Source: Anaeromyxobacter terrae | GTDB taxonomy: Bacteria; Myxococcota; Myxococcia; Myxococcales; Anaeromyxobacteraceae | Length of the DNA: 64,000 nt | Assembly: GCF_022690685.1 (NCBI RefSeq) | Contig: NZ_JALCYY010000002.1 | Coordinates: 62,001 to 126,000, forward strand | Direction of reading: 5' to 3' | Shown: positions 1 through 64,000 of the stretch, piece after piece | Numbering within the stretch: position 1 is the first letter of the stretch | Layout of the letters: each line of letters opens with the position of its first letter | The notes under the pieces: generated by a model | Database searches by the model: none | Seen by the model: only the letters and a program-made list of their open reading frames with translations | Told to the model about the DNA's origin: nothing | Translations under genes and position numbers: made by a program

Positions 1-1245
1 ATCGCGAGCGGGCTCGAGCTCCTCGTGGTCGTGGGGGACGGCTACCCGGCGCTGCCGCCCCTCGTGCTGGCCACGCCCGCGGGCGGAGAGACCGAGCAGC
101 TCGAGCTCGCGTGGCCGCTCGGCGTCGCGGAGGAGGACCGGCTCGCGGCGGCGGTGCGCGCCGTCGTCATCCCGCCGGGCCCCTACCGCGGCGCCTTCGG
201 GCCGCGCGGCGGACCGGCGCTCACCGCCGACCGGGAGCGGGCGCGGCTCGCCGGATGGGGACGGCTCCTCGCGGGCGGCGATCCCACGGCCGAGGCGGAG
301 CGGCTCCGGGGGGCGCTCTTCGCGCGGAGCGCCGGGCTCGTCTCGGACTCGCTGCGCCAGCGGACGGTGCTCGTCGCCGGGTGCGGGTCGGTCGGGTCGT
401 ACCTCGCCGAGGAGCTCGCGCGGAGCGGTGTGGGCGCGCTCGCGCTCGTGGATCCCGAGCCGGTCGAGGGGGAGAACCTCTCGCGCAGCGGGTACGAGAT
501 CGGGGATCTCGGACGCCCCAAGGTCGAGGCGCTCGCGCGGCGCGTCCTCGCCGTCCAGCCCGCGATCCGCCTCGCGCTCCACCCGAGCACGGTCGATGCG
601 CTCGGGTCCCCCGCGCTCGACGCGCTCGTCCGGGCGGCCGACCTCGTCCTCGCCGCCACCGACGATCCCGCCGCGCAGCGCCTCCTCGACCGGTTCGCCT
701 ACGCGCGCGCCCGGCCGGCGCTCTTCGTGGGCCTGTACGCGGGCGCGCAGGGCGGCGAGGTGGTGATGACGGTCCCGGGCAGGACGCCCTGCTACCTCTG
801 CGCGACGCGCACGCGCGGCGCCCTCGCGAGGGAGAGCGGCGGCGCGCGCGAGGTCGACTACGGCACGGCGCGGCTCCGCGGCGAGCTCGCGATCGGGGCG
901 GACGTGCACCACGTGGCGAGCGCGGCGGCGAAGCTGGGGCTCTCGCTGCTCCTCGCGGGGAGCGGCGCGCCGCTCGCGGCGCTGGCCGAGAGCGCGCTCG
1001 CCGACGGGACGCCGTACCTCACCACCTCCACCGTGCCCGGCTACTGGTTCTATCCGCAGGTGTTCGGGGACACGCCGGGGCAGCACGCCTACCAGAGCGT
1101 CTGGCTCACGCCCGCGTCGCGGGCGGAGTGCCCGGTGTGCGGCGATCCCTCCTACCGCGTGGACCCGTTCGAGGTGCCGCTGCGCGCCCCGCGCGCGTCG
1201 GCCTTCGCGGACGTGCTGCGCGAGGGCGACCGGAACGGCGACTGA
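1..1245 (+). CDS. ThiF/E1-like adenylyltransferase, 5'-truncated by window edge
   Basis: The reading frame is open to base 1, so the true start lies outside the window; a GTG at 25 is in frame but sits inside what reads as a beta strand. The visible 414 codons contain a Rossmann nucleotide site (AGCGSVGSYLAEEL), the E1 signature NLSR followed by GRPKVEA, the TDD segment, and two CxxC pairs (CYLC and CPVC) that normally bind zinc in MoeB/ThiF/E1 proteins. The family adenylates the C-terminal glycine of a ubiquitin-like or sulfur-carrier protein. The N-terminal piece has a YPALPP motif like the YPxxPP of E2 folds, but no cysteine follows where an E2 active site would be. The partner genes would lie upstream and are not visible. 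Confidence 0.8.
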   Translation: MASGLELLVVVGDGYPALPPLVLATPAGGETEQLELAWPLGVAEEDRLAAAVRAVVIPPGPYRGAFGPRGGPALTADRERARLAGWGRLLAGGDPTAEAERLRGALFARSAGLVSDSLRQRTVLVAGCGSVGSYLAEELARSGVGALALVDPEPVEGENLSRSGYEIGDLGRPKVEALARRVLAVQPAIRLALHPSTVDALGSPALDALVRAADLVLAATDDPAAQRLLDRFAYARARPALFVGLYAGAQGGEVVMTVPGRTPCYLCATRTRGALARESGGAREVDYGTARLRGELAIGADVHHVASAAAKLGLSLLLAGSGAPLAALAESALADGTPYLTTSTVPGYWFYPQVFGDTPGQHAYQSVWLTPASRAECPVCGDPSYRVDPFEVPLRAPRASAFADVLREGDRNGD

Positions 1246-1275
1246 GGCGGAGACCAGTGACGGCGGCCGCGTCGG

Positions 1276-1929
1276 TCAGCGCGACGGCGGCTGGACCTCC
1301 GACTCCTCCTCGAGCGCGGGGACGATCTGCTCCTGGCGCGCCTTCGTCTCGCGCGTCGCCGCGCCGGTGCAGCAGAACGGCGCGACCGCCTCCGCGAGGC
1401 GGACGAAGGCGGCGATCTCGCGATCGAGCCGCGCGGCGAGCGCGGGGTCCCGGAGCCGCCCGTCGGCGTCGAACGCCTCGCTCGCGTGGGCGAGCGCGAA
1501 CATGTCCGGGAAGACGAGCGCGCCGCAACCCTCGAGCGGGATACGGGTCTGCCAGAGCCCGCGGACCCCGCCCATCGGCGAGGGGGACGCCGCGAGGAGG
1601 TACACGCTCCTGCCGCGCCACGGCATCGGGCGCGCGCGCGACACCCAGTCGAGGGCGTTCTTGAGCGGCCCGGCGATCGAGTAGTTGTACTCGGGCGCCG
1701 CGAGGAGGATCGCGTGCGCCGCCTCGACCCGGCGCTTCAGCTCGAGCGCGCCCGCCGGGAGGCCGCTCGCCCGGTCGACGTCGCCGTCGTAGACCGGCAT
1801 CGCGAACTCCGAGAAGCGGGCGAGGTCCACGTCCGCCCCCTCGCGCCGCGCGATCTCGCACGCGAGCGCGACGAGCTTGTGGTTCAGGGATTCCTTCCGC
1901 ATCGACGCCGCGAACGCGAGCAGCCTCAT
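1276..1929 (-). CDS. NADPH-dependent FMN reductase family protein
   Basis: The 217-residue flavodoxin-like protein begins MRLLAFAASMRKESLN, the phosphate-binding loop of the FMN_red family. APEYNYSIAGPLKNALDW is the conserved second flavin-contact segment, and the length is normal for this family. Such enzymes reduce FMN, quinones or azo compounds with NAD(P)H in the cytoplasm. The ATG at 1929 is preferred over the GTG at 1947 because a purine-rich GGGGGTGG lies just before it. The gene is the last on the minus strand after mmsA, but a gap of about 150 bp argues against tight coupling. The physiological substrate cannot be read from the sequence. Confidence 0.85.
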   Translation of the reverse strand: MRLLAFAASMRKESLNHKLVALACEIARREGADVDLARFSEFAMPVYDGDVDRASGLPAGALELKRRVEAAHAILLAAPEYNYSIAGPLKNALDWVSRARPMPWRGRSVYLLAASPSPMGGVRGLWQTRIPLEGCGALVFPDMFALAHASEAFDADGRLRDPALAARLDREIAAFVRLAEAVAPFCCTGAATRETKARQEQIVPALEEESEVQPPSR

Positions 1930-2076
1930 CCGACCACCCCCGGGCACGCGCCTCGGCTGCCCGCCGAGAATGTACGCAGCGCGCGAGGAGTGGCGGTTCC
2001 GGCGCGTGGGCTCCCCCTCCGGCCCGCCCGCCGTGCGCCCCCCCTCGGCGGGGCGCCTCGTGACCGCCGCGGGCGA

Positions 2077-3558
2077 TCAGCTCCACCGCTCCATGACCAC
2101 GCGCGTCTCCGTGTAGAAGCGCACCGCGTCCTCGCCGGTCGCGTGCAGGTCGCCGAAGAACGAGCTCTTCCAGCCGGCGAACGGGAAGAACGCCATGGGC
2201 GCGGCGACGCCGACGTTCACGCCGATCATCCCGGCCTCGACGTTGCGCCGGAAGTACGCCGCCGCCTTGCCGCTCGAGGTGAAGATGCTCGCGGCGTTGC
2301 CGTAGCGGGAGCGGTTCGCGAGCGCGACCGCCTCCTCGACGCTCCTCGCCCGCACCGTGGCGAGCAGGGGCCCGAAGATCTCCTCCCGGGTGAGGGCCGA
2401 GTCCGCCGCGACGCGGTCGAGGATCGTCGGGCCGATGAAGAAGCCGTCGCCGCCGGCCGGCGCCTCACGCCCGTCGACGACGAGCGCGGCCCCCTCGGCG
2501 AGCCCGGCCTCGATGTACCTGCGCACGCGGGCGCGGCTGTCCTCGCGGATGACCGGCCCCATCGCCGAGTCCGCCGCGAAGGGATCGCCCACCCGCGTCG
2601 CGCGCGCCTCGGAGGCGAGCCGCTCGAGGAGCGGCTCCGCCGCCCCGCCCACCGGCACGAGCACGCTCCCGGCGAGGCAGCGCTGGCCGGCCGCGCCGAA
2701 CGCGGAGCCCATCACCGCGGAGACGGTGAGGTCGAGATCGGCGTCGGGCAGCACGAGGAGGTGGTTCTTCGCCCCTGCCATCGCCTGGACGCGCTTGCCG
2801 CTCGCCGCCGCCCGCGCGTAGACGTGGCGGGCGACGCCCTCCGACCCCACGAACGACACCGCCCGAACGAGCGGGTGGTCGAGCAGCGCGTCCACGGCGT
2901 CGCGGCCGCCGTGCACGACGTTCAGGACGCCGGGCGGCAGCCCCGCCTCCTGGAAGAGCTCGGCGAGCCGGAGCCCGGTGGAGGGCGTGCGCTCCGACGG
3001 CTTCAGGACGAAGGTGTTCCCCGCCGCGACGGCGATGGGGAACATCCAGAGCGGGATCATCGCCGGGAAGTTGAACGGGCAGATGCCCGCGACGACGCCC
3101 ACCGGGACCCGCCAGCTGTGCGAGTCGATGCCGCGGGCGATCCCCTCCACCGTGCGCCCCTGGGCGAGCGTCGGCATGCCGCAGGCGAAGTCCACCACCT
3201 CGATCCCGCGCCGCACCTCGCCCCGGGCGTCGGGGAGGAGCTTGCCGTTCTCCCGCGAGACCGAGGCCGCGAGCGCCTCCTGCTCGCGCTCGAGGAGCGC
3301 CTTGTAGCGGAAGAGCACCTGGACGCGGTCCGGGACCGGGATCGCGCGCCAGCCCGGGAACGCGGCCGCCGCAGCGCGGACCGCGACGTCCACGTCGGCG
3401 GGCCCGCAGAGCGGGACCCGCGCGACGGTGCGGCCGGTGGCGGGCTCGAGCACCGGCGCGGTCTCGGCGGCCGCCGCCGGGCGGGACGCGCCGTCGACGA
3501 GGAGCGGGAGCGTCGCGGGCGCGGCGCCCTGGGGAGCTGACGAGACGTTCGCGGCCAT
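2077..3558 (-). CDS. mmsA: CoA-acylating methylmalonate-semialdehyde dehydrogenase
   Basis: The 493-residue aldehyde dehydrogenase carries the MMSDH hallmarks: PFNFP with N164, AGAKNHLLVLPDAD near 261, and the catalytic GQRC with C294. It converts methylmalonate semialdehyde or malonate semialdehyde plus CoA and NAD+ to propionyl-CoA or acetyl-CoA, the last step of valine and myo-inositol breakdown. The ATG at 3558 has a GGAGG a few bases upstream. An open frame continues further 5' only through the permease gene and is a shadow. It lies 20 bp behind the ABC permease at 3579-4424, so it probably belongs to the same transcript; that suggests the importer brings in a substrate degraded through a semialdehyde, for example an inositol-type polyol (inference). 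Confidence 0.9.
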   Translation of the reverse strand: MAANVSSAPQGAAPATLPLLVDGASRPAAAAETAPVLEPATGRTVARVPLCGPADVDVAVRAAAAAFPGWRAIPVPDRVQVLFRYKALLEREQEALAASVSRENGKLLPDARGEVRRGIEVVDFACGMPTLAQGRTVEGIARGIDSHSWRVPVGVVAGICPFNFPAMIPLWMFPIAVAAGNTFVLKPSERTPSTGLRLAELFQEAGLPPGVLNVVHGGRDAVDALLDHPLVRAVSFVGSEGVARHVYARAAASGKRVQAMAGAKNHLLVLPDADLDLTVSAVMGSAFGAAGQRCLAGSVLVPVGGAAEPLLERLASEARATRVGDPFAADSAMGPVIREDSRARVRRYIEAGLAEGAALVVDGREAPAGGDGFFIGPTILDRVAADSALTREEIFGPLLATVRARSVEEAVALANRSRYGNAASIFTSSGKAAAYFRRNVEAGMIGVNVGVAAPMAFFPFAGWKSSFFGDLHATGEDAVRFYTETRVVMERWS

Positions 3559-3578
3559 GACGGCGACCTCCGGCCTCG

Positions 3579-4424
3579 TCACTTCACCGCGCCGACGGTG
3601 AAGCCGGCGATGAAGCGGTCGAGGAACAGGTTGTAGACGACGGCGATCGGCAGGCTCGTGATGAGGCAGGCGGCCATGAGCGAGCCCCAGTAGTAGACGT
3701 CGCCGCGCACGAGGTAGATGGGCACGCCCACGCCGACCGTCTGGTGCTCCGCCGAGGAGATGAACGTGAGGGCGTAGACGAACTCCTGGGTGACGAGCGT
3801 GAAGGAGAAGATGACGACGGTGAGGATCCCGGACACGGAGATGGGGATGACGAGCTTCACGAAGGCGCCGAAGCGCGTGAGCCCGTCCACGAGCGCCGCG
3901 TCCTCGAGGTCGCGCGGGATCGCCTTGAAGAAGCCCATGAGCAGCCAGATCGAGAACGGGACGGTGAAGGTCGGGTAGGTCACGATGATCGCCCAGAGCG
4001 TGTCCTGCAGACCGAGCCACGACACCACGCGCGACATCGGGATGAAGAGCAGCGTGGGCGGGACGAGGTAGGTGAGGAAGATCCCGATCCCGAGCTGCTG
4101 CCCAAACCGGCCGGTGAGCCGCGCGAGCGCCCAGGCCGCGGGGACCGCCAGCACGAGCGTGATCGCGACCACCGCCGCGCCGGCCACGGTGGTGTTCCAG
4201 AACCAGCGGAGGAACAGCGTCTCGCGGAAGAGGAGCCGCAGGTGATCGAGGGTGGGCGCGGCGTTGAAGACGAACGGGTCGTGCTCGACGTTGTACAGGT
4301 CGCTCGTCTGCTTGAACGTCGTGATCGCCATCCAGTAGAAGGGGAACGCGAGCAGCGCCGCGAACCCGATCACGATGAGCCAGCGCCCGAGGCGCGTGAG
4401 CGGCGATCTCCGCGGGCCTCCCAT
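3579..4424 (-). CDS. Carbohydrate-type ABC transporter permease (MalG-like)
   Basis: The 281-residue inner-membrane protein has about six hydrophobic spans and an EAA loop around DLEDAALVDGLTRFGAFVKLVIP, the contact point for the ATPase. The size and the single N-terminal span before the core fit the MalG/UgpE half of sugar importers. It sits 15 bp after the sister permease and 20 bp before mmsA on the same strand, in the order binding protein, ATPase, permease, permease, dehydrogenase. The transported substrate is unknown. Confidence 0.9.
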   Translation of the reverse strand: MGGPRRSPLTRLGRWLIVIGFAALLAFPFYWMAITTFKQTSDLYNVEHDPFVFNAAPTLDHLRLLFRETLFLRWFWNTTVAGAAVVAITLVLAVPAAWALARLTGRFGQQLGIGIFLTYLVPPTLLFIPMSRVVSWLGLQDTLWAIIVTYPTFTVPFSIWLLMGFFKAIPRDLEDAALVDGLTRFGAFVKLVIPISVSGILTVVIFSFTLVTQEFVYALTFISSAEHQTVGVGVPIYLVRGDVYYWGSLMAACLITSLPIAVVYNLFLDRFIAGFTVGAVK

Positions 4425-4439
4425 CGGAGCCTCCCTCCG

Positions 4440-5362
4440 CTACACCACCTCGGCGCGGTGGGCGACGCGCAGCATGAGCGCGGCGACCGCGACGAGGATG
4501 GGGACGAGGAACATCGAGATGGCCGCGCCCTCCGCCAGGTCGGAGCCGAGCACGCCGGTCTGGAACGCGAGCGACGGCAGGACCTGGGTCGAGTCGTAGG
4601 GCCCGCCCCGGGTGAGGATGTAGACGACGGTCATGTCGGTGAAGGTGAAGACCACGCCAAATAGGACGGCGACGTTGATGATCGGCCGCATCATCGGGAG
4701 GGTGATCTCGAAGTGCGTCCGCCAGAAGCCCGCGCCGTCCACCGCCGCCGCCTCCGGGAGCTCCTTCGGGATCGAGGTGAGCCCGGCGAGCAGGATCACC
4801 GTCGAGAACGGGATCATCCGCCACGAGTGCACCGCGATGACGGACGCCATCGCGAGCGCCGGCCTGCCGAGCCACATCGGGGGGTCGAAGAGGTTCACGA
4901 GGTGCATCTTCGCGAGGACCCAGTTCACGACCGAGTAGATCGAGTCGAGGATCCACTTCCAGCCGATGGCGCCGAGGCTGATCGGCGCGACCCAGGGCAG
5001 GAGGATGAGAAACCGGACGAGCCCGCGCCCCCGGAACCGCTCGCGCAGGGCGAGCGCGAGCGCGTTCGCGCAGACGATGACGATCACCTGCGAGGCGATG
5101 GTGAACACGAACGAGTTCACGAGCGCCCGCCGGAAGCTCGGGCTCTCCACGACGCTCCGGAAGTTCTCGAGGCCGACGAACTCGTAGCCCACCGACCCCA
5201 CCGTCACGTCGCCGACGCTGTAGAGGAAGGCCAGCACGAGCGGCAGCCCGAGGAGCGCGGCGATGTACACGAGGGCGGGCGAGAAGAGGGCGACGCCGAG
5301 CCGGGTCGCGCCGCTCACCCGGCGGCGCCGGCGGGGCGCCGCCCGCTCGAGCGCGGCCCCGG

Positions 5363-5372
<10 letters not shown>
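4440..5372 (-). CDS. Carbohydrate-type ABC transporter permease (MalF/UgpA-like)
   Basis: The 310-residue membrane protein begins with a basic cytoplasmic stretch followed by about six spans, and has an EAA loop near PKELPEAAAVDGAGFWRTHFE. It matches the MalF/UgpA class and pairs with the permease encoded next. The GTG at 5372 overlaps the end of the ATPase gene by 10 bases; a GTG two codons later at 5366 would give a classic GTGA 4-base overlap and is equally plausible. Either way the genes are probably translationally coupled. Confidence 0.9.
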
Positions 5373-6406
<1,034 letters not shown>

Positions 6407-6421
6407 GGCGCCTCCCGTTAT

Positions 6422-6570
<149 letters not shown>

Positions 6571-6651
6571 CTCGCCGGGGCCCTGCGCCACCGCGGGCGG
6601 CTTCGCCGCGACCGCGCTGGCGCCCCGGCGGCTCGCTTCGCTCGTCTACGG

Positions 6652-7986
6652 TCAGGCGGTCTTCCACTTGTCCCAGATGCGCTTCAGCTCCTTCTCCGCT
6701 GCCTTCGCGGAGTCCTCGGGGGAGAGCTCGTCCCGCGCGACCTTCGCGAACATCGTGGGGAGGACGAAGGTGTTGAACGCCTCGTCCACCGCGGCGGTGG
6801 CGTACCCGGGGTAGCCGACGTTCGTCGCCCACTCGAGCACGTTGCCGAGTACGGCGTACTTGTCCGGCGGCACGCCCTTGGGGTCGTTCGCGATCTGCTG
6901 CTTCAGGTCGGGCACGGTCTTCGGGAAGCACGGGAAGTTGTAGAACTCGCTCGCCTTGAAGGCCTCCGCGAACGCGTCGATGTAGTCGACGAGGAACTGC
7001 TTCGCGCCCTCCGGGTTCTCGGCGAATCGCCAGATCGCGTAGCAGTCCATCACGTGCTCGGCGGCCATGCGGCGCACCGGCCCCTTGAGCGCGGGGACGA
7101 TCTGGATCTTCTTCGACATCTCCGGGTTCTCCTTCTCCGCGGTGCGCGTGACGGAGATGGCGTTCGCGACGAAGGAGAGCTTGCCGGCGAGGATGCCGCG
7201 GTTGTTGGACGAGGGATCCCAGGTGAACACCTCCCCCGTCTCCGCCTCCTTGTAGAGCGCGCGCATGTACTTGAGCGCCTCGATGGTCTGGGGGGAGTTG
7301 ATGACGACGCGCCCCTCGGCGTCCTGCTCGGACGCGCCGAACGACCACATGACCGCGCGCACGGCCATGTTGGTGTCGAGCTCCTGCGACAGCCCGATGC
7401 CCACCGGGTTCCCGAACTTGTCCTTGATGGCCTTGCCGCCCTTGCGCAGGTCGTCCCAGGTGTCGGGGCCCTTCGGGAAGCCGACCTGCGACCAGAGGTC
7501 CTGGCGGTAGTTGCCGGGATCCGGCACGTAGCTGTCGGAGAAGGCGAAGTACTTCTTCGTCTTCGGGTTGAAGGTGGACTTGTGGCCGAGGTCGATGGGC
7601 TTGCCCCACTTCTTCTCCACCGCCTGGTAGATCTCGGTGTGGTCGATGACCTGCTTCTCGTACGCCGCGGGGGGCGAGAGGAACATGAACAGGTCGTGGC
7701 CCCGCTGCGCCGAAACCTCCGCCGCGGCGCGCGCGTTGATCTCGCCGATGGCGATGTGATCGACCACCACCTGCACGCCGTGCTTCGCGCCCCACTGCTT
7801 GCAGAAGACGCCGTCGAACCACTTGTCGTAGCCAGGGACGAAGTGGCTCCACTGCACGATCTTGAGCGTCTTCTGCTGCGCGCGGACGTGCCGCGGGGTT
7901 CCCCCCGCCGCCGCCGCGAGGGCGCCGACGCCCGCCGCCTTGAGGATCTCCCTGCGCGTCAGGCCCCGCCTTCGATCGCTCGCCAT
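6652..7986 (-). CDS. ABC transporter extracellular solute-binding protein (family 1), Tat-type signal
   Basis: The 444-residue protein starts with a twin-arginine export signal (TRREILKAAGVGALAAAAGG), implying export of the folded protein. The mature part has the mixed alpha/beta pattern of family-1 sugar-binding proteins, with features such as PKGPDTWDDL, GILAGKLSFV and a YAIWRF segment near the C-terminal lobe. It is the first gene of the minus-strand importer operon, and would capture the ligand in the periplasm and pass it to the two permeases. The ligand is not predictable, although mmsA downstream hints at a polyol or carboxylate-yielding sugar. Confidence 0.88.
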   Translation of the reverse strand: MASDRRRGLTRREILKAAGVGALAAAAGGTPRHVRAQQKTLKIVQWSHFVPGYDKWFDGVFCKQWGAKHGVQVVVDHIAIGEINARAAAEVSAQRGHDLFMFLSPPAAYEKQVIDHTEIYQAVEKKWGKPIDLGHKSTFNPKTKKYFAFSDSYVPDPGNYRQDLWSQVGFPKGPDTWDDLRKGGKAIKDKFGNPVGIGLSQELDTNMAVRAVMWSFGASEQDAEGRVVINSPQTIEALKYMRALYKEAETGEVFTWDPSSNNRGILAGKLSFVANAISVTRTAEKENPEMSKKIQIVPALKGPVRRMAAEHVMDCYAIWRFAENPEGAKQFLVDYIDAFAEAFKASEFYNFPCFPKTVPDLKQQIANDPKGVPPDKYAVLGNVLEWATNVGYPGYATAAVDEAFNTFVLPTMFAKVARDELSPEDSAKAAEKELKRIWDKWKTA

Positions 7987-7999
7987 GCCCGCCTCCCTC

Positions 8000-8018
8000 C
8001 GTCACACGATGGGTGACG
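8000..8018. promoter_or_regulatory. Inverted repeat CGTCAC-N7-GTGACG upstream of the ABC operon
   Basis: The perfect 6-bp arms lie 14 to 32 bp upstream of the binding-protein start codon and are embedded in a larger imperfect dyad, TCCGTCAC to GTGACGTACGGA. Position and symmetry suit an operator for a local sugar-responsive regulator, but no regulator gene is adjacent and no second copy was seen. Confidence 0.35.
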
Positions 8019-8134
8019 TACGGAGAGGGCCCTAACGGCGGCGCCGGAGGCGGCACGGGCCGGACGGGGCTCCCGCAGCGCGTCGCGGCGCGTCAACGGC
8101 GGGCCGACCGAGCGCTGCCTCGGCCGCGCGGGCG

Positions 8135-8617
8135 TTATAGTTTGTATCCAAACCGCCTGAGGAGCGCCTTGCGCTCGGCGACGTCCGCGTCGCCCTCCAC
8201 GCCGAGCGGCGCGCCGCCGTCCACGACGCCGAGGATCCCGCGGCCGGCGTCGGTGCGCGCGACGAGGACCTCGACCGGGTTCGCAGTGGCGCAGAAGATC
8301 GTGCACACCTCGGGCACGAGCTTGAGCGCGTTCAGGACGTTCACCGGGAAGCCCTCGCGCAGGAACACCACGAAGGAGTGGCCCGCGGCGATCGCCTCGG
8401 CGTTCTTCACCGCGAGCGCGACGAGCCCCGGGTCGTTGCCGGACCGGCGGACGAGGCGCGGGCCGGACGACTCGCAGAACGCGAGCCCGAACTCGAGGTG
8501 CGGCGAGGAGCCGGCGAGCACCTCGTGCAGGTCCTCCACCGTCTTGATGAAGTGCGCCTGGCCGACGATCACGTTCACGTCGTCGGGCTTCTCGATTCGG
8601 ACGGACGAGAGCTCCAT
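8135..8617 (-). CDS. Adenosine-specific kinase-like protein (PF04008 type)
   Basis: The 160-residue protein has the features of the small adenosine-specific kinase family of archaea and some bacteria: GQAHFIKTVEDLHE near the N-terminus, a FGLAFCESSGPRLVR strand-loop, HSFVVFLREGFPVNVLNALK, and the closing CTIFCATANPVEVLVA. Length is typical. The biochemical role in bacteria is poorly defined; AMP/adenosine binding is the family expectation. It stands alone on the minus strand, with gaps of about 150 bp on both sides. Confidence 0.8.
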   Translation of the reverse strand: MELSSVRIEKPDDVNVIVGQAHFIKTVEDLHEVLAGSSPHLEFGLAFCESSGPRLVRRSGNDPGLVALAVKNAEAIAAGHSFVVFLREGFPVNVLNALKLVPEVCTIFCATANPVEVLVARTDAGRGILGVVDGGAPLGVEGDADVAERKALLRRFGYKL

Positions 8618-8769
8618 CGCTGCCTCCGGGGACGGACGGCGCGATCATCGCCGCGCGCCCGGAGCGCGGCGCGGCGCGAGGTGGGTTGCCTCCCTCGGGC
8701 TGCGCGGACGACGAGGCCCGGCGCGCCTGCCGGCGGCCGGGCCTGGGTGAACGCCTGCGGGGGACCGGG

Positions 8770-10539
8770 TCAGCCGATCTCGAGCCAGGAGAACCACACC
8801 GGGTGGTTCGCCTTGTACCACTCGAGCACGCGCCGGATCGCGGCCTGCTTCTCCTTCGGCATGACCCGCTCGTCCACCCGGTCGAGGTGGACGCGGATCT
8901 TCTCGCCGTCGTGCTCGAGCGCCTGCGAGAGCATCGTCTGGAGCTCGTTCCGGATGCGGCCGGAGTCCGAGATCTTCACCGCGCGGCTCGCCGGATCGAC
9001 GCCGGCGAGGAAGCGCGAGAGGAGCGGGCTGAAGATGAGCCGCGTCTCGTCGAGCGACTCCATGAGCCGGAAGGTGAAGGTCATCTTGGCGGACGCCTGG
9101 CGGGTCGCGAGCCGCGTCGTCACCTTGTAGACCCCGTCTCGCACCTTCGTGACGCCCGGCGCGCCGCTGTACGGGTCGTCGCACATGTAGCCGAGGCTCG
9201 CGAGCACGCCCCACTTCTTCTCGGGCAGGAAGTCGTCGGCCCGGATGACGCGCTGCTTGAGCGGCATCGCGGCGGCCTCCGCCTCCTCGATCGCCTCGGC
9301 GTAGGACTTCACCTCCCCCGCCTCGAGCACCTTGCCCCCGAAGAGCTCGCCGAGCCGCCGCGCGAAGTCGGGGGCGTGCGGGTCGAGCTGCATGAGCTTG
9401 CCCTCGGCGTCGCAGGGCAGCGTGAACGCCGGCGAGAACGTGGCCATCGTCGTGTCCACGTCGAGCACCGACGAGAGGCTCGCGGCCTGCATCGCCTCCG
9501 CGGTCGCGGCGTAGCCGTCGCAGAGGAAGACGTGCGTCGCCCCGGCGCCGTCCGCCCAGCTCCCCACGAGGAACGTCGGCGCGTAGGTGCCGGAGTCCGT
9601 GAAGACCTCGATGCCGGAGGGCGCCTTCCAGCCGTCCTCCACGAGGTGCGCGCCCAGCGCCTTCCACTCCTCCCATAGCTTCCCGAGCCGGCCGACGCGG
9701 CTCTTCCCGCGCAGCGTCCAGACGTGGACGTTCTCGCGCCGGATGCCCGGGTAGGTGGCCTCGATGGCCGCCATCACCTGCTTGCGCGGAGTGCGGTAGT
9801 CGAGCAGCACGGAGTCGCGCTCCGCCGAGGCGGCGACCTTCCGAGGCAGCGTGAGACAGCCCATGTACGACTCGTACGGGCGCGACACGGTGAGCGGCGA
9901 GTCGAACAGGTGGAACACCGCCATCGGGCCGGTGGGCTTCCCCTCGGCGAAGCGGGAGGTGTTCTCGAGCGTGTCCACCGCGGCGCCCCACACGGTGATG
10001 CCGCGGTCCTGGAGCCAGCCGTAGAACTGCTCGAAGGTGTGGCCTGGCTCGTTGAGCAGCCGGCGGACGCGGCGGTCCACGATGCGCGCCACCTCGGGCC
10101 GGGCGTAGACGCGGCCGAAGCCGAGCAGCGGGTTCGCGCCCATCTCCGGCGTCTCGCCGGCCTTGGGCATGAGCCCCTCGCCGAGCGAGACCATGATGGC
10201 GTGGTTCTCGGGGAGCGTGCGCGTGGTGGTCCAGAGGCCCTCGCTCATCACGTAGGCGCTGATGGCGTCGGCGTTCTTCTTCACCTGGTTGTAGGTCGCC
10301 TTGTCCTTCCCCGCGCCGGCGCCGTAGTCGCCGAAGAGCTTCGTGCCGAGCGCGGTCGCCGCCGAGGTCATGGCGAGGCACCGCGCGATCCCGCGGGGGG
10401 TGAAGCTGTGGGCGGACACCGGATCGGCCTGAAAACGCTCGACCTCCACGTCCTCCAGCCAGAGGTGGAAGCGCAGGAGCACCGGCCGGGTGTCGAAGGC
10501 CCACTGGGCGATGAGGTTGCGCTTTTCGATGTCTTGCAC
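8770..10539 (-). CDS. Conserved-looking large cytoplasmic protein of unknown function
   Basis: I do not recognise this protein of about 589 residues. It has no signal peptide or membrane span, an even globular composition, and motif-like stretches such as NHAIMVSLGEGLMPKAGE, GFGRVYARPEVARIVDRR and SLGYMCDDPYSGAPG. Codon use matches that of its neighbours, so it is a genuine gene. Two starts are possible: the GTG at 10539 with CCGGAG upstream, used here, or the ATG at 10578, which adds 13 residues but lacks a clear ribosome site. No neighbour suggests a pathway. Confidence 0.8.
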   Translation of the reverse strand: MQDIEKRNLIAQWAFDTRPVLLRFHLWLEDVEVERFQADPVSAHSFTPRGIARCLAMTSAATALGTKLFGDYGAGAGKDKATYNQVKKNADAISAYVMSEGLWTTTRTLPENHAIMVSLGEGLMPKAGETPEMGANPLLGFGRVYARPEVARIVDRRVRRLLNEPGHTFEQFYGWLQDRGITVWGAAVDTLENTSRFAEGKPTGPMAVFHLFDSPLTVSRPYESYMGCLTLPRKVAASAERDSVLLDYRTPRKQVMAAIEATYPGIRRENVHVWTLRGKSRVGRLGKLWEEWKALGAHLVEDGWKAPSGIEVFTDSGTYAPTFLVGSWADGAGATHVFLCDGYAATAEAMQAASLSSVLDVDTTMATFSPAFTLPCDAEGKLMQLDPHAPDFARRLGELFGGKVLEAGEVKSYAEAIEEAEAAAMPLKQRVIRADDFLPEKKWGVLASLGYMCDDPYSGAPGVTKVRDGVYKVTTRLATRQASAKMTFTFRLMESLDETRLIFSPLLSRFLAGVDPASRAVKISDSGRIRNELQTMLSQALEHDGEKIRVHLDRVDERVMPKEKQAAIRRVLEWYKANHPVWFSWLEIG

Positions 10540-10750
10540 GGGGGTCTCCGGAGGGCGGGGTTCGGAAGGCGCGGGCATTTTATGAACTCGCGGCGGACCC
10601 GGAGCCACTTTGCGGCCTTCCGACCCCACGCGAGACGGATCGGAGGAATCGAGGAAGCGACGCCGTCGCGTCAAGCGAAAGCGTTGCGCGCTGCGCCAAC
10701 GTCACGAGGCTCCGGGAGCGGCGCGCCCGCGAGCGCGTTAACCTCGCGGC

Positions 10751-11143
10751 GTGCACGGCCTCCCGCCCCTCTCCGCGCTCCTCGCCCAGGAGCCCCTCTG
10801 GTCCCCCTCCCCCCCGGACGCCGCCCGCTTCGAGCGGGACGCCGGGGCGAGCCCACCGCCCGAGCTCGCGGCCGAGCTCCGCTGGTGGCGTGCGCTCGCG
10901 GCGGGCCGGGCGCACCGCTGGGACGAGGTCTCGGTTCTCGCCGAGGCGGGCCTCGGCCACCCGTTCTCGGAGCGCGAGACGGTCCGGCTCGCCTTCCTGC
11001 ACTGCCTCTCCGGGGACCTCGCCCAGGCGGAGCACCTCGTCGCGCAGGCGGTCCAGACCGCCAGCGACGAGGCCCTGCCCCGGCGCTTCGCCGAGTGGTG
11101 CGAGCAGGAGGGGCTCCTCGCCGCGGCGGCGCGTTTCAGGTGA
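10751..11143 (+). CDS. Small hypothetical protein, helical (TPR-like)
   Basis: A 130-residue acidic, leucine- and alanine-rich protein with no signal peptide. The pattern WWRALAAGRAHRWDEVSVLAEAGL, then LAFLHCLSGDLAQAEHLVAQAV, looks like paired helices of a TPR-type repeat, but no family assignment is secure. GTG start; no strong ribosome site is visible. It lies between two minus-strand genes and has normal codon bias. Confidence 0.55.
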   Translation: MHGLPPLSALLAQEPLWSPSPPDAARFERDAGASPPPELAAELRWWRALAAGRAHRWDEVSVLAEAGLGHPFSERETVRLAFLHCLSGDLAQAEHLVAQAVQTASDEALPRRFAEWCEQEGLLAAAARFR

Positions 11144-11317
11144 GCTCGGCGCACGCTCCCGGGCCTGCGGCGGGCGTCCTCGCTCCTTGCGCCTGCGACG
11201 CACTGCTAGGCGCCGCTGTGCGCGGCTCCCCTCGAAGGAGCGCCTCGGCGCGCGTCGCTGCGGTTGCCCGCCTCGGCTCCGGTTTCGTGCGCCTCGCGAG
11301 CTCGAAGGCTCGTGCGG

Positions 11318-12346
11318 TCAGTACCCGTGCCCGCCGCGGTGCTCGCCCTCGCGGATCTTGCCGCGGAAAACCCAGTAGATGAGGCCCGTGTAGCCGAGGA
11401 CGAACGGCATCCCCATCGCGGCGATGATCGCCATGTTGCGCAGGGTCGGGGCGGTGGAGGAGCCGTTGCGGATCGTGATCGACAGGGCGGGGTCGAGGCT
11501 CGAGGTGACGAGGTTCGGCCACTGGGCGAGCCCGAACAGCACGACGAGCCCGGCGACGGTCACCGCGGAGGAGGCGAACGCCTGGAAGTAGCGCCGCTGG
11601 TAGACGGCGCGCGGGACGTTCCCCGCCGCGACCACGTTCAGGACGACGACGCCCCACGCCCACGGCAGGTGGGCGAAGTTCGCCGTCGCGCGCGGGATGG
11701 CCACGAGCGTGAAGATCGTGGTGAGCAGGTAGAGCACCGAGAACACGCCCGCGGCGCTCCACGCCCAGCGGCGCACCTCCTCGTGCAGCTCCCCCTCCGT
11801 CTTGATGAGGAGCCACACCGCCCCGTGGAGCGCGAAGAGCGAGAGCGCGAAGGCGCCGACGAGGAGCGCGTACGGCGAGAGGAGCCCCGAGAGCGCCACC
11901 TGCGCCTCGCCGTCCGCGCGCACCGGCAGCCCCATCATGACGTTCCCGACCGCGGCGCCGAACAGGACCGGCGAGAGCGCGCTCGCGAGGAAGAACGCGA
12001 AGTCCCAGGTGTTGCGCCAGGCGCGCGACGGACGGCGGCTGCGGAACTCGATCGCCACGGCCCGGAAGATGAGCGCCAGGATGAGCAGCATGAGCGGCGT
12101 GTAGAGCACGCTGAAAGCCGTCGCGTACGCCCGCGGGAACGCGGCGAAGAGCGCGCCGCCGAAGGTGACGAGCCAGACCTCGTTCCCGTCCCACACCGGC
12201 CCGATCGCGTTCAGCATGACGCGGCGCTGCTCGTCCCGCCGCGCGAGGAGGTAGAGCGTCCCGACGCCGAGGTCGAAGCCGTCGAGCACCGCGTACCCGG
12301 CCAGCAGGACTCCGAGGAGGACGAACCAGAGCGCCTGGAGGTCCAT
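11318..12346 (-). CDS. cydB: Cytochrome bd quinol oxidase subunit II
   Basis: A 342-residue membrane protein with about eight to nine spans, starting with the family motif LAGYAVLDGFDLGVGTLY and followed by NAIGPVWDGNEVWLVTFGGALFAAFP. It is the structural partner of CydA in the terminal oxidase that reduces O2 with quinol in the inner membrane. Its ATG overlaps the cydA stop as TGATG, so translation is coupled. Length is somewhat shorter than the 379 residues of the E. coli protein, as is usual in short-Q-loop oxidases. No cydX-like ORF follows. Confidence 0.96.
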   Translation of the reverse strand: MDLQALWFVLLGVLLAGYAVLDGFDLGVGTLYLLARRDEQRRVMLNAIGPVWDGNEVWLVTFGGALFAAFPRAYATAFSVLYTPLMLLILALIFRAVAIEFRSRRPSRAWRNTWDFAFFLASALSPVLFGAAVGNVMMGLPVRADGEAQVALSGLLSPYALLVGAFALSLFALHGAVWLLIKTEGELHEEVRRWAWSAAGVFSVLYLLTTIFTLVAIPRATANFAHLPWAWGVVVLNVVAAGNVPRAVYQRRYFQAFASSAVTVAGLVVLFGLAQWPNLVTSSLDPALSITIRNGSSTAPTLRNMAIIAAMGMPFVLGYTGLIYWVFRGKIREGEHRGGHGY

Positions 12347-13764
12347 CACCGCCTCCCCTCGCCGGCGAGGTGGGAGCGCCCCGGCTCCTCGTAGGTGGCC
12401 GCGACGTCGGCGAGCTCCTTGCCGCCGGTGTGGTCCGGGGGCGGTACCGCCGGCGGCGGGCCGGCCTGGATCTTCGCGTTCATGACGTAGACCCAGACGA
12501 GGAAGAGGCCGACGTAGACGAGCCCGAACAGCACGACGGACTGGAGCACCTGGCCGCTCGTCACGGAGGGTGAGAACGAGTGCTCGGTGCGGAGCAGGTT
12601 CCACACCGTCCACGGCTGGCGGCCCACCTCCGCGACCACCCAGCCGAGCTGGTTCGAGGCGTAGGTGCCGAGCACCGCGAACACGAAGATCCACAGGAGC
12701 CAGCGCGTCCGGAAGAGCGTCCCCTTCCGCTGGAGCCACAGGCCGAGGAGCGTGAGCGCGATGAACGCCGTGCCGAGCGCGACCATCAGGTGGAAGGCGT
12801 AGAACGGCACGGCCACGGGCGGGCGCGCGTCGGGCGGCACCGAGGCGAGCCCCTGGATCGAGGCGGTGGGGTCGCCGTGAACGAGCAGCGAGAGGCCGCC
12901 GGGGATCGCGACGCCGAACGCCACCCGGCCCTCCTCCGGCCGCGGCACGCCGAACACGTGCAGGTCCGCCGGCCCGTCCTCGAAGTGCCCCTCCATCGCG
13001 GCGAGCTTCGGCGGCTGGTGCTCCGCGACGATGCGCGCGCTCTGGTCGCCGGTGACGAGCAGGAGCGCGGAGAAGATCGCCCCGAACCACAGCGCGACCG
13101 AGAAGCTCCGGCGCGCGAACTCCTCGTGCCGGCCGCGCAGGAGGTAGAAGGCCGAGATGCTGAGGACGAAGAACGCGCCGAGCACGTAGGCGCCGTTGAG
13201 GGTGTGCAGGAGCCTGCCCACCGTCGAGGGGTTCAGGACCGCGTCCCAGAACCCCGTGATCTCGGCGCGCCGCGCGGCGCCCTCGCCGACGACCCGGAAC
13301 CCGGCCGGCGTCTGCTGCCAGCTGTTCGCGACGATGATCCAGATCGCCGAGAAGACGGAGCCGAGCGCGACGAGCACCGCCGAGACGAAGTGCATCCGCG
13401 GCGACACCCGGTCCCAGCCGAAGACGAGCACGGCGAGGAAGCCCGACTCGAGGAAGAACGCGAAGATGCCCTCCGCCGCGAGCGCGGAGCCGAAGATGTC
13501 GCCCACGAAGACCGAGTAGCGCGACCAGTTCGTGCCGAACTGGAACTCCATCACGACGCCGGTCGCGACGCCGATGGCGAAGTTCGCCGCGAAGAGCGCG
13601 GTCCAGAAGTGCGCGGCCGAGTGGTAGACGGGATCCTTCGTCCGCAGGTACTTCCAGAGCAACACCGCGATGACCGCCGCGAGCCCGATGGTGAGCGGTG
13701 GGAACAGATAGTGAAACATGATCGTCAGCGCGAACTGCACGCGCGAGAGCGTGAGGACGTCCAT
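12346..13764 (-). CDS. cydA: Cytochrome bd quinol oxidase subunit I (short Q-loop type)
   Basis: The 472-residue heme subunit has the axial ligand histidine H18 in MFHYLFPPLTIGL, a second in GRLLHTLNGAYVLG, and the methionine of FYAFHLMVALG, corresponding to H19, H186 and M393 of E. coli. The GWVVAEVGRQPW signature and the EHSFSPSVTSGQV segment are also present. The protein is about 50 residues shorter than E. coli CydA because the quinol-binding loop is short, as in cyanide-insensitive-type oxidases. The ATG at 13764 is chosen since the family motif starts immediately (MDVLTLSRVQFALT). High-affinity O2 reduction would suit a facultative or microaerophilic host. Confidence 0.96.
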   Translation of the reverse strand: MDVLTLSRVQFALTIMFHYLFPPLTIGLAAVIAVLLWKYLRTKDPVYHSAAHFWTALFAANFAIGVATGVVMEFQFGTNWSRYSVFVGDIFGSALAAEGIFAFFLESGFLAVLVFGWDRVSPRMHFVSAVLVALGSVFSAIWIIVANSWQQTPAGFRVVGEGAARRAEITGFWDAVLNPSTVGRLLHTLNGAYVLGAFFVLSISAFYLLRGRHEEFARRSFSVALWFGAIFSALLLVTGDQSARIVAEHQPPKLAAMEGHFEDGPADLHVFGVPRPEEGRVAFGVAIPGGLSLLVHGDPTASIQGLASVPPDARPPVAVPFYAFHLMVALGTAFIALTLLGLWLQRKGTLFRTRWLLWIFVFAVLGTYASNQLGWVVAEVGRQPWTVWNLLRTEHSFSPSVTSGQVLQSVVLFGLVYVGLFLVWVYVMNAKIQAGPPPAVPPPDHTGGKELADVAATYEEPGRSHLAGEGRR

Positions 13765-13849
13765 CGGCGCTCCTTCGCGGGGAGGTCCCTCGCCGCGCGA
13801 GGGGTCGCTAGAAGGTGCGCCCCCCACGCCGGAGCGTGAAGGGAGAACC

Positions 13850-13880
13850 GCCCGTTCCCGGGGGGCCCCGCCGAACGGGC
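13850..13880. promoter_or_regulatory. Inverted repeat in the cydAB leader
   Basis: GCCCGTTC and GAACGGGC are perfect 8-bp arms separated by 15 bases that contain a further GGGGCCCC dyad. It lies about 85-115 bp upstream of the cydA ATG and could be an operator or a leader hairpin. No promoter hexamers were found next to it. Confidence 0.3.
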
Positions 13881-14021
13881 ATGCGCACCCGCGCGCGCGA
13901 CCTGATGCCCTCCGCCGGTTTGCTTACGCCTCGCGCGTGACTCGACACGGGCCTCCGGCGCCGGCAAGGAAACCCGACCCCTCACCCAGCGGCGCGCCGC
14001 CGCCCAGCACGCGGTGAGGCG

Positions 14022-14711
14022 TCAGCGAGCGGGCCCGCCGGGCTCCCGGTCCGGCGGCTCGCCCGTGCCGCCCTCCACCTCGACCCCGTAGCCCCGCGGA
14101 TCGAGGCCGTGGCGGAAGGCGATGCTGATCCGCGGCCCCGCCCGCGCGACCTTGGGGACGCAGTGCTGCCACGTCCGCTGCGTCCGGCCTCCGGTGACGA
14201 GCAGGTCGCCGCGGCCGAGCGCGAACGCGAGGGGCCGCCCCGCGCCCTTCCGGCGCAGGAGGAACCGGCGCGGCTCCCCGAGCGACACGAGCGCGACGAT
14301 GGGCTCCGCGATGCGCTTCTCGATCCGGTCGCCGTGCCACGCGACCCCGTCCCCGCCGTCGCGGTAGAGGTTGAACCCGGCGGAGTCGAGCTCGACGCCG
14401 TAACGGAGCGACAGCGCCCGCCGCATCTCGTCCACGATCACGGGCTCGAGCGGGACCCCGGACGCCGCGCTCCAGGGCGCCGTGAGCCGGGGCTCCTCCA
14501 CCTCCCGGTCGTACATCCAGCGCTTGCGCCGGCCCCAGCGCCGCGTGCGGAGGAGCTCCTCGAACAGCGCGTCGGAGCCGGAGACCCACCCCGGCGCGAC
14601 CTCGATCCAGCACTCCGCGTCGAGCTCGATGCGGCGCACCGCGCCGAACGAGCGGTCGAACGAGGGCGCGGCCGAGTCGAACAGCGAGGGCTGGAAGCGG
14701 ACGGACGTCAC
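14022..14711 (-). CDS. AlkB-like 2-oxoglutarate/Fe(II) dioxygenase
   Basis: The 229-residue protein has the jelly-roll iron ligands H126-x-D128 (AWHGDRI) and H183 (TWQHCVPK), and the 2-oxoglutarate-binding R194 with R200 (RISIAFR), plus the AlkB-specific NLYRDGGDGVAWHGD stretch. Length and motif spacing match ALKBH2/3-like bacterial proteins that reverse N-alkyl damage in DNA or RNA by oxidative demethylation. It lies alone between cydA and the quinone reductase gene. A Pro/Gly-rich C-terminal tail of about 20 residues is probably disordered. Confidence 0.9.
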   Translation of the reverse strand: MTSVRFQPSLFDSAAPSFDRSFGAVRRIELDAECWIEVAPGWVSGSDALFEELLRTRRWGRRKRWMYDREVEEPRLTAPWSAASGVPLEPVIVDEMRRALSLRYGVELDSAGFNLYRDGGDGVAWHGDRIEKRIAEPIVALVSLGEPRRFLLRRKGAGRPLAFALGRGDLLVTGGRTQRTWQHCVPKVARAGPRISIAFRHGLDPRGYGVEVEGGTGEPPDREPGGPAR

Positions 14712-14755
14712 CGCGGGGATCGATAACCCGGCCCGGCGGCGCCGCCACGGCCGCG

Positions 14756-15709
14756 TCAGCGCCCGATGGCGAGGACGAGCTTGCCGCGCCCGTGCCCGGA
14801 GTCGAGCCGGCGGTGGGCCTCGGCCGCCGCCTCCAGCGGGAGCACCGCGTCGACGAGCGGCCGGAGCTTACCCTGCTCCACCAGCCGCGCGAGCTCCTCG
14901 AGGCGCCGCCCCTCGCGCGAGAGGAACACGCCGTGGAGCGTCTGGTTCTTGAGGTAGAGCGGGGTGAGGTCGCCGTCGCAGCCGAGGATGGTAGCGATCC
15001 GGCCGAACGGGCGCGTCGCCTCGGTCGAGCCGGGCACCGTGCTGCCCCCCACGGTGGTGAGCACGGCGTCCACGCCCTGCCCGCCGGTCTCGCGGAGCGC
15101 GGCCTTCACGACGCTCTCGGCGCGGTAGTCCACGCAGACGTCCGCGCCGAGCGCGCGCAGCGTCTCCTGGTTGTCCGGGCCGGCGGTGGCGATGACGCGC
15201 GCCCCGGCCGCCTTCGCGATCTGGACCGCGAACGAGCCGACCCCGCCGGCGCCGCCGTGGATGAGCACCGTCTCCCCGACCTGCACCGCGAGGCGCCGCA
15301 CGAGCGCCTCGTACGCGGTCCCGCCCGCGAGCGGGATCGCCGCCGCCTCGGCGTGCGAGAGCCGCGCCGGCTTTCGGGCGGCGATCGCCGCGGGGACCAC
15401 GCCGTACTCGGCGTACGTGCCGTGCGGGTTTCCGAAGATCTCGGGCGTGTAGAACACCTCGTCGCCCTCGCGAAAGCGGGTGACGCCCGGGCCGACCGCC
15501 TCCACCACGCCGGACGCGTCGTAGCCGATGATCGCGGGGAGCTCGAGCTGCGCCCAGGTGCCGGAGTGCCGGATCTTGGCGTCGACCGGGTTGGTGCCCG
15601 ACGCGACGATGCGGACGAGGACCTCGCCGGGACCAGGGGTGGGCCTCGGGACCTCGCGGAGCTCGAGGACGTCCGGGCCGCCGAACTTCGGGAGCACGAT
15701 GGCGCGCAT
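14756..15709 (-). CDS. NAD(P)H:quinone oxidoreductase, zinc-independent MDR family
   Basis: A 317-residue medium-chain dehydrogenase/reductase. It has the GroES-like N-terminus (MRAIVLPKFGGPDVLELREVP) and the nucleotide loop HGGAGGVGSFAVQIAKAAGARV, typical of quinone or crotonyl reductases. It lacks the catalytic zinc ligands of alcohol dehydrogenases and the structural-zinc cysteine cluster. It is probably cytoplasmic and NADPH-dependent; the substrate is unknown. The start is supported by direct continuation into the conserved N-terminal motif. Confidence 0.88.
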   Translation of the reverse strand: MRAIVLPKFGGPDVLELREVPRPTPGPGEVLVRIVASGTNPVDAKIRHSGTWAQLELPAIIGYDASGVVEAVGPGVTRFREGDEVFYTPEIFGNPHGTYAEYGVVPAAIAARKPARLSHAEAAAIPLAGGTAYEALVRRLAVQVGETVLIHGGAGGVGSFAVQIAKAAGARVIATAGPDNQETLRALGADVCVDYRAESVVKAALRETGGQGVDAVLTTVGGSTVPGSTEATRPFGRIATILGCDGDLTPLYLKNQTLHGVFLSREGRRLEELARLVEQGKLRPLVDAVLPLEAAAEAHRRLDSGHGRGKLVLAIGR

Positions 15710-15813
15710 GCGGGCGAATTAGCCCCCTCGCGGCGCCGCCGCGGGCCGTCCTTGGGGCTGCGGCGACGAGCCCGTCCCGCGCCGGCGCGCCGGGGAGGAA
15801 CTAGGATTGGCAG

Positions 15814-16317
15814 GTGTCCAAGGCGTTCACGAGCGAGGAGACGCCCGATCTCGGCCCCATCGTGCGGGCGCCGCCGCGGGTCGCCCCCGGCGAGGTCAGG
15901 TACGTCACGCCGGAGGGGCACGCGGCGCTGCGCCAGGAGCTCGAGCGCCTTCGCGAGGCGCGGGCAGAGGCGGCATCGCTGCCCGAGCACGCGCGCGCCG
16001 CACGGCTCGCCGAGCTCGACCGGCGGGCCGCGCTCGTCGAGGGGACGCTCGCCGCCCTGACGGTGCTCGGCCCGGAGAGCGTGCCCGAGGGCCGGGTAGG
16101 GTTCGGAACGTGGGTGGTCGTCGAGGACGAGGATGGGCGCACGCACACCTGGCGGGTGGTGGGCCCGGACGAGGCCGACGCGCGCCGTGGGCTCGTCAGC
16201 GTGAGCTCTCCGGTGGCGCGCGCGCTCCTCGGACACGAGGCGGGCGACACCGTGGAGGTGGAGCTCCCTGCGGGGCGGCGGGAGTACACGCTGCTCGAGG
16301 TACCGCGCAGGAGGTAG
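15814..16317 (+). CDS. GreA/GreB-family transcript cleavage factor-like protein
   Basis: The 167-residue protein has a basic-acidic helical hairpin (VTPEGHAALRQELERLREARAEA to LDRRAALVEGTLAALTVL), followed by a FKBP-like C-terminal domain with GTWVVVEDEDGRTHTWRVVGPDEAD and ISVSSP-like VSVSSPVARALLGHEAGDTVEV. This is the GreA/GreB architecture, closer to GreB in its N-terminal extension. The family rescues backtracked RNA polymerase by inserting the coiled coil into the secondary channel. GTG start, transcribed divergently from the quinone reductase gene. Confidence 0.85.
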   Translation: MSKAFTSEETPDLGPIVRAPPRVAPGEVRYVTPEGHAALRQELERLREARAEAASLPEHARAARLAELDRRAALVEGTLAALTVLGPESVPEGRVGFGTWVVVEDEDGRTHTWRVVGPDEADARRGLVSVSSPVARALLGHEAGDTVEVELPAGRREYTLLEVPRRR

Positions 16318-16486
16318 CTCGCGCCCGCTTCGGGGCGTCCTTCAGCCTCGCGACCGAGCGCGTCCCCCGAACACGGGCGGCCGCCCCCCTCGCGTTGTCC
16401 GCAACGGCTCGGTAGCATCACTCCACCGTCCGGCGACGCGGCGCCTCCTCGCGCCCGCGGCGATCCGCCGGGCCGGTGAGCGTCGT

Positions 16487-17251
16487 ATGAGCGGAGCGGG
16501 GACGACCGCAGTCGGGTGGGCGCGTGGCCTCGCGGCCGCGGCGATGCTCGCCGCCGGCTGCATGGCGGGCCATGCGCCTCCGCCGCGCGAGACCGCCGCG
16601 CCGGGCGCCCCGCAGGCGATCTTCTTCGGCTCGAGCACGGTCGCCGGCACCGGCGCCTCCCGGCCGGATCGGCGCTGGACCACGCTCCTCGCGCGTCACG
16701 CAGGGTGGCGCGAGGTGAACGAAGGACTCCCGGGCTCGACGCTCACCGACGTGACGGGACGGCCCGCGCCATCGGGAGAGCTCCGCTGGCGCGCGCTCGC
16801 GACGAGTGGCGTTCACCCCGCCGTGGTGGTCGTGATGTACGGCGCGAACGACGCGATCGCCGGCGTGCCGCTCGGCGATGCTGGCGCGCCCGGGACGTTC
16901 CGGCACGCGGCCGCGTCCGTGCTGCGGGGACTCCGCGCCGAGTTCCCGCGGGCGGTGCTCGTCGTGTGCACGCCGCAGCCGGGGCGGCGGCTCGAACGCA
17001 CGCGCCGCGCGCCCTACGACGCCGCGCTCGCGGACGAGGCGCGGGCGGTCGGCGCAGTGGTGGTGCGCGGCGACGAGGCGTTCGCGGCGGACGCGCTGCC
17101 GCGCTTCGCGGCGGACACGATCCACCTCAATGACGCTGGCCACGCGGCGCTCGCCGCGCACATCGAGCGCGCGCTCCTCGACGCGCGCGTCATCCCGGAG
17201 CCGCACGTCGCGAACGCCGACTTCGGCGCCGACGGCGCGCTGATGCCGTGA
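16487..17251 (+). CDS. SGNH/GDSL-type hydrolase lipoprotein
   Basis: A 254-residue protein with a lipoprotein signal ending LAAGC25. The catalytic blocks of the SGNH family are in order: the nucleophile S50 in FFGSSTVAG, the glycine block EGLPGSTL (80-86), the oxyanion N121 in YGAND, and the D210-x-x-H213 pair in ADTIHLND. The family cleaves esters of acylated sugars, lipids or peptidoglycan; the periplasmic or outer-membrane-anchored location follows from the lipobox. It stands alone, convergent with the nitrilase-like gene. Confidence 0.85.
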   Translation: MSGAGTTAVGWARGLAAAAMLAAGCMAGHAPPPRETAAPGAPQAIFFGSSTVAGTGASRPDRRWTTLLARHAGWREVNEGLPGSTLTDVTGRPAPSGELRWRALATSGVHPAVVVVMYGANDAIAGVPLGDAGAPGTFRHAAASVLRGLRAEFPRAVLVVCTPQPGRRLERTRRAPYDAALADEARAVGAVVVRGDEAFAADALPRFAADTIHLNDAGHAALAAHIERALLDARVIPEPHVANADFGADGALMP

Positions 17252-17279
17252 AGCTCATTCGCGGATCGCGAGCTGTCGT

Positions 17280-18461
17280 CTAGCGCTCGCCGACCAGGAG
17301 CGGCGTGGCCGGGGCCGCCTCATCCGGCGCGCGCTCGCCCGGCCTCGAGACGACCCAGCGCCCCTCGGGGCCGGGCTTGAGGACCGCGTGGACCTTGAGC
17401 GAGATGCGGGAGGAGCGCGGATCGATCTCGTGGTGCTGCGGCAGGTTCAGGTAGTAGAGCCGCGTCGCGGCGCCGAACCGCAGCCGGCAGAGCGGCGCCC
17501 CGCCGAAGTCGTCCACCGAGTACTCCTCGTTGCGCACCGGCGCGAGCCGGTGATGCGGGCCGAGGACGACGGAGGACGCGCCATAGGTGGCTCCGGAGTC
17601 GCGCTCGCCCATGACGCTCTCGCCGGAGCAGTTGCCGAACACCGTCACCGTGTCGCGCACGCCGGGTGTGTCCTCGAGGTACTCGCCGTAGAAGCCCGAG
17701 AGGACGTCCCGGTAGACGCGGTGCTCGGGCTTGGGGTTGCTCTGCACGACGAAGAGCGCGTCGAGCGTCTGGCGCGATCGGAAGAACAGCTGGTTCGCGT
17801 GGTCGATGATCGCGCGGATGTTGGACTCGTAGAGGTTCCGATACACGTAGTCGAGGCAGACGAGCACCATGAAGTTGAACGGCGTCGCCTCGTTCCGGAA
17901 CAGGTAGAAGTGCCGGCCGCGGTACTGGTCCTCGTACTTGTCGAGGAACTCCTCGGCGCGGAACGGGTGCGTCTTCGCCTCTAGGAACACGCGCAGCCGG
18001 CCGTCCGCGTCCTTCACGGCCACGCACCCGACGTTCACGGGCACGTCGAGCACGTCGCCGGAGTCGATGTCGCGATCGACGAGCGGGATCGCCTCCCCAT
18101 TGTCGGACCTGAAGCGCTCGAGCAGCCCGCGGTAGGTCCTGAGCCGCACGTGCTCGAGCCCGAACATCGTCACGGTGCTCGGGCGGAAGCGTGTCGCGAC
18201 GAGATCGAGCAGGGCGTCCAGGCGCTCGATCGGGACGCAGCTCTCCGGGAGCATGAGGAAGTGGAGCTTCTTCAGGTTGCCCGGACCCTCGTCGACGAGG
18301 CCGAGGACGGAGCGGATGATCCGCCACTGCCCCTCCGGATCGGCGATCCGCCACCCCTCCTGCGTCCGTCGCAGGTGGTTCGGGATCTGCGCGATGAGGC
18401 AGTGGAGGTGGTGCCCGAGCGGGTACGCGAGCCTCAGCCGCTTGTCGATGATGCGGACCAT
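17280..18461 (-). CDS. Divergent nitrilase-superfamily (CN hydrolase fold) protein
   Basis: No standard annotation is obvious, but the 393-residue protein shows the nitrilase triad in the right order and spacing: E73 in LHFLMLPESC, K163 in FLEAKTHPF and C202 in MVLVCLDYVY. Downstream, TVTVFGNCSG to YGASSVVLGPHH resembles the closing strand of the fold. Nitrilase relatives cleave or form C-N bonds. The middle region contains an unusual insert (EEFLDKYEDQYRGRHFYLFR). It starts about 90 bp after the acyl-CoA synthetase gene on the same strand, with an inverted repeat between them. The substrate is unknown. Confidence 0.65.
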   Translation of the reverse strand: MVRIIDKRLRLAYPLGHHLHCLIAQIPNHLRRTQEGWRIADPEGQWRIIRSVLGLVDEGPGNLKKLHFLMLPESCVPIERLDALLDLVATRFRPSTVTMFGLEHVRLRTYRGLLERFRSDNGEAIPLVDRDIDSGDVLDVPVNVGCVAVKDADGRLRVFLEAKTHPFRAEEFLDKYEDQYRGRHFYLFRNEATPFNFMVLVCLDYVYRNLYESNIRAIIDHANQLFFRSRQTLDALFVVQSNPKPEHRVYRDVLSGFYGEYLEDTPGVRDTVTVFGNCSGESVMGERDSGATYGASSVVLGPHHRLAPVRNEEYSVDDFGGAPLCRLRFGAATRLYYLNLPQHHEIDPRSSRISLKVHAVLKPGPEGRWVVSRPGERAPDEAAPATPLLVGER

Positions 18462-18510
18462 CCGCTGAGGCTACGGTCCGCCTCATCCCGCCGTGAACCG
18501 CCCCCGGCGG

Positions 18511-18539
18511 GCTCGTGGCTCGACGGGCTCACCACGAGC
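18511..18539. repeat. Inverted repeat related to the TTCGACAGGCTCA family
   Basis: GCTCGTGG and CCACGAGC flank a 13-base loop just 3' of the acyl-CoA synthetase stop. The loop and right arm (18519-18541) match the core of the longer hairpin at 20414-20469 in about 18 of 23 positions. It could act as a transcription terminator or be a dispersed palindrome. Confidence 0.5.
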
Positions 18540-18551
18540 GGCACCGGCCTG

Positions 18552-20255
18552 CTACGCGGAGGCCCGCTTGTCCCACTTGCCCTGCTTGCGAAGGCCCTCG
18601 ACGATCTCCTGCGCCCGCTCGCGCAGCGCGAGGTAGTCGGTCTTCGCGACCCGGTTCAGGGGGAGCGTCCCGGCCTCGACCACCTCGACGTGGCTCGGCC
18701 GCGCGTACGAGGCGATGCTCGCGCACGCCTGGCTGACCTCCTCGGGCGTCACGGCCTGCTCTGCGGCGCACTCCACGAACAGCACGATCGCCTCCGCCCA
18801 CACGGCGTGCTCGACTCCCACGCACGCGGCGGAGCTCACCCGCCCCCCGAGCGCGCCGACGACGTGGTTCTCCACGTCGCCCGGGAAGACCTGGAACCCC
18901 TTGGGCTTGATGGTGAGCTTGGCGCGCCCGGCGAGCCGGAGCCCCTTCTCCGTGTACGCGCCGAGGTCGCCCGTGTAGCAGACCCCGTCCCGCGAGACTG
19001 CCCTCGCGGTCGCCTCCGGGTCGTTCAGGTAACCGAGGAACACCTGCGGGCCGGAGAAGCAGATCTCGCCGATCTCGCCCGGCGGGAGCTCGGGTCCGGC
19101 CGCTCCGTCGGCGCCCATCGGGCCGCGGACCGAGATCGGGCAGAGCGGCGAGTCGAAGCCGATGCCCTCGGCGAGGTCGTCGGCGGTGGCCCCGAGCGCG
19201 GTGTACGTGCAGAACCCGGAGGTCTCGGTGAGCCCGAGCCCGGTGCCGATCTCGGGGGCCATCTCGCGCAGCCGATCGAGGAAGGCGCGCGGGACGCCCT
19301 GGCCGCCGTAGATGGCGGCGCGCAGGCTCGAGAGGTCGAGCTCGCGGTAGCGCCGGTGATTCCACTCGAGGTTGAAGAGCGCCGGGATCTGCCCGACCAC
19401 CGTGACGCGGTGCTGGGCGATGGCCTCGAGGCTCTTCTCGGCGTCGAAGATGTGGAGGAGCACCGAGGTGAGCCCGGCGTGGATCGCCGTGCCGAGGAGC
19501 TCCGTCGTGCAGCCGACGTGCGAGGGCGGCAGGTTCACGAGCAGCCGGTCGCCGTCCTTCAGGCCGAAGCCGACCGCGAGGCCGACGTTCTGAACGAGGA
19601 TGCTCTCGTGACACAGGAGCGCGGGCTTCGGCGAGCCGGTCGAGCCGGTCGTGAAGATGACGAGGCAGCCGTCGCGCCGGCCGACGTGCCGGCGCGCGCG
19701 CCGCACCGTGCCGAGGAGCCGCGCGCGGACGTAGGCCCCCTTGATGCCCTTCGTGAAGTCCTTCACCCAGGTCGCGCCGGGCAGGATCCCGGAGGGCTCC
19801 TTCTGGAACTGGACCCAGTGGCGCACGCTCGCGCAGCCGCCGACGACCTCGCGGAGCACGGGCAGGAGCGCCGGCGCCCCCGCGAAGAAGTAGCCCTTCG
19901 GCTGGAGCTTCTCGAGGCAGGCGCGGAGCTCGCCCGCGCGCAGGCGGAGGTCGAGCGGGGCGGCGACGACGCCGATGCGGTAGCAGGCGAGGACGAGGAA
20001 GACGTGCTCCTTGAGGAGCGGCAGGCTCGTCGCGAGGACGTCGCCCTTCCGGAACCCGCTCGCGAGGAGCTTCGCCGCGAACGCGTCCACCGCGGTGTCG
20101 AGCGCCTTCCAGGTGACCGTCTCGCCGGTGTTGTGCTCGACGAGGGCGATCGCGCCGGGGGTCCGGCGCGCGTGCAACGTCACGTAGTCGGCGATGTTGT
20201 CGGAGAGCGCGGCGGCGCGGGCGCGGCAGTCGGCGTCCTGGGCGGGCGTCTTCAT
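18552..20255 (-). CDS. AMP-dependent acyl-CoA synthetase/ligase family enzyme
   Basis: The 567-residue ANL-superfamily protein has the ATP-binding P-loop FTTGSTGSPKPALL, the GLTETSGFCTYTA adenine motif, YTGDLG with the hinge RAKLTIKPKGFQVFPGDVE, and the C-terminal catalytic lysine region NRVAKTDYLALRER. It would activate an organic or fatty acid as acyl-AMP and transfer it to CoA or a carrier. The ATG at 20255 is preceded by GAGGAG; an open frame upstream runs through a repeat and is not coding. The acid substrate cannot be read from the sequence. Confidence 0.88.
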   Translation of the reverse strand: MKTPAQDADCRARAAALSDNIADYVTLHARRTPGAIALVEHNTGETVTWKALDTAVDAFAAKLLASGFRKGDVLATSLPLLKEHVFLVLACYRIGVVAAPLDLRLRAGELRACLEKLQPKGYFFAGAPALLPVLREVVGGCASVRHWVQFQKEPSGILPGATWVKDFTKGIKGAYVRARLLGTVRRARRHVGRRDGCLVIFTTGSTGSPKPALLCHESILVQNVGLAVGFGLKDGDRLLVNLPPSHVGCTTELLGTAIHAGLTSVLLHIFDAEKSLEAIAQHRVTVVGQIPALFNLEWNHRRYRELDLSSLRAAIYGGQGVPRAFLDRLREMAPEIGTGLGLTETSGFCTYTALGATADDLAEGIGFDSPLCPISVRGPMGADGAAGPELPPGEIGEICFSGPQVFLGYLNDPEATARAVSRDGVCYTGDLGAYTEKGLRLAGRAKLTIKPKGFQVFPGDVENHVVGALGGRVSSAACVGVEHAVWAEAIVLFVECAAEQAVTPEEVSQACASIASYARPSHVEVVEAGTLPLNRVAKTDYLALRERAQEIVEGLRKQGKWDKRASA

Positions 20256-20413
20256 CGATGGGCTCCTCGTCGGCGGAGCCCCGCGCGGCGTCGGCGGGGC
20301 GAGCCTCCGAAAGCCTGGGGTTCTACCCCACCTCCGCCGCGCGATGAAGCCCGCGCCGGGCGAGCTCGTCATCGTGGCGCTGATCGCTCGAGTCCACCCC
20401 GCCCACCGCCGCC

Positions 20414-20469
20414 CTTCGACAGGCTCAGGGCGAGCGGTCTTCGATCCGCTCGGGCTGAGCTTGTCGAAG
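20414..20469. repeat. Long imperfect hairpin, TTCGACAGGCTCAG-type dispersed repeat
   Basis: Two 24-base arms (20414-20437 and 20446-20469) pair at 21 of 24 positions around the 8-base loop TCTTCGAT. The core CTTCGACAGGCTCAG is recognisable from many bacterial genomes as an intergenic palindromic repeat. It sits between the yceI stop and the acyl-CoA synthetase start, both minus strand, where it could also end yceI transcription. Confidence 0.75.
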
Positions 20470-20508
20470 CATGGAGCGGGGGAAGATCGACGCAAGCGGC
20501 CACGGCCA

Positions 20509-21060
20509 TCAGGCCGCGACCGTCGCCCCGGCCGTCTTTCGCACCGCCTCGAGCTCGATGGAGATCTCCACCTTCTCGCCCACGAGCACGCCACCGGTCT
20601 CGAGCGCCGCGTTCCAGACGAGCCCGTAGTCGCGCCGGTCGAGCGAGGCCTTCGCCGAGAAGCCAGCGCGCTCGTTGCCCCACGGGTCCTTGCCGGTGCC
20701 GGCGAACTCGGCCTCGAGCGTCACCTCGCGCACCACGCCGTGGAGCGAGAGGTCGCCCACGATCCTGAGCGCGCCGCCCGCCTGCTCGACGCGCTTCGAG
20801 CGGAAGGTGATCTCCGGGTGCGCCGCGGCGTCGAGGAAGTCCGGCGAGCGGAGGTGCGCGTCGCGGTCCGCGACGCCGGTGTCGATCGACGCGGGATCGA
20901 TCGTGACCTCGACCGAGGAGCGGGCGAGGTCCTGCGGGTCGAGCTGCACGGTGCCCGCCCAGCGGCCGAAGCGGCCGTGCACCTTCGAGATGACCATGTG
21001 GCGCACGGAGAAGTGCACCGCGGAGTGTCCGACGTCGATGTCCCAGGGGGTGGTCGCCAT
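20509..21060 (-). CDS. YceI-family protein (lipocalin-like, no signal peptide)
   Basis: The 183-residue protein begins WDIDVGHSAVHFSVRHMVISKVHGRF, the YceI signature, and continues with SPDFLDAAAHPEITFRS and LHGVVREVTLEAEF. The fold is a beta-barrel that binds isoprenoid-like lipids in known members. Unlike the second YceI protein at 54224-54913, it has no export signal and is presumably cytoplasmic. It is divergent from a LysR regulator gene across a 115-bp region rich in palindromes, and is its likely target. Confidence 0.93.
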   Translation of the reverse strand: MATTPWDIDVGHSAVHFSVRHMVISKVHGRFGRWAGTVQLDPQDLARSSVEVTIDPASIDTGVADRDAHLRSPDFLDAAAHPEITFRSKRVEQAGGALRIVGDLSLHGVVREVTLEAEFAGTGKDPWGNERAGFSAKASLDRRDYGLVWNAALETGGVLVGEKVEISIELEAVRKTAGATVAA

Positions 21061-21143
21061 TTCGTTTCCGTCCTTTTCGTTCGGCGCGTCTCGCGCTCGA
21101 TGGAGGGAGTCTTGCTATCGTTCCGGATACGGCGCAATCTGCC

Positions 21144-21175
21144 TATGCGCATATCTCCGTTCCACTGGAGGAACG
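21144..21175. promoter_or_regulatory. Palindromes in the yceI-lysR divergent promoter region
   Basis: TATGCGCATA (21144-21153) is a perfect 10-bp palindrome. It is followed at 21158-21175 by CGTTCC-N6-GGAACG, a perfect dyad overlapping the ribosome-binding site of the lysR gene. A further CGTTCC occurs at 21119. Their place between a LysR gene and its divergent neighbour suits auto-regulatory operator sites. Confidence 0.45.
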
Positions 21176-22078
21176 ATGGACCTCAACCTCCTCACCGTCT
21201 TCGAGGCCGTCGCGCGGAGCCGCAGCTTCTCCGCCGCCGCGAAGGAGCTCGGGCTGCCGAAGTCGTCGGTGAGCCGTGGCGTCGCCCGGCTCGAGGCGGA
21301 GCTCGGCGTGCAGCTCCTCCTCCGCACGACCCGGCAGGTGGCGCTCACGACCGCGGGCACGGCGCTCTACGACCGGGCCGCGCCGCTGCTCCGCTCGGTG
21401 CAGGCGGTCCTCGGCGAGGTGCCTTCCCGGGAGGAGGAGCCGAGCGGCGTGCTCCGCGTGACCGCGCCCGTCGACCTGGGGGTGCTCTTCCTCGCCGAGG
21501 TGGTGACGCGCTACACGGCGCGCTACCCGTCGGTCTCGGTGGACCTGCACCTCACCGGCCGCGTGGTGGACCTCGTCGCCGAGCGCTTCGACGTCGCGCT
21601 GCGGGTCGCCGCGAAGCTCCAGGACTCCACGCTCGTCGTCCGCAAGGTGGCGCCCATCGTCGCGCGGCTCTTCGCGTCGCCGCTCTACCTCGCCCGCCGC
21701 GGCACGCCACGCTCGGAGGCCGAGCTCGAGGAGCACGACCGGGTGATCTTCCGCGGCGGCGCGGAGAAGCTCCGCCTCGGGACCGGGCGCGAGCCCGCGG
21801 ACCTGACCGGGCGGGCGCGCATCGTCTGCGACGACCTCCTGTTCGCGCGCGACGCGGTCCGCGCCGGCGCGGGCATCGGCCTGCTCCCCTCCTTCGTGGC
21901 GGAGCCCGACGTGGTGGCCGGACGCCTGGTGCGGGTCCTCCCGCGCCACGAGCGCCTGGCGGGGACGCTCCACGTGGTGACGCCGGCGGCGAAGCACGTG
22001 CCGCGGAAGGTCAGCGCGTTCCGGGAGCTGGTGGTGGAGCTGGCGGGGACGCCGCGGGGGCTTCAGCCTCCCCCGTGA
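21176..22078 (+). CDS. LysR-family transcriptional regulator
   Basis: The 300-residue regulator has an N-terminal winged helix (MDLNLLTVFEAVARSRSFSAAAKELGLPKSSVSRGVARLE) and a C-terminal co-inducer domain with the AGAGIGLLPSFVA segment. It belongs to the CrgA/DhbR-like LysR group. The ATG at 21176 has GGAGGAACG directly upstream; longer upstream frames are artefacts. It is divergent from yceI, so it probably controls yceI and itself. Its 3' end overlaps the hemerythrin-like gene by 16 bases. Confidence 0.93.
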   Translation: MDLNLLTVFEAVARSRSFSAAAKELGLPKSSVSRGVARLEAELGVQLLLRTTRQVALTTAGTALYDRAAPLLRSVQAVLGEVPSREEEPSGVLRVTAPVDLGVLFLAEVVTRYTARYPSVSVDLHLTGRVVDLVAERFDVALRVAAKLQDSTLVVRKVAPIVARLFASPLYLARRGTPRSEAELEEHDRVIFRGGAEKLRLGTGREPADLTGRARIVCDDLLFARDAVRAGAGIGLLPSFVAEPDVVAGRLVRVLPRHERLAGTLHVVTPAAKHVPRKVSAFRELVVELAGTPRGLQPPP

Positions 22079-22575
22079 CTCGCCGCCGACTGCCTCAGCG
22101 CGGCCTCGGCCGTGCGCAGGACCCTCGGGCCGTCGGCGTAGGGTGCGACCCGCACCGGCGGGTACTCCCGCATCCGCTGGACGAGCGCCTCCGCCTCGCC
22201 CGCGAGCAGCGCGTCGCACTGGTCGTACACGCCGCCGGGCTCCTCCTCGCGTGCGTCGTGCGGTACGAGGATGGATCGGAGCTCGGTCACGAGCTCCGCG
22301 GTGGGGGTCGGCACGAGCAGCGACGCGAGGGCGCCGTGCTCGATCCGGAGCTGGCGCGCGGCCGGGAGCGGCTCACCGCCGCGCGCCCGGCGGGTGGCGG
22401 GCAGCAGGATCTTCTCCTCGAGCGCGATGTGGCGGAGCAGCCCGGCGCGGAAGGCGTCGAACGCCTCGCGGTCCAGGGTCCCCGGGACGGGGACGGCGCG
22501 GTCGAGCAGCGCGTCGAGGTACGCGTGATCGTCCGTGAGGTGGCGAGCGATGGGCCCGGCGGCGGTGAGGCGCAT
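22063..22575 (-). CDS. Hemerythrin HHE-domain protein
   Basis: A 170-residue helical protein with histidine/glutamate spacing of the HHE cation-binding domain: HLTDDHAYLDALLDRAV, LLRHIALEEKILLPATR and LRIEHGALASLL, then HDAREEEPGGVYDQCD. These residues normally bind a di-iron centre for O2/NO sensing or iron storage. Its ATG overlaps the stop of the upstream 153-residue gene as TGATG, so the two form an operon. Confidence 0.85.
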   Translation of the reverse strand: MRLTAAGPIARHLTDDHAYLDALLDRAVPVPGTLDREAFDAFRAGLLRHIALEEKILLPATRRARGGEPLPAARQLRIEHGALASLLVPTPTAELVTELRSILVPHDAREEEPGGVYDQCDALLAGEAEALVQRMREYPPVRVAPYADGPRVLRTAEAALRQSAASHGGG

Positions 22576-23036
22576 CAGTCCTCCTCGTCCTCGGCGGCGC
22601 CCATGAGCAGCCGGTGCTGGGCGTCGCGCACCATCCGGTCAGCGACGCGGAACGCCGCCAGGGCGAGCTCCTCGTCCGGGCGTCCCGCGTCGCCCTCGTG
22701 GCCGGCGGCGAGGAGCGCGAGGAGCGTCCAGTCCTCGGCGGAGATGGCGAGGTGCGTGTCCGGCCGGTAGCCGTCGGCCGTGGCGCGGAACGGCTCGAGG
22801 TCGCCGTGGACGGGGCGGAGCACGAGGAACCGCCCGCGGCGGCGCTCCCGGTGGGCCTCGACGATCCACTCGCGCCGCGCGGAGTCGCGGGTCCGCGCCG
22901 AGCCGAGCAACCCCGCGTCCGTCCGCTGCACGGCGCCGAAGGCGGCCTGCGCGTCCGGCGCGAGCGCCTTCCCGTTGGGATGCGCGGCGGCACCGCTCTC
23001 GTAGCGGCGCACGACCTCGCCGGGTTCGTAGGGCAT
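22575..23036 (-). CDS. Hypothetical protein coupled to the hemerythrin gene
   Basis: An unrecognised 153-residue soluble protein, acidic at the C-terminus (AAEDEED). It has motif-like parts PGEVVRRYESGAAAHPNGKALAPDAQ and SAEDWTLLALLAAGHEGD and no signal or membrane segment. It is the first gene of a two-gene operon with the HHE-domain protein, whose start it overlaps, hinting at a shared redox or metal role (inference). Confidence 0.65.
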   Translation of the reverse strand: MPYEPGEVVRRYESGAAAHPNGKALAPDAQAAFGAVQRTDAGLLGSARTRDSARREWIVEAHRERRRGRFLVLRPVHGDLEPFRATADGYRPDTHLAISAEDWTLLALLAAGHEGDAGRPDEELALAAFRVADRMVRDAQHRLLMGAAEDEED

Positions 23037-23150
23037 CGGGCGCTCCGGAGGGGCGGCGCGGGTCCGGGCGACCGTCGCGCGCGCCGTACGATGGTTTCTA
23101 GGCAGGCGGCCGCCCGGCGTCAACGCGAGCCGCGGGGCGGCCGCTCCGAA

Positions 23151-23867
23151 ATGGATGTCCGCGCGGCGATCGCCGGACAAGGATGGGCGGTGGCCCAGGG
23201 CGGGTGGATCGACGTGACCGTCCCGATCCGCGACGGCATGATGCACTGGCCGGGCGATCCGGCCGTGCACGTCGAGCGCGTGCGCGCGCTGGCGGCGGAC
23301 GGCGCGAACGTCTCCTCGCTGCGGCTCGGCGCGCACACGGGCACGCACGTGGACGCTCCGCTCCACTACGTCGAGGGGGGCGCCGCGGTGGACGCGATGC
23401 CGCTCGCGCTCGCGAGCGGGCCGGCGCGGGTCGTCGCCGTCGACGACCCGGTGGCGATCCGACCCGAGCACCTCGAGACGCTCGAGCTCCGCCGCGGCGA
23501 GCGGGTGCTCTTCCGGACGCGCAACTCCCCGCGCGCGTGGCGCTCGGACCGGTTCGTCGAGGACGCCGTGCACCTCACGCCGGAGGCGGCGGCGCTGCTC
23601 GTCGCGCGCGGGATCGCGCCGGTCGGGATCGACTACCTGTCCGTGGGCCCCTACCGCGGCGAGGACGGCGCGACGGTGCACCGGACGCTGCTCGAGGGCG
23701 GCGTGTGGATCCTGGAGGGGCTCGACCTCACGGACGCGCCGGAGGGCGCGTACGAGCTCCTGTGCCTGCCGCTGCGGCTGGCCGGCGGCGACGGCGCGCC
23801 TGCGCGAGCGCTCTTGCGGCCGGGTGGCGCGGAGGGGGAGAAGCGGGATGGCGTACGCATCGGGTGA
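23151..23867 (+). CDS. Cyclase-family hydrolase (kynurenine formamidase-like)
   Basis: The 238-residue protein carries the metal-binding signature HTGTHVDAPLHY (HxGTHxDxPxH) and opens with WIDVTVPIRDGMMHWPGDP, typical of the cyclase/KynB superfamily. It also has LLVARGIAPVGIDYLSVGP, where the family places its catalytic base. Members hydrolyse N-formylkynurenine or other amides and lactones using Zn or Mn. It overlaps the following 6PGDH-like gene by about 20 bases, so the pair is probably co-transcribed. Substrate uncertain. Confidence 0.87.
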   Translation: MDVRAAIAGQGWAVAQGGWIDVTVPIRDGMMHWPGDPAVHVERVRALAADGANVSSLRLGAHTGTHVDAPLHYVEGGAAVDAMPLALASGPARVVAVDDPVAIRPEHLETLELRRGERVLFRTRNSPRAWRSDRFVEDAVHLTPEAAALLVARGIAPVGIDYLSVGPYRGEDGATVHRTLLEGGVWILEGLDLTDAPEGAYELLCLPLRLAGGDGAPARALLRPGGAEGEKRDGVRIG

Positions 23868-24828
23868 GCTGGGGGTCGTGGGGCTCGGCAGGATGGGCGG
23901 GGGGCTCGCGCTCCAGGCGCGCGAGGTCGGGCTCCGCGTCGTGGGGCTCGACGCGCACGGGCTGCGCCCTGAGCTCCTCGCGGCGGGCGTCGAGGAGGTC
24001 CGAACGCCCGCCGCGCTCGTCGCGGCGCTCGCGCCGCCGCGCGCGGTGTTCCTGTACGTCCCCGCTGGCCCGCCGGTGGACGCGCTCCTCGACACGCTCG
24101 CGCCGCTCCTCGCTCGCGGCGACGTTGCCGTCGACGGCGGCAACTCGTACTGGGGCGACTCGATCCGCCGCCACGCCCGGCTGGCGGGCCAGGGGATCGA
24201 GCTCGTGGACCTCGGAACGAGCGGCGGGGTCGAGGGGGCGCGGCGCGGCGCCTGCTTCATGGCGGGAGGCGAGGCCTCGGCGATCGCCCGGGTCGAGCCC
24301 CTGCTCCGGGCGCTCGCCGTCGAGGATGGCTACGTGCACGCGGGCCCGCCGGGCGCGGGCCACTTCACGAAGCTCGTCCACAACGGCATCGAGTTCGGGA
24401 TGCTCCAGGCCATCGGCGAGGGCGTCGACCTGCTCGAGCGCTACCACGACCGGCTCGACGTCGCCGCCGTCCTCTCCGCGTGGCGGCACGGCTCGGTCAT
24501 CCGCGGCTGGCTCATGGACCTCATGCACGACGGGTACGCCTCCGAGGGCGGGCTCGAGGCCGTGCCGCCCTACGTGGAGGACACGGGCGAGGTGGCCTGG
24601 CTCGTCGCCGATGCGCTGCGGCTCGAGGCGCCGATCCCGGTCATCGCCCAGGCGGTCCTGCAGCTCTTCGCCTCCCGCGACGGGGAGAAGCGCTGGGCAC
24701 GCGCCATCGCGATGATGCGCCACGGCTTCGGCGGCCACCCCTACGGCCCGAGCGCCCCGGTCGCGGAGGAGCGGCGCAAAGGCCAGGTGGGAGGGACGTG
24801 GCGCGACGATCCGGACGCGCCGCGGTAG
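23848..24828 (+). CDS. gnd: 6-phosphogluconate dehydrogenase, short NAD-type
   Basis: The 326-residue protein has a Rossmann loop GLGRMGGG, DGGNSYW, the substrate motif DLGTSGGVEGARRG and the catalytic lysine segment HFTKLVHNGIEFGMLQ. The shorter form without the long C-terminal helical extension is the GndA/YqeC type, often NAD-preferring. It oxidatively decarboxylates 6-phosphogluconate to ribulose 5-phosphate. The ATG at 23848 is preceded by GGAGGGGGAG; an in-frame ATG eight codons earlier is less well placed. Confidence 0.9.
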   Translation: MAYASGELGVVGLGRMGGGLALQAREVGLRVVGLDAHGLRPELLAAGVEEVRTPAALVAALAPPRAVFLYVPAGPPVDALLDTLAPLLARGDVAVDGGNSYWGDSIRRHARLAGQGIELVDLGTSGGVEGARRGACFMAGGEASAIARVEPLLRALAVEDGYVHAGPPGAGHFTKLVHNGIEFGMLQAIGEGVDLLERYHDRLDVAAVLSAWRHGSVIRGWLMDLMHDGYASEGGLEAVPPYVEDTGEVAWLVADALRLEAPIPVIAQAVLQLFASRDGEKRWARAIAMMRHGFGGHPYGPSAPVAEERRKGQVGGTWRDDPDAPR

Positions 24829-25038
24829 CGATCCCGCCGCTCGAGACGTCGCCGCCGCGGCAGCCCGAGCCCGGTCCCAGGCCCGTGAACGACGCGCCTT
24901 CGAGCGGCACACTCGCGTCCCGCGGTGACACCCACAGGGCCGTACTCGCCCGCACCTCCCCTCGTCCTCCGGACGGAATGAGGCGCGCACGCCCGGCTGT
25001 TCAACCCAGCGCCACAACGAACCGTCGTGCTCGCCCCG

Positions 25039-25058
25039 ACGTCCGCGGAAGCGGACGT
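25039..25058 (+). promoter_or_regulatory. Hairpin directly upstream of the phosphoesterase ribosome site
   Basis: ACGTCCGC and GCGGACGT pair perfectly around a GGAA loop and end one base before the GGAAGGAG ribosome site. The bases around the start (GACGTCCG) repeat the left arm, so an alternative pairing that masks the start is possible. Confidence 0.35.
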
Positions 25059-25072
25059 GGAAGGAGACGTCC

Positions 25073-26437
25073 GTGCGCCTCACCTCGCGCCTCCCCGCGC
25101 TCGCCGCAGCCCTCGCGCTCCCGCAGCTCGCAGTCGCCGCCACCATCGTGCGCGGCCCGTTCCTGCAGCAGACCACGACCACCTCCACGCTCGTGGTCGT
25201 CGCGACCGACGCGGCCGCGCACGTCGAGGCGACCGCGGATCTCCCCGGCGGCGGCACCGCGCAGGCGAAGAGCGACGGGACGAAGCACCTGCTCCGGCTC
25301 GAGGGGCTCCCGCCTGCCACGACGATCGCGTTCCACGTGACCGTGGACGGCGCGCCCGCCGGCGACGGCTCCGTGCGGACGCCGGCCGTGCCCGGGACGG
25401 AGGCGGCGCGCCACGCCGTCCTCGGCGCGACCGCCGACACCGGCTCGGCGGGCCCGAACGCCCGCGCCAACGTCGCGCGCATGGAGATGCGCGGCATCGA
25501 GGCGGTGCTCACGATGGGCGACAACTCGTACCCCGACGGCGCGGCGGGCGAGTGGGACACCACGTTCTTCGGCGTGTGGAAGGACGTCATGCGGTCCGCG
25601 ACGATGTGGACCGGCGTCGGCGACCACGAGTACCGGACCCCGTTCGCGCAGCCGTACCTCGACGCGGTCGAGCTGCCGCAGGGTCCTCAGGGCGAGCGCT
25701 ACTACTCGTTCGACTGGGGCGACCTCCACGTCGCCGCGCTCGACACGAACTGCATCGTCCCGATGAACGCGAACGAGATGGGCTGCGACGCGGCCACCAT
25801 GGTCTCCTGGCTCGAGGCGGATCTCGCCGCGACGAAGGCGCCCTGGAAGATCGTCACGATGCACCGGCCGGCGCTCGCCACCGGCAAGTACGGCGTCTAC
25901 CCGGAGATCCCGGCGGCGCTCCTCGGCCCGTTCGAGAAGTACGGCGTCGATCTCGTGCTGCAGGCCCACAACCACCTGTACGAGCGGACCTGGCCGGCGC
26001 GGCAGGGTGCGGTCGTGAAGAAGGACTACGACCACCCTGGCGCCCCCGTGTACCTGACCGCCGGCGGCGGCAGCGACTACCTGTACCAATCCGTGCTCCC
26101 GGCGGCCGAGTGGACGGCGTTCCGCGCGACGGAGTACCAGCACCTCATCCTCACGCTCGACGCCGGCACGCTCCGGGTCGAGGCGGTCCGGCCCGACGGC
26201 TCGCTCCTCGATCAGTTCCAGATCGTGAAGGACGTCCCGCCTCCGAGCGCCGACGGCGTCACGCCGCAGGTGCCCGGCCAGCCGTCCTCGTCCGCTCCGC
26301 CGGAGCAGTCGGTCACCGGCCCGAAGGCGTCGGGCGGCGGCGGCTGCGGCTCAGGCCCCGGCGGCGCCCTCGCGGTCGCCCTCGTCGGCGCGGTGCTCGC
26401 GTGGACGCGCCGGGGCGCACGCGCCCGCCGGCGGTGA
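25073..26437 (+). CDS. Secreted metallophosphoesterase with MYXO-CTERM-type tail
   Basis: The 454-residue protein has a Sec signal peptide, a fibronectin-like N-terminal domain of about 85 residues as in purple acid phosphatases, and a calcineurin-like core with metal motifs ATADTGS, MGDNSYPDG, GVGDHEY, MHRPA and QAHNHLYER. After a Pro/Ser linker it ends with a Gly-Cys motif (GGGGCGSG), one hydrophobic span and an Arg-rich tail, the tripartite layout of myxobacterial C-terminal sorting signals. It would be processed at the Cys and displayed on the outer surface (inference from that family). GTG start after GGAAGGAG. Probable phosphomonoesterase. Confidence 0.9.
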   Translation: MRLTSRLPALAAALALPQLAVAATIVRGPFLQQTTTTSTLVVVATDAAAHVEATADLPGGGTAQAKSDGTKHLLRLEGLPPATTIAFHVTVDGAPAGDGSVRTPAVPGTEAARHAVLGATADTGSAGPNARANVARMEMRGIEAVLTMGDNSYPDGAAGEWDTTFFGVWKDVMRSATMWTGVGDHEYRTPFAQPYLDAVELPQGPQGERYYSFDWGDLHVAALDTNCIVPMNANEMGCDAATMVSWLEADLAATKAPWKIVTMHRPALATGKYGVYPEIPAALLGPFEKYGVDLVLQAHNHLYERTWPARQGAVVKKDYDHPGAPVYLTAGGGSDYLYQSVLPAAEWTAFRATEYQHLILTLDAGTLRVEAVRPDGSLLDQFQIVKDVPPPSADGVTPQVPGQPSSSAPPEQSVTGPKASGGGGCGSGPGGALAVALVGAVLAWTRRGARARRR

Positions 26438-26490
26438 CGGACGGGCGGGGCACGACAGCGCGGGGACGTTCCGCTAATCTGCCGCGCCTC

Positions 26491-27102
26491 ATGGAGACCG
26501 CCCTCTCAGCGGAGAGCCACAGCGCGTTCGACGACGCCCAGGCGATCCTGACCGCCTCGGCGCTCGTCGCGCTCGGCTACGGGTTCCTCGCGCAGGCGAA
26601 GCTGCTGACGGGCGGCACCGCCGGCATCGCCCTCCTGCTCACCCGGGTGACGCCCTTCTCCTTCGGCCAGCTCTTCGTCGCGCTCAACCTGCCGTTCTTC
26701 TGGCTCGGCGTCCGGCGGATGGGGTGGCGCTTCACGGTGAAGACGTTCGTCGCGATCGCGCTCGTCTCCGTCGCGTCCGACCTCCTCCCGGCGGTGCTGC
26801 ACCTCGACCGGCTCCACCCGCTCTACGGCGCCCTCATGGGCGGGGTCCTCGTCGGCGTCGGGCTCCTCGTGCTCTTCCGCCACCACGCCTGCCTCGGCGG
26901 CCTCAACATCCTCTCCATCCACCTGCAGCAGCGGCACGGCGTCCGCGCGGGCGTGTTCCAGATGGTCGTCGACTCCCTCGTCGTGCTCGCCTCCCTGTTC
27001 GTCGCGCCGCTCTCCACCATCGCCCTCTCCGTCGTAGGCGCCGTCGCCCTGAACGTCGTCCTCGCCGTGAACCACCGGCCGGGCCGTTACCTCGGGACCT
27101 GA
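26491..27102 (+). CDS. YitT/DUF161-like membrane protein
   Basis: The 203-residue protein has about five hydrophobic spans and the family features ALGYGFLAQAKLLTGGTAGIALLL and VGLLVLFRHHACLGGLNILSIHLQ. It lacks the C-terminal cytoplasmic DUF2179 domain of full-length YitT, resembling the short YczE-like half. The transported substrate is not known for this family. The ATG at 26491 precedes a soluble N-terminus; the open frame upstream overlaps the phosphoesterase gene in another phase and is not real. Confidence 0.85.
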   Translation: METALSAESHSAFDDAQAILTASALVALGYGFLAQAKLLTGGTAGIALLLTRVTPFSFGQLFVALNLPFFWLGVRRMGWRFTVKTFVAIALVSVASDLLPAVLHLDRLHPLYGALMGGVLVGVGLLVLFRHHACLGGLNILSIHLQQRHGVRAGVFQMVVDSLVVLASLFVAPLSTIALSVVGAVALNVVLAVNHRPGRYLGT

Positions 27103-27229
27103 CGCGGCCGGCCGCGACCGGGAGGGGCTTGGCTCCCTCCGCGGGACTCGCCGTACCGCAGCCGCTCCCCCGCGCGAGGCAACCGGCCTCGCCCCCGCCC
27201 GTGCCCGCTCCCGGGCGTACGATGTCGGC

Positions 27230-27631
27230 ATGGGCCTGGCCGAGAGGAGCTGGGGCGCGCTCGGGCGCGCGGTGGTGGTCGCGGGCGCGATGGCGCTCGC
27301 TTGCCTCGGCGCACGCGGCGCCAGGGAGCGCGGCGGGATCCCGGAGTCGGCCGCGGCGACCGCCGTCCCCGAGCCGGATCCCACGTGCCGGGGGACCGTC
27401 CAGGACAAGCTCCTCGTCGAAGGCATCGAGCAGGTCCGGGTGGCGGTGGACGTGGACCGTACCGGGAAGCTCACCCTCGTGCAGTTCCTCACCCCCGCGC
27501 TCACCCCCTCGCAGACGGTCGAGCTGCGCCGCGCGCTCGAGGGCTGCGCGTGGCGGCCGGGCGTCGGGCCCGACGGCGAGCCCGTCTCGGCGTCGGCGGA
27601 GCTCGTGATCGGGCGGCCTCCCCGGCGCTAG
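27230..27631 (+). CDS. Small exported protein, TonB-C-like
   Basis: A 133-residue protein with an N-terminal hydrophobic segment (VVVAGAMALACLGARG), either a signal peptide or a weak lipobox. The mature domain runs VQDKLLVEGIEQVRVAVDVDRTGKLTLVQFLTP to LRRALEGCAWRPGVGPDGEPV, resembling the strand-helix-strand of TonB C-terminal or energy-transducer-like domains. It is 22 bp upstream of the glucan phosphorylase gene and may share its transcript, though no functional link is known. Confidence 0.65.
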   Translation: MGLAERSWGALGRAVVVAGAMALACLGARGARERGGIPESAAATAVPEPDPTCRGTVQDKLLVEGIEQVRVAVDVDRTGKLTLVQFLTPALTPSQTVELRRALEGCAWRPGVGPDGEPVSASAELVIGRPPRR

Positions 27632-27652
27632 GAGAAAGAGCCGAGGTCCGCC

Positions 27653-29788
27653 ATGCCCGAGATGCCCCTCGAGACCGCGGAGGACGTCCTCGCCGCCGGC
27701 CTCCCCGTGCCGCTCCGGCCGCTCGCGCGGATCGCGTTCGACTACGGGTGGAGCTGGCAGCCCGGCGGCGAGGCGCTGTGGCGGGCGGTGGATCCCGAGC
27801 GCTTCGAGGCGTGCGGCCGGAACCCGGTGCGGCTCCTGCGCGAGGCGCCGCGGCGGACGCTCGAGGCCGCCGCGAGCGACCCCGCGCTCCTCGACGCCAT
27901 GGCGCGGCTCGCCCGCGCGCTCGACGCGGAGCGCGCCGCCCCCGCAGCGGCCGCGCCGCCGGCGCGCCCGGAGGCGCCGATCGCGTTCCTCTGCGCGGAG
28001 TATGGGATCCACGCCTCGCTCCCGATCTACGCGGGCGGCCTCGGCGTCCTCGCCGGCGATCTCCTCAAGGAGGCCTCCGACCGCCGCGTGCCGTTCGTGG
28101 CGGTGGGGCTCCTCTACCGGCGCGGCTACTTCCACCAGCGGCTCGATCCCTCGGGGATGCAGCACGAGTACTGGACGACGGTCACGCCGGAGCAGCTCGC
28201 GCTCGAGCGCGCGCGCGACGCCGCGGGGGCGCCGCTCTCGGTGCGCGTCCCGATCTGCGCCCGGAGCGTGGAGGTGGCCATCTGGCGCGCGCAGGTCGGG
28301 CGCGTCCCGCTCTTCCTGCTCGACAGCGACGTGCCGGGGAACGCGGCGATCGATCGCTTCATCACGGCGCAGCTCTACGTCGGCGACCGCGAGTACCGGC
28401 TCATGCAGTACGCGCTCCTCGGCATCGGGGCGGTGCGCGCGCTCTCCGCGCTCGGGATCCGGCCCGCCGTCTTGCACCTCAACGAGGGGCACCCGGCGCT
28501 CGCCACGCTCGAGCTCGCGCGGGAGCCGCTCGCGCGCGGCGAGCCGCTCGAGCGCGCCCTCGAGGAGGTGCGCCGCCGGGTCGTCTTCACCACCCACACC
28601 CCCGTCGCGGCGGGCAACGAGGCGTACGCGCCCGCGGAGCTCGCAGCGGTGCTCGGGCCGTACCTCGCCGCGCTCGGCCTCGGGAGCGACGAGGCGCTCG
28701 CGCTGGGGCGCGGGACAGACGTGAGCGCGCCGCAGCCGTTCGGGATGACGGATCTCGCGCTCCGGACCTCCCGCTCCGCGAACGGGGTGAGCCGTCGCCA
28801 CGGCGAGGTCGCGCGCGCCATGTGGGCCCACCACTGGCCCGGGCGCCGGCTGGAGGACGTGCCGATCACGCACGTCACGAACGGCGTCCACCTGCCGACG
28901 TGGATGGCGCCCGCGATGCGCGCGCTGCTCGAGCGCCACCTCGGCGCGGACCTCCTCGCGGGCGCGGCGGACCCGGCGCGCTGGGCGGGCGTGGACGACA
29001 TCCCCGACGAGGAGCTCTGGGCCGTCCGCTGCCGGCTGCGAGCCGAGCTCGTGGCCTTCGTCCGCGCGCGCTCCGTCAGCGACCGGCTCGCGCGCGGCGA
29101 GCCGATCGCCTACGTCGAGCGGGCGGCACGGACCTTCGACCCCGGCGTGCTCACCTCCGGCTTCGCCCGCCGCGTCGCCTCGTACAAGCGGCTCCACCTG
29201 CTCGTCGCGGACCCGCGCCGCGCGCTCGCGATCATCGGGGGGCCCCGCCCGATGCAGACGATCATCGCCGGCAAGGCCCACCCGCGCGACGACGCCGCGA
29301 AGACCATGGTCCAGGCGATCTTCGCGCTCAAGGGCGAGCCGTTCGCCGGCGACCGGGTGGTGTTCCTCGAGGACCACGACCTCGAGACGGCGCGCGCGCT
29401 GGTGGCGGGCTGCGACGTCTGGGTGAACCTCCCGCGCCCGCCGCTCGAGGCGAGCGGCACGAGCGGCATGAAGGCGGCCGTGAACGGCGGGCTCAACCTG
29501 AGCGTGCTCGACGGCTGGTGGTGCGAGGGGTACGACGGCGCGAACGGCTGGGCGATCGCGAGCGCCCCGGCCCCGGACACGATCCTGCAGGACGCCCGCG
29601 ATGCCGGCGCCTTCTACACGCTGCTCGAGCGGGAGGTGATCCCGCTCTTCCACGAGCGCGACGCGGCGGGCATTCCGCGGGGCTGGGTCCGGCGCGTGAA
29701 GGCGTCGCTCAGGACCCTGGGACCGGCGTTCTGCACCGCGCGCGCGCTCGGCGACTACGTCCGCACGGTCTACGGTGGCGGTGCGTGA
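27653..29788 (+). CDS. glgP: Alpha-glucan phosphorylase, short bacterial type
   Basis: The 711-residue enzyme has the phosphorylase signatures FCAEYGIHASLPIYAGGLGVLAGD near 115, HLNEGHPAL, FTTHTPVAAGNE, ITHVTNGVHLPTWM and the PLP-lysine segment EASGTSGMKAAVNGG near 606. It releases glucose 1-phosphate from glycogen or other alpha-glucans. The length fits the TIGR02094-type family lacking the long N-terminus of the muscle/E. coli form. GGAGAAAGAG-like purines precede the ATG. No other glycogen gene is nearby. Confidence 0.95.
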   Translation: MPEMPLETAEDVLAAGLPVPLRPLARIAFDYGWSWQPGGEALWRAVDPERFEACGRNPVRLLREAPRRTLEAAASDPALLDAMARLARALDAERAAPAAAAPPARPEAPIAFLCAEYGIHASLPIYAGGLGVLAGDLLKEASDRRVPFVAVGLLYRRGYFHQRLDPSGMQHEYWTTVTPEQLALERARDAAGAPLSVRVPICARSVEVAIWRAQVGRVPLFLLDSDVPGNAAIDRFITAQLYVGDREYRLMQYALLGIGAVRALSALGIRPAVLHLNEGHPALATLELAREPLARGEPLERALEEVRRRVVFTTHTPVAAGNEAYAPAELAAVLGPYLAALGLGSDEALALGRGTDVSAPQPFGMTDLALRTSRSANGVSRRHGEVARAMWAHHWPGRRLEDVPITHVTNGVHLPTWMAPAMRALLERHLGADLLAGAADPARWAGVDDIPDEELWAVRCRLRAELVAFVRARSVSDRLARGEPIAYVERAARTFDPGVLTSGFARRVASYKRLHLLVADPRRALAIIGGPRPMQTIIAGKAHPRDDAAKTMVQAIFALKGEPFAGDRVVFLEDHDLETARALVAGCDVWVNLPRPPLEASGTSGMKAAVNGGLNLSVLDGWWCEGYDGANGWAIASAPAPDTILQDARDAGAFYTLLEREVIPLFHERDAAGIPRGWVRRVKASLRTLGPAFCTARALGDYVRTVYGGGA

Positions 29789-29797
29789 GCTCCGCGC

Positions 29798-29820
29798 GCG
29801 CGGGGGAAGTCCCCCCGCGC
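29798..29820. terminator. Strong hairpin between convergent glgP and porin genes
   Basis: GCGCGGGGG and CCCCCGCGC form a perfect 9-bp stem around AAGTC, 9 bp past the glgP stop and 19 bp before the porin stop on the other strand. There is no T tract, as is usual at this GC content. It probably serves both genes. Confidence 0.6.
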
Positions 29821-29839
29821 AAGCGGCCCCTCCCGCTGC

Positions 29840-30967
29840 CTAGAACACGACCTGCGCGAGCGCGATGAGCCGGTTGCCCGTGCGCACCGGGCGGTCCGAC
29901 CGATCGAGCTCGTAGTTCGCGACCAGCCGCGCGTTCACCGACAGGAGGTCGTAATAGGCGCCGAGCGTGTACCGCTCGTAGCGATCGCCGCGGGCCGACC
30001 CGGCGTCGTTCGGATCGTACTGCTCCACCCGGAACACCGGCCCGACGCTCCACGGCGTCTTGCCGTAGAAGCCCGCGTACCAGCCGCGCGCGTCCTGATC
30101 CGAGGCGGCGACGGTCGCCGGCGACGCGTACTTCCGGACGCGGCGGCGCGACTCGATGAGCTCCGCGACGCCGAAGAACCACGGCGTCTCGAGCGTCAGG
30201 TCGGCGCCCGCCGTATGGAAGTACGCGTACGTGTCGTCGAGCACCGCGCCGATGGTGCCGAACTTCCCGTCCGCCCCGAGGGACTGGACCTGATGGCCGT
30301 AGCCGTACGACCCGCCCGCGCGCGCGACCGTGCGTCCGAGCGAGAGCGCGACGCCGGCCCGTCCCCAGACGTTCTTCTCGTTCAGGTCGTCCTTCGCGTT
30401 CGGGCCCGCGCCGTCCACGGCCGCCGTGGCGAGCTCTGCGTCGAGCGCTGAGGAGAGCCTGAACTTGCCGGTGAGCAGCGCGCCCAGGTCGCGGCTGTCG
30501 CGGCCGCGGGCGAGGGCGGCGACCACGTACGAGTTGTAGACCCAGAGGAGCTTCGTGTCGGACTCCGCCTGCTCGTACCCGAAGGGCGTCTTGAACTGCC
30601 CGAGCCGTAGCTCGAGCCGCGGCGCGAGGCGGAGCGCGACGTACGCGTCCTTCAGCGACGTGTCGGCGGCGTCGAACAGGACGGTGTAGCCGACCCGCGG
30701 CAGCACCTCGCCGCGGATCCCGATCCGCGCCCGGCGGAACTCGGCCGTGCTCACCCCGGGTGCTGGGCCCGGACGATCCGTCGAGGAGAGCTGGAAGTCG
30801 AGGTAGCCGAACGCGACCGGCCTGGGCGCGTACGCGGGGGGCGGCGCCGCGCGATCGGTCGCCGCCGCGACCGTGGACGCGGGCGCAGGCGGAGCGGTGG
30901 GCGGCGGCGCCGAGGCAGGGCTGGCCTGGGCAACGGCGGAGGCGAGGACGAGAGCGGCGAGGATCAT
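29840..30967 (-). CDS. Outer-membrane porin, OprO/OprP-like
   Basis: A 375-residue protein with a Sec signal peptide, an Ala/Pro-rich spacer and a body of alternating amphipathic strands, including FGYLDFQLSS and RLELRLGQFKTPFGYEQ, typical of the phosphate-selective porin (OprO/P) superfamily, and ending in an aromatic strand closing with F (VVF). It would form an anion-preferring channel. It is divergent from cysD, and its upstream region (31027-31042) has a copy of the operator found before cysD and the sulfate-binding protein gene, so sulfate or organosulfur uptake is the likely role (inference). Confidence 0.82.
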   Translation of the reverse strand: MILAALVLASAVAQASPASAPPPTAPPAPASTVAAATDRAAPPPAYAPRPVAFGYLDFQLSSTDRPGPAPGVSTAEFRRARIGIRGEVLPRVGYTVLFDAADTSLKDAYVALRLAPRLELRLGQFKTPFGYEQAESDTKLLWVYNSYVVAALARGRDSRDLGALLTGKFRLSSALDAELATAAVDGAGPNAKDDLNEKNVWGRAGVALSLGRTVARAGGSYGYGHQVQSLGADGKFGTIGAVLDDTYAYFHTAGADLTLETPWFFGVAELIESRRRVRKYASPATVAASDQDARGWYAGFYGKTPWSVGPVFRVEQYDPNDAGSARGDRYERYTLGAYYDLLSVNARLVANYELDRSDRPVRTGNRLIALAQVVF

Positions 30968-31026
30968 CGGGTTCTCCGGGGGAAGGCAGGCTGACGGCGA
31001 GCGTCTGTCCGTCGATGCGACGGTTC

Positions 31027-31042
31027 ATCCGCTATAACAGAC
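31027..31042. promoter_or_regulatory. Sulfur-regulon palindrome copy upstream of the porin gene
   Basis: The 16-mer ATCCGCTATAACAGAC matches the perfect palindrome at 37728-37743 at 13 of 16 positions. It lies 60-75 bp upstream of the porin start codon. The porin promoter hexamers are not clear. Confidence 0.5.
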
Positions 31043-31156
31043 GAACGATCGAGCTGTACAGTGTCCACCGCTGGTCGCTTCACCGCAGGGCCGGGGACCC
31101 GACCCCTCCGACGCCTCACCTGCCCCGTCGCGCTCGCGCGGTCGAGACCCCTCCGC

Positions 31157-31186
31157 TTGACCTGACGGTCGTCCGTTATCTAGGAT
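31157..31186 (+). promoter_or_regulatory. cysD promoter (TTGACC-N18-TAGGAT)
   Basis: The -35 box is TTGACC (31157-31162) and the -10 box TAGGAT (31181-31186). A very similar promoter, TTGACC-N17-TAGGCT, precedes the sulfate-binding protein gene. Both have an operator palindrome starting 3-5 bases after the -10 box. The spacer also contains GTCCGTTATC, a half-like copy of the operator. Confidence 0.6.
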
Positions 31187-31188
31187 GT

Positions 31189-31204
31189 TTCCGTTATCAC
31201 GGAC
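31189..31204. promoter_or_regulatory. Operator palindrome at the cysD transcription start
   Basis: TTCCGTTATCACGGAC contains the dyad TCCGT/ACGGA and matches the 37728 palindrome at 13 of 16 positions. It covers the expected transcription start, a position typical for repressor binding. A weaker copy overlaps the -10 box at 31171-31186, centred 18 bp upstream. Confidence 0.6.
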
Positions 31205-31250
31205 ACCGCGCCGCCATCCTGGCGACGGCCCCGTGTGGAGACGGTCCAGC

Positions 31251-32174
31251 ATGGCAGTCGTCGCGGCCCACCTCACGAGCACGCTCTCGCACCTCGACTG
31301 GCTGGAGGCGGAGTCGATCCACGTCCTGCGGGAGGTCGCCGGCCAGTGCGCGAGCCCCGCGCTGCTGTTCTCCGGCGGCAAGGACTCCATCTGCCTCCTC
31401 CGGCTGGCGGAGAAGGCCTTCCGGCCCGGACGCTTCCCCTTCCCCCTCCTGCACATCGACACCGGGCACAACTACCCGGAGGTCATCGCCTTCCGGGATC
31501 GCCGCGCGGCGGAGCTCCGCGAGCGCCTCGTGGTCCGCTCGGTGGAGGACTCGATCCGGGCGGGCCGCGTCGTGCTGAAGCACCCGCAGGAGTCGCGCAA
31601 CAAGCACCAGTCGGTGACGCTGCTCGACGCCATCGCGGAGCTGGAGCTGGACGCGTGCATCGGCGGCGCGCGGCGCGACGAGGAGAAGGCGCGCGCGAAG
31701 GAGCGCGTGTTCTCGTTCCGCGACGAGTTCGGCGGCTGGGATCCCAAGAACCAGCGGCCGGAGCTGTGGAGCCTCTACAACGCGCGCGTCCACAAGGGCG
31801 AGAACGTGCGCGTCTTCCCGATCTCCAACTGGACCGAGCTCGACGTGTGGCAGTACATCGCGCGCGAGCGGCTCGAGATCCCGTCCATCTACTTCGCCCA
31901 CCGGCGCGACGTCGTCCGCCGGGGCGGCGCGCTCGTCCCGGTGACGCCGCTCACGCCGGCGCGGCCCGGCGAGACGGTCGAGGAGGTCTCGGTCCGGTTC
32001 CGCACGGTGGGCGACATCACCTGCACCGCGCCGGTCGAGTCCACCGCCGACACCCTCGCGAAGATCGTCGCCGAGACCGCCACCACCACGATCACCGAGC
32101 GCGGCGCGACGCGCCTCGACGATCAGACGTCCGACGCCTCGATGGAGCAGCGCAAGAAGGAGGGGTACTTCTGA
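31251..32174 (+). CDS. cysD: Sulfate adenylyltransferase subunit 2 (ATP sulfurylase small subunit)
   Basis: The 307-residue protein has the PP-loop SGGKDS (41-46), [11 protein letters not shown] and [25 protein letters not shown], all hallmarks of CysD, and the conserved C-terminus [11 protein letters not shown]. With CysN it forms adenosine 5'-phosphosulfate (APS) from sulfate and ATP. The ATG at 31251 lies about 55 bp after the predicted transcription start. Its stop overlaps the cysN start as TGATG, so the subunits are translated in step. Confidence 0.97.
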
Positions 32175-33447
32175 TGCTCGCCGCCGAACGACTCTCCGCG
32201 CCCGCGACGGACGGCCTCCTCCGCTTCCTCACCTGCGGCAGCGTCGACGACGGAAAGAGCACGCTCATCGGGCGGCTCCTCCTCGACACGCGGTCCATCC
32301 TCGCCGACGCGCTGCACGCCATCGAGCGCACCTCGCGCAGGCGCGGCCTCGAGGCAGTGGACCTCTCGCTCCTCACCGACGGCCTGCAGGCGGAGCGCGA
32401 GCAGGGCATCACCATCGACGTCGCGCACCGCTACTTCTCGACGGGCACGCGCAAGTACATCATCGCCGACGCCCCCGGGCACGAGCAGTACACGCGGAAC
32501 ATGGTCACCGCCGCTTCCACCGCGGACCTCGCCATCATCCTCGTCGACGCGCGCAGGGGCGTCCTCACGCAGACCCGCCGCCACTCCTACGTCGCGCACC
32601 TCGTCGGGATCCCTCACCTCGTCGTGGCCGTGAACAAGATGGACCTCGTCGGGTTCTCGCCGGAGGTCTTCGAGCGCATCCGCGCCGACTACCTGGCCTT
32701 CGCGGCGAAGCTCGGCATCACGGACGTGCGCTTCGTCCCGATGTCCGCGCTACAGGGCGACATGGTCGTCGATCGCGGCGCGAACCTCTCCTGGTACCGT
32801 GGCCCGACGCTGCTCGAGCTGCTCGAGGGGGCGGCTCCGGCGCGGGACGCGGTGCGCGGGAGGTTCCGGTTCCCGGTCCAGTGGGTGTGCCGGCCGCACA
32901 CGCTCGAGCACCACGACTTCCGCGGCTACATGGGCCGCGTCGAGTCCGGCGAGATCCGCGCCGGCGACGCCGTGCAGGTGCTGCCGTCCGGCCGCGCGAC
33001 GCGCGTGCGCCAGATCCTCCTGCACGACGCCCCTTCGCTGCCGTGCGCCGTGGCGGGGCAGTCGGTCACGCTCCTCCTGGAGGACGCGCTCGACGTCTCG
33101 CGCGGCGATCTCCTCGTGCGCGCCGGAGAGGGGCCCGAGCCGACGCGCAAGGTGGACGCGACGCTCTGCTGGCTGTCGGAGCGGCCCGGCGATGCGGGGC
33201 GGAGGGTCCTCCTCCGCCATGGCGCGCGCGAGGTGCGCGCCACCCTCGCCGAGATCGCCCATCGCGTGGACCTCGCCGAGCTCGCCGAGCGACCCGCCAC
33301 GTCCCTCGCCATGAACGACATCGCGCGCGTCTCGCTGCGGCTCGCCCAGCCGATCGCCGCGGACCGGTACGCCGAGAGCCGGGCCACGGGCGCCTTCGTC
33401 CTGATCGACGAGACGACGAACGACACCGTCGCGGCGGGGATGATCCT

Positions 33448-33451
<4 letters not shown>
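32174..33451 (+). CDS. cysN: Sulfate adenylyltransferase subunit 1 (GTPase)
   Basis: The 425-residue EF-Tu-like GTPase has G1 [10 protein letters not shown] (21-30), [16 protein letters not shown]3 DAPGH (99-103) and G4 NKMD (154-157), followed by two beta-barrel domains. GTP hydrolysis drives APS formation by CysD. Unlike many CysN proteins (CysNC), it has no fused APS kinase; that domain is attached to the next gene product instead. The stop overlaps the next start as GTGA. Confidence 0.97.
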
Positions 33452-34796
<1,345 letters not shown>

Positions 34797-34800
<4 letters not shown>

Positions 34801-35630
34801 GCGCCGGCGCCCGCCGCGGCGTGCTGCCCGGGTTCGGCCTCTCGACGGGGTTCACCGTGCTGTACCTGTGCCTCGTCGTGCTCGTGCCGCTGTCGGCCGT
34901 CGCGCTCCGCTCGAGCAGCCTCGGGTGGGAGGCGGCCTGGAGCGTCGTCGCGTCGCCGCGCGCCCTCGCCTCCTACCGGCTCAGCTTCGGCGCGTCGCTC
35001 GCCGCGGCGGCCGCGAACGTCGTGCTCGGGGGGCTCGTCGCCTGGGTGCTCGCGCGCTACCGCTTCCCCGGGCGCGCCGTCGTCGACGCGCTCGTGGACC
35101 TGCCGTTCGCGCTGCCGACCGCGGTGAGCGGCATCGCGCTCACGGCGGTGTACGGGCCGACCGGCTGGATCGGGCGGCACCTCGAGGCGGCCGGCGTCCG
35201 GGTCGCGTTCTCGCCCCTCGGCGTGACCCTCGCGCTCACCTTCATCGGACTGCCGTTCGTGATCCGCACCGTGCAGCCCGTCCTGGAGGACCCCGATCCG
35301 GAGGTCGAGGAGGCCGCGGCGGTCCTCGGCGCGTCGCGCTGGCAGACGTTCCGGCGCGTCCTCCTGCCGGCCCTCCTCCCCGCCGCGATCACCGGCTTCG
35401 CGCTCGCGTTCGCCCGCGCGCTCGGAGAGTACGGCTCCGTCGTGTTCATCTCCGGGAACATGCCGATGCGCACCGAGATCGCGCCGCTCCTCGTCATGAC
35501 GCGGCTCGAGCAGTTCGACTACGCGGGCGCGGCGGCGATCGCGACGGTGCTGCTCGGCGCGTCGTTCGTCCTGCTCCTCGCGATCAACCGGCTCCAGGCC
35601 TGGACGCGGGCGCGCGCGGGGGCCGCATGA
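34797..35630 (+). CDS. cysT: Sulfate/thiosulfate ABC transporter permease CysT
   Basis: The 277-residue membrane protein has about six spans, the CysT motif [22 protein letters not shown] and the EAA loop [23 protein letters not shown], then [14 protein letters not shown]. It forms the channel with CysW, driven by CysA. GTG start overlapping the cysHC stop as GTGA; the stop overlaps cysW as ATGA. Confidence 0.95.
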
Positions 35631-36568
35631 CGGCCCCCGCCCGGTCCCTTGCCGAGGTCGAGCGCGGGCCGCGCACCGCGCCGCCCCGCCCCGCCGCGGT
35701 CCCCGAGCCGCCGCCGCGGCGCGCCCGCCGCGCCACGGAGGATCCGCCGGCGGTCCGCTGGGCGCTCGTCGCCGTTGCGCTCCTCTTCGTGGGGGCGTTC
35801 GTGCTCGTCCCCGCGGCGACGGTGGTCGCCGAGGCGGTCCGAGGGGGCGTCGCGCTCTGGTGGAAGGCGCTCGTCGATCCCGACGCGCTCGCGGCGGTGA
35901 GGCTCACGCTCCTCGTCGCCGCCATCGCGGTGCCGCTCAACGCGCTCTTCGGGCTCGCCGCCGCCTGGTCGGTGACCCGCTTCCGCTACGCGGGGAAGAG
36001 CGTCCTCGTCTCGCTCGTCGATCTCCCCTTCGGCGTCTCGCCCGTCGTCTCTGGGATGGCGACGGTGCTGCTGTTCGGCGCGCACGGCTGGCTCGGCCCG
36101 TGGCTCCTCGCGCACGGCGTGAAGGTCGTGTTCGCGGTCCCGGGCATCGTCCTCGCGACGGTGTTCGTGACGTTCCCGTTCGTCGCGCGCGAGCTCATCC
36201 CGTTCATGGAGGCGCAGGGCGTAGAGGAGGAGGAGGCCGCGCTCGTGCTCGGCGCGACCGGGTGGCAGATCCTCACCCGCGTCACCCTCCCGAACGTGAG
36301 GTGGAGCCTCCTCTACGGGATCATCCTCTGCAACGCGCGCGCGATGGGTGAGTTCGGCGCGGTCTCGGTGGTCTCCGGGCACATCCGCGGCGTCACGAAC
36401 ACCGTCCCGCTGCAGGTCGAGATCCTGTACGGCGAGTACGCCTTCCAGGCGGCGTTCGCGGTGGCGTCGCTCCTCTTCGTGCTCGCCGTCGTCACCCTCG
36501 TCGCGAAGCAGGCGCTCGAGTGGCACCACCGACCCCGACGGCCCACCGTCCTCCGGAGCGCTCCATGA
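35627..36568 (+). CDS. cysW: Sulfate/thiosulfate ABC transporter permease CysW
   Basis: A 313-residue permease with an extended Pro/Arg-rich cytoplasmic N-terminus of about 40 residues, then six spans. It has the CysW motifs [22 protein letters not shown] and [24 protein letters not shown], then [15 protein letters not shown]. The start overlaps cysT and the stop overlaps cysA, each as ATGA. It pairs with CysT for sulfate import. Confidence 0.95.
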
Positions 36569-37650
36569 GCATCGCCATCCGCGACGTCCACAAGGCGTTC
36601 GACGCGACACCCGTCCTGCGCGGCGTCACCCTGGAGGTCCCCGACGGCGAGCTCGTCGCGCTGCTCGGCCCCTCCGGCTGCGGGAAGACGACGCTCCTCA
36701 GGATCATCGCGGGGCTCGAGGCCGCGGACGCGGGCGAGGTGCGGCACGACGGCGAGGACGTCTCGGCGCGGAGCGCGCGCGAGCGGAACGTCGGCGTCGT
36801 GTTCCAGCACTACGCGCTGTTCCGGCACATGACGGTGGAGGAGAACGTCGCGTTCGCGCTGCGCGTGCGGAAGCGACCGCGCGCGGAGACGGCCGCGCGC
36901 GTCGCGCAGCTGCTCCGCCTCGTGCAGCTCGACGGGCTGAAGGGGCGCTACCCGCAGCAGCTCTCGGGCGGGCAGCGGCAGCGCGTCGCGCTCGCGCGCG
37001 CCCTCGCCACCGAGCCGCGCATCCTGCTCCTCGACGAGCCGTTCGGCGCGCTGGACGCGCGCGTGCGCCAGGAGCTGCGCCGCTGGCTCCGGCGCCTTCA
37101 CGACGAGCTCCACGTGACGAGCGTCTTCGTGACGCACGACCAGGAGGAGGCGTTCGAGGTGGCCGACCGCGTCGTGCTCATGAACGCGGGGCGGGTGGAG
37201 CAGGTCGGGACCCCGGCGCAGGTGTTCGAGGAGCCCGCGAGCGCGTTCGTGATGCGCTTCCTCGGCGCGGTGAACGCGTTCAAGGGCTGGGTCGAGGGCG
37301 ACCGCGCCTTCGTGAACGGCCTCGACCTCGAGCTCGTGGCGCCCGCGTCCGCCGCGCACCGCGCGCGCGCTCACGTCTTCGTGCGCCCGCACGAGCTCGA
37401 CATCCACCGCGCGCCGGTTCCCGGCTCGTTCGCGGCGAGCGTCGAGCGCGTGCTGCCGCTCGGCGCGGCGGTCAGGATCGAGCTGTCGGCTCCCGGGGTC
37501 GGCGGCGCCGTCGAGGCGGAGCTCGACGTCCGCAGGAGCGAGGCGCTGGCGCTCGCTCCGGGCGACACGGTGCACCTCGCCCCCCGGCGCGTGCGTGTGT
37601 TCCCGTCGCGCGAGGACGAGCTCGACAGCCTCACCGCGAGCGCGCTCTGA
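36565..37650 (+). CDS. cysA: Sulfate/thiosulfate ABC transporter ATP-binding protein CysA
   Basis: The 361-residue ATPase has Walker [11 protein letters not shown]-loop [13 protein letters not shown] (the CysA-type FRHMTV), signature [15 protein letters not shown], Walker [12 protein letters not shown] and H-loop [16 protein letters not shown]-terminal TOBE-like domain contains [10 protein letters not shown], characteristic of CysA. Last gene of the six-gene operon starting at cysD. The ATG at 36565 overlaps the cysW stop. Confidence 0.96.
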
Positions 37651-37664
37651 GGAGCCTCCGCGCC

Positions 37665-37687
37665 GGCGCCCGCGTCGGCCGGGCGCC
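37665..37687 (+). terminator. Hairpin ending the cysD-cysA operon
   Basis: GGCGCCCG and CGGGCGCC pair perfectly around a 7-base loop, 15 bp after the cysA stop and just before the next promoter. There is no T tract. Confidence 0.5.
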
Positions 37688-37694
37688 AGCCCAC

Positions 37695-37723
37695 TTGACC
37701 GGGCCTCATCCGCCATCTAGGCT
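37695..37723 (+). promoter_or_regulatory. Promoter of the sulfate-binding protein gene (TTGACC-N17-TAGGCT)
   Basis: The -35 box TTGACC (37695-37700) and -10 box TAGGCT (37718-37723) closely match the cysD promoter. The binding-protein gene therefore probably has its own transcript, a common arrangement when the binding protein is needed in excess. Confidence 0.6.
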
Positions 37724-37727
37724 GGTC

Positions 37728-37743
37728 ATCCGTTATAACGGAT
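37728..37743. promoter_or_regulatory. Perfect 16-bp operator palindrome ATCCGTTATAACGGAT
   Basis: This is the best copy of the motif found before cysD and the porin gene. It begins 5 bases past the -10 box, over the expected transcription start, as in the cysD promoter. Binding there should block initiation. Confidence 0.7.
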
Positions 37744-37778
37744 ACGGCGCCATGCCGGCGTCGGCGGAGGAGACGGAC

Positions 37779-38825
37779 ATGCCTGAGATCCCGAGACCGC
37801 AGCATCGCAGCCCGACCCGACGGCTCGCGGCGCTCTTCGCCTGCGTGGCCGCGCTCGGGGTCGCGTCGGCCACGCGCGCGGCCCCCGCTCCGGTGCAGCT
37901 CCTGAACGTCTCCTACGATCCGACGCGGGAGCTGTACGAGGACGTGAACGCCGCGTTCGCGCGGCAGTGGAAGGCGCGCACCGGGCAGGACGTCGCCGTG
38001 AGGCAATCGCACGGCGGCTCGGGCAAGCAGGCCCGGGCGGTGATCGACGGCCTCGAGGCGGACGTCGTCACGCTCGCCCTCGCCTACGACGTCGACGCCG
38101 TCGCCAAGGCGGGGCTCGTCGCGCCCGGCTGGGCGAGCCGGCTGCCGGACAACGCGGCCCCGTACACGTCCACGATCGTCTTCCTCGTCCGCAAGGGGAA
38201 CCCCAAGGCGATCCGCGACTGGGACGATCTCGTGAAGCCCGGGATCCAGGTGATCACGCCGAACCCGAAGACCTCGGGCGGCGCGCGCTGGAACTACCTC
38301 GCCGCGTGGGCGCACGCGCTCGAGAAGAGCGGCGGCGACGAGCAGAAGGCGACCGGGTTCGTGCGCGCCCTGTACGCGAACGTGCCGGTCCTCGACTCGG
38401 GCGCGCGCGGCGCCACGACGACGTTCGTCGAGCGCGGCATCGGCGACGTGCTCCTCGCGTGGGAGAACGAGGCGTTCCTGGCCGTGGAGAAGCTCGGGCA
38501 CGGAGCGTTCGAGATCGTGGTGCCGGCCACGAGCATCCTCGCCGAGCCGCCGGTCGCGGTCGTGGATCGCGTCGTCGATCGCCGCGGCACGCGCGAGGCC
38601 GCGGACGCGTACCTGCGGTTCCTCTACTCCGAGGAGGGGCAGGAGATCGCCGCGCGTCACTTCTACCGCCCGCGCCTCGCTGCCGTCGCCGGCCGGTACG
38701 CCGCCCGGTTCCCGAAGCTGCGCCTCGTCACCGTCGACCGGGTGTTCGGCGGATGGGCGGCCGCGCAGGCGAAGCACTTCGCGGACGGCGGAGTGTTCGA
38801 CCGGATCTACGCGCCGGGGCGGTGA
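37779..38825 (+). CDS. sbp: Periplasmic sulfate/thiosulfate-binding protein
   Basis: The 348-residue protein has a Sec signal peptide (cleavage near ATRAAPA) and the family motifs [57 protein letters not shown] and LLAWENEA. It delivers sulfate or thiosulfate to the CysTWA importer. The ATG at 37779, behind GGAGGAG, is preferred over an upstream in-frame ATG at 37752 that lacks a ribosome site. It could equally be called cysP; sulfate versus thiosulfate preference is not readable. Confidence 0.94.
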
Positions 38826-38874
38826 CCCTCGCCGTCGCCCTCGACCTCTCGACCGGCGTGCAGGAGCGCCGCCC

Positions 38875-38904
38875 ACCGCGCGGTCGACGGCCGGGCCGCG
38901 CGGT
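38875..38904 (+). terminator. Hairpin downstream of sbp
   Basis: ACCGCGCGG and CCGCGCGGT are perfect 9-bp arms around a 12-base loop, about 50 bp after the sbp stop. The rest of the roughly 215-bp gap to the cupin gene shows nothing recognisable. Confidence 0.45.
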
Positions 38905-39042
38905 CTCCCGTACCGCGCGACCGCGCTGGGCTCCGACATTTCGAGCGACCCCGAACGACCTCCGCCGGCCGTTGAATGCGACCAGGTCTCGGGCGCACCG
39001 TGTGTCACCGGCCGCGTCGGCCGGGAGCTGGAGGAAATCGCG

Positions 39043-39453
39043 ATGGCGCGTATCTCGATCAAGCGGTTCTCGTCGCCCGACGAGACCCGTCCGTTCACGG
39101 ACAACGGGCACGCAGAGATCCTGAAGTTCGGCGACGGAGTCGTGGGGCGGGGCGTGTTCGAGCCGGGCTGGCGCTGGTCGACGCACGTGAAGCCGATCGC
39201 CGGCACCCGGAGCTGCCAGGCCGCGCACTCCGGCTACGTGGTCTCGGGCCGGATGCACCTCGTGATGGACGACGGCGAGGAGGCGGAGATGGGAGCAGGC
39301 GACTACGCCGTCATCCCTCCCGGGCACGACGCCTGGACGGTCGGCGACGAGGCCTGTGTCATGATCGACTTCGCCGGCATGGAGCACTACGCGGAAGGCC
39401 GGACCGCGCGCGCTCAGCCCGGCGCGGAGACCCAGCCCAGCGCCCATCACTGA
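39043..39453 (+). CDS. Single-domain cupin protein
   Basis: A 136-residue protein with a compact cupin barrel: FEPGWRWSTHVKPIAG and CQAAHSGYVVSGRMHLVMDDGEE, then GAGDYAVIPPGHDAWTVGDE. The usual metal-binding histidines are partly present (H54, H68 region, H95). Function unknown; such small cupins are often enzymes or ligand sensors. It is monocistronic with a strong shared hairpin downstream. Confidence 0.8.
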   Translation: MARISIKRFSSPDETRPFTDNGHAEILKFGDGVVGRGVFEPGWRWSTHVKPIAGTRSCQAAHSGYVVSGRMHLVMDDGEEAEMGAGDYAVIPPGHDAWTVGDEACVMIDFAGMEHYAEGRTARAQPGAETQPSAHH

Positions 39454-39475
39454 GCGCGTGTCCCGACTCGACCGA

Positions 39476-39503
39476 GGCGCCGGGCGCTCTTCAGCCCGGC
39501 GCC
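39476..39503. terminator. Bidirectional hairpin between cupin and SRPBCC genes
   Basis: GGCGCCGGGC and GCCCGGCGCC form a perfect 10-bp stem with the loop GCTCTTCA, 23 bp after the cupin stop and 15 bp from the end of the convergent SRPBCC gene. Confidence 0.6.
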
Positions 39504-39517
39504 TGCGGTCGAGCGCG

Positions 39518-40021
39518 CTACCGCCGTGGCGAGGTCGGCGGCGGCGGCTCGGCGCGAGGCGCCATCGCGGGCGGCTCCCCGGCCCTCACGGCGGTCTCGA
39601 GCCGCTCCTTCAGGTTGTGGAGCAGGGTCTCGGCCTCGCGCTCGTTCGAGTGGCGGAGGAACAGCTCCGCCACGTGCCCGAGCAGCGGCAATGGGAGCTC
39701 GTAGTCGACCTTGACCGCCACCTCGGTCCCGTGGTCGCGCTGCGTGAAGGTCCATTCGAGCGTGCTCGGGATCCCCTTCTCGTTCTTCGTCACCCGGCGC
39801 GTGGGCCGCACCGCCTCGATGGTCTCCGACCGTCCGTGAAAGCGCAGGCCCGCCATCTTGTACGTCCAGTCCCAGCTCGACCTGCCGCCCTCCATCAGCT
39901 GGACGTTCGAGACCTCCACCAGGCTCGGCCAGATCTCGAGCAGGTTCTTCGGGTCGCCCAGGTACTCGAACACCCGCGTGGCCTCCACCTCGATGAGGAT
40001 CTTCTTCTCGATCCTTTCCAT
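39518..40021 (-). CDS. SRPBCC-family (START-like) ligand-binding protein
   Basis: The 167-residue protein follows the START/polyketide cyclase-like pattern: MERIEKKILIEVEATRVFEYLGDPKNLLEIWPSLVEVSNV, then WTYKMAGLRFHGRSETIEAVRP, STLEWTFTQRDHGTEVAVKVDYELPLPLLG and a long C-terminal helix. These domains hold hydrophobic ligands in a deep pocket. The Pro-rich C-terminus is probably disordered. No neighbour indicates the ligand. Confidence 0.85.
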   Translation of the reverse strand: MERIEKKILIEVEATRVFEYLGDPKNLLEIWPSLVEVSNVQLMEGGRSSWDWTYKMAGLRFHGRSETIEAVRPTRRVTKNEKGIPSTLEWTFTQRDHGTEVAVKVDYELPLPLLGHVAELFLRHSNEREAETLLHNLKERLETAVRAGEPPAMAPRAEPPPPTSPRR

Positions 40022-40176
40022 GACTCTCCTCGCCCCCGGGCTTCAGCCCGGCCGCATGAACGTAGCCATCCTCGGAGGTCATGCTCGCCCTCTCGTCGGG
40101 AGAAATCGCGGGTGCGGGCGCGCGGGGGAGACCGGTGCTCGCCCGGCGAGCAGCACGCTCGCGCGCTGGGGGCGCG

Positions 40177-41436
40177 TCAGCGCCTCGCCGACGGCGCGCC
40201 GCCTCCGGCGCGCTCCTCGTCGGGCACCACCCTGCGGAAGCTGCGCCAGAGCGCGAGGTCGTAGAGGATCTTGAGCCCGCCCGACACGAAGAACGGGACC
40301 GACGCCAGCGCCGCGCTCGCGTAGAGCGGCCCGGCGGCGAGCGGCGCGAGGGCGGCGCCGATCGTGCGCGCGATGCCGGTCACGCCCGCCGCCGCGGAGC
40401 GCTCGTCGGGCTCCACGACCGCCATCGTGTAGGACTGCCGCGTCGGCACGTCCATCTGCGAGATGGAGAACCGGACGAGGAGCACGGCGATCGCGAGCGG
40501 CAGCGTCGGCATGAGCGGCACGAGCACGAGGAGCACGTTCGAGGGCAGGTGCGTCAGCACCATCGTGTTCACGAGCCCGATGCGGCGGGCGATCCATGCG
40601 GCGGACAGCGCGGAGATGCCCGCGAGCAGGTTCGCCCCGAAGAAGATCGCGCCGAGCGTCGCCGGCCCGACTCCGAAGCGCGCGTGGAACCACCAGGCGA
40701 CGAAGCTCTGGACCACGAACCCGCCGGCGAACGCGTCGACGGAGAACAGCGCCGAGAGCCGGAGGACGGTGTCGCGCGAGCGGTGCAGCCCGAGGCGAGA
40801 CCGGCGGGGCGCCGCGGGCGCGGTCGGCGCCTCGACCGCGGGCGACAGGCGCGTGAACACCGCGGCGAGCGCCAGCCCCGCCACGCCGTAGCCCGCCATG
40901 ACGGCGCGGTAGCTCGCGAGCGGCGCGACGCCGCGCGCCTGGAGCGCGCCCGCGAGCGCCCCGCCGGCGAGCGCGCCGAGCGCGGTCGCCGCGGCCCCGG
41001 CGAGCTGGTACCACGCGAACGCGGAGGTCCGCCGCTCCGCGGGCAGCTCCTGCGAGAGCGCCGCCTGCTCGACCGCCAGGAACGGGCCGACCTCGTTCCC
41101 CGAGGGGCTCACCACCCCGACCGTCGCCGCGAGGAGGAGGAGCGCGAACGAGGTCGTGGCGGCGAAGACGGCGCCCGCGAGCGCCATGAGGGCGGCGCCA
41201 GCGACGAGCATGCGCCGGCGGCCCCACCGGTCGGCGTGGGTGGTGATCCAGAGCGAGAGCGCCGTGTCGCCGAGCAGCGTCAGCGTGAGGAGCGCACCGA
41301 TCCGCCGCTCGCCGTAGCCCGCCGCGGAGAGGTGGAGCACGAGCACCACCGAGACCAGGCCGTACGCGAAGAGCCTGAGGGAGCGCGACGCGAAGAGGAC
41401 CGGGACGTCGCGCCGGGGCGCCGGGGCGGGCGTCAT
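40177..41436 (-). CDS. Major facilitator superfamily transporter
   Basis: A 419-residue protein with about twelve spans in two halves. The MFS loop 2-3 motif is present as DRWGRRRMLVAG, and the central loop is charged. Drug or metabolite export is possible; substrate unknown. The ATG at 41436 overlaps the stop of the DUF3037 gene as ATGA, so the transporter is probably translated with DUF3037 and the HipA-like kinase. An upstream start at 41508 would overlap that gene by 76 bases and is unlikely. Confidence 0.87.
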   Translation of the reverse strand: MTPAPAPRRDVPVLFASRSLRLFAYGLVSVVLVLHLSAAGYGERRIGALLTLTLLGDTALSLWITTHADRWGRRRMLVAGAALMALAGAVFAATTSFALLLLAATVGVVSPSGNEVGPFLAVEQAALSQELPAERRTSAFAWYQLAGAAATALGALAGGALAGALQARGVAPLASYRAVMAGYGVAGLALAAVFTRLSPAVEAPTAPAAPRRSRLGLHRSRDTVLRLSALFSVDAFAGGFVVQSFVAWWFHARFGVGPATLGAIFFGANLLAGISALSAAWIARRIGLVNTMVLTHLPSNVLLVLVPLMPTLPLAIAVLLVRFSISQMDVPTRQSYTMAVVEPDERSAAAGVTGIARTIGAALAPLAAGPLYASAALASVPFFVSGGLKILYDLALWRSFRRVVPDEERAGGGAPSARR

Positions 41437-41837
41437 GGCGCGGGAGGCGCGGGCTGCCGCACCATGCGATCGAGGAGCTTCTCGAGCGCGCGCGCGGGGT
41501 CCACGCACGTGCCCGAGTGCACCGGGCCGACCTGGATGACGGTGCTCCGCGGCGCGACGAGCCAGTGGAAGCGCTCCCGGAGCGAGAGCCGGCCGATGGG
41601 CCCGCTCCCCTCCCCGCCCGCGGCGACGCGCGACAGCGCGGCGAGGTGCTCCTCGACGAGCGGGAGGTCCACGTCCGGGAAGAGGGCGCGGAGGCGCGTG
41701 CGGTCGAGCTCGACGCGCGCGCCGAGGAAGTCCTGCTCGAGGCAGAAGAGGACCACGCCCGCGTTCACGAACTCCTCGCGCTCCACGCGCGGGACGACGC
41801 GGACGATCGCATAGTCAAACGAGCAGTGCGCGGGCAC
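41433..41837 (-). CDS. DUF3037-family protein
   Basis: The 134-residue protein has the DUF3037 features FDYAIVRVVPRVEREEFVNAGVVLFCLEQDFLGARVELD and a C-terminal SGTCVDPARALEKLLDRMV. Function unknown. The gene overlaps the 3' end of the HipA-like kinase gene by 23 bases and the MFS gene by 4, an arrangement suggesting co-expression. In other genomes DUF3037 genes also often neighbour HipA-like kinases (established context, mechanism unknown). Confidence 0.85.
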   Translation of the reverse strand: MPAHCSFDYAIVRVVPRVEREEFVNAGVVLFCLEQDFLGARVELDRTRLRALFPDVDLPLVEEHLAALSRVAAGGEGSGPIGRLSLRERFHWLVAPRSTVIQVGPVHSGTCVDPARALEKLLDRMVRQPAPPAP

Positions 41838-42594
41838 GTTCCGCCTCCTCCACGAAGAGCTCGGCCGCCGCGAGGCGGCGCTCGAGGAGCCGCACGTACG
41901 CCGCGCGGTGCTCCGCGATCGAGGCGAAGCGCGGCTCCCCGTCGAGCCACGCGTCGGGCACCTCCGCCACGGCGCGCGCGACGGCGCCTCCCCCGAGCCT
42001 CGCCGCGAGGCGCTCGCCGGCGGCGGGGATCTCTCCCGCCCACGGCAGGAGCACGTGATCCTTCACCGCGCGAAAGGGCGTGAGCGCCGGGTCCGGCGTG
42101 TCTGGCCAGGCGTGGTGGAAGTAGAGGGACGCGCCGTGGTCGATGAGCCACAGCCGCCGGTGCCAGCAGAGGAGGTTGGAGTTCCGCGCGGTGCGATCGA
42201 CGTTCGTCACGAGCGCGTCGAAGAACACGACCTCCGACGCCTCCGCGGAGGAGGGCGGCGGGCCCGCGACCGGATCGAACGTGGCGCTGCCGGGCAGGTA
42301 GTCGAGGCCGACGTTCGCGCCGACGCTCGCCTTCAGGAGATCGCGGATCTCCTCGTCCGGCTCGTTCCGCCCGAGCTCCGGTCCGACCTCGAGCCGGACG
42401 AGCTCGGGCACGGGAAGCCCCGCCGCGCGCGCGAGCTCGCCCGCGATCACCTCCGCGACGAGCGCCTTCGGCCCCTGCCCCGCGCCCCGGAACTTCGCGA
42501 CGTAGAGGCCGTCGTCGTCGCCCTCGACGATGGCCGGGAGCGAGCCGCCCTCGCGCAGCGGCGTCACGTAGCGGGTGGCGGTGACGGTCCTCAT
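41815..42594 (-). CDS. HipA-like kinase domain protein
   Basis: A 259-residue protein with a compact HipA-type kinase fold: a nucleotide-binding lysine in LYVAKFRGAGQG, an E in VAEVIAGELARAAGLPVPE, the catalytic loop FFDALVTNVDRTARNSNLL and metal-binding LIDHG. It is much shorter than canonical HipA (about 440 residues) and lacks its N-terminal subdomain and a HipB-type DNA-binding partner. The family phosphorylates proteins, for instance tRNA synthetases in true HipA; targets here are unknown. First gene of the three-gene unit with DUF3037 and MFS. Confidence 0.83.
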   Translation of the reverse strand: MRTVTATRYVTPLREGGSLPAIVEGDDDGLYVAKFRGAGQGPKALVAEVIAGELARAAGLPVPELVRLEVGPELGRNEPDEEIRDLLKASVGANVGLDYLPGSATFDPVAGPPPSSAEASEVVFFDALVTNVDRTARNSNLLCWHRRLWLIDHGASLYFHHAWPDTPDPALTPFRAVKDHVLLPWAGEIPAAGERLAARLGGGAVARAVAEVPDAWLDGEPRFASIAEHRAAYVRLLERRLAAAELFVEEAERARALLV

Positions 42595-42794
42595 CCGTGC
42601 AGGTTACCGCGGCAGGGAGGCGCCCGCGACCGTGCGGCGATCGCTGCCTCCCCGGCCGGCTCCCGCTCCGCCGCGCGACAAGGAACCACCCTTGCCTCGG
42701 CGTGACGAGCGCTTATGCGTGGATCGAGGTTCACTTCGAGCGGCCCGCTCGGACGGCTCTGCAAGGTGCTCCCGCGCCGCGACGGGAGACACCG

Positions 42795-43811
42795 ATGTTC
42801 GAGAGCGTCCTGAGGCGGGAGGCCACCGGCAAGCGGCCGGCTCCGGAGTGTCCCGTTCGCGATCCCGTCCTTGCCGGGAGCCTCTTCGAGAGGATCGCGC
42901 CGTTCCCGCCCGGAGCCATTCCGCCCGCCAGGCGCGGGAGCGCGCCCGACCGGGGCTTCCCCTCCGCCGGAGCGCCCGCGCCGTCGTTCGAGGCCGTCGG
43001 GAGACGCGACCTCGGCCGCCGCACGCGCCGGCGGATGGCCTGGGCGACGCTCGCGGCGAGCGCGGAGGCGATGGCGATCGGGTGCGCGGGGGTGATCGCC
43101 TGGGCGACCGAGGAGCCTCCCCCCGAGGCGCCGGCGGTCGTCGAGGTGCGGTTCGCCTCCTCCCTGCCGCGTCGGGCGGGACCGCCGCGCGCGCCCGGGG
43201 CACCCCGCGCGCCCGCGGCCGCCGCGCGCCCGCGAGACGTTCCGGGACGAGCGCGCGCCCTCGCGCGTATTCCGCCGCCGCGCCCGGCCGCGCTCCTCCA
43301 GCCGCGCGAGGTGCCGGTGCAGATGCGCGCGCCCGACCCGGGCGAACCGAGCGAGGACGTCGGGCTCGCAGAGGCACCCGAGGCAGCCGCCGGCGCGGTG
43401 GACGAGGGCGTGGTGGGCGGGATCCCCGGCGGCGTGGGAGGGGGCGAGTGGGGCGCGGGCGACGGGCTCGCCGCTCCGCCGGGCTCCTCCGCCGGGATCG
43501 AGGACGCGCCGCGCTGGGCGACGGCGGGGTTCCGCGCGGCGACCGAGGCCGAGCCCGGCTGCGTGGCGCGCTCGGTCCGGCTCCCGCGCGAGCTCGCCGG
43601 CTTCACGTCCGGGCCGATGGTCGTGCGGTTCGCGGTGCTCGCGAGCGGCGCGGTCGATCGAATCGAGATCCTGAGTGGGATGCCGGACGCGCGGGTCCGT
43701 CAGGCGATCGCGGACGCCGTCCGCCGCTGCCGCTGGAGAGCCGGCGCCGACGCGCAGGGCCGCCCGACCGCGCTCTGGCTCATCCTCCCGATCCGCTTCG
43801 AGAGCGTGTGA
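42795..43811 (+). CDS. TonB-family energy-transducer-like protein
   Basis: The 338-residue protein has a cytoplasmic Arg/Pro-rich segment, one membrane span near residues 80-105 (MAWATLAASAEAMAIGCAGVIAW), a long Pro/Ala/Gly-rich periplasmic spacer and a C-terminal TonB-like fold (GPMVVRFAVLASGAVDRIEILSGMPD to CRWRAGADAQGRPTALWLILPIRF). It would couple the proton motive force to outer-membrane receptors if ExbBD are supplied elsewhere. The ATG at 42795 has GGGAG upstream; longer upstream frames are non-coding. The N-terminal cytoplasmic part is longer than in typical TonB. Confidence 0.75.
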   Translation: MFESVLRREATGKRPAPECPVRDPVLAGSLFERIAPFPPGAIPPARRGSAPDRGFPSAGAPAPSFEAVGRRDLGRRTRRRMAWATLAASAEAMAIGCAGVIAWATEEPPPEAPAVVEVRFASSLPRRAGPPRAPGAPRAPAAAARPRDVPGRARALARIPPPRPAALLQPREVPVQMRAPDPGEPSEDVGLAEAPEAAAGAVDEGVVGGIPGGVGGGEWGAGDGLAAPPGSSAGIEDAPRWATAGFRAATEAEPGCVARSVRLPRELAGFTSGPMVVRFAVLASGAVDRIEILSGMPDARVRQAIADAVRRCRWRAGADAQGRPTALWLILPIRFESV

Positions 43812-43839
43812 GCGCGCCGGCTCGGGGGCGCCGGAGCCG

Positions 43840-45477
43840 CTATCTCGCGGCGCCCAGGTGCCGGAGCCCCGGCCCCTCGCGACCGGTGCGCGCCACGTAC
43901 TCCCCGTAGCCGCCGCCGTAGGCGACCGGACCGTCGGGCGTGAGCTCCAGCACGCGATTCGTGAGCGCGGAGAGGAAGCGCCGATCGTGGGAGACGAGCA
44001 GCATCGTCCCCTCGTACCCGGCGAGCGCCCGCACCAGCATCTCCTTGGTCGAGACGTCGAGGTGGTTCGTGGGCTCGTCGAGCACGAGGAAGTTCGGCGG
44101 ATCGTAGAGGAGCTGCGCGAGGACGAGGCGCGCCTTCTCGCCGCCGGAGAGCACCTTGCAGCGCTTCTCGATCTCGTCGCCGGAGAAGCCGAAGCAGCCC
44201 GCGAGCGTCCTCAGCGAGCCGATCGACGCGCGCGGGAAGGCGTCCTGGAGCGTCTCCCAGACCGTCCGGTCGGGGACGAGCAGCTCCATCGCGTGCTGGG
44301 CGAAGTAGCCCATCTTCACGCTCCCGCCCACCGCGACGGTCCCCGCGTCCGGCGCGGTCTCGCCGGCGACCATCTTGAGCAGGGTCGACTTGCCCGCGCC
44401 GTTCGCGCCGAGCACGCACCAGCGCTCGCCGCGGCGCACGAGGAAGTCGAGGCCGTCGTGGACGGCGCGAGACCCGTAGCGCTTCACGACGCCCGCGAGC
44501 TTCGCCACGTCCTCGCCGGAGCGGGGGGCGGCGCGGAACTCGAAGTCGACGGTCTTGCGGACGCGCGGCGGCTCGACCTTCTCGATCTTGTCGAGCTTCT
44601 TCACGCGCGACTGCACCTGCGCGGCGTGGGAGGCGCGCGCCTTGAACCGCTCGATGAACGCGAGCTCCTTCTTGAGCATCGCCTGCTGGCGATCGAACTG
44701 CGCCTGCTGGTGCGCGTCCGCGATGGCGCGCTCGCGCTCATAGAAGTCGTAGTCGCCCGAGTAGGAGGTGAGCTCGCCGCCGTCGATCTCGACGATCTTG
44801 GAGACGACGCGGTTCATGAACTCCCGGTCGTGGGAGGTCATGAGGATGGCGCCGTCGTAGGCCTGCAGGAACTCCTCGAGCCAGATGATCGACTCGAGGT
44901 CGAGGTGGTTCGAGGGCTCGTCGAGGAGCATCGCGTCGGGGCGCATGAGGAGGATGCGCGCGAGCGCGACGCGCATCTTCCAGCCGCCGGAGAGCGCCCC
45001 CACGTCGCCGTCCATCATCTCGGTCGTGAAGCCGAGGCCGCCCAGGATCTCCCGGGCGCGCGCCTCGAGCGCGTAGCCTCCCAGCTCGTCGAAGCGGGCC
45101 TGGACGTTCCCGAACCGCTCGACGAGCGCCTCCAGCTCGTCCGCCCGCTCCGGATCGGCGAGCGCGTGCTCGAGCGCGTGCAGCTCCGCCGCGACCGAGG
45201 ACACCGGGCCGGCGCCGTCCATCGTCTCCTCGACGGCGCTCCGGCCGGACATCTCCCCGACGTCCTGCGAGAAGTGGCCGACGGTGACGCCGCGGTCGAT
45301 CGAGACGTTGCCCTCGTCCGGCTCCTCCTCGCGGGTGACGAGGCGGAACAGGGTGGACTTGCCGGCGCCGTTCGGCCCGACGAGGCCGACCTTCTCGCCG
45401 CGGAGGAGGACGGCCGACGCCTCGACGAAGAGGAGCTGCCGGCCGTGCTGCTTGGAGATGCCGTCGAAGCGGATCAC
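43840..45477 (-). CDS. ABC-F family ATPase (EttA/Uup/YbiT-like)
   Basis: A 545-residue soluble protein with two ABC domains: Walker A GPNGAGKST and GANGAGKST, signatures LSGGWKMRVALARIL and LSGGEKARLVLAQLL, and Walker B LLDEPSNHLD and LDEPTNHLD. They are joined by a charged helical linker with the ABC-F P-site tRNA-interaction motif region (RERAIADAHQQAQFDRQQAML). No membrane domain is present. ABC-F proteins act on the ribosome in translation control or antibiotic protection. The short linker and lack of a C-terminal coiled coil fit a housekeeping YbiT-like role. Confidence 0.94.
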   Translation of the reverse strand: MIRFDGISKQHGRQLLFVEASAVLLRGEKVGLVGPNGAGKSTLFRLVTREEEPDEGNVSIDRGVTVGHFSQDVGEMSGRSAVEETMDGAGPVSSVAAELHALEHALADPERADELEALVERFGNVQARFDELGGYALEARAREILGGLGFTTEMMDGDVGALSGGWKMRVALARILLMRPDAMLLDEPSNHLDLESIIWLEEFLQAYDGAILMTSHDREFMNRVVSKIVEIDGGELTSYSGDYDFYERERAIADAHQQAQFDRQQAMLKKELAFIERFKARASHAAQVQSRVKKLDKIEKVEPPRVRKTVDFEFRAAPRSGEDVAKLAGVVKRYGSRAVHDGLDFLVRRGERWCVLGANGAGKSTLLKMVAGETAPDAGTVAVGGSVKMGYFAQHAMELLVPDRTVWETLQDAFPRASIGSLRTLAGCFGFSGDEIEKRCKVLSGGEKARLVLAQLLYDPPNFLVLDEPTNHLDVSTKEMLVRALAGYEGTMLLVSHDRRFLSALTNRVLELTPDGPVAYGGGYGEYVARTGREGPGLRHLGAAR

Positions 45478-45547
45478 GGGACGGGCGTTTTCGCACGCCC
45501 CGGCCCGCGCTTCAACCCGCGCGGGCGCGGGGCCCGCTCCGGCGCCG

Positions 45548-46504
45548 TCAGGAGATCCAGCCCGCCCGCACGGCGAGGAGCGTGGCGCCGCCCATGGCGA
45601 TCCACAGGAGCACCCCGTGCGCGAGCGGGCGCGCCCCGACCTCTCGGAGCGCCTCGCGCGAGAGGTTCGCGCCGACCAGGAAGAGCGTGAGGACGAGCGC
45701 TCGCCGGGCGACGAGCGCGAGGGCGCTCGCCGCGGGCGCCGCGGCGGGGACGAACGTGGCGACCGCCGCCGCCACCACGAAGCCGGCGATGAACCACGGG
45801 AACGCCGCGCGACCCGCGGCCGCCCTCCCCGCGCGCCGCTCGAGCGCGGCGAGCGCCACCGTGACGGGGAGGATCCAGAGCGCGCGGGCGAGCTTCACTG
45901 CCGTGGCGACCTCGAGCGCGCGCGGCCCGTACTGCAGCGCGGCCCCGACGACCGAGCTCGTGTCGTGGACGGCGAGCGCCGCCCACGCGCCGAAGGGCGC
46001 CTCGGCGAGCCCCACGGCGTGCCCGAGCGGCGGCGCCACCACGAGGGCCACCGCGTTCAGCAGGAACACCGTCCCGAGCGCGACCGTGACCTCTCGGTCG
46101 TCTGCCTGGATCGCGGGGGCGGCCGCGGCGATCGCGCTGCCGCCGCAGATCGCGGTGCCGACCGTGATGAGGAGGCCGGTCTTGCCGCGCACGCGGAGCG
46201 CGCGGACGAGGAGCGCGCCGATCGCGAAGGAGGCGGCGATGGTGACCACCGTGTAGCCGAAGCCGCGCGCCCCGGCCCGCGCGACCGCGCCGAGGTCCAT
46301 GCCGAAGCCGAGCCCGACCACCGCGAGCGGCAGGAGCTTCTTCGAGAGACGATGGGTGAGCGCCTGGGCGGGGTTGCCGGCCGCGAGCGCGATGGCCGCC
46401 CCCGCGAGGAGCGCGCCGGCGGAGGAGGCGGCGAGGGCGGCCCACGCGGCCCCCGCGAGGAGGAGCGCGTGCCGGAGGCCCGGGCGACTCGCGTCGTCGG
46501 TCAT
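45548..46504 (-). CDS. YeiH-family putative sulfate exporter
   Basis: The 318-residue membrane protein has about ten spans and the PF03601 hallmarks LLPLAVVGLGFGMDLGAVARAG, VGTAICGGSAIAAAAPAI, AVHDTSSVVGAALQYG and LFLVGANLSREALREVGARP. Family members are annotated as sulfate or sulfonate exporters, with limited experimental support. The sulfate-uptake locus is about 7 kb away, but no operator copy was found here. Confidence 0.9.
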   Translation of the reverse strand: MTDDASRPGLRHALLLAGAAWAALAASSAGALLAGAAIALAAGNPAQALTHRLSKKLLPLAVVGLGFGMDLGAVARAGARGFGYTVVTIAASFAIGALLVRALRVRGKTGLLITVGTAICGGSAIAAAAPAIQADDREVTVALGTVFLLNAVALVVAPPLGHAVGLAEAPFGAWAALAVHDTSSVVGAALQYGPRALEVATAVKLARALWILPVTVALAALERRAGRAAAGRAAFPWFIAGFVVAAAVATFVPAAAPAASALALVARRALVLTLFLVGANLSREALREVGARPLAHGVLLWIAMGGATLLAVRAGWIS

Positions 46505-46603
46505 GGCGCGCAGCCATACCTCACGAGCCACGCGGGGCGGGAGCGAAAACCTCGCCGCCGCGCGGGCGTCGCGCCGCGGCAGGGCGCGCGCTAGACGAGG
46601 ACG

Positions 46604-46984
46604 ATGGCGCTGCCCGAGGACACGCTCCCCGAGAAGACGCGCGCCGCCCTCGACGCGGGCGTGCGCCTCTTCGACGCCGGCCGCTTCTTCGATGCGCACG
46701 AGGTGTGGGAGGACGCGTGGCGCGCCGAGACCGGGGCGCGTCGGCTCGCGCTCCAGGGACTCATCCAGATCGCCGCCGGGTTCCACAAAGGGCTCGTCCA
46801 GGGCCGGCCCACGGGGATGGTGCGGCTGCTCGATGCCGGGCTCGGGAAGCTCGCAGCGTGCGGCGGCATCGGCGGGCTCGAGCTCTCCGCGTTCCGCCTC
46901 GAGGTGGAGCGCTGGCGCGACGCCGCGGGGAGGTGGGCGGCTTGCGGGGAGCGGCCGGGGATGCGGGTTCCCAGGCTCGGGTGA
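46604..46984 (+). CDS. DUF309-domain protein
   Basis: The 126-residue helical protein carries the DUF309 signature FDAGRFFDAHEVWEDAWRAE followed by LQGLIQIAAGFHKG, a small conserved family of unknown function. It stands alone, divergent from the YeiH-like gene. A G-rich hexanucleotide array starts directly at its stop codon. Confidence 0.85.
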   Translation: MALPEDTLPEKTRAALDAGVRLFDAGRFFDAHEVWEDAWRAETGARRLALQGLIQIAAGFHKGLVQGRPTGMVRLLDAGLGKLAACGGIGGLELSAFRLEVERWRDAAGRWAACGERPGMRVPRLG

Positions 46985-47071
<87 letters not shown>

Positions 47072-47083
47072 CCTCCTCGCCTC

Positions 47084-48817
47084 TCAAACCACCCGGATCG
47101 GCACCCACTCCCTGACCGAGTTCACGAGCCACAGCCGCCGTGCGTGGCCGAGGTCCGCCGGGCGCAGGACCGCCTCGCGCACCTCGCCGCGCTCGAGGAG
47201 CTCGGCGCGGAACGTCCCGGCGAGGAGCCCGGCGTCGAGCGGCGGCGTGAGCCGCTCACCGTCCAGCTCGACGACGAGGTTCCCGATGGTGAGCTCGGTC
47301 AGCTCTTCCTCCGCGTTCTGCAGGATCACGTCGAACGCGTCCGGCCGCTCGGCGCGGCGGGACGCGTACACCTCGCGCCGGGTGGTCTTGTGGAAGAGGA
47401 ACCGGTCGCCGCGATCCACGGGGGCTCGCGCGAGCGCGACGGGGAGCGGATCGCGAGAAGGCAGCGGCAGCGGCGCCGCCTCGGTGCGGGGCCGCCCGTC
47501 CGGTCCGACGAGGAGGCGGACCCGCGCGCCCTCCGCCGGCGCGCGGCGCGCCTCGGCCTCGAGCGCCGCGCGCACCGCCGCGAGCTCGAGCGGGATGCCG
47601 AAGTAGCGCGCCGAGCCGGCGAGCCGGGCGAGGTGCCGCTCGAGCCGCGCGTACCCGCCGCCCGAGAGCCGGAGCGTCTCGAGGAGCTCGACGTCGCGGC
47701 CGGGCTCGGAGAGCACTGCCGCCTTCGCCATGGCCTCGTCCCACTCCCGCTCCGGGACCGAGCCCCAGGTGATCCCCCCGCCGACGCCGTAGGTCGCGGC
47801 GCCGCTCGCGAGGTCGAGGTCGAGCGTGCGGATGCCGACGTTGAACACCGCGTCGCCTCCCGGCGCGACGACGCCGAGCGCGCCACAGTAGGGGCCGCGC
47901 GCGCTCCGCTCCAGGCCCGCGATGATGCGCGTCGCCGCGATCTTCGGAGCGCCCGTCACCGAGCCGCAGGGGAAGAGCGCGGCGAACAGCTCGGCGAGGC
48001 CGGCCGCCGGCGTGAGCCGCGCCTCGACGGTCGAGGTGAGCTGCAGCACGGTCCGGTAGCGCTCGACGGTGAACAGCTCCGCCACCTTCACCGAGCCAAC
48101 CCGCGCCACGCGGCCGAGGTCGTTCCGGAGCAGATCCACGATCATCACGTTCTCGGCGCGCTCCTTCGGCGAGGCCGCGAGCGCGGCGGCGGCCCGCTCG
48201 TCCTCGGCGAGGTCGCGCCCGCGCCGGGCGGTCCCCTTCATCGGCCGGACCGTCACCCGGTCGCCCTGGCGCGAGAAGAAGAGCTCCGGCGAGGCAGACA
48301 CGATCGCCCGGCCATCGACGAGGAGGCAGCCGGTGTAGCCGCCGCCCTGCGCACGGCGGAGCCGCTCGTACAGCGCGAAGGGGTCGCCCTCGAAGCGCCC
48401 TCGCATCCGGAAGGTGAGGTTCACCTGGTAGGCGTCGCCTCGGCCGAGCGCGCCGCGCACCGTCTCCACGCCCGCGACGTGCTCCGCGCGCGTGACCTCC
48501 GGCGCCAGGCCTTCCACGCGAGCCGCCGCGATCCCCGCCACCGCCGGAGCCGATCCAGTCATCGGCTCGTCGTGGATGCCGAACCAGACGAGCGGGCCGG
48601 AGCCGCGGCGAACCGCGATCGCCGGATCGAGGCCGGGCGCCGCCTCGTAGGACACGAACCCGGCCGCCCAGCGGCCGCGCCGCGCCTCCGCCTCGATCTC
48701 GGCGAGCGCTCCGCGCACCCGCCCCACATCGTCGGTCGCGATGACGCGCGCGGGCTCCCCGAAGTCGAGTCGGCCGTAAGGGGCGAGGTCGAAGCAGGCG
48801 CTACGCACGCCGAGCAT
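47084..48817 (-). CDS. pabBC: Aminodeoxychorismate synthase component I fused to aminodeoxychorismate lyase
   Basis: The 577-residue protein has an N-terminal chorismate-binding PabB domain with RGDAYQVNLTFR, PMKGTARRG, MIVDLLRNDLGRVA and GSVTGAPKIAA. From about residue 375 it has a PLP fold-type IV PabC domain ending in ELTIGNLVVEL and AGTFRAELLERGEV. PabB plus a PabA glutaminase makes 4-amino-4-deoxychorismate and PabC releases 4-aminobenzoate for folate. The fusion is known in other bacteria. The ATG at 48817 begins the PabB motif directly; no pabA is in the window. Confidence 0.93.
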   Translation of the reverse strand: MLGVRSACFDLAPYGRLDFGEPARVIATDDVGRVRGALAEIEAEARRGRWAAGFVSYEAAPGLDPAIAVRRGSGPLVWFGIHDEPMTGSAPAVAGIAAARVEGLAPEVTRAEHVAGVETVRGALGRGDAYQVNLTFRMRGRFEGDPFALYERLRRAQGGGYTGCLLVDGRAIVSASPELFFSRQGDRVTVRPMKGTARRGRDLAEDERAAAALAASPKERAENVMIVDLLRNDLGRVARVGSVKVAELFTVERYRTVLQLTSTVEARLTPAAGLAELFAALFPCGSVTGAPKIAATRIIAGLERSARGPYCGALGVVAPGGDAVFNVGIRTLDLDLASGAATYGVGGGITWGSVPEREWDEAMAKAAVLSEPGRDVELLETLRLSGGGYARLERHLARLAGSARYFGIPLELAAVRAALEAEARRAPAEGARVRLLVGPDGRPRTEAAPLPLPSRDPLPVALARAPVDRGDRFLFHKTTRREVYASRRAERPDAFDVILQNAEEELTELTIGNLVVELDGERLTPPLDAGLLAGTFRAELLERGEVREAVLRPADLGHARRLWLVNSVREWVPIRVV

Positions 48818-48994
48818 CCTAGCGGCGCTGGGCCTCCGCGGCCGTTCCTCTCGCGGTCGCACCGCGATCGCCGTGCACGAACCGCTGCGCTACGGACCCG
48901 GAGCGGCATGGCCCTCGCAGGCCGGCGGGCGCCGCACGGATTGCGGACCCTCCGCCGAGGCTCCAGGTTTGGGCATAGGACGAGGGGGAAAGCC

Positions 48995-49738
48995 ATGAAG
49001 ACGTGGACGAGGTATGCGCTGCCGGGCGCGGCATTGCTGGCGGTGGCGGCGAGCGGGTGCGCGACCGGTCGCCAGGCCACCAGTGAGAACCCGGCTGCGG
49101 AGCGGGTCTCGGAGTCGCAGCGCCAGTCGAAGGAGGCGCTGAGCACAGCGCAGAAGGCGCAGGAGAAGGCGACCGAGCAGCAGAAGCGCGCCGCGACCGC
49201 GCAGGCGGACGTGCGGGAGGCGCAGCGCAGGCTGAACGAGGCGCAGCAGCGCGCCCAGCAGGAGACGATGAAGGCCGAGCAGGCGCAGCGGGAGGCGAAC
49301 CTGGCGATCCAGCAGTCGACGCAGCAGGCGCAGCAGGCGCAGCAGCAGGCCTCCCGGCAGCTCACCCAGCAGCAGCGGCTCGTGAGTCGCGGCGAGCAGA
49401 TCCTGGGGGGCCAGGTGAAGCAGGCGACCGCGAACCAGGTCGTGGTGCAGCCGCCCAGCGGCGACCCGATGACCTTCCAGATCACGAACCGGACGCGCGT
49501 CCAGATCGACGGCCAGCAGGCCTCCGCGGCTCAGATCACCCCGGGTGAAGACGCACGCGTCGCGTACGAGATGACCGGCACCCAGCCGACCGCCGTGCTC
49601 GTGCAGGTCGTGACCGGCAACCCCGCGGCGCCCGGCGCGGCGTCGCCGCCTGCGAGCGCGACGGGGACCGGCACCGGCGGGACGGGGACCGGCACCGGCG
49701 GGACGAGCGGCACGACGCCGCCCGAGCCGACGCGTTGA
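48995..49738 (+). CDS. Coiled-coil outer-membrane lipoprotein
   Basis: A 247-residue protein with a lipoprotein signal ending VAASGC22, then a Gln/Ala/Glu-rich coiled coil of about 100 residues with heptad character (SQRQSKEALSTAQKAQEKA onward). A small strand-rich domain follows (VKQATANQVVVQPPSGDPMTFQITNRTRVQIDG), then a Gly/Thr-rich tail. The DUF-like strand domain resembles pH/OB-type domains seen in other myxobacterial lipoproteins. A role in envelope spanning or peptidoglycan tethering is possible but unproven. GAGGGGGAAAG precedes the ATG. Confidence 0.8.
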   Translation: MKTWTRYALPGAALLAVAASGCATGRQATSENPAAERVSESQRQSKEALSTAQKAQEKATEQQKRAATAQADVREAQRRLNEAQQRAQQETMKAEQAQREANLAIQQSTQQAQQAQQQASRQLTQQQRLVSRGEQILGGQVKQATANQVVVQPPSGDPMTFQITNRTRVQIDGQQASAAQITPGEDARVAYEMTGTQPTAVLVQVVTGNPAAPGAASPPASATGTGTGGTGTGTGGTSGTTPPEPTR

Positions 49739-49759
49739 GCACGCGAGCACCGACCGGAC

Positions 49760-49796
49760 GTCCGCTCGTGGCGAGCCCGCCGAGCCACGAGCGGAC
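49760..49796. terminator. Hairpin downstream of the coiled-coil lipoprotein gene
   Basis: GTCCGCTCGTGGC and GCCACGAGCGGAC are perfect 13-bp arms around GAGCCCGCCGA, 22 bp past the stop. It shares CTCGTGG and ACGAGCGG blocks with the inverted repeat at 18511-18539, so it may be a member of the same dispersed family used as a terminator. Confidence 0.6.
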
Positions 49797-49899
49797 CGGT
49801 CCCGCTCGCGTCGAACGCATCGACCTCCGAGCCGAGTGAGCACTCCTCCGCCGCCGGTGTCCTCGGCTCCGGCGCCGAGCCCGCGCTACATCCGGGGGA

Positions 49900-51069
49900 A
49901 TGGCCACCGAGCCACAGCGGGCGCCAGGCTGGCGCCGCGAGCCCTACCGCGTCCTGTTCCCGCTCGGCGCGGGCCTGGCGGTCGTGGCGGTCCTGCCCTT
50001 CGTGGCGGGCGGCGCCGGGGGCGGAGCACTCGGCGTGTTCCATCCGCTCGCGCAGATCGACGGGTTCCTGAGCTGCTTCCTCGCTGGGGTCCTCTTCACG
50101 TTCGTCCCCCGCCAGACGCGGACCCCACCCCCCGGCCGCTGGCAGATGCTCGCCGCGCTCGCGCTCCCGCTCGCCAGCGTCGCGAGCGCGTGGGCGGGCC
50201 GCGGCGCGCTCGCCCACGGGCTCTGGCTCGCCCTCGCGGCGGTGGTGCTCGGCTTCACGGTCCGGCGAGTGCGCGTGGCCGGCGGGACGCCTCCGCCCGC
50301 CGTGGCGGTGTGGGTGCCGCTCTCCATCCTCGCCGGCGCGACCGGCGCGCTCCTCTCGGCGCTCGCGCCCCTCGCCTCCGCGACGAGCGCGCCGAGGGCC
50401 TGGATCATCGGCCGAGGGCTCCTCGCGCAGGGCTTCGTCACCGGGCTCGTGCTCGGCGTCGGGGCGATCCTCCTCCCCCGGCTCACGCGCGGCGAGGACG
50501 CGGTCGTGCTCCGTCCGGAGCGGCTCCGCCGCGCGGCGGGGCTGCACGCGATCGCGGCGCTGGCGTTCTTCGGGTCGTTCCCGGTCGAGGTGCTGTACGA
50601 CGCCCGGCTCGGGATGGCGCTTCGCGCGCTGGTCGCGACCCTGGTGCTCGTCTTGGCCGCGGGCATCCACCGGCCGCCGACGCTGCCCGGGGTCCACCGT
50701 CAGCTCGTCTGGATCGCGAGCTGGCTCCTCCCGCTGGGCTTCTGGCTCGCCGCGCTCGCGCCGAGGCTGCGCACCGCCGCGCTCCACGTCGTGTTCGTCG
50801 GCGGGTTCACGCAGCTCACGCTGGCGGTCGCTGCCCACGTCGTCCTCTCGCGCGGCGGGCGGGGCCCGGCGCTGGAGGAGAGCCCCTGGACCGCGCGCGC
50901 CGTCGCCGCGCTGCTCGCGCTCGCGGTCGGCGCGCGCCTGCTCGCCGCGATCGACCTCGCGCGCATCCCGTTCTGGCTCGCCGTGGCGGGGATGGCGTTC
51001 ATCGGCGCGGTGCTCGCGTGGGCGGCGCTCGTCCGCCCCGTCACCACGGCGTCGGGCGGTAGTCCTTGA
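49900..51069 (+). CDS. NnrS-like heme/copper membrane protein
   Basis: A 389-residue protein with about twelve spans. FHPLAQIDGFLSCFLAGVLFTFVPRQT matches the N-terminal NnrS motif, and the later GLHAIAALAFFG and LHVVFVGGFTQLTLAVAAHVVLSR carry further conserved histidines. NnrS proteins bind heme and copper and are linked to nitric oxide stress tolerance. The usual WHGHEM is here reduced, so ligation may differ. It is convergent with the SDR gene, overlapping it by 29 bases. Confidence 0.8.
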   Translation: MATEPQRAPGWRREPYRVLFPLGAGLAVVAVLPFVAGGAGGGALGVFHPLAQIDGFLSCFLAGVLFTFVPRQTRTPPPGRWQMLAALALPLASVASAWAGRGALAHGLWLALAAVVLGFTVRRVRVAGGTPPPAVAVWVPLSILAGATGALLSALAPLASATSAPRAWIIGRGLLAQGFVTGLVLGVGAILLPRLTRGEDAVVLRPERLRRAAGLHAIAALAFFGSFPVEVLYDARLGMALRALVATLVLVLAAGIHRPPTLPGVHRQLVWIASWLLPLGFWLAALAPRLRTAALHVVFVGGFTQLTLAVAAHVVLSRGGRGPALEESPWTARAVAALLALAVGARLLAAIDLARIPFWLAVAGMAFIGAVLAWAALVRPVTTASGGSP

Positions 51070-52669
51070 AGAACAGGCCTGCCTCGTGCCGGCCGGAGCG
51101 GAACCCGTCGAAGATCGGCGCCACGATCCGCGCCGCCCCGTCGACGATGTCGAGCGGCGGCGAGAAGGCGTGCTCCTCCACCTTGCGCGCGGCGAGGTGG
51201 GCGGGGTCCTCGTCCGTCACCCAGCCCGTGTCGACCGCGTTGAGGTAGATGCCGTCCCTCGCGTAGTCGCCCGCGGAGGTGCGCACGATCATGTTGAGCG
51301 CGGCCTTCGCCATGTTCGTGTGCGGGTGCTTGTCCGTCTTGTGCTCCCGGTAGAACTGCCCCTCCATCGCCGAGACGAGCACGACGTGCTTCGCCGGGTC
51401 GCCGCTCGTGGCCGTCGCGGGCGGCGCCGCGCGCGCGCGGAGCATGAGCCCCTTCAGCCGCGCGGTCATCACGAACGGCGCGGTGGCGTTCACGAGCAGC
51501 ACCTCGAGCAGCTCCAGCGTGGGGACCTCGTGCAGCGTGAGCCGCCAGGAGTTGTGGGCGCGGAGGTCCACCTGCTGGAGGTCCTGGTCGAGGACGCCCC
51601 GCGGGAAGAGCTCGAGCGCGCTCTTGCCGGAGAGGAGCGAGCCTTCCTCCCCGGGCGCCTGCGAGAGGAGCGCCGGTCGGGTCACGCCCGCCGCCCGGCG
51701 GTGGTCCGCGAGCGCCGCCTTGAGCGCCTCGTGCTCGCGCAGGAGCGTGCGCTCCGCCTCGGGCAGCGCGGAGAGCGGCGCCTCCTCGCGCTCGAGGAGG
51801 TGGGCGTAGAAGCCCGGGGGGCGGCGCACGGTCTGGCAGGCGTTGTGGAGCTGGAAGTCGAGGCGCGGGAGGGTCGCGTCGAGCCGCTGGCAGAGCAGCT
51901 CGACGCTCGGGGTGTGACGGAGGTCCACGCCGTGGATCGTGAGCCGGTCCTTCCAGGCCTCGAAGTCCGGCTCGCGCGCGTAGCGCGCCGCCGCGTCGCG
52001 CGGGAAGCGCGTGCAGGCGACCACGCCGCAGCCTGCGCGGAGCAGGAGGATGGCGGCCTGGTAGCCGATCTTCACGCGCGCGCCGGTGACGAGCGCGACC
52101 CGCCCGCGGAGGTCCACCGTCGCGGTGCGCCGCGCCAGGTTCTCGTCCCCGCAGGCGCGGCACATCTGGTCGTAGAACGGGTGGAGCCGGTGGTAGGGGG
52201 CCTTGCAGACGTAGCACTTGCGCGGTTCGGAGAGCTCGGGCCCGTCGCCGGCGCGGGCGGCGTCCTCGGCCGCCGGGCCCGCCGGACCCTCCGGCCCGGC
52301 CCGCTCGGCACCCGGCAGCCGCGGCCACCAGCCCGAGGCGTCGGTGCCGGCGGGCGGGAGCTCCGGAAGCGGGGTCGAGAACACCGGCGCCGCGCGGAGC
52401 TGCTGGATTCCCGTGCCTCTGCGCAGCGCCTCGTCGCGCGCCCTGCGCTCCACGCGCTCGTTCCGGAGCAGCGCCCGCTGCAGCTTCTTCCGCTGCTTGA
52501 GGTCGGGCCGCGCCACCTCGCCCGCGAGCTTCTGCAGCGTCGTCCGGGTCTCGGCGTCCACGTCCGCGAGCACCGTCCGATCGGCGGCGACGCGCGCGAG
52601 GACCTTCAGCGCGGTCGCGAGGTCCTCGCCGGTGAGCTCCGTCCGCTCGTCTTCCGTCTGCTCCGACAT
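51041..52669 (-). CDS. SDR-fold oxidoreductase with N-terminal zinc ribbon, catalytic Tyr replaced
   Basis: A 542-residue protein. Residues 1-100 form a charged helical region. C152-x2-C155 and C170-x2-C173 make a zinc ribbon (CYVCKAPYHRLHPFYDQMCRACG spans about 152-174). From 190 a Rossmann short-chain dehydrogenase fold follows with VTGARVKIG (194-202), HNACQ (276), N394 and S433. At the YxxxK position the sequence is TNMAK (T451, K455), so the usual catalytic tyrosine is missing; Y440 nearby may substitute. An insert of about 80 residues (300-380) is unusual. Substrate unknown. Confidence 0.8.
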   Translation of the reverse strand: MSEQTEDERTELTGEDLATALKVLARVAADRTVLADVDAETRTTLQKLAGEVARPDLKQRKKLQRALLRNERVERRARDEALRRGTGIQQLRAAPVFSTPLPELPPAGTDASGWWPRLPGAERAGPEGPAGPAAEDAARAGDGPELSEPRKCYVCKAPYHRLHPFYDQMCRACGDENLARRTATVDLRGRVALVTGARVKIGYQAAILLLRAGCGVVACTRFPRDAAARYAREPDFEAWKDRLTIHGVDLRHTPSVELLCQRLDATLPRLDFQLHNACQTVRRPPGFYAHLLEREEAPLSALPEAERTLLREHEALKAALADHRRAAGVTRPALLSQAPGEEGSLLSGKSALELFPRGVLDQDLQQVDLRAHNSWRLTLHEVPTLELLEVLLVNATAPFVMTARLKGLMLRARAAPPATATSGDPAKHVVLVSAMEGQFYREHKTDKHPHTNMAKAALNMIVRTSAGDYARDGIYLNAVDTGWVTDEDPAHLAARKVEEHAFSPPLDIVDGAARIVAPIFDGFRSGRHEAGLFFKDYRPTPW

Positions 52670-52766
52670 GGAGCGGGGTTCTAACCCGCGGGGGCCTCCC
52701 GTCGAAAGCGCGAGCCGGCCCCGCGGCGAGGGGCCGCTCGCCCGCCAGCCGGCGTGGCGCCGGGGC

Positions 52767-54125
52767 TCACGTGTCGGGCCGCTCCGGATCGCTCTCGTTC
52801 GGCGGCCAGCCGTCCACGTCCGGGGGAGCCATCCCGGCGACGGCCCGGAACCGCTCCTCCTCGGGCGTCTCCAGGATGAGCCGCGTGCCGCGCTTGAACG
52901 TGAGGTAGTGCCAGATCCACTGGAACATGACCGCGAGCCGGTTCCGGAAGTCGATGAGGAACCAGATGTGGATGAAGAGCCAGGCGAACCAGGCGAGGAG
53001 CCCGGTCATGCGGATCCGCCAGAACCCGGCCACGGCGCGCCCGCGCCCGACCGTGGCCATGACGCCCTTGTCGAAGTAGGCGAACGGTTTGCGCGGCCTG
53101 CCCGCGAGCGTCGCGAGGAGGTTCCGCGCGGCGTGCTTGCCCTGCTGGATCGCGGCCGGCGCGACGCCCGGGATCGGCGCGCCGCCCTTCTTCCTCGCCG
53201 CGGCGAGATCGCCGATGACGTAGATCTCCTCGCGCCCCGGCACCGTCAGGTCGGCGTTCACGATCACGCGCCCCGCGCCGTCGAGCGGCACGCCGAGCGT
53301 CCGCGCGAGCGGGGCGCCGGCGACGCCGGCGGCCCAGAGGACCGTCCGCGCGGCCACGCGCTCCTCGCCGATCTGCACGCCGCGCGGATCGACGCCGGTG
53401 ACGCGCTTGCCCGTCCAGACGTGCACGCCTAACCGCTCGAGATCCCGCTGCGCCGCCGCCGAGAGCTCCGGCGGGAGCGCCGGGAGGATGCGCTCGGCGC
53501 CCTCGACCAGGATGACGCGCGCGCGCTCGGTCGAGACGGTCCGGAAGTCGCGCGGGATGGTGAAGCGGGCGATCTCCGCGAGCGCGCCCGCGAGCTCGAC
53601 GCCGGTGGGGCCGCCGCCGACGACGACGAAGGTGAGGAGCGACTCGCGCCGCTGTCGGTCCGGGTCCGCCTCCGCACGCTCGAAGGCGGTCAGCACGCGG
53701 CGGCGTATCTCCTCCGCGTCCTCCAGCGTCTTCAGCCCCGGCGCGAACCGGGCCCACTCGTCGTGGCCGAAGTAGGAGTGCGTCGCGCCGGCCGCCACGA
53801 CGAGGTAGTCGTAGTCGAGCGCGAGCCCGTTCCCGAGCCGCAGGCGCCTCGCGTCCGGCTCGATCGCCGCGGCCTCCGCGAGCAGCACGCGCGCGTTCCG
53901 CTGGCGCGACAGCACGTGGCGGATCGGCTCGGCGATGTCGCCGGGGTTCAGGGCCGCGGTCGCGACCTGGTAGAGCAGCGGCTGGAAGAGGTGGTGGTTG
54001 CGCCGGTCCACGAGCGTCACCTGCACCGGCGCGCGCGCGAGCCCGCGCGCCGCGTAGATCCCCGCGAAACCGCCCCCGACGATGACGACCCGTGGCTCTT
54101 GTGACTCGACCCGCTGCCCTTCCAC
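52767..54125 (-). CDS. ndh: Type II NADH dehydrogenase
   Basis: The 452-residue FAD protein has an N-terminal FAD loop VVIVGGGFAGIYAARGLA, NHHLFQPLLYQVATAALNPGDIAEPIR, an NADH loop VVVGGGPTGVELAGALAE and the second FAD contact VIGDLAAA, all typical of NDH-2. The C-terminal half has amphipathic and hydrophobic segments (LLAWFAWLFIHIWFLIDF) for membrane binding. It passes electrons from NADH to quinone without pumping protons, and could feed the cytochrome bd oxidase encoded elsewhere in the window. Confidence 0.92.
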   Translation of the reverse strand: MEGQRVESQEPRVVIVGGGFAGIYAARGLARAPVQVTLVDRRNHHLFQPLLYQVATAALNPGDIAEPIRHVLSRQRNARVLLAEAAAIEPDARRLRLGNGLALDYDYLVVAAGATHSYFGHDEWARFAPGLKTLEDAEEIRRRVLTAFERAEADPDRQRRESLLTFVVVGGGPTGVELAGALAEIARFTIPRDFRTVSTERARVILVEGAERILPALPPELSAAAQRDLERLGVHVWTGKRVTGVDPRGVQIGEERVAARTVLWAAGVAGAPLARTLGVPLDGAGRVIVNADLTVPGREEIYVIGDLAAARKKGGAPIPGVAPAAIQQGKHAARNLLATLAGRPRKPFAYFDKGVMATVGRGRAVAGFWRIRMTGLLAWFAWLFIHIWFLIDFRNRLAVMFQWIWHYLTFKRGTRLILETPEEERFRAVAGMAPPDVDGWPPNESDPERPDT

Positions 54126-54223
54126 CGCCGCTCCTCGCCCGGCGCTGCGGCGTTTCGCCGCGCACCCGGGCCGTTGCGAGCCGGCCGTTCCGCCACCGGC
54201 GTGAAGGGGACTGCTTTACTCCA

Positions 54224-54913
54224 CTATCGCGTCGGGGCGCCACCGCTCTGTTGCCGCGACGGCTCAGTGCGGCCCGTGCGCGGGGCCCCGCGCTCGCCGC
54301 GACGCAGCGTGAGCGCGATCTCGATCTCGAGCTCGTCCTTGACGCCGACGGTCCCGCCGAACCCGCTGAACGGCTTGATCCCGAAGGTCGTCTGCTTCAC
54401 GCGCGCGGTCCCGCGGACGCGCCACACCTCCCCGCCCCGCTCCGCCTCGATGGCGACGTCGGTGGGGGCGCTCTGGCCGCGCAGCACGAGCGCGCCGTGC
54501 AGCGTTCCGCGAACGTGCTCGGGTGTTCCGCCGGGCTCGAGCTCGAGGCGCCGCGACCGGAACTCGACCTGCGGATGGTGCTCGGCGTCCAGCACGTCTG
54601 GCCCGCTCGCCTGCGCGTCGACCTTCCGGCGGTCGCTCTCGGACAGCCGCGGCTGCCGGTCGTGCAGCGTGCTCGCCGAGAGGACGACCTGGACGGACGT
54701 GGTGGCCAGGTCCTCGTCCGGGATGTCCGCGCTCGCTTCCCACTCCGTGACCTCGAAGTGGTGGTCGTGCGCGAACCCGGAGAAGAAGCCCTTCTTCAGG
54801 ACGTGCACGACGATGCGGCCGCCGCTCGGAGGGAGCGCTTCCCACTCCGCGGCCCGCGCCACCGGCGCGGTCGACGCGAGTCCCACTGCGAGAGCGAGGG
54901 AGAGGAATCTCAC
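54224..54913 (-). CDS. Exported YceI-family protein
   Basis: The 229-residue protein has a Sec signal (MRFLSLALAVGLASTAPVARA), then a YceI-like barrel: FFSGFAHDHHFEVTEWEASADIP, LDAEHHPQVEFRSRR and GTARVKQTTFGIKPFSGFGGTVGVKDELEIEIAL. It is periplasmic, unlike the signal-less paralogue at 20509-21060. The C-terminal 20 residues are Arg/Thr-rich and probably disordered. It lies between NDH-2 and an integral membrane gene, in a neighbourhood with several electron-transfer proteins. Confidence 0.87.
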   Translation of the reverse strand: MRFLSLALAVGLASTAPVARAAEWEALPPSGGRIVVHVLKKGFFSGFAHDHHFEVTEWEASADIPDEDLATTSVQVVLSASTLHDRQPRLSESDRRKVDAQASGPDVLDAEHHPQVEFRSRRLELEPGGTPEHVRGTLHGALVLRGQSAPTDVAIEAERGGEVWRVRGTARVKQTTFGIKPFSGFGGTVGVKDELEIEIALTLRRGERGAPRTGRTEPSRQQSGGAPTR

Positions 54914-55079
54914 GGGAACCTCCTCGTCACGGCCGGACCCCTTTCAATGGGTGAGCGCGTGGTCGCACCCCACGGCCTCGACGCGGGGCGGGAACGGGGC
55001 CTCTCCGCGAGAGACGTCGCGACCAGCTCCGGACGCAGATACACAGCGTGCCAGCAGGTGACACGGCGAGGAGGACGGC

Positions 55080-55805
55080 ATGTTCGACGCGCTCGTGATG
55101 TCCGCGATGGTCTGCGCGACGGCGGGGAGCTTCTCCCTCGACCCCGCTCCCGCTCGGCCGGTGCACGCCACGCTCCACCTCGATCTGGACGCGCCCGCCG
55201 CTCCGATCCCGAGCGCGCCCGGTGACCTCGCGCTCCACCCGGCAGGGCTCCTCGCCGGGGAGCGCGCGCGCGACGGTAGCGACGAGCTCTCGCCTCGGCC
55301 GGATGACGCCCGCGTGAGGAGCCTTCGCCGCTGGGAGCGCGCCCTCAAGTGGAGCACGGCCGGCGCGCTCCTCGCGACGAGCACGCTCGGAACCCTGGTC
55401 GCCATCAACCAGCCCACGGCGTTCGGGGACGGGCGCTGCCAGACGGGCCATCCGGTCCTCGGGACGTACGGCTGCGATCGCGGGCTCTCCACCCTCCACG
55501 GCACGAGCGGAGTCCTGTCTGCGACGCTCTACACCGCGAACGGCGTGCTCGCCCTCTCGATCCCCGGTCCGGTGGGTCGCGTCAGCCCTGCGGAGCGGCC
55601 CTGGCATCGCGCGCTCACGTACGTCCACCTCGGCGGGATCGCCGTGCAGCCGCTCCTCGGCCTCGTCGCGGCGTTTCCCCAGGTGATCGGCGTCCGCAAC
55701 GAGGCCCCGGGCGATCGGTTCCCGAGGAACATCCGCACCGCCCACGTCAGCCTCGGGTACGTCATCGCCGCCGCCTACCTCGCGACGCTCGCGCTCGAGC
55801 AGTGA
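55080..55805 (+). CDS. Membrane protein with four C-terminal spans and conserved-looking histidines
   Basis: A 241-residue protein with a probable signal peptide, a Pro/Ala-rich soluble part of about 75 residues and then about four spans. Histidines sit at span ends: STLHGTSGVLSATLYTANG, HRALTYVHLGGIAVQP and RTAHVSLGYVIAAAYLATL, reminiscent of di-heme b561-type membrane cytochromes, but no family match is certain. The gene is convergent with, and overlaps by about 30 bases, the cupredoxin lipoprotein gene. GGAGGA precedes the ATG. Confidence 0.7.
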   Translation: MFDALVMSAMVCATAGSFSLDPAPARPVHATLHLDLDAPAAPIPSAPGDLALHPAGLLAGERARDGSDELSPRPDDARVRSLRRWERALKWSTAGALLATSTLGTLVAINQPTAFGDGRCQTGHPVLGTYGCDRGLSTLHGTSGVLSATLYTANGVLALSIPGPVGRVSPAERPWHRALTYVHLGGIAVQPLLGLVAAFPQVIGVRNEAPGDRFPRNIRTAHVSLGYVIAAAYLATLALEQ

Positions 55806-56293
55806 AGCGTGGCCGCCGCACGCGTCCGCGAGAGCCACTCAGTAACCCCCGCGCCGCCCCCGCTGCCGCCCGGCGGCGCGGAGGGCTGTGCGCTCGTGTC
55901 GACGATGATCGTGCCGTTCGGCGGGCTCATGGTCGACGTGTGGACCGTGCAGTAGAACGGGATTCGCGTCCCGTTCGGCGCGCTGGCGGAGAGCGTGAAG
56001 CTCTTCTGGCCGTCGAAGGCGCCGGTGTCGAACGAGACCCCCGCGACTGCGCCGCGAGTGAAGGCGTTCGCGGTCGCCTCGCTCGTCACCGAGTGCGGGA
56101 CCGCGTCCTTGTTGATGACCGTCACCGTCGCGCCGGGAGGCACCGCCAGGCTCGCCGGCGAGAAGGCCATGCCGGAGATGGTGATGTAGAAGCCCGGCGT
56201 CGACGGCGTGTTGTTCGACGAGCTCGAGCCTCCGCAGCCGGCCAGGACGCCCGTCACCACCGCAAAGAGTGCGGCCCTCGCTCCTGCGCTCAT
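55775..56293 (-). CDS. Cupredoxin-domain lipoprotein
   Basis: The 172-residue protein has a lipobox GVLAGC20, a Ser/Asn linker and a plastocyanin-like domain with type-1 copper ligands H67 (VPHSV), C115, H118 and M122 in FYCTVHTSTM. The frame extends about 35 residues past the domain, so the C-terminal tail is unusual and may be unstructured. It probably carries electrons or copper in the envelope. The ATG at 56293 starts the signal peptide; the open frame upstream is not coding. Confidence 0.87.
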   Translation of the reverse strand: MSAGARAALFAVVTGVLAGCGGSSSSNNTPSTPGFYITISGMAFSPASLAVPPGATVTVINKDAVPHSVTSEATANAFTRGAVAGVSFDTGAFDGQKSFTLSASAPNGTRIPFYCTVHTSTMSPPNGTIIVDTSAQPSAPPGGSGGGAGVTEWLSRTRAAATLHCSSASVAR

Positions 56294-56465
56294 GGGATCT
56301 CCCTCGTCGAGCTCGCTAGGACTCGAACGATGAGTTCGACGCGCGAGGCGCCGGTTCGGTTTCCGGCTCAGGTGAGGCGGAGCGGTCGTATCCGGCGAAA
56401 GCAGGCGACGGAGGCACGAGGGAGCCGCCCGCTCTCCTGCCGCTCGCCGCGCGCCAGGACGGGGC

Positions 56466-56834
56466 TCAGCGCAGGCCGACCACGTTCTCCTCGGCCCCTT
56501 CCCACTCGGCGATGCGCCCGACCTTCCTGACCACGTCGAGCCAGGTCGCACCCGTGCAGGCCTCCACCTCGCGCGCCAGGAACGCCTTCACCCGGTCGTA
56601 GCGCCACTCGAACACGACGAGGAGGCCGCGCCCCAGGATCACGCCCCCCTTGCCGTGGCGCTCGATGAGCCAGCGCGGCGACACCGCGAGGAGGTCGAAC
56701 CGCTCGCGGCCCCGCACGCCGAGCGGTCCCACCTCGAGCACGAGCGGGATCGCGAACGCCTCGGGATCGGGTGGGACGTACCCGGCCAGGTCCGGGATCT
56801 CGTCGCTGCGAAGGGTCTTCAGGCGGGCGCGCAC
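56466..56834 (-). CDS. Imm8-like immunity protein
   Basis: The 122-residue protein follows the Imm8 pattern: LKTLRSDEIPDLAGYVPPDPEAF, then LVLEVGPLGVRGRERFDLLAVSPRWL, LLVVFEWRYDRVKAFL and TWLDVVRKVGRIAEWE. Imm8 proteins normally neutralise nuclease-type polymorphic toxins encoded next door. No toxin gene is adjacent here, so this is either an orphan immunity gene or one recruited for another use. Assigned from pattern recognition, not a search. Confidence 0.7.
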   Translation of the reverse strand: MRARLKTLRSDEIPDLAGYVPPDPEAFAIPLVLEVGPLGVRGRERFDLLAVSPRWLIERHGKGGVILGRGLLVVFEWRYDRVKAFLAREVEACTGATWLDVVRKVGRIAEWEGAEENVVGLR

Positions 56835-57023
56835 GCAAGGGATCGTGCCCCGCCGCGCGGGGCGGCGCCAGCCGCGGAGAGGCCGTCAGGCCCCGCGCAC
56901 GACGCGTCGTCGCTCGGGAGGTCGGCCTCGCGGCAGCGACCGGGCGTCCGGGCGCCCGCGGTTGTGAACGCCGGGACGCACCGTTATCCACAGTCGCTCA
57001 TGACGGAGCGCGCCGGGAGATCG

Positions 57024-57899
57024 ATGAAGCGGTGGAACGGAGCGGCGCGCGTCGCGCTGCTCGCGTTCGCCGCCCTCACCGTGCAGTGCGCGGGGGCTCG
57101 CGTGCGCCCGCCGCCCCAGGATCTCGACGCCGAGCCCGTGGCGTTCCGCAGCAGCTCGGGGAGCGACATCCACGGCTGGTTCGTGCGCGGCCGCCCGCAC
57201 GCGGGCGCGGTGGTGCTCCTGCACGGCATCGGCGAGAGCCGGCTCACGATGGTCGACCGGGCACGCTTCCTCTGCGCCGCCGGGTACTCCGTGCTGCTCA
57301 TCGACTTCCGCGCGCACGGCGAGAGTCCTGGCGACGAGACGACCTATGGCGCGCTCGAGAGCCGCGACGCGCGCGCGGCGGTCGAGTTCGTGCGGAGCGC
57401 CCTCCCCTCCGAGCGCGTCGGGGTCATCGGCATCTCGATGGGCGGCGCCGCGGCGCTGCTCGGCGAGACGCCGCTCCCGGTGCAGGCGCTCGTGCTCGAG
57501 TCGGTCTATCCCACCATCCGCGACGCCGTCCGCGACCGGCTGCGGGCGTGGCTCGGGCCCATCGGACCGCCCTTCACCGGGCTCGTGCTCCACTCCATCT
57601 TCCCGCGCGACGGCGTCACGCCCGGCGATCTGCGCCCGATCGACCGGATCGGCGAGCAGACGGCGCCGGTGCTCGTCGCCGCCGGGACCGCCGACCGGTA
57701 CACGACCCGGAGCGAGTCGCGGGCGCTCTTCGAGCGCGCCCGCTCCCCGAAGGAGCTCTGGGAGGTCGATCACGCGGCGCACGTCGACCTGCACGCGTTC
57801 GCGCCCGCCGAGTACGAGCGGCGCATCGGCGCGTTCCTCGCGCGGTACCTGCGCGAGGCGGGGGCGGCCGCGTCACGGCTGGCGGGCGGCCGCCGCTGA
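57024..57899 (+). CDS. Exported alpha/beta hydrolase
   Basis: A 291-residue protein with an N-terminal hydrophobic signal (MKRWNGAARVALLAFAALTVQCAGA), possibly a weak lipobox, then an alpha/beta-hydrolase fold: oxyanion segment VVLLHGIGESR, nucleophile elbow GVIGISMGGAAALL, an acidic residue near AAGTADRYTT and H in VDHAAHVDL. The family acts on esters or peptides; substrate unknown. The ATG at 57024 with GGGAG is preferred over the ATG at 57000, which has no ribosome site. The 3' end overlaps the convergent acyltransferase gene by 27 bases. Confidence 0.85.
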   Translation: MKRWNGAARVALLAFAALTVQCAGARVRPPPQDLDAEPVAFRSSSGSDIHGWFVRGRPHAGAVVLLHGIGESRLTMVDRARFLCAAGYSVLLIDFRAHGESPGDETTYGALESRDARAAVEFVRSALPSERVGVIGISMGGAAALLGETPLPVQALVLESVYPTIRDAVRDRLRAWLGPIGPPFTGLVLHSIFPRDGVTPGDLRPIDRIGEQTAPVLVAAGTADRYTTRSESRALFERARSPKELWEVDHAAHVDLHAFAPAEYERRIGAFLARYLREAGAAASRLAGGRR

Positions 57900-59090
57900 G
57901 CGCGGCTTGAGCCCGAACATCGGCCGGAGGAGGTCGCTCGAGGCGACGAGCGCGCAGAGGGCGAGCGTCGCCGCGAGGGACGCGGCGGTGATGAAGGCGA
58001 ACCCTGGCACGATCCCGAGCCCGGCCCGCACGGCGACGTACGCGAAGCCGACGATGATGGGCTGGTGCAGGACGTAGAACGGGAACACCAGCTCTCCCAG
58101 CCGCAGCGCCGCCGCGCGGTGGACGTCGAGGTGGCGCCGTGCCCCGCCGAGCAGCGCGAGCAGCCAGCAGGCGGCGCCGAACGCGTAGCCGCCCCACAGG
58201 AGCGCGCCCGCCGGGGAGTTGGGTTGCGGCAGGCGATCCAGGAGGTAGCCGGGCCAGCCCCAGACGGCGAGCGTCGCCGACGTCGCGAGCGCCAGCACGA
58301 GGGCAGCCTGCCAGCACCGGTCCAGCGCGCGCCGGAAGCCCTCCTCTCCCGCGAGCGCGAACCCGAACACGAAGGCGGGCAGGAGGAGGGCGCGGTCGGA
58401 CCAGTCCGCGGAGAGCGGCGGGGTGCCGGGGAAGACGACCTCGATCGCGATCCGGATCGCGACGTACGGCAGGACGAGCCAGATGAGCCCTCCGGGTGCG
58501 TCGCACGGCGCCGCGAGGCGCGCCATCGTTCGCCGCCCCGTGGGCGTTCGCAGCCACTGGAGGAGCGGCAGCGTGGCGAGCGAGAACACGAGCAGGAAGA
58601 CGACGAACCAGAGGTGGTGCCAGCCGAAGTTTCCTCGAGGGTAGAGGCCGTCGAAGAAGTGCGGATAGAACTCGAGGAAGGAGCCGTCGAACTGCCCCTT
58701 CAGGCGGCGCTCCAGATAGACCTGCGGCGGGACGAGCACGAGGAGGCCCGCGACGAGGGGGAGCGCGAGCCGCATGAGCCTGTCCCTGACGTAGGCGCGG
58801 CTCGAGCGGCGCGCGAGCGCGTACCACGTGCTCTCGCCGGCGAGCATCATGAAGAGCGGCATGATCCAGGGCGCGAGGAACAGGACCACCTCGCCCAGCC
58901 ACTTCGTGCGCTCCGGGCTGGCGATGTGCCAGCTGTCCCAGGGGTTGAAGGGCTCCGCCGCGTGGACGAGGAAGACGAGGAGCGCGCCCACGACCTTGAG
59001 CCACTCCACGTCGGCGCGCCGCTGCGTCACGGCCGGCGTGGCGTCGGGGGGTAGGCGGGCGGGCATCGCTGCGGTCGCCACGGCGACCAC
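57873..59090 (-). CDS. Acyltransferase 3 family (OafA/YrhL-like) membrane protein
   Basis: A 405-residue protein with about ten spans. It begins VEWLKVVGALLVFLVHAAEPF, where the catalytic histidine of acyltransferase 3 resides, then MPLFMMLAGESTWYAL and ends near LVFPFYVLHQPIIVGFAYVAV, the typical C-terminal motif. These enzymes O-acylate sugars of cell-surface polymers. The start is uncertain between GTG 59090 and ATG 59066; neither has a strong ribosome site. Confidence 0.87.
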   Translation of the reverse strand: MVAVATAAMPARLPPDATPAVTQRRADVEWLKVVGALLVFLVHAAEPFNPWDSWHIASPERTKWLGEVVLFLAPWIMPLFMMLAGESTWYALARRSSRAYVRDRLMRLALPLVAGLLVLVPPQVYLERRLKGQFDGSFLEFYPHFFDGLYPRGNFGWHHLWFVVFLLVFSLATLPLLQWLRTPTGRRTMARLAAPCDAPGGLIWLVLPYVAIRIAIEVVFPGTPPLSADWSDRALLLPAFVFGFALAGEEGFRRALDRCWQAALVLALATSATLAVWGWPGYLLDRLPQPNSPAGALLWGGYAFGAACWLLALLGGARRHLDVHRAAALRLGELVFPFYVLHQPIIVGFAYVAVRAGLGIVPGFAFITAASLAATLALCALVASSDLLRPMFGLKPRSAAAARQP

Positions 59091-59303
59091 GGTACGCCCC
59101 CGACGCGCGTAGGCTCAACGCGAGCGCCGGGGCGTGCGCCGCCTCGCCCGGGAAGGCCCTCGACCGGGGAGCCCCCCAGCGCGAGCGCCGAGCGGCCTTC
59201 GCGCTCGGGCGAGTCTCGCGTTACGGCAGGCGGGGTGCGTCCGGAGCGAGGGGGCGGGAGCGCCTCTCCCGGGGCGCCAGCCGTCCGTCCCGGGGGTCCG
59301 ACG

Positions 59304-60398
59304 ATGATCGCGTCGCGCCGGTGGGGAGCCTCGATCGCGCTCGTGGCCGCCGCGTGCACCGCGTGCGTCCACGACGTCTACCGCTCCGAGCCCATCGCCC
59401 CGCGCCCCGCCACGCAATCCTTTCCTGAGCGCGTCCTCGTGTTCGGCGACTTCGGGTTCGAGTCGATCCCGCAGCAGCTCGCCGCGCGCGCGATGCGCCG
59501 CGCCACGCGGGCCCGGCCGTTCGACCTCGCGCTCGAGGTCGGCGACAACATCTACCACTGCGGCCCGGAGCCCACCCGGCCGGGCGCGGAGACCTGCCGC
59601 TTCGCGGACGACGGCGTGACCGTCGCGCCGGGCGCCTCTCCACCGGACGATCCGCTCTTCCGCGTGAACGAGGCGCCGCTCGCGGGCCTGCGCGGGCGCG
59701 ACGGCGGGCCGTTGCCGATCTACCTCGCGCTCGGGAACCATGACGTCGGCCTCGGCGGCGGGCGCTGCGCGCGGCCGGCACTGGGGGAGGTGGAGGCGAT
59801 GCGGCGCCGCGCGTGCCTCGCGGTCGCGCGCCGCTCCCCGGCCTGGCTCCAGCAGGCGCGCCACTACGTGCTCGACCGCGGGAGCGTCCGCTTCGTCGTG
59901 CTCGACACGAACGTGGTCGTCCGGGACTACGGCGGCTTCACGCTCGAGGACGAGCTCGCCTTCGTCCGCGAGGCCACCGCACCGTGCGGCGCCGAGCGCC
60001 TCTGCTTCCTCGTCGGCCACCACCCGCCGGCCGCGGTGCACTGGTACGGCACGCTCCGCCCGCTCCCCTACGCGGCGCGCATGGCCCGGCTCGTCGCCGC
60101 GGCCGGGGGCCGTGCCCGGGCGTTCTTCGCGGGCCACGTGCACTCGCTGGAGCACCTGTCGCTCGACGGCCTCGAGGTGTTCATCTCGGGCAGCACCGCG
60201 ATGGGCAGCTTCGCACACTTCACGACCCGCACGCCCGCGCGCGCCCAGGTCCGCTTCGCGACGACGGCGTGGGGCTACGCGGTGCTCGAGACGGACGGGC
60301 GCGGCTACCGGATCGAGTTCTTCGACACGAGCGGCTCGGCGCTGCACTGCTGCGAGGCCGGCGCCTCCGGCCCGTGCCGGCCGACCGCGTGCGGGTGA
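59304..60398 (+). CDS. Exported metallophosphoesterase, probable lipoprotein
   Basis: The 364-residue protein has a signal peptide with cysteine near residue 18-21 (LVAAACTAC), then the calcineurin-like core: VFGDFGF, EVGDNIYHCG, YLALGNHDVG, CFLVGHHPP and FFAGHVHSLEHLSL, the five metal-site blocks in order. It differs from the MYXO-CTERM phosphoesterase in lacking the fibronectin-like domain and C-terminal anchor. Cysteine-rich C-terminus (LHCCEAGASGPCRPTACG) suggests disulfides. Substrate unknown. Confidence 0.88.
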   Translation: MIASRRWGASIALVAAACTACVHDVYRSEPIAPRPATQSFPERVLVFGDFGFESIPQQLAARAMRRATRARPFDLALEVGDNIYHCGPEPTRPGAETCRFADDGVTVAPGASPPDDPLFRVNEAPLAGLRGRDGGPLPIYLALGNHDVGLGGGRCARPALGEVEAMRRRACLAVARRSPAWLQQARHYVLDRGSVRFVVLDTNVVVRDYGGFTLEDELAFVREATAPCGAERLCFLVGHHPPAAVHWYGTLRPLPYAARMARLVAAAGGRARAFFAGHVHSLEHLSLDGLEVFISGSTAMGSFAHFTTRTPARAQVRFATTAWGYAVLETDGRGYRIEFFDTSGSALHCCEAGASGPCRPTACG

Positions 60399-60972
60399 GC
60401 TCGCGATCCTGAACGACCGAGCATGATTCGGACGCGGTCAACGAGGGCGGACCGCCCGGAGGGCCGTACGCCGATGGACCGGCGTATGGATGCGCACATC
60501 GGACTCGGGCATCGACGAGGTGGGATCGCGCTGTCCGGGCACGGTTCCGAGCAGCGGCCCAGCCGGAGTGGCGGGTGCAGGCGAGCGTCTCCACCGAGAG
60601 CGTCCTGCCGTGTGCGCTCTGAGGCGAGCCCGGAAGCAGCGCATGAGCTTGCGCTGGATTCACTTACCGTGACAGCTATCGCCAGAGGTAGTGACGGGCG
60701 TCTTGCGCGCTGCATGGCGATGTGAACAATCCGTCCCAGTTGCGGTGCGTGAAAGAATGCCCTTGACTGCTCCCCGCCGAAGTTCCGGTCCTGGGTTCGA
60801 GGCGGCGCGACAGAGCCACTCACGCGCGCGCACCTGGGCCTGGCGCGCGCGTTCGACCGTGGCAGGGGGTCGCCGAGGGCACACCGAGAAAAACCGCGCT
60901 CGCGCGAGCCTGGAGCGCCTCCGGAGCTCCCGAAAACGCGTGTTACGAAGGGTGCATCTGGAGGTGCACTCC
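60399..60972. other. 574-bp less GC-rich gap before the HNH gene
   Basis: No convincing gene. Two hairpins are visible, TACGCC-N8-GGCGTA (60467-60486) and CAGCGCA-N6-TGCGCTG (60637-60656). From about 60640 to 60770 and again near 60880-60960 the sequence is clearly richer in A/T than the surroundings, and includes a TTGACT at 60763-60768 without a matching -10 box. The region may be an imported leader that came with the HNH gene. Confidence 0.6.
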
Positions 60973-62154
60973 ATGTCTTCGCTCGCCCCCGCTTCCCTCG
61001 ACTCGAACGTCCTCGCCGTTCGCCTGCGCGAGCTCGCCGGAGAGGAACGAAACGTCCAGGTGGACTTCCTCCTCCACCTCGACGAGTTCGACAGCCGGCG
61101 CGCCTTCGTCGAGGAGGGGCATGCCTCGCTCTGGGCCTATTGCCTGAAGGTCCTCCACCTCCGGGAGGGGGCCGCCGGCCGCCGCATCCAGGCCATGCGC
61201 GTGCTGCGCCGGTTCCCGAGCCTCGAGGCGCCGCTGCGCGATGGGCGCGTCTGCCTGTCTACCGTGACGCTCCTCGGCCAGGTTTTCACCGAGGAGAACG
61301 TGGACGACCTCCTCGGCCGCGCCGCGTACCGGACCCGCGCCGAGGTCGAGCACCTCGTCGCCTCCATCCATGCGCGCACCGCGCCGCGCGCGGGGATCCG
61401 CAAGCTCCCGGAGCGCGAGCCCGCCCAGGCGAGCGCGGCGATCCCGCTCACGGCGCCGGACACTGGCGGGGAGCGCGCCGAGCCGTCGGAGGGAGCACCC
61501 GCAGCGCCCATGCCCGCGAGCCCGACAGACGGCGCGTCCCCGGCAACCCGCGAAGTCCGGAGCGAGAGGCCGAGGCGCCGGCCGGAGACCGTGGCGGTCA
61601 CCGAGAGCCACTGGTCGCTCCGCGTCACCCTCGACCGCGCCTGCAAGGAGGACCTCGAGACGCTCCGATGTCTTCTCTCGCACAAGATCCCGGACGGTGA
61701 CCTGGCGGCGGTGCTCCACGAGGCGATCCGCTGCGCCATCGACAAGCACGGCAAGCGCAAGGGCGCGGTCGCGCCGGAGCGAAAGACGAAGCGCCCGGAG
61801 CCGACCGCGGCGTCCCCGGAGCCGACGTCCACGATCCCAGCGATAGTGCGCCGTGCGGTGTGGACGCGCGACGGCGGGCGCTGCGCCTGGGTCGGTCCGG
61901 ACGGCTGCCGCTGCAGCAGCCGCTGGAAGCTCGAGCTCGACCACATCCGCCCCGTGGCGCTCGGGGGGCCGTCGACGATCGACAATCTTCGGCTCGCCTG
62001 CCGAGCTCATAACCTTCTTCACGCCGAGAGGACCTTCGGACGCGAGCACATGGAGCGCTTCCGCCGCCACGCGGGCGACGGACCGACGCCGCAGGAACGC
62101 GCTGGCGTCGCGCCCCCGCGTCCTGCCTTGCAGTTGGGGATGTGGGCGTCGTGA
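60973..62154 (+). CDS. HNH endonuclease family protein
   Basis: The 393-residue protein has an N-terminal helical region (SLWAYCLKVLHLREGAAGRRIQAMRVLRRFP), a variable Pro/Ala-rich middle, and a C-terminal HNH nuclease: C304 and C314, the LELDHIRPVALGG motif with D323-H324, N338 and C343-x2-H346. This architecture belongs to the DUF222-like HNH group that forms large paralogous families in some genomes. Possibly mobile or a DNA-targeting enzyme; its target is unknown. The ATG at 60973 has GGAGG nine bases upstream; the open frame further upstream lies in AT-richer, non-coding-looking DNA. Confidence 0.87.
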   Translation: MSSLAPASLDSNVLAVRLRELAGEERNVQVDFLLHLDEFDSRRAFVEEGHASLWAYCLKVLHLREGAAGRRIQAMRVLRRFPSLEAPLRDGRVCLSTVTLLGQVFTEENVDDLLGRAAYRTRAEVEHLVASIHARTAPRAGIRKLPEREPAQASAAIPLTAPDTGGERAEPSEGAPAAPMPASPTDGASPATREVRSERPRRRPETVAVTESHWSLRVTLDRACKEDLETLRCLLSHKIPDGDLAAVLHEAIRCAIDKHGKRKGAVAPERKTKRPEPTAASPEPTSTIPAIVRRAVWTRDGGRCAWVGPDGCRCSSRWKLELDHIRPVALGGPSTIDNLRLACRAHNLLHAERTFGREHMERFRRHAGDGPTPQERAGVAPPRPALQLGMWAS

Positions 62155-62483
62155 GATTTGAGGGACGGCACGACTGCGCCGGCACCTCGCGCGCCGACGG
62201 CGCCTCGCGGTCGCGGCGGCACCGAAGCGACGGCGCTCCAGCCGCCGTCGGGCGAGCGTTGCGACGCCGCGCCTCCGCCAAGCTTCCGAACCCGTGATCC
62301 AGGCCCCCACGGTCACGCTTGTCGTGTCTTGCCGCCCTCCGAAGGGCGCGTTCCCGGGCCGCGCGTGCTCACCCCGTCGATGCCCACCCGCCCCGCGCGC
62401 TGAGCCGCTCGTCGAATGGCAACCGCGTGCACGGTCGGCAGCCTTCGCGACACCGCAGGTGATCGCGCATCGCGAACTGCCGT
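62155..62483. other. 329-bp gap between convergent genes
   Basis: No credible ORF, RNA or repeat was found between the HNH gene and the lytic transglycosylase gene, which point at each other. Short open frames here have no codon bias or ribosome site. Confidence 0.6.
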
Positions 62484-63257
62484 TCAGCGGTCGGCGGCCG
62501 CCATCCGCGCGAAGGTCCGCGCGAGCGACTCCACCCGCTCCAGGTAGGCGTCGAGGTCGTGGTCGCCGCAGCGCTCGCCGGGCAGCGCCCGGAACCCGCG
62601 CGCCGCGAAGGCGGGGGCGCGCCCGTGTCCGCACAGGTGGACGAGGGCGGCGAGCCGCGCACCCTGCGCTTCCGTCGCGCTGCGCCCTGCGAGCGCCTCC
62701 GCGACCGCCTCGTGCAGCAACGCCGCCGTCATCTCGATGGCGTGGCTGGGGACGGTGCGGAAGTAGAGCGCGTTGAACCAGCAGGCGCGCGGGTCGTACC
62801 AGGCGCCCTCGCGCGCGACGGCGTGGTCGTGCACGCAGAGGCGGCTCGCCTCGACGAAGGTGCCGTCGGTGATCTGGAGGGTCCCGACGGCGCTCGACGC
62901 CGGAGCGTAGAGCTCGAGCGGGTTCCAGCTCCACCGCCAGCGCCAGTAGGTGCGCGCGAGCGGGTCGCCCGCGCTCTCGACCTGGACGAGCGCGGCGAGG
63001 AGCTCCGGACGGACGAGATCCGTCGAGTGCTCCTCGAACAGATCGCCGTACTCTTCCCAGGTCGCCTCGGGGAGCTTCGGCGACGCGGGCGCGACGAGGC
63101 CGAGGAGCTCGGTCGGCTTGCGGATGACCTGGTACGCGAAGTTCACCGCCGCGAGCGAGGCGACGGCGAGGAGCAGGACGACCGCGAGCGGCGGCGCCTC
63201 GCGCCGCCGGCTCCGGGCAGTCCTCCGCCTTGCGCGCCGTCTCGCCACGGCGCGCAT
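62484..63257 (-). CDS. Membrane-anchored lytic transglycosylase-like protein
   Basis: The 257-residue protein has a strongly basic N-terminus, one membrane span (PLAVVLLLAVASLAAVNFAY) and a periplasmic SLT-type domain. The catalytic glutamate E94 sits in LLAALVQVESAGDP and is followed by ASSAVGTLQIT. The domain deviates from standard MltC/Slt sequences with an inserted WRWRWSWNPLELYAP segment. It would cleave peptidoglycan glycan strands, perhaps during growth or secretion-apparatus assembly. Confidence 0.83.
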   Translation of the reverse strand: MRAVARRRARRRTARSRRREAPPLAVVLLLAVASLAAVNFAYQVIRKPTELLGLVAPASPKLPEATWEEYGDLFEEHSTDLVRPELLAALVQVESAGDPLARTYWRWRWSWNPLELYAPASSAVGTLQITDGTFVEASRLCVHDHAVAREGAWYDPRACWFNALYFRTVPSHAIEMTAALLHEAVAEALAGRSATEAQGARLAALVHLCGHGRAPAFAARGFRALPGERCGDHDLDAYLERVESLARTFARMAAADR

Positions 63258-63360
63258 GCTACCGCCGCGCCGGCAGGACGCGACGATCTCGCCAGGTCCG
63301 GCGCGGACCCGGCGCAGAAGCCCGAGCCGAGGTCGAGCGCGCGAGGAGGGAGCAGCGCAG

Positions 63361-63379
63361 CCGTACTGCTTCCGTACGG
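63361..63379 (-). terminator. Hairpin after the 48-residue ORF
   Basis: CCGTAC and GTACGG flank the loop TGCTTCC, about 50 bp past the small ORF stop on the minus strand. The hairpin is bracketed by two copies of GAGCAGCGCAG (63350-63360, 63381-63391), which may simply be local duplication. Confidence 0.4.
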
Positions 63380-63431
63380 CGAGCAGCGCAGCGCCGAGCC
63401 CGCCCGAGATCGGCCGGGATCCTGCGCCGGC

Positions 63432-63578
63432 TCAGCGACGGTTCACGATGTTGAGGACGAGGGCCATCCGGCCCCCGGAGACCTTCAGCCTGGCGAACCG
63501 GCGGCGCGCGCGGATCTTCTGGCCCACGGCGATGGCGACGGCGGCGAGGACGAGCGCGGGCAACAGCGCGGACTGCAT
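63432..63578 (-). CDS. Putative 48-residue membrane peptide
   Basis: An ORF too short for routine tracks: MQSALLPALVLAAVAIAVG, then a basic stretch (QKIRARRRFARLK) and GGRMALVLNIVNRR. AGGAG lies 10 bases before the ATG, and third-position GC bias is coding-like. The layout of one span followed by a positive patch suits a small inner-membrane peptide. No homologue is recognised. Confidence 0.45.
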   Translation of the reverse strand: MQSALLPALVLAAVAIAVGQKIRARRRFARLKVSGGRMALVLNIVNRR

Positions 63579-63843
63579 GGCGGGACCACTCCTGCAACGA
63601 CGATCGCGCGGGAACGCCGCGGGGCGCTCTCGCGCTCCGCGACGCCCTCGACCACGCGCCTTCGTGGGGCGCGGAGTCGCAAAGAAGCTCGGGCGACGCT
63701 CGGGTCGTTGTGATCGGGATTTTCCGCGGGCGCGGCGCAGACCCGCTGCGCTCGTCCGAGGAACGTCGCGAGGCTAGTCCCCCGTGCCGCGTCGAGTCAA
63801 GGGACCGGACGCTCGGTCCGCGCGGGCGGCGACCCGATGCGGC

Positions 63844-64000
63844 TCAAGGCAAGGGAACCCCTCGAAGCTCCAGGATCCGGCGCGCGATCCGCTCGCGCGC
63901 GGCCATGAGCCGGGCGACGCCCGGGTCGGTCGCGGACGCCGTCGGGAAGAGGTCGCCCACGATCGCGGCCGCGAGCCCCGGGTCCCCGAGCCGCGACAGC
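63844..64000 (-). CDS. 3' end of an unidentified gene leaving the window
   Basis: An open frame enters from beyond base 64000 and ends with TGA at 63844-63846. The visible 51 residues include GDPGLAAAIVGDLFPTAS and ARLMAARERIARRILELRG, a helical C-terminus. Too short for assignment. Confidence 0.6.
   Translation of the reverse strand, partial: LSRLGDPGLAAAIVGDLFPTASATDPGVARLMAARERIARRILELRGVPLP

Follow-up and report, generated by a model that had tools for sequence, protein, structure and literature searches.

The window, as we call the whole 64,000-nucleotide stretch of Anaeromyxobacter terrae DNA that was analysed, carries two genes that genuinely form a closely overlapping unit: a HipA_2-family mini-kinase gene followed by a gene for a DUF3037 protein. 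The DUF3037 protein, encoded immediately after it, probably restrains the small HipA-like kinase and, judging from sequence comparison and from analogy with described relatives, there is about an even chance that the pair is a two-gene kinase-inhibitor module homologous to HipAD, belonging to a separate, mostly chromosomal lineage with a short DUF3037 protein. The features of the locus are as follows.

41815..42594, minus strand: HipA_2-family mini-kinase, 259 aa, first gene of the pair (Pfam, PADLOC, AlphaFold2, VIA-align)
42535..42552, minus strand: putative Gly-rich nucleotide loop EGGSLP of the kinase, residues 15-20 (E15, G16, S18, and P20 invariant in 65 short-form rows, alignment A6)
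42181..42204, minus strand: putative catalytic loop NVDRTARN of the kinase (N131, D133, R134, and N138 invariant in the 68 rows of alignment A4)
42133..42144, minus strand: putative metal-binding motif IDHG of the kinase (D152 invariant in the 68 rows of alignment A4)
41844..41849, minus strand: Shine-Dalgarno (SD) sequence AGGAGG of the DUF3037 gene, within the kinase codons Glu-Glu-Ala and 6 nt ahead of the GTG start (sequence)
41815..41837, minus strand: 23-nt overlap of the kinase 3' end and the DUF3037 5' end (ORF coordinates)
41433..41837, minus strand: short-form DUF3037 protein of 134 aa lacking a C-terminal extension; putative antitoxin-like kinase inhibitor (Pfam, PADLOC, AlphaFold2)
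40177..41436, minus strand: MFS transporter, a neighbour only, outside the kinase-DUF3037 unit (neighbourhood survey)

Gene arrangement and neighbourhood

The original prediction described overlapping mini-kinase, DUF3037, and MFS frames without a HipB-like antitoxin, and both observations stand: the ORF coordinates give overlaps of 23 nt and, between the DUF3037 and MFS frames of the window, 4 nt, Pfam supports the assignments (MFS_1 at E 1e-29 for the transporter), no HTH or HipB-like family is among the Pfam families listed for the seven proteins of the window that were scanned, and no third gene is constant in 80 related loci. The interval then given, 41433-42594, comprises the kinase and DUF3037 genes, with the transporter beyond it. 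The kinase-DUF3037 arrangement is not a product of chance, because all 80 kept loci have it, as do 82 of the 195 Myxococcota genomes.

The transporter had also been counted as part of the unit, a coupling that the neighbourhood survey mostly refutes. Were the kinase to have the transporter as its output or target, making a unit of three genes, this could account for the 4-nt overlap in the window and for the identical gene order in G005 and G007, but among eight pair-bearing genomes of the family (a set without G008, which lies on a 3.6-kb contig) the transporter adjoins the pair in three (G000, G005, and G007) and was not found in the 12-kb stretches around the pair in five, while G003 has the transporter without the pair. 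Across the 80 named loci no constant neighbour gene was found, the largest clusters covering 11 of the 80, and a conserved third partner was rejected on this ground; a transporter-dependent unit is thus highly improbable.

Distribution and inheritance

One or both genes are missing in 113 of the 195 Myxococcota genomes, and where both occur they are adjacent in every case. Of the 84 Myxococcota genomes that carry the kinase, 82 have an adjoining DUF3037 gene, and in the sampled Cyanobacteria the two go together in 6 of 6 cases, so the inconsistent co-occurrence that would have spoken against the pair did not appear. One of the two Myxococcota exceptions is truncated by a contig end; the other, G074, has a distant lone HipA_2 kinase with no detectable DUF3037 on a contig of only 6.9 kb, which indicates that a HipA_2 kinase need not always have a partner. 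The kinase lies directly upstream of DUF3037, in the same order, in 80/80 loci. These were the top-ranking ones, by likeness to the window's DUF3037, out of at least 569, so that the set favours the short form; it includes one locus with a weak kinase match (L093, 97.9 bits) that may be disrupted and one whose DUF3037 is cut by a contig end (L023).

A single DUF3037 match was found in 82 of the 84 DUF3037-bearing Myxococcota genomes, with an additional decayed copy in G106 and a copy apparently split across two contigs in G142. The pair is stable in the lineage of the window's genus (8/9 Anaeromyxobacter genomes positive), one member of which, G003, lacks both kinase and DUF3037, and DUF3037 is absent from 14 of 15 genomes of other genera in the family. 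On the tree, host-phylum labels change 11 times, where the minimum possible is 8 and the shuffled mean 42.1, counts that come from related loci and are not independent events. The short form largely follows host phyla, is mostly chromosomal, and is largely inherited. Following host phyla is unusual for toxin-antitoxin genes.

Among 50,697 phage records a DUF3037 query had no match, and no short-clade member was recognised in viral-contig scans, whose patterns were derived in part from mostly short forms and in part from phage HipA and can miss members. The plasmid search returned six of 72,556 records (0.13 to 11.9 Mb); in the three inspected the DUF3037 protein has 127-142 aa, which shows that plasmids can carry the short form, and in a Leptolyngbya plasmid record the annotated upstream gene is merely 267 nt long. 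The pair is also present in a Myxococcus xanthus genome (L027), which makes it genetically testable.

The kinase and DUF3037 proteins

The HipA-type catalytic motifs that had been read in the 259-residue kinase are confirmed by matches to Pfam HipA_2 (PF20613, E 9e-17) and PADLOC PDC-M66A (3.9e-23) and by the invariance of K34, E48, N131, D133, R134, N138, and D152 across alignment A4 (68 rows), residues whose putative catalytic roles are assigned by analogy with protein kinases. The Gly-rich loop is named by analogy with HipA/HipT as presented in the available part of PMC10627512, and residues 11-20 are of low AlphaFold2 confidence (mean pLDDT 69). Within the loop, Ser18 is a candidate autophosphorylation site, by analogy with Ser150 of HipA. 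The kinase model as a whole (pLDDT 92.0, pTM 0.91) has a predicted HipA-like kinase fold, though in VIA-align its Z scores are higher to the Helicobacter pylori mini-kinase CtkA, the top-ranked solved structure (Z 16.6, rmsd 3.1, 211 residues, 14% identity), and to PI4K-II (Z 14.0) than to Shewanella HipA (4pu4, Z 11.6) or Legionella HipT (8ezs, Z 11.3). Sequence comparison showed no relation to CtkA: searching PDB sequences with the kinase profile gave no CtkA chain at E values up to 1. A lipid or other kinase target is possible, given that the model is closer by Z to CtkA and PI4K-II than to HipA; the Pfam PI3_PI4_kinase match is weak (E 0.031) and below the family cut-off.

The DUF3037 protein spans all 118 positions of PF11236 (E 1e-45) and ends at residue 134; its match to PADLOC PDC-M66B is limited to positions 3-130 of 281, and the HipD-type C-terminal half (DUF1829, or putative DNA-binding part) is absent. 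Its AlphaFold2 model (pLDDT 92.6, pTM 0.86) had a best Z of only 3.2 among the listed matches to solved structures, which do not include HipS, HipB, or HipA N-terminal chains, and Foldseek returned no match at E 0.001 or better, so that, with no clear solved counterpart, the structure gives no indication of a mode of inhibition. A sequence search of the PDB found no convincing relatives of either protein. The eukaryotic domain of focadhesin/RST1 we take to be DUF3730, not DUF3037. The use of "DUF3037" for it in the available text of PMC6711988 was set aside on that understanding.

Translational coupling

The full AGGAGG lies at exactly 6-nt spacing in 52 of the 80 loci, against a background of 0.14% of 57,662 positions for AGGAGG at any spacing of 3-10 nt, and an SD sequence of at least 5 nt precedes DUF3037 in 64/80 loci versus 5/80 for the kinase. 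The motif is kept while the residues that it encodes differ (EEA 40, QEA 9, KEA 3, QEV 2, EEG 1; n = 55), and GAG-GAG codons are used in 41 of 46 EEA loci where 25.0 were expected. The overlap measures 23 nt in 52/80 loci and its length is 2 modulo 3 in all 80, a single frame relation. Overlap lengths and the kinase SD count depend on the choice of starts, because these were picked by a script as start codons near the profile match (one kinase has no proper start codon); thus the overlap of the Bacteroidota locus L101 is 23 nt by record annotation versus 35 by the later script, and that of Escherichia phage PhiR5_1 is 4 versus 19. Counting against a kinase-inhibitor reading, an SD sequence of at least 4 nt ahead of DUF3037 is missing in 9/80 loci, and the SD pattern would also suit any pair of subunits required at different levels. 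The short clade appears to carry a conserved translational-coupling device, putative in that it is read from sequence.

By eye, no motif that could be a shared upstream operator was common throughout the Anaeromyxobacter or Myxococcaceae set. The sequence GCGGTAACCTG, directly ahead of the ATG, is common to the window and two near relatives.

Comparison with known systems

The unit had been put forward as possibly a distinct module, but the pairing is not new: it is already known as PADLOC candidate PDC-M66 and as HipAD/DS-6, and also inside Retron-Sda1, its strong genomic association has been reported, and an undescribed pair was rejected because PADLOC and the available parts of two papers (PMC12548924, PMC13092281) contain it. 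A 2021 survey of HipA kinases (PMC8262856) has no word starting with DUF in its main text, and titles and abstract openings in the literature searched disclosed no short chromosomal kinase-DUF3037 form, although the neighbourhood data of PMC12548924 may show such loci.

According to the available passages of PMC13092281, HipAD is a phage-defence toxin-antitoxin of E. coli prophages (Brenes and Laub 2025, cited therein), DS-6 no longer defends after mutation of a predicted catalytic residue, AlphaFold3 predicts a DS-6 complex, and DS-6B combines DUF3037 with DUF1829. Those of PMC12548924 report that in the Retron-Sda1 operon deletion of the HipA kinase abolishes defence, deletion of DUF3037 is toxic, and HipA/DUF3037 defence is independent of the retron RT and ncRNA.

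The window shares with HipAD a HipA_2 kinase gene followed on the same strand by an overlapping DUF3037 gene without HipB, and both of its proteins match the PDC-M66 models as well as HipA and HipD of PhiR5_1. This homology favours a toxin-inhibitor reading, and the low identity counts against it: in single comparisons the kinase is 29% identical to the annotated PhiR5_1 HipA toxin (154 aa, E 5e-13) and the DUF3037 protein 20% identical to the HipD antitoxin (122 aa, E 1e-9). At 275 aa, PhiR5_1 HipD includes a long C-terminal part, matches PDC-M66B over 6-271, and gave no DUF1829 in Pfam, whereas the window's protein has 134 aa; the annotated overlaps are 4 nt and 23 nt, respectively. Long forms are mostly borne by phages or viral contigs, with two in Myxococcota genomes, in contrast to the short forms of the window type, which are mostly chromosomal with few plasmid records. 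In unrooted trees of 41 hand-picked rows, several long-form rows having very long branches, the window falls in a short clade apart from the phage-borne pairs (support 100/99 for the kinase, 98/95 for DUF3037). The form found here therefore differs from published HipAD in being shorter, mostly chromosomal, and largely inherited.

Retron-Sda1 has the same two domains, but its pair sits in a retron operon and the C-terminal region of its DUF3037 protein, which in the available text resembles a retron DNA-binding protein, is absent from the window. HipBA and HipBST share the HipA-superfamily kinase fold, and in the accessible part of PMC10627512 HipT is likewise short, with a separate small inhibitor protein, HipS; the window unit differs in that no HipB or HTH gene was found with it and in placing the kinase before its partner.

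Possible functions

Anti-phage abortive infection like that of HipAD, in which infection releases the kinase and the cell stops, would be in keeping with the PDC-M66A/B matches of both proteins, with the defence that HipAD/DS-6 and the Retron-Sda1 pair provide in E. coli (in the parts available of PMC12548924 and PMC13092281), and with the patchiness of the short form between lineages (6/146 sampled cyanobacterial genomes). We consider it unlikely for the short form, as inheritance runs mostly along host phyla, the DUF3037 gene is usually single, the phage and viral searches yielded no short-clade member, and 94 neighbouring ORFs, chosen by a crude score without a control set, form no obvious defence island among the commonest 25 of the 46 PADLOC families that they matched. 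The commonest of these 25 families is a subtilase (4/94 ORFs), and single neighbouring ORFs match the models PD-T4-6, mad6, and RtcR.

The same vertical, chromosomal, usually single-copy inheritance could instead point to a non-toxic housekeeping kinase with DUF3037 as obligate subunit, substrate adaptor, or substrate, acting in constitutive signalling or in lipid or metabolic phosphorylation. The tail-less DUF3037, the joint loss of both genes in G003, the fold nearest CtkA and PI4K-II ahead of HipA, and the sub-threshold PI3_PI4_kinase match are consistent with this role; it is nonetheless somewhat doubtful, since deletion of DUF3037 causes toxicity in the related operon of Retron-Sda1 (available text of PMC12548924) and lineages without the pair are common, which indicates that it is not generally essential. 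In a broader scenario that is possible though tentative, the short pair would serve several bacterial phyla as a housekeeping module for control of growth or signalling, mainly vertical, with stoichiometry set by the SD sequence in the kinase's last codons. Phage HipAD might then, the trees being unrooted, have arisen from it for defence by acquiring mobility and a C-terminal tail.

The kinase-inhibitor module remains our preferred explanation; the consistent HipB-less unit is supported, and the suggestion that DUF3037 is the kinase's regulator or antitoxin seems likely. Homology to HipAD, the published results on its relatives, the co-occurrence of the two genes, the SD pattern, and the loss of both genes together in G003 favour such a module, and the lone kinase of G074, the lack of recognised short forms in phage and viral searches, and the adherence to host phyla count against it. 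In such a module the kinase would be produced at a low level, and ribosomes finishing its message would load efficiently on DUF3037, so that DUF3037 would be in excess, bind the kinase, and keep it inactive. Under some condition, loss of DUF3037 or a weaker complex would free the kinase, which would phosphorylate a target and slow growth or change physiology. Control by translation and binding instead of promoter autorepression would be expected, because the window's DUF3037 protein lacks the putative DNA-binding part of HipD.

HipAD has been described as a defence pair carried by prophages, and the window type represents a related, distinct, mostly chromosomal clade. If DUF3037 alone silences the kinase, the short form would be a minimal system for DUF3037 inhibition of HipA_2 kinases and would inform the role of these kinases beyond phage defence.

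Gene organization and predicted structures

The locus comprises three genes, identified as open reading frames (ORFs) with family matches:

41815-42594, minus strand: HipA_2 kinase, 259 aa
41433-41837, minus strand: DUF3037 protein, 134 aa
40177-41436, minus strand: MFS transporter

The kinase and DUF3037 genes overlap by 23 nt and the DUF3037 and MFS genes by 4 nt; the original prediction, which described these three genes as overlapping end to end, was right. The structural model of the kinase (pLDDT 92.0, pTM 0.91) matched CtkA best (Z 16.6, rmsd 3.1, 211 residues), followed by type II PI4-kinases (Z 14.0), HipA (11.6), and HipT (11.3), and by this predicted fold, which does not tell the substrate class, the kinase is of the HipA-like kind. 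The DUF3037 model was also confident (pLDDT 92.6, pTM 0.86), and structure comparison returned no clear solved counterpart for it. The kinase additionally had a weak NCBIfam match to the SCO1664 family (TIGR03843, E 0.098, far under the cut-off), an actinobacterial kinase family whose gene likewise neighbours one for a small conserved DUF protein, which may parallel the window pair. Elsewhere in the window, a GC-rich repeat (46985-47070), the frames of which read SGSGSG or DPDPDP, has many dispersed matches in the related genomes G003, G005, and, most of all, G007.

Co-occurrence and phylogenetic spread

Among 195 Myxococcota genomes, DUF3037 was found in 84, the kinase in 84, and both in 82, with all 82 pairs adjacent, on one strand, and with the kinase upstream (both tables compared by eye). 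The two genomes with DUF3037 and no kinase-profile match (G040, G068) both hold divergent pairs (L020, L143); the kinases lacking DUF3037 were one truncated by a contig end (G089) and a distant lone kinase (G074). The neighbourhood survey of the pair proposed with the original prediction therefore found consistent co-occurrence, 82 of 84 kinase-bearing Myxococcota having an adjacent DUF3037 gene. Around the lone HipA_2 kinase (L141, contig G074:C235), DUF3037 was not detected in the 3.9-kb stretch inspected, and another ORF there resembles, by eye, an adenylylsulfate kinase.

Presence counts show that some lineages keep the pair consistently, whereas in others it is scarce or missing: within a 60-genome set, DUF3037 was present in 8/9 genomes of the window's genus, 1/15 from other genera of its family, and 10/11 of the family containing Myxococcus and Archangium (f4), and in a Cyanobacteria sample (n = 146) the kinase occurred in six genomes, adjoined by DUF3037 in all six, with one additional distant DUF3037. 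One f4 genome (G106) carries, besides an intact copy at another site, a second kinase-DUF3037 copy that is decayed, with pieces in two frames (L144, G106:C2:7396500-7403500).

A scan of named genomes with an alignment of the short form (DUF3037 lacking a C-terminal extension) yielded no fewer than 569 relatives, of which the 80 top-ranking were retained. In all 80, the kinase lay directly upstream on the same strand (its match being weak in L093) and DUF3037 was at most 156 aa long (that of L023 being cut by the contig). These loci came from Myxococcota, Acidobacteriota, Pseudomonadota, Chloroflexota, Cyanobacteriota, Actinomycetota, Rhodothermota, Thermomicrobiota, and Ignavibacteriota (two rows were left without a phylum), and the joined-protein tree mostly tracked phyla (11 label changes; minimum 8; shuffled 42.1). 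In L022, a record labelled Comamonas sp. KCTC 72670, the pair is near-identical to that of Myxococcus and sits among Myxococcus in the tree; the record is perhaps a mislabelled contig or contaminated assembly.

An embedded ribosome-binding site

Of the 80 loci, 52 had a kinase/DUF3037 overlap of 23 nt and 16 had one of 14 nt, while the remaining 12 ranged from 8 to 26 nt; the overlap length was 2 modulo 3 in every case. An AGGAGG hexamer stood exactly 6 nt 5' of the DUF3037 start in 52/80; at least five of its bases, suitably spaced, preceded DUF3037 in 64/80 and the kinase in 5/80, against a background of 2.2% of 57,662 positions within the same genes. Nine loci had no Shine-Dalgarno (SD) match of at least 4 nt ahead of DUF3037. 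What is conserved seems to be the DNA sequence of the hexamer, as for a ribosome-binding site, since the residues encoded by the full hexamer vary (EEA 40, QEA 9, KEA 3, QEV 2, EEG 1; 55 loci with the hexamer within 18 nt) and EEA loci use GAG-GAG in 41/46 cases, where the Glu codon usage of the individual genes predicts 25.0. This SD pattern favours, and does not prove, production of DUF3037 in greater amount than the kinase, as expected of an inhibitor. Because related loci have common ancestry, the locus counts given here do not represent independent events.

Directly 5' of the window kinase ATG lies GCGGTAACCTG (42595-42610, minus strand), common to the window and two near relatives; no SD was seen in this interval, and the kinase message is possibly leaderless.

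Short and long DUF3037 forms

Each window protein has a match in PDC-M66 (HipAD, also DS-6), a PADLOC candidate for phage defence. The window kinase resembles the annotated HipA toxin of Escherichia phage PhiR5_1 (29% identity, 154 aa) and the window DUF3037 the annotated HipD antitoxin of that phage (20% identity, 122 aa). Whereas HipD of PhiR5_1 (275 aa) matches PDC-M66B over 6-271, the 134-aa window protein stops at the end of the DUF3037 domain, its match spanning only 3-130 of 281. On viral contigs, short-form DUF3037 patterns found 12 loci, all long forms (268-295 aa, sized by script), kinase patterns found none, and a phage HipA query found 34, with DUF3037 of 280-286 aa save one of 154 aa. 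The window DUF3037 query matched none of 50,697 phage records and six of 72,556 plasmid records, three of which were inspected and encode DUF3037 of 127-142 aa; the window kinase query retrieved three phages with adjoining DUF3037 of 272-280 aa (sized by script). Longer DUF3037 also occurs in the Myxococcota genomes G040 and G068 (206 and 269 aa). In separate kinase and DUF3037 trees of 41 hand-picked rows, several long rows being very long-branched, one branch split short from long forms (support 100/99 and 98/95, respectively).

Function of the pair

The Retron-Sda1 report describes HipA-like proteins as strong associates of DUF3037 and such a pair within the retron, where kinase deletion abolished Bas51 defence, DUF3037 deletion was toxic, and defence needed neither retron RT nor ncRNA (PMC12548924). 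Another report renames DS-6 as HipAD, its second protein being DUF3037 plus DUF1829, with one kinase residue required and a complex predicted (PMC13092281). With the PhiR5_1 annotation, these accounts mean that both the pairing and its toxin-antitoxin reading are already published.

Phage defence is a possible role, but the distribution leans to a physiological one. No defence island was obvious among 94 neighbouring ORFs, selected by a crude coding score with no control set: these held mixed metabolic and signalling families, and 46 PADLOC families matched them at E 1e-5, the commonest being subtilase (4/94). No further gene family was constant across the 80 loci; the largest clusters held 11 loci each, two being all Myxococcota except the Comamonas row and one spanning four phyla. 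The MFS gene adjoins the pair in A. terrae (G000), G005, and G007, was not detected in its vicinity in G001, G002, G004, G006, or G009, and is present in G003, a member of the window's genus without either pair gene.

The best-supported account is that DUF3037 would be made in excess via coupled translation and that this excess would keep the kinase inactive, an account supported by homology to HipAD and Retron-Sda1, conserved active-site residues, the constancy of the pairing, and the ribosome-binding site within the kinase gene; a non-toxic housekeeping kinase is a serious rival to it. On this account the short form would be toxic, its two proteins would bind each other, and the kinase, once released, would modify some target. 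Literature searches, which did not cover supplements, found no paper on a short, mostly chromosomal clade of this kind. The feature is real. Kinase-DUF3037 pairing as such had been described before, and the clade seen here, short-form, mostly chromosomal and with a ribosome-binding site inside the kinase gene, represents a variant of it.
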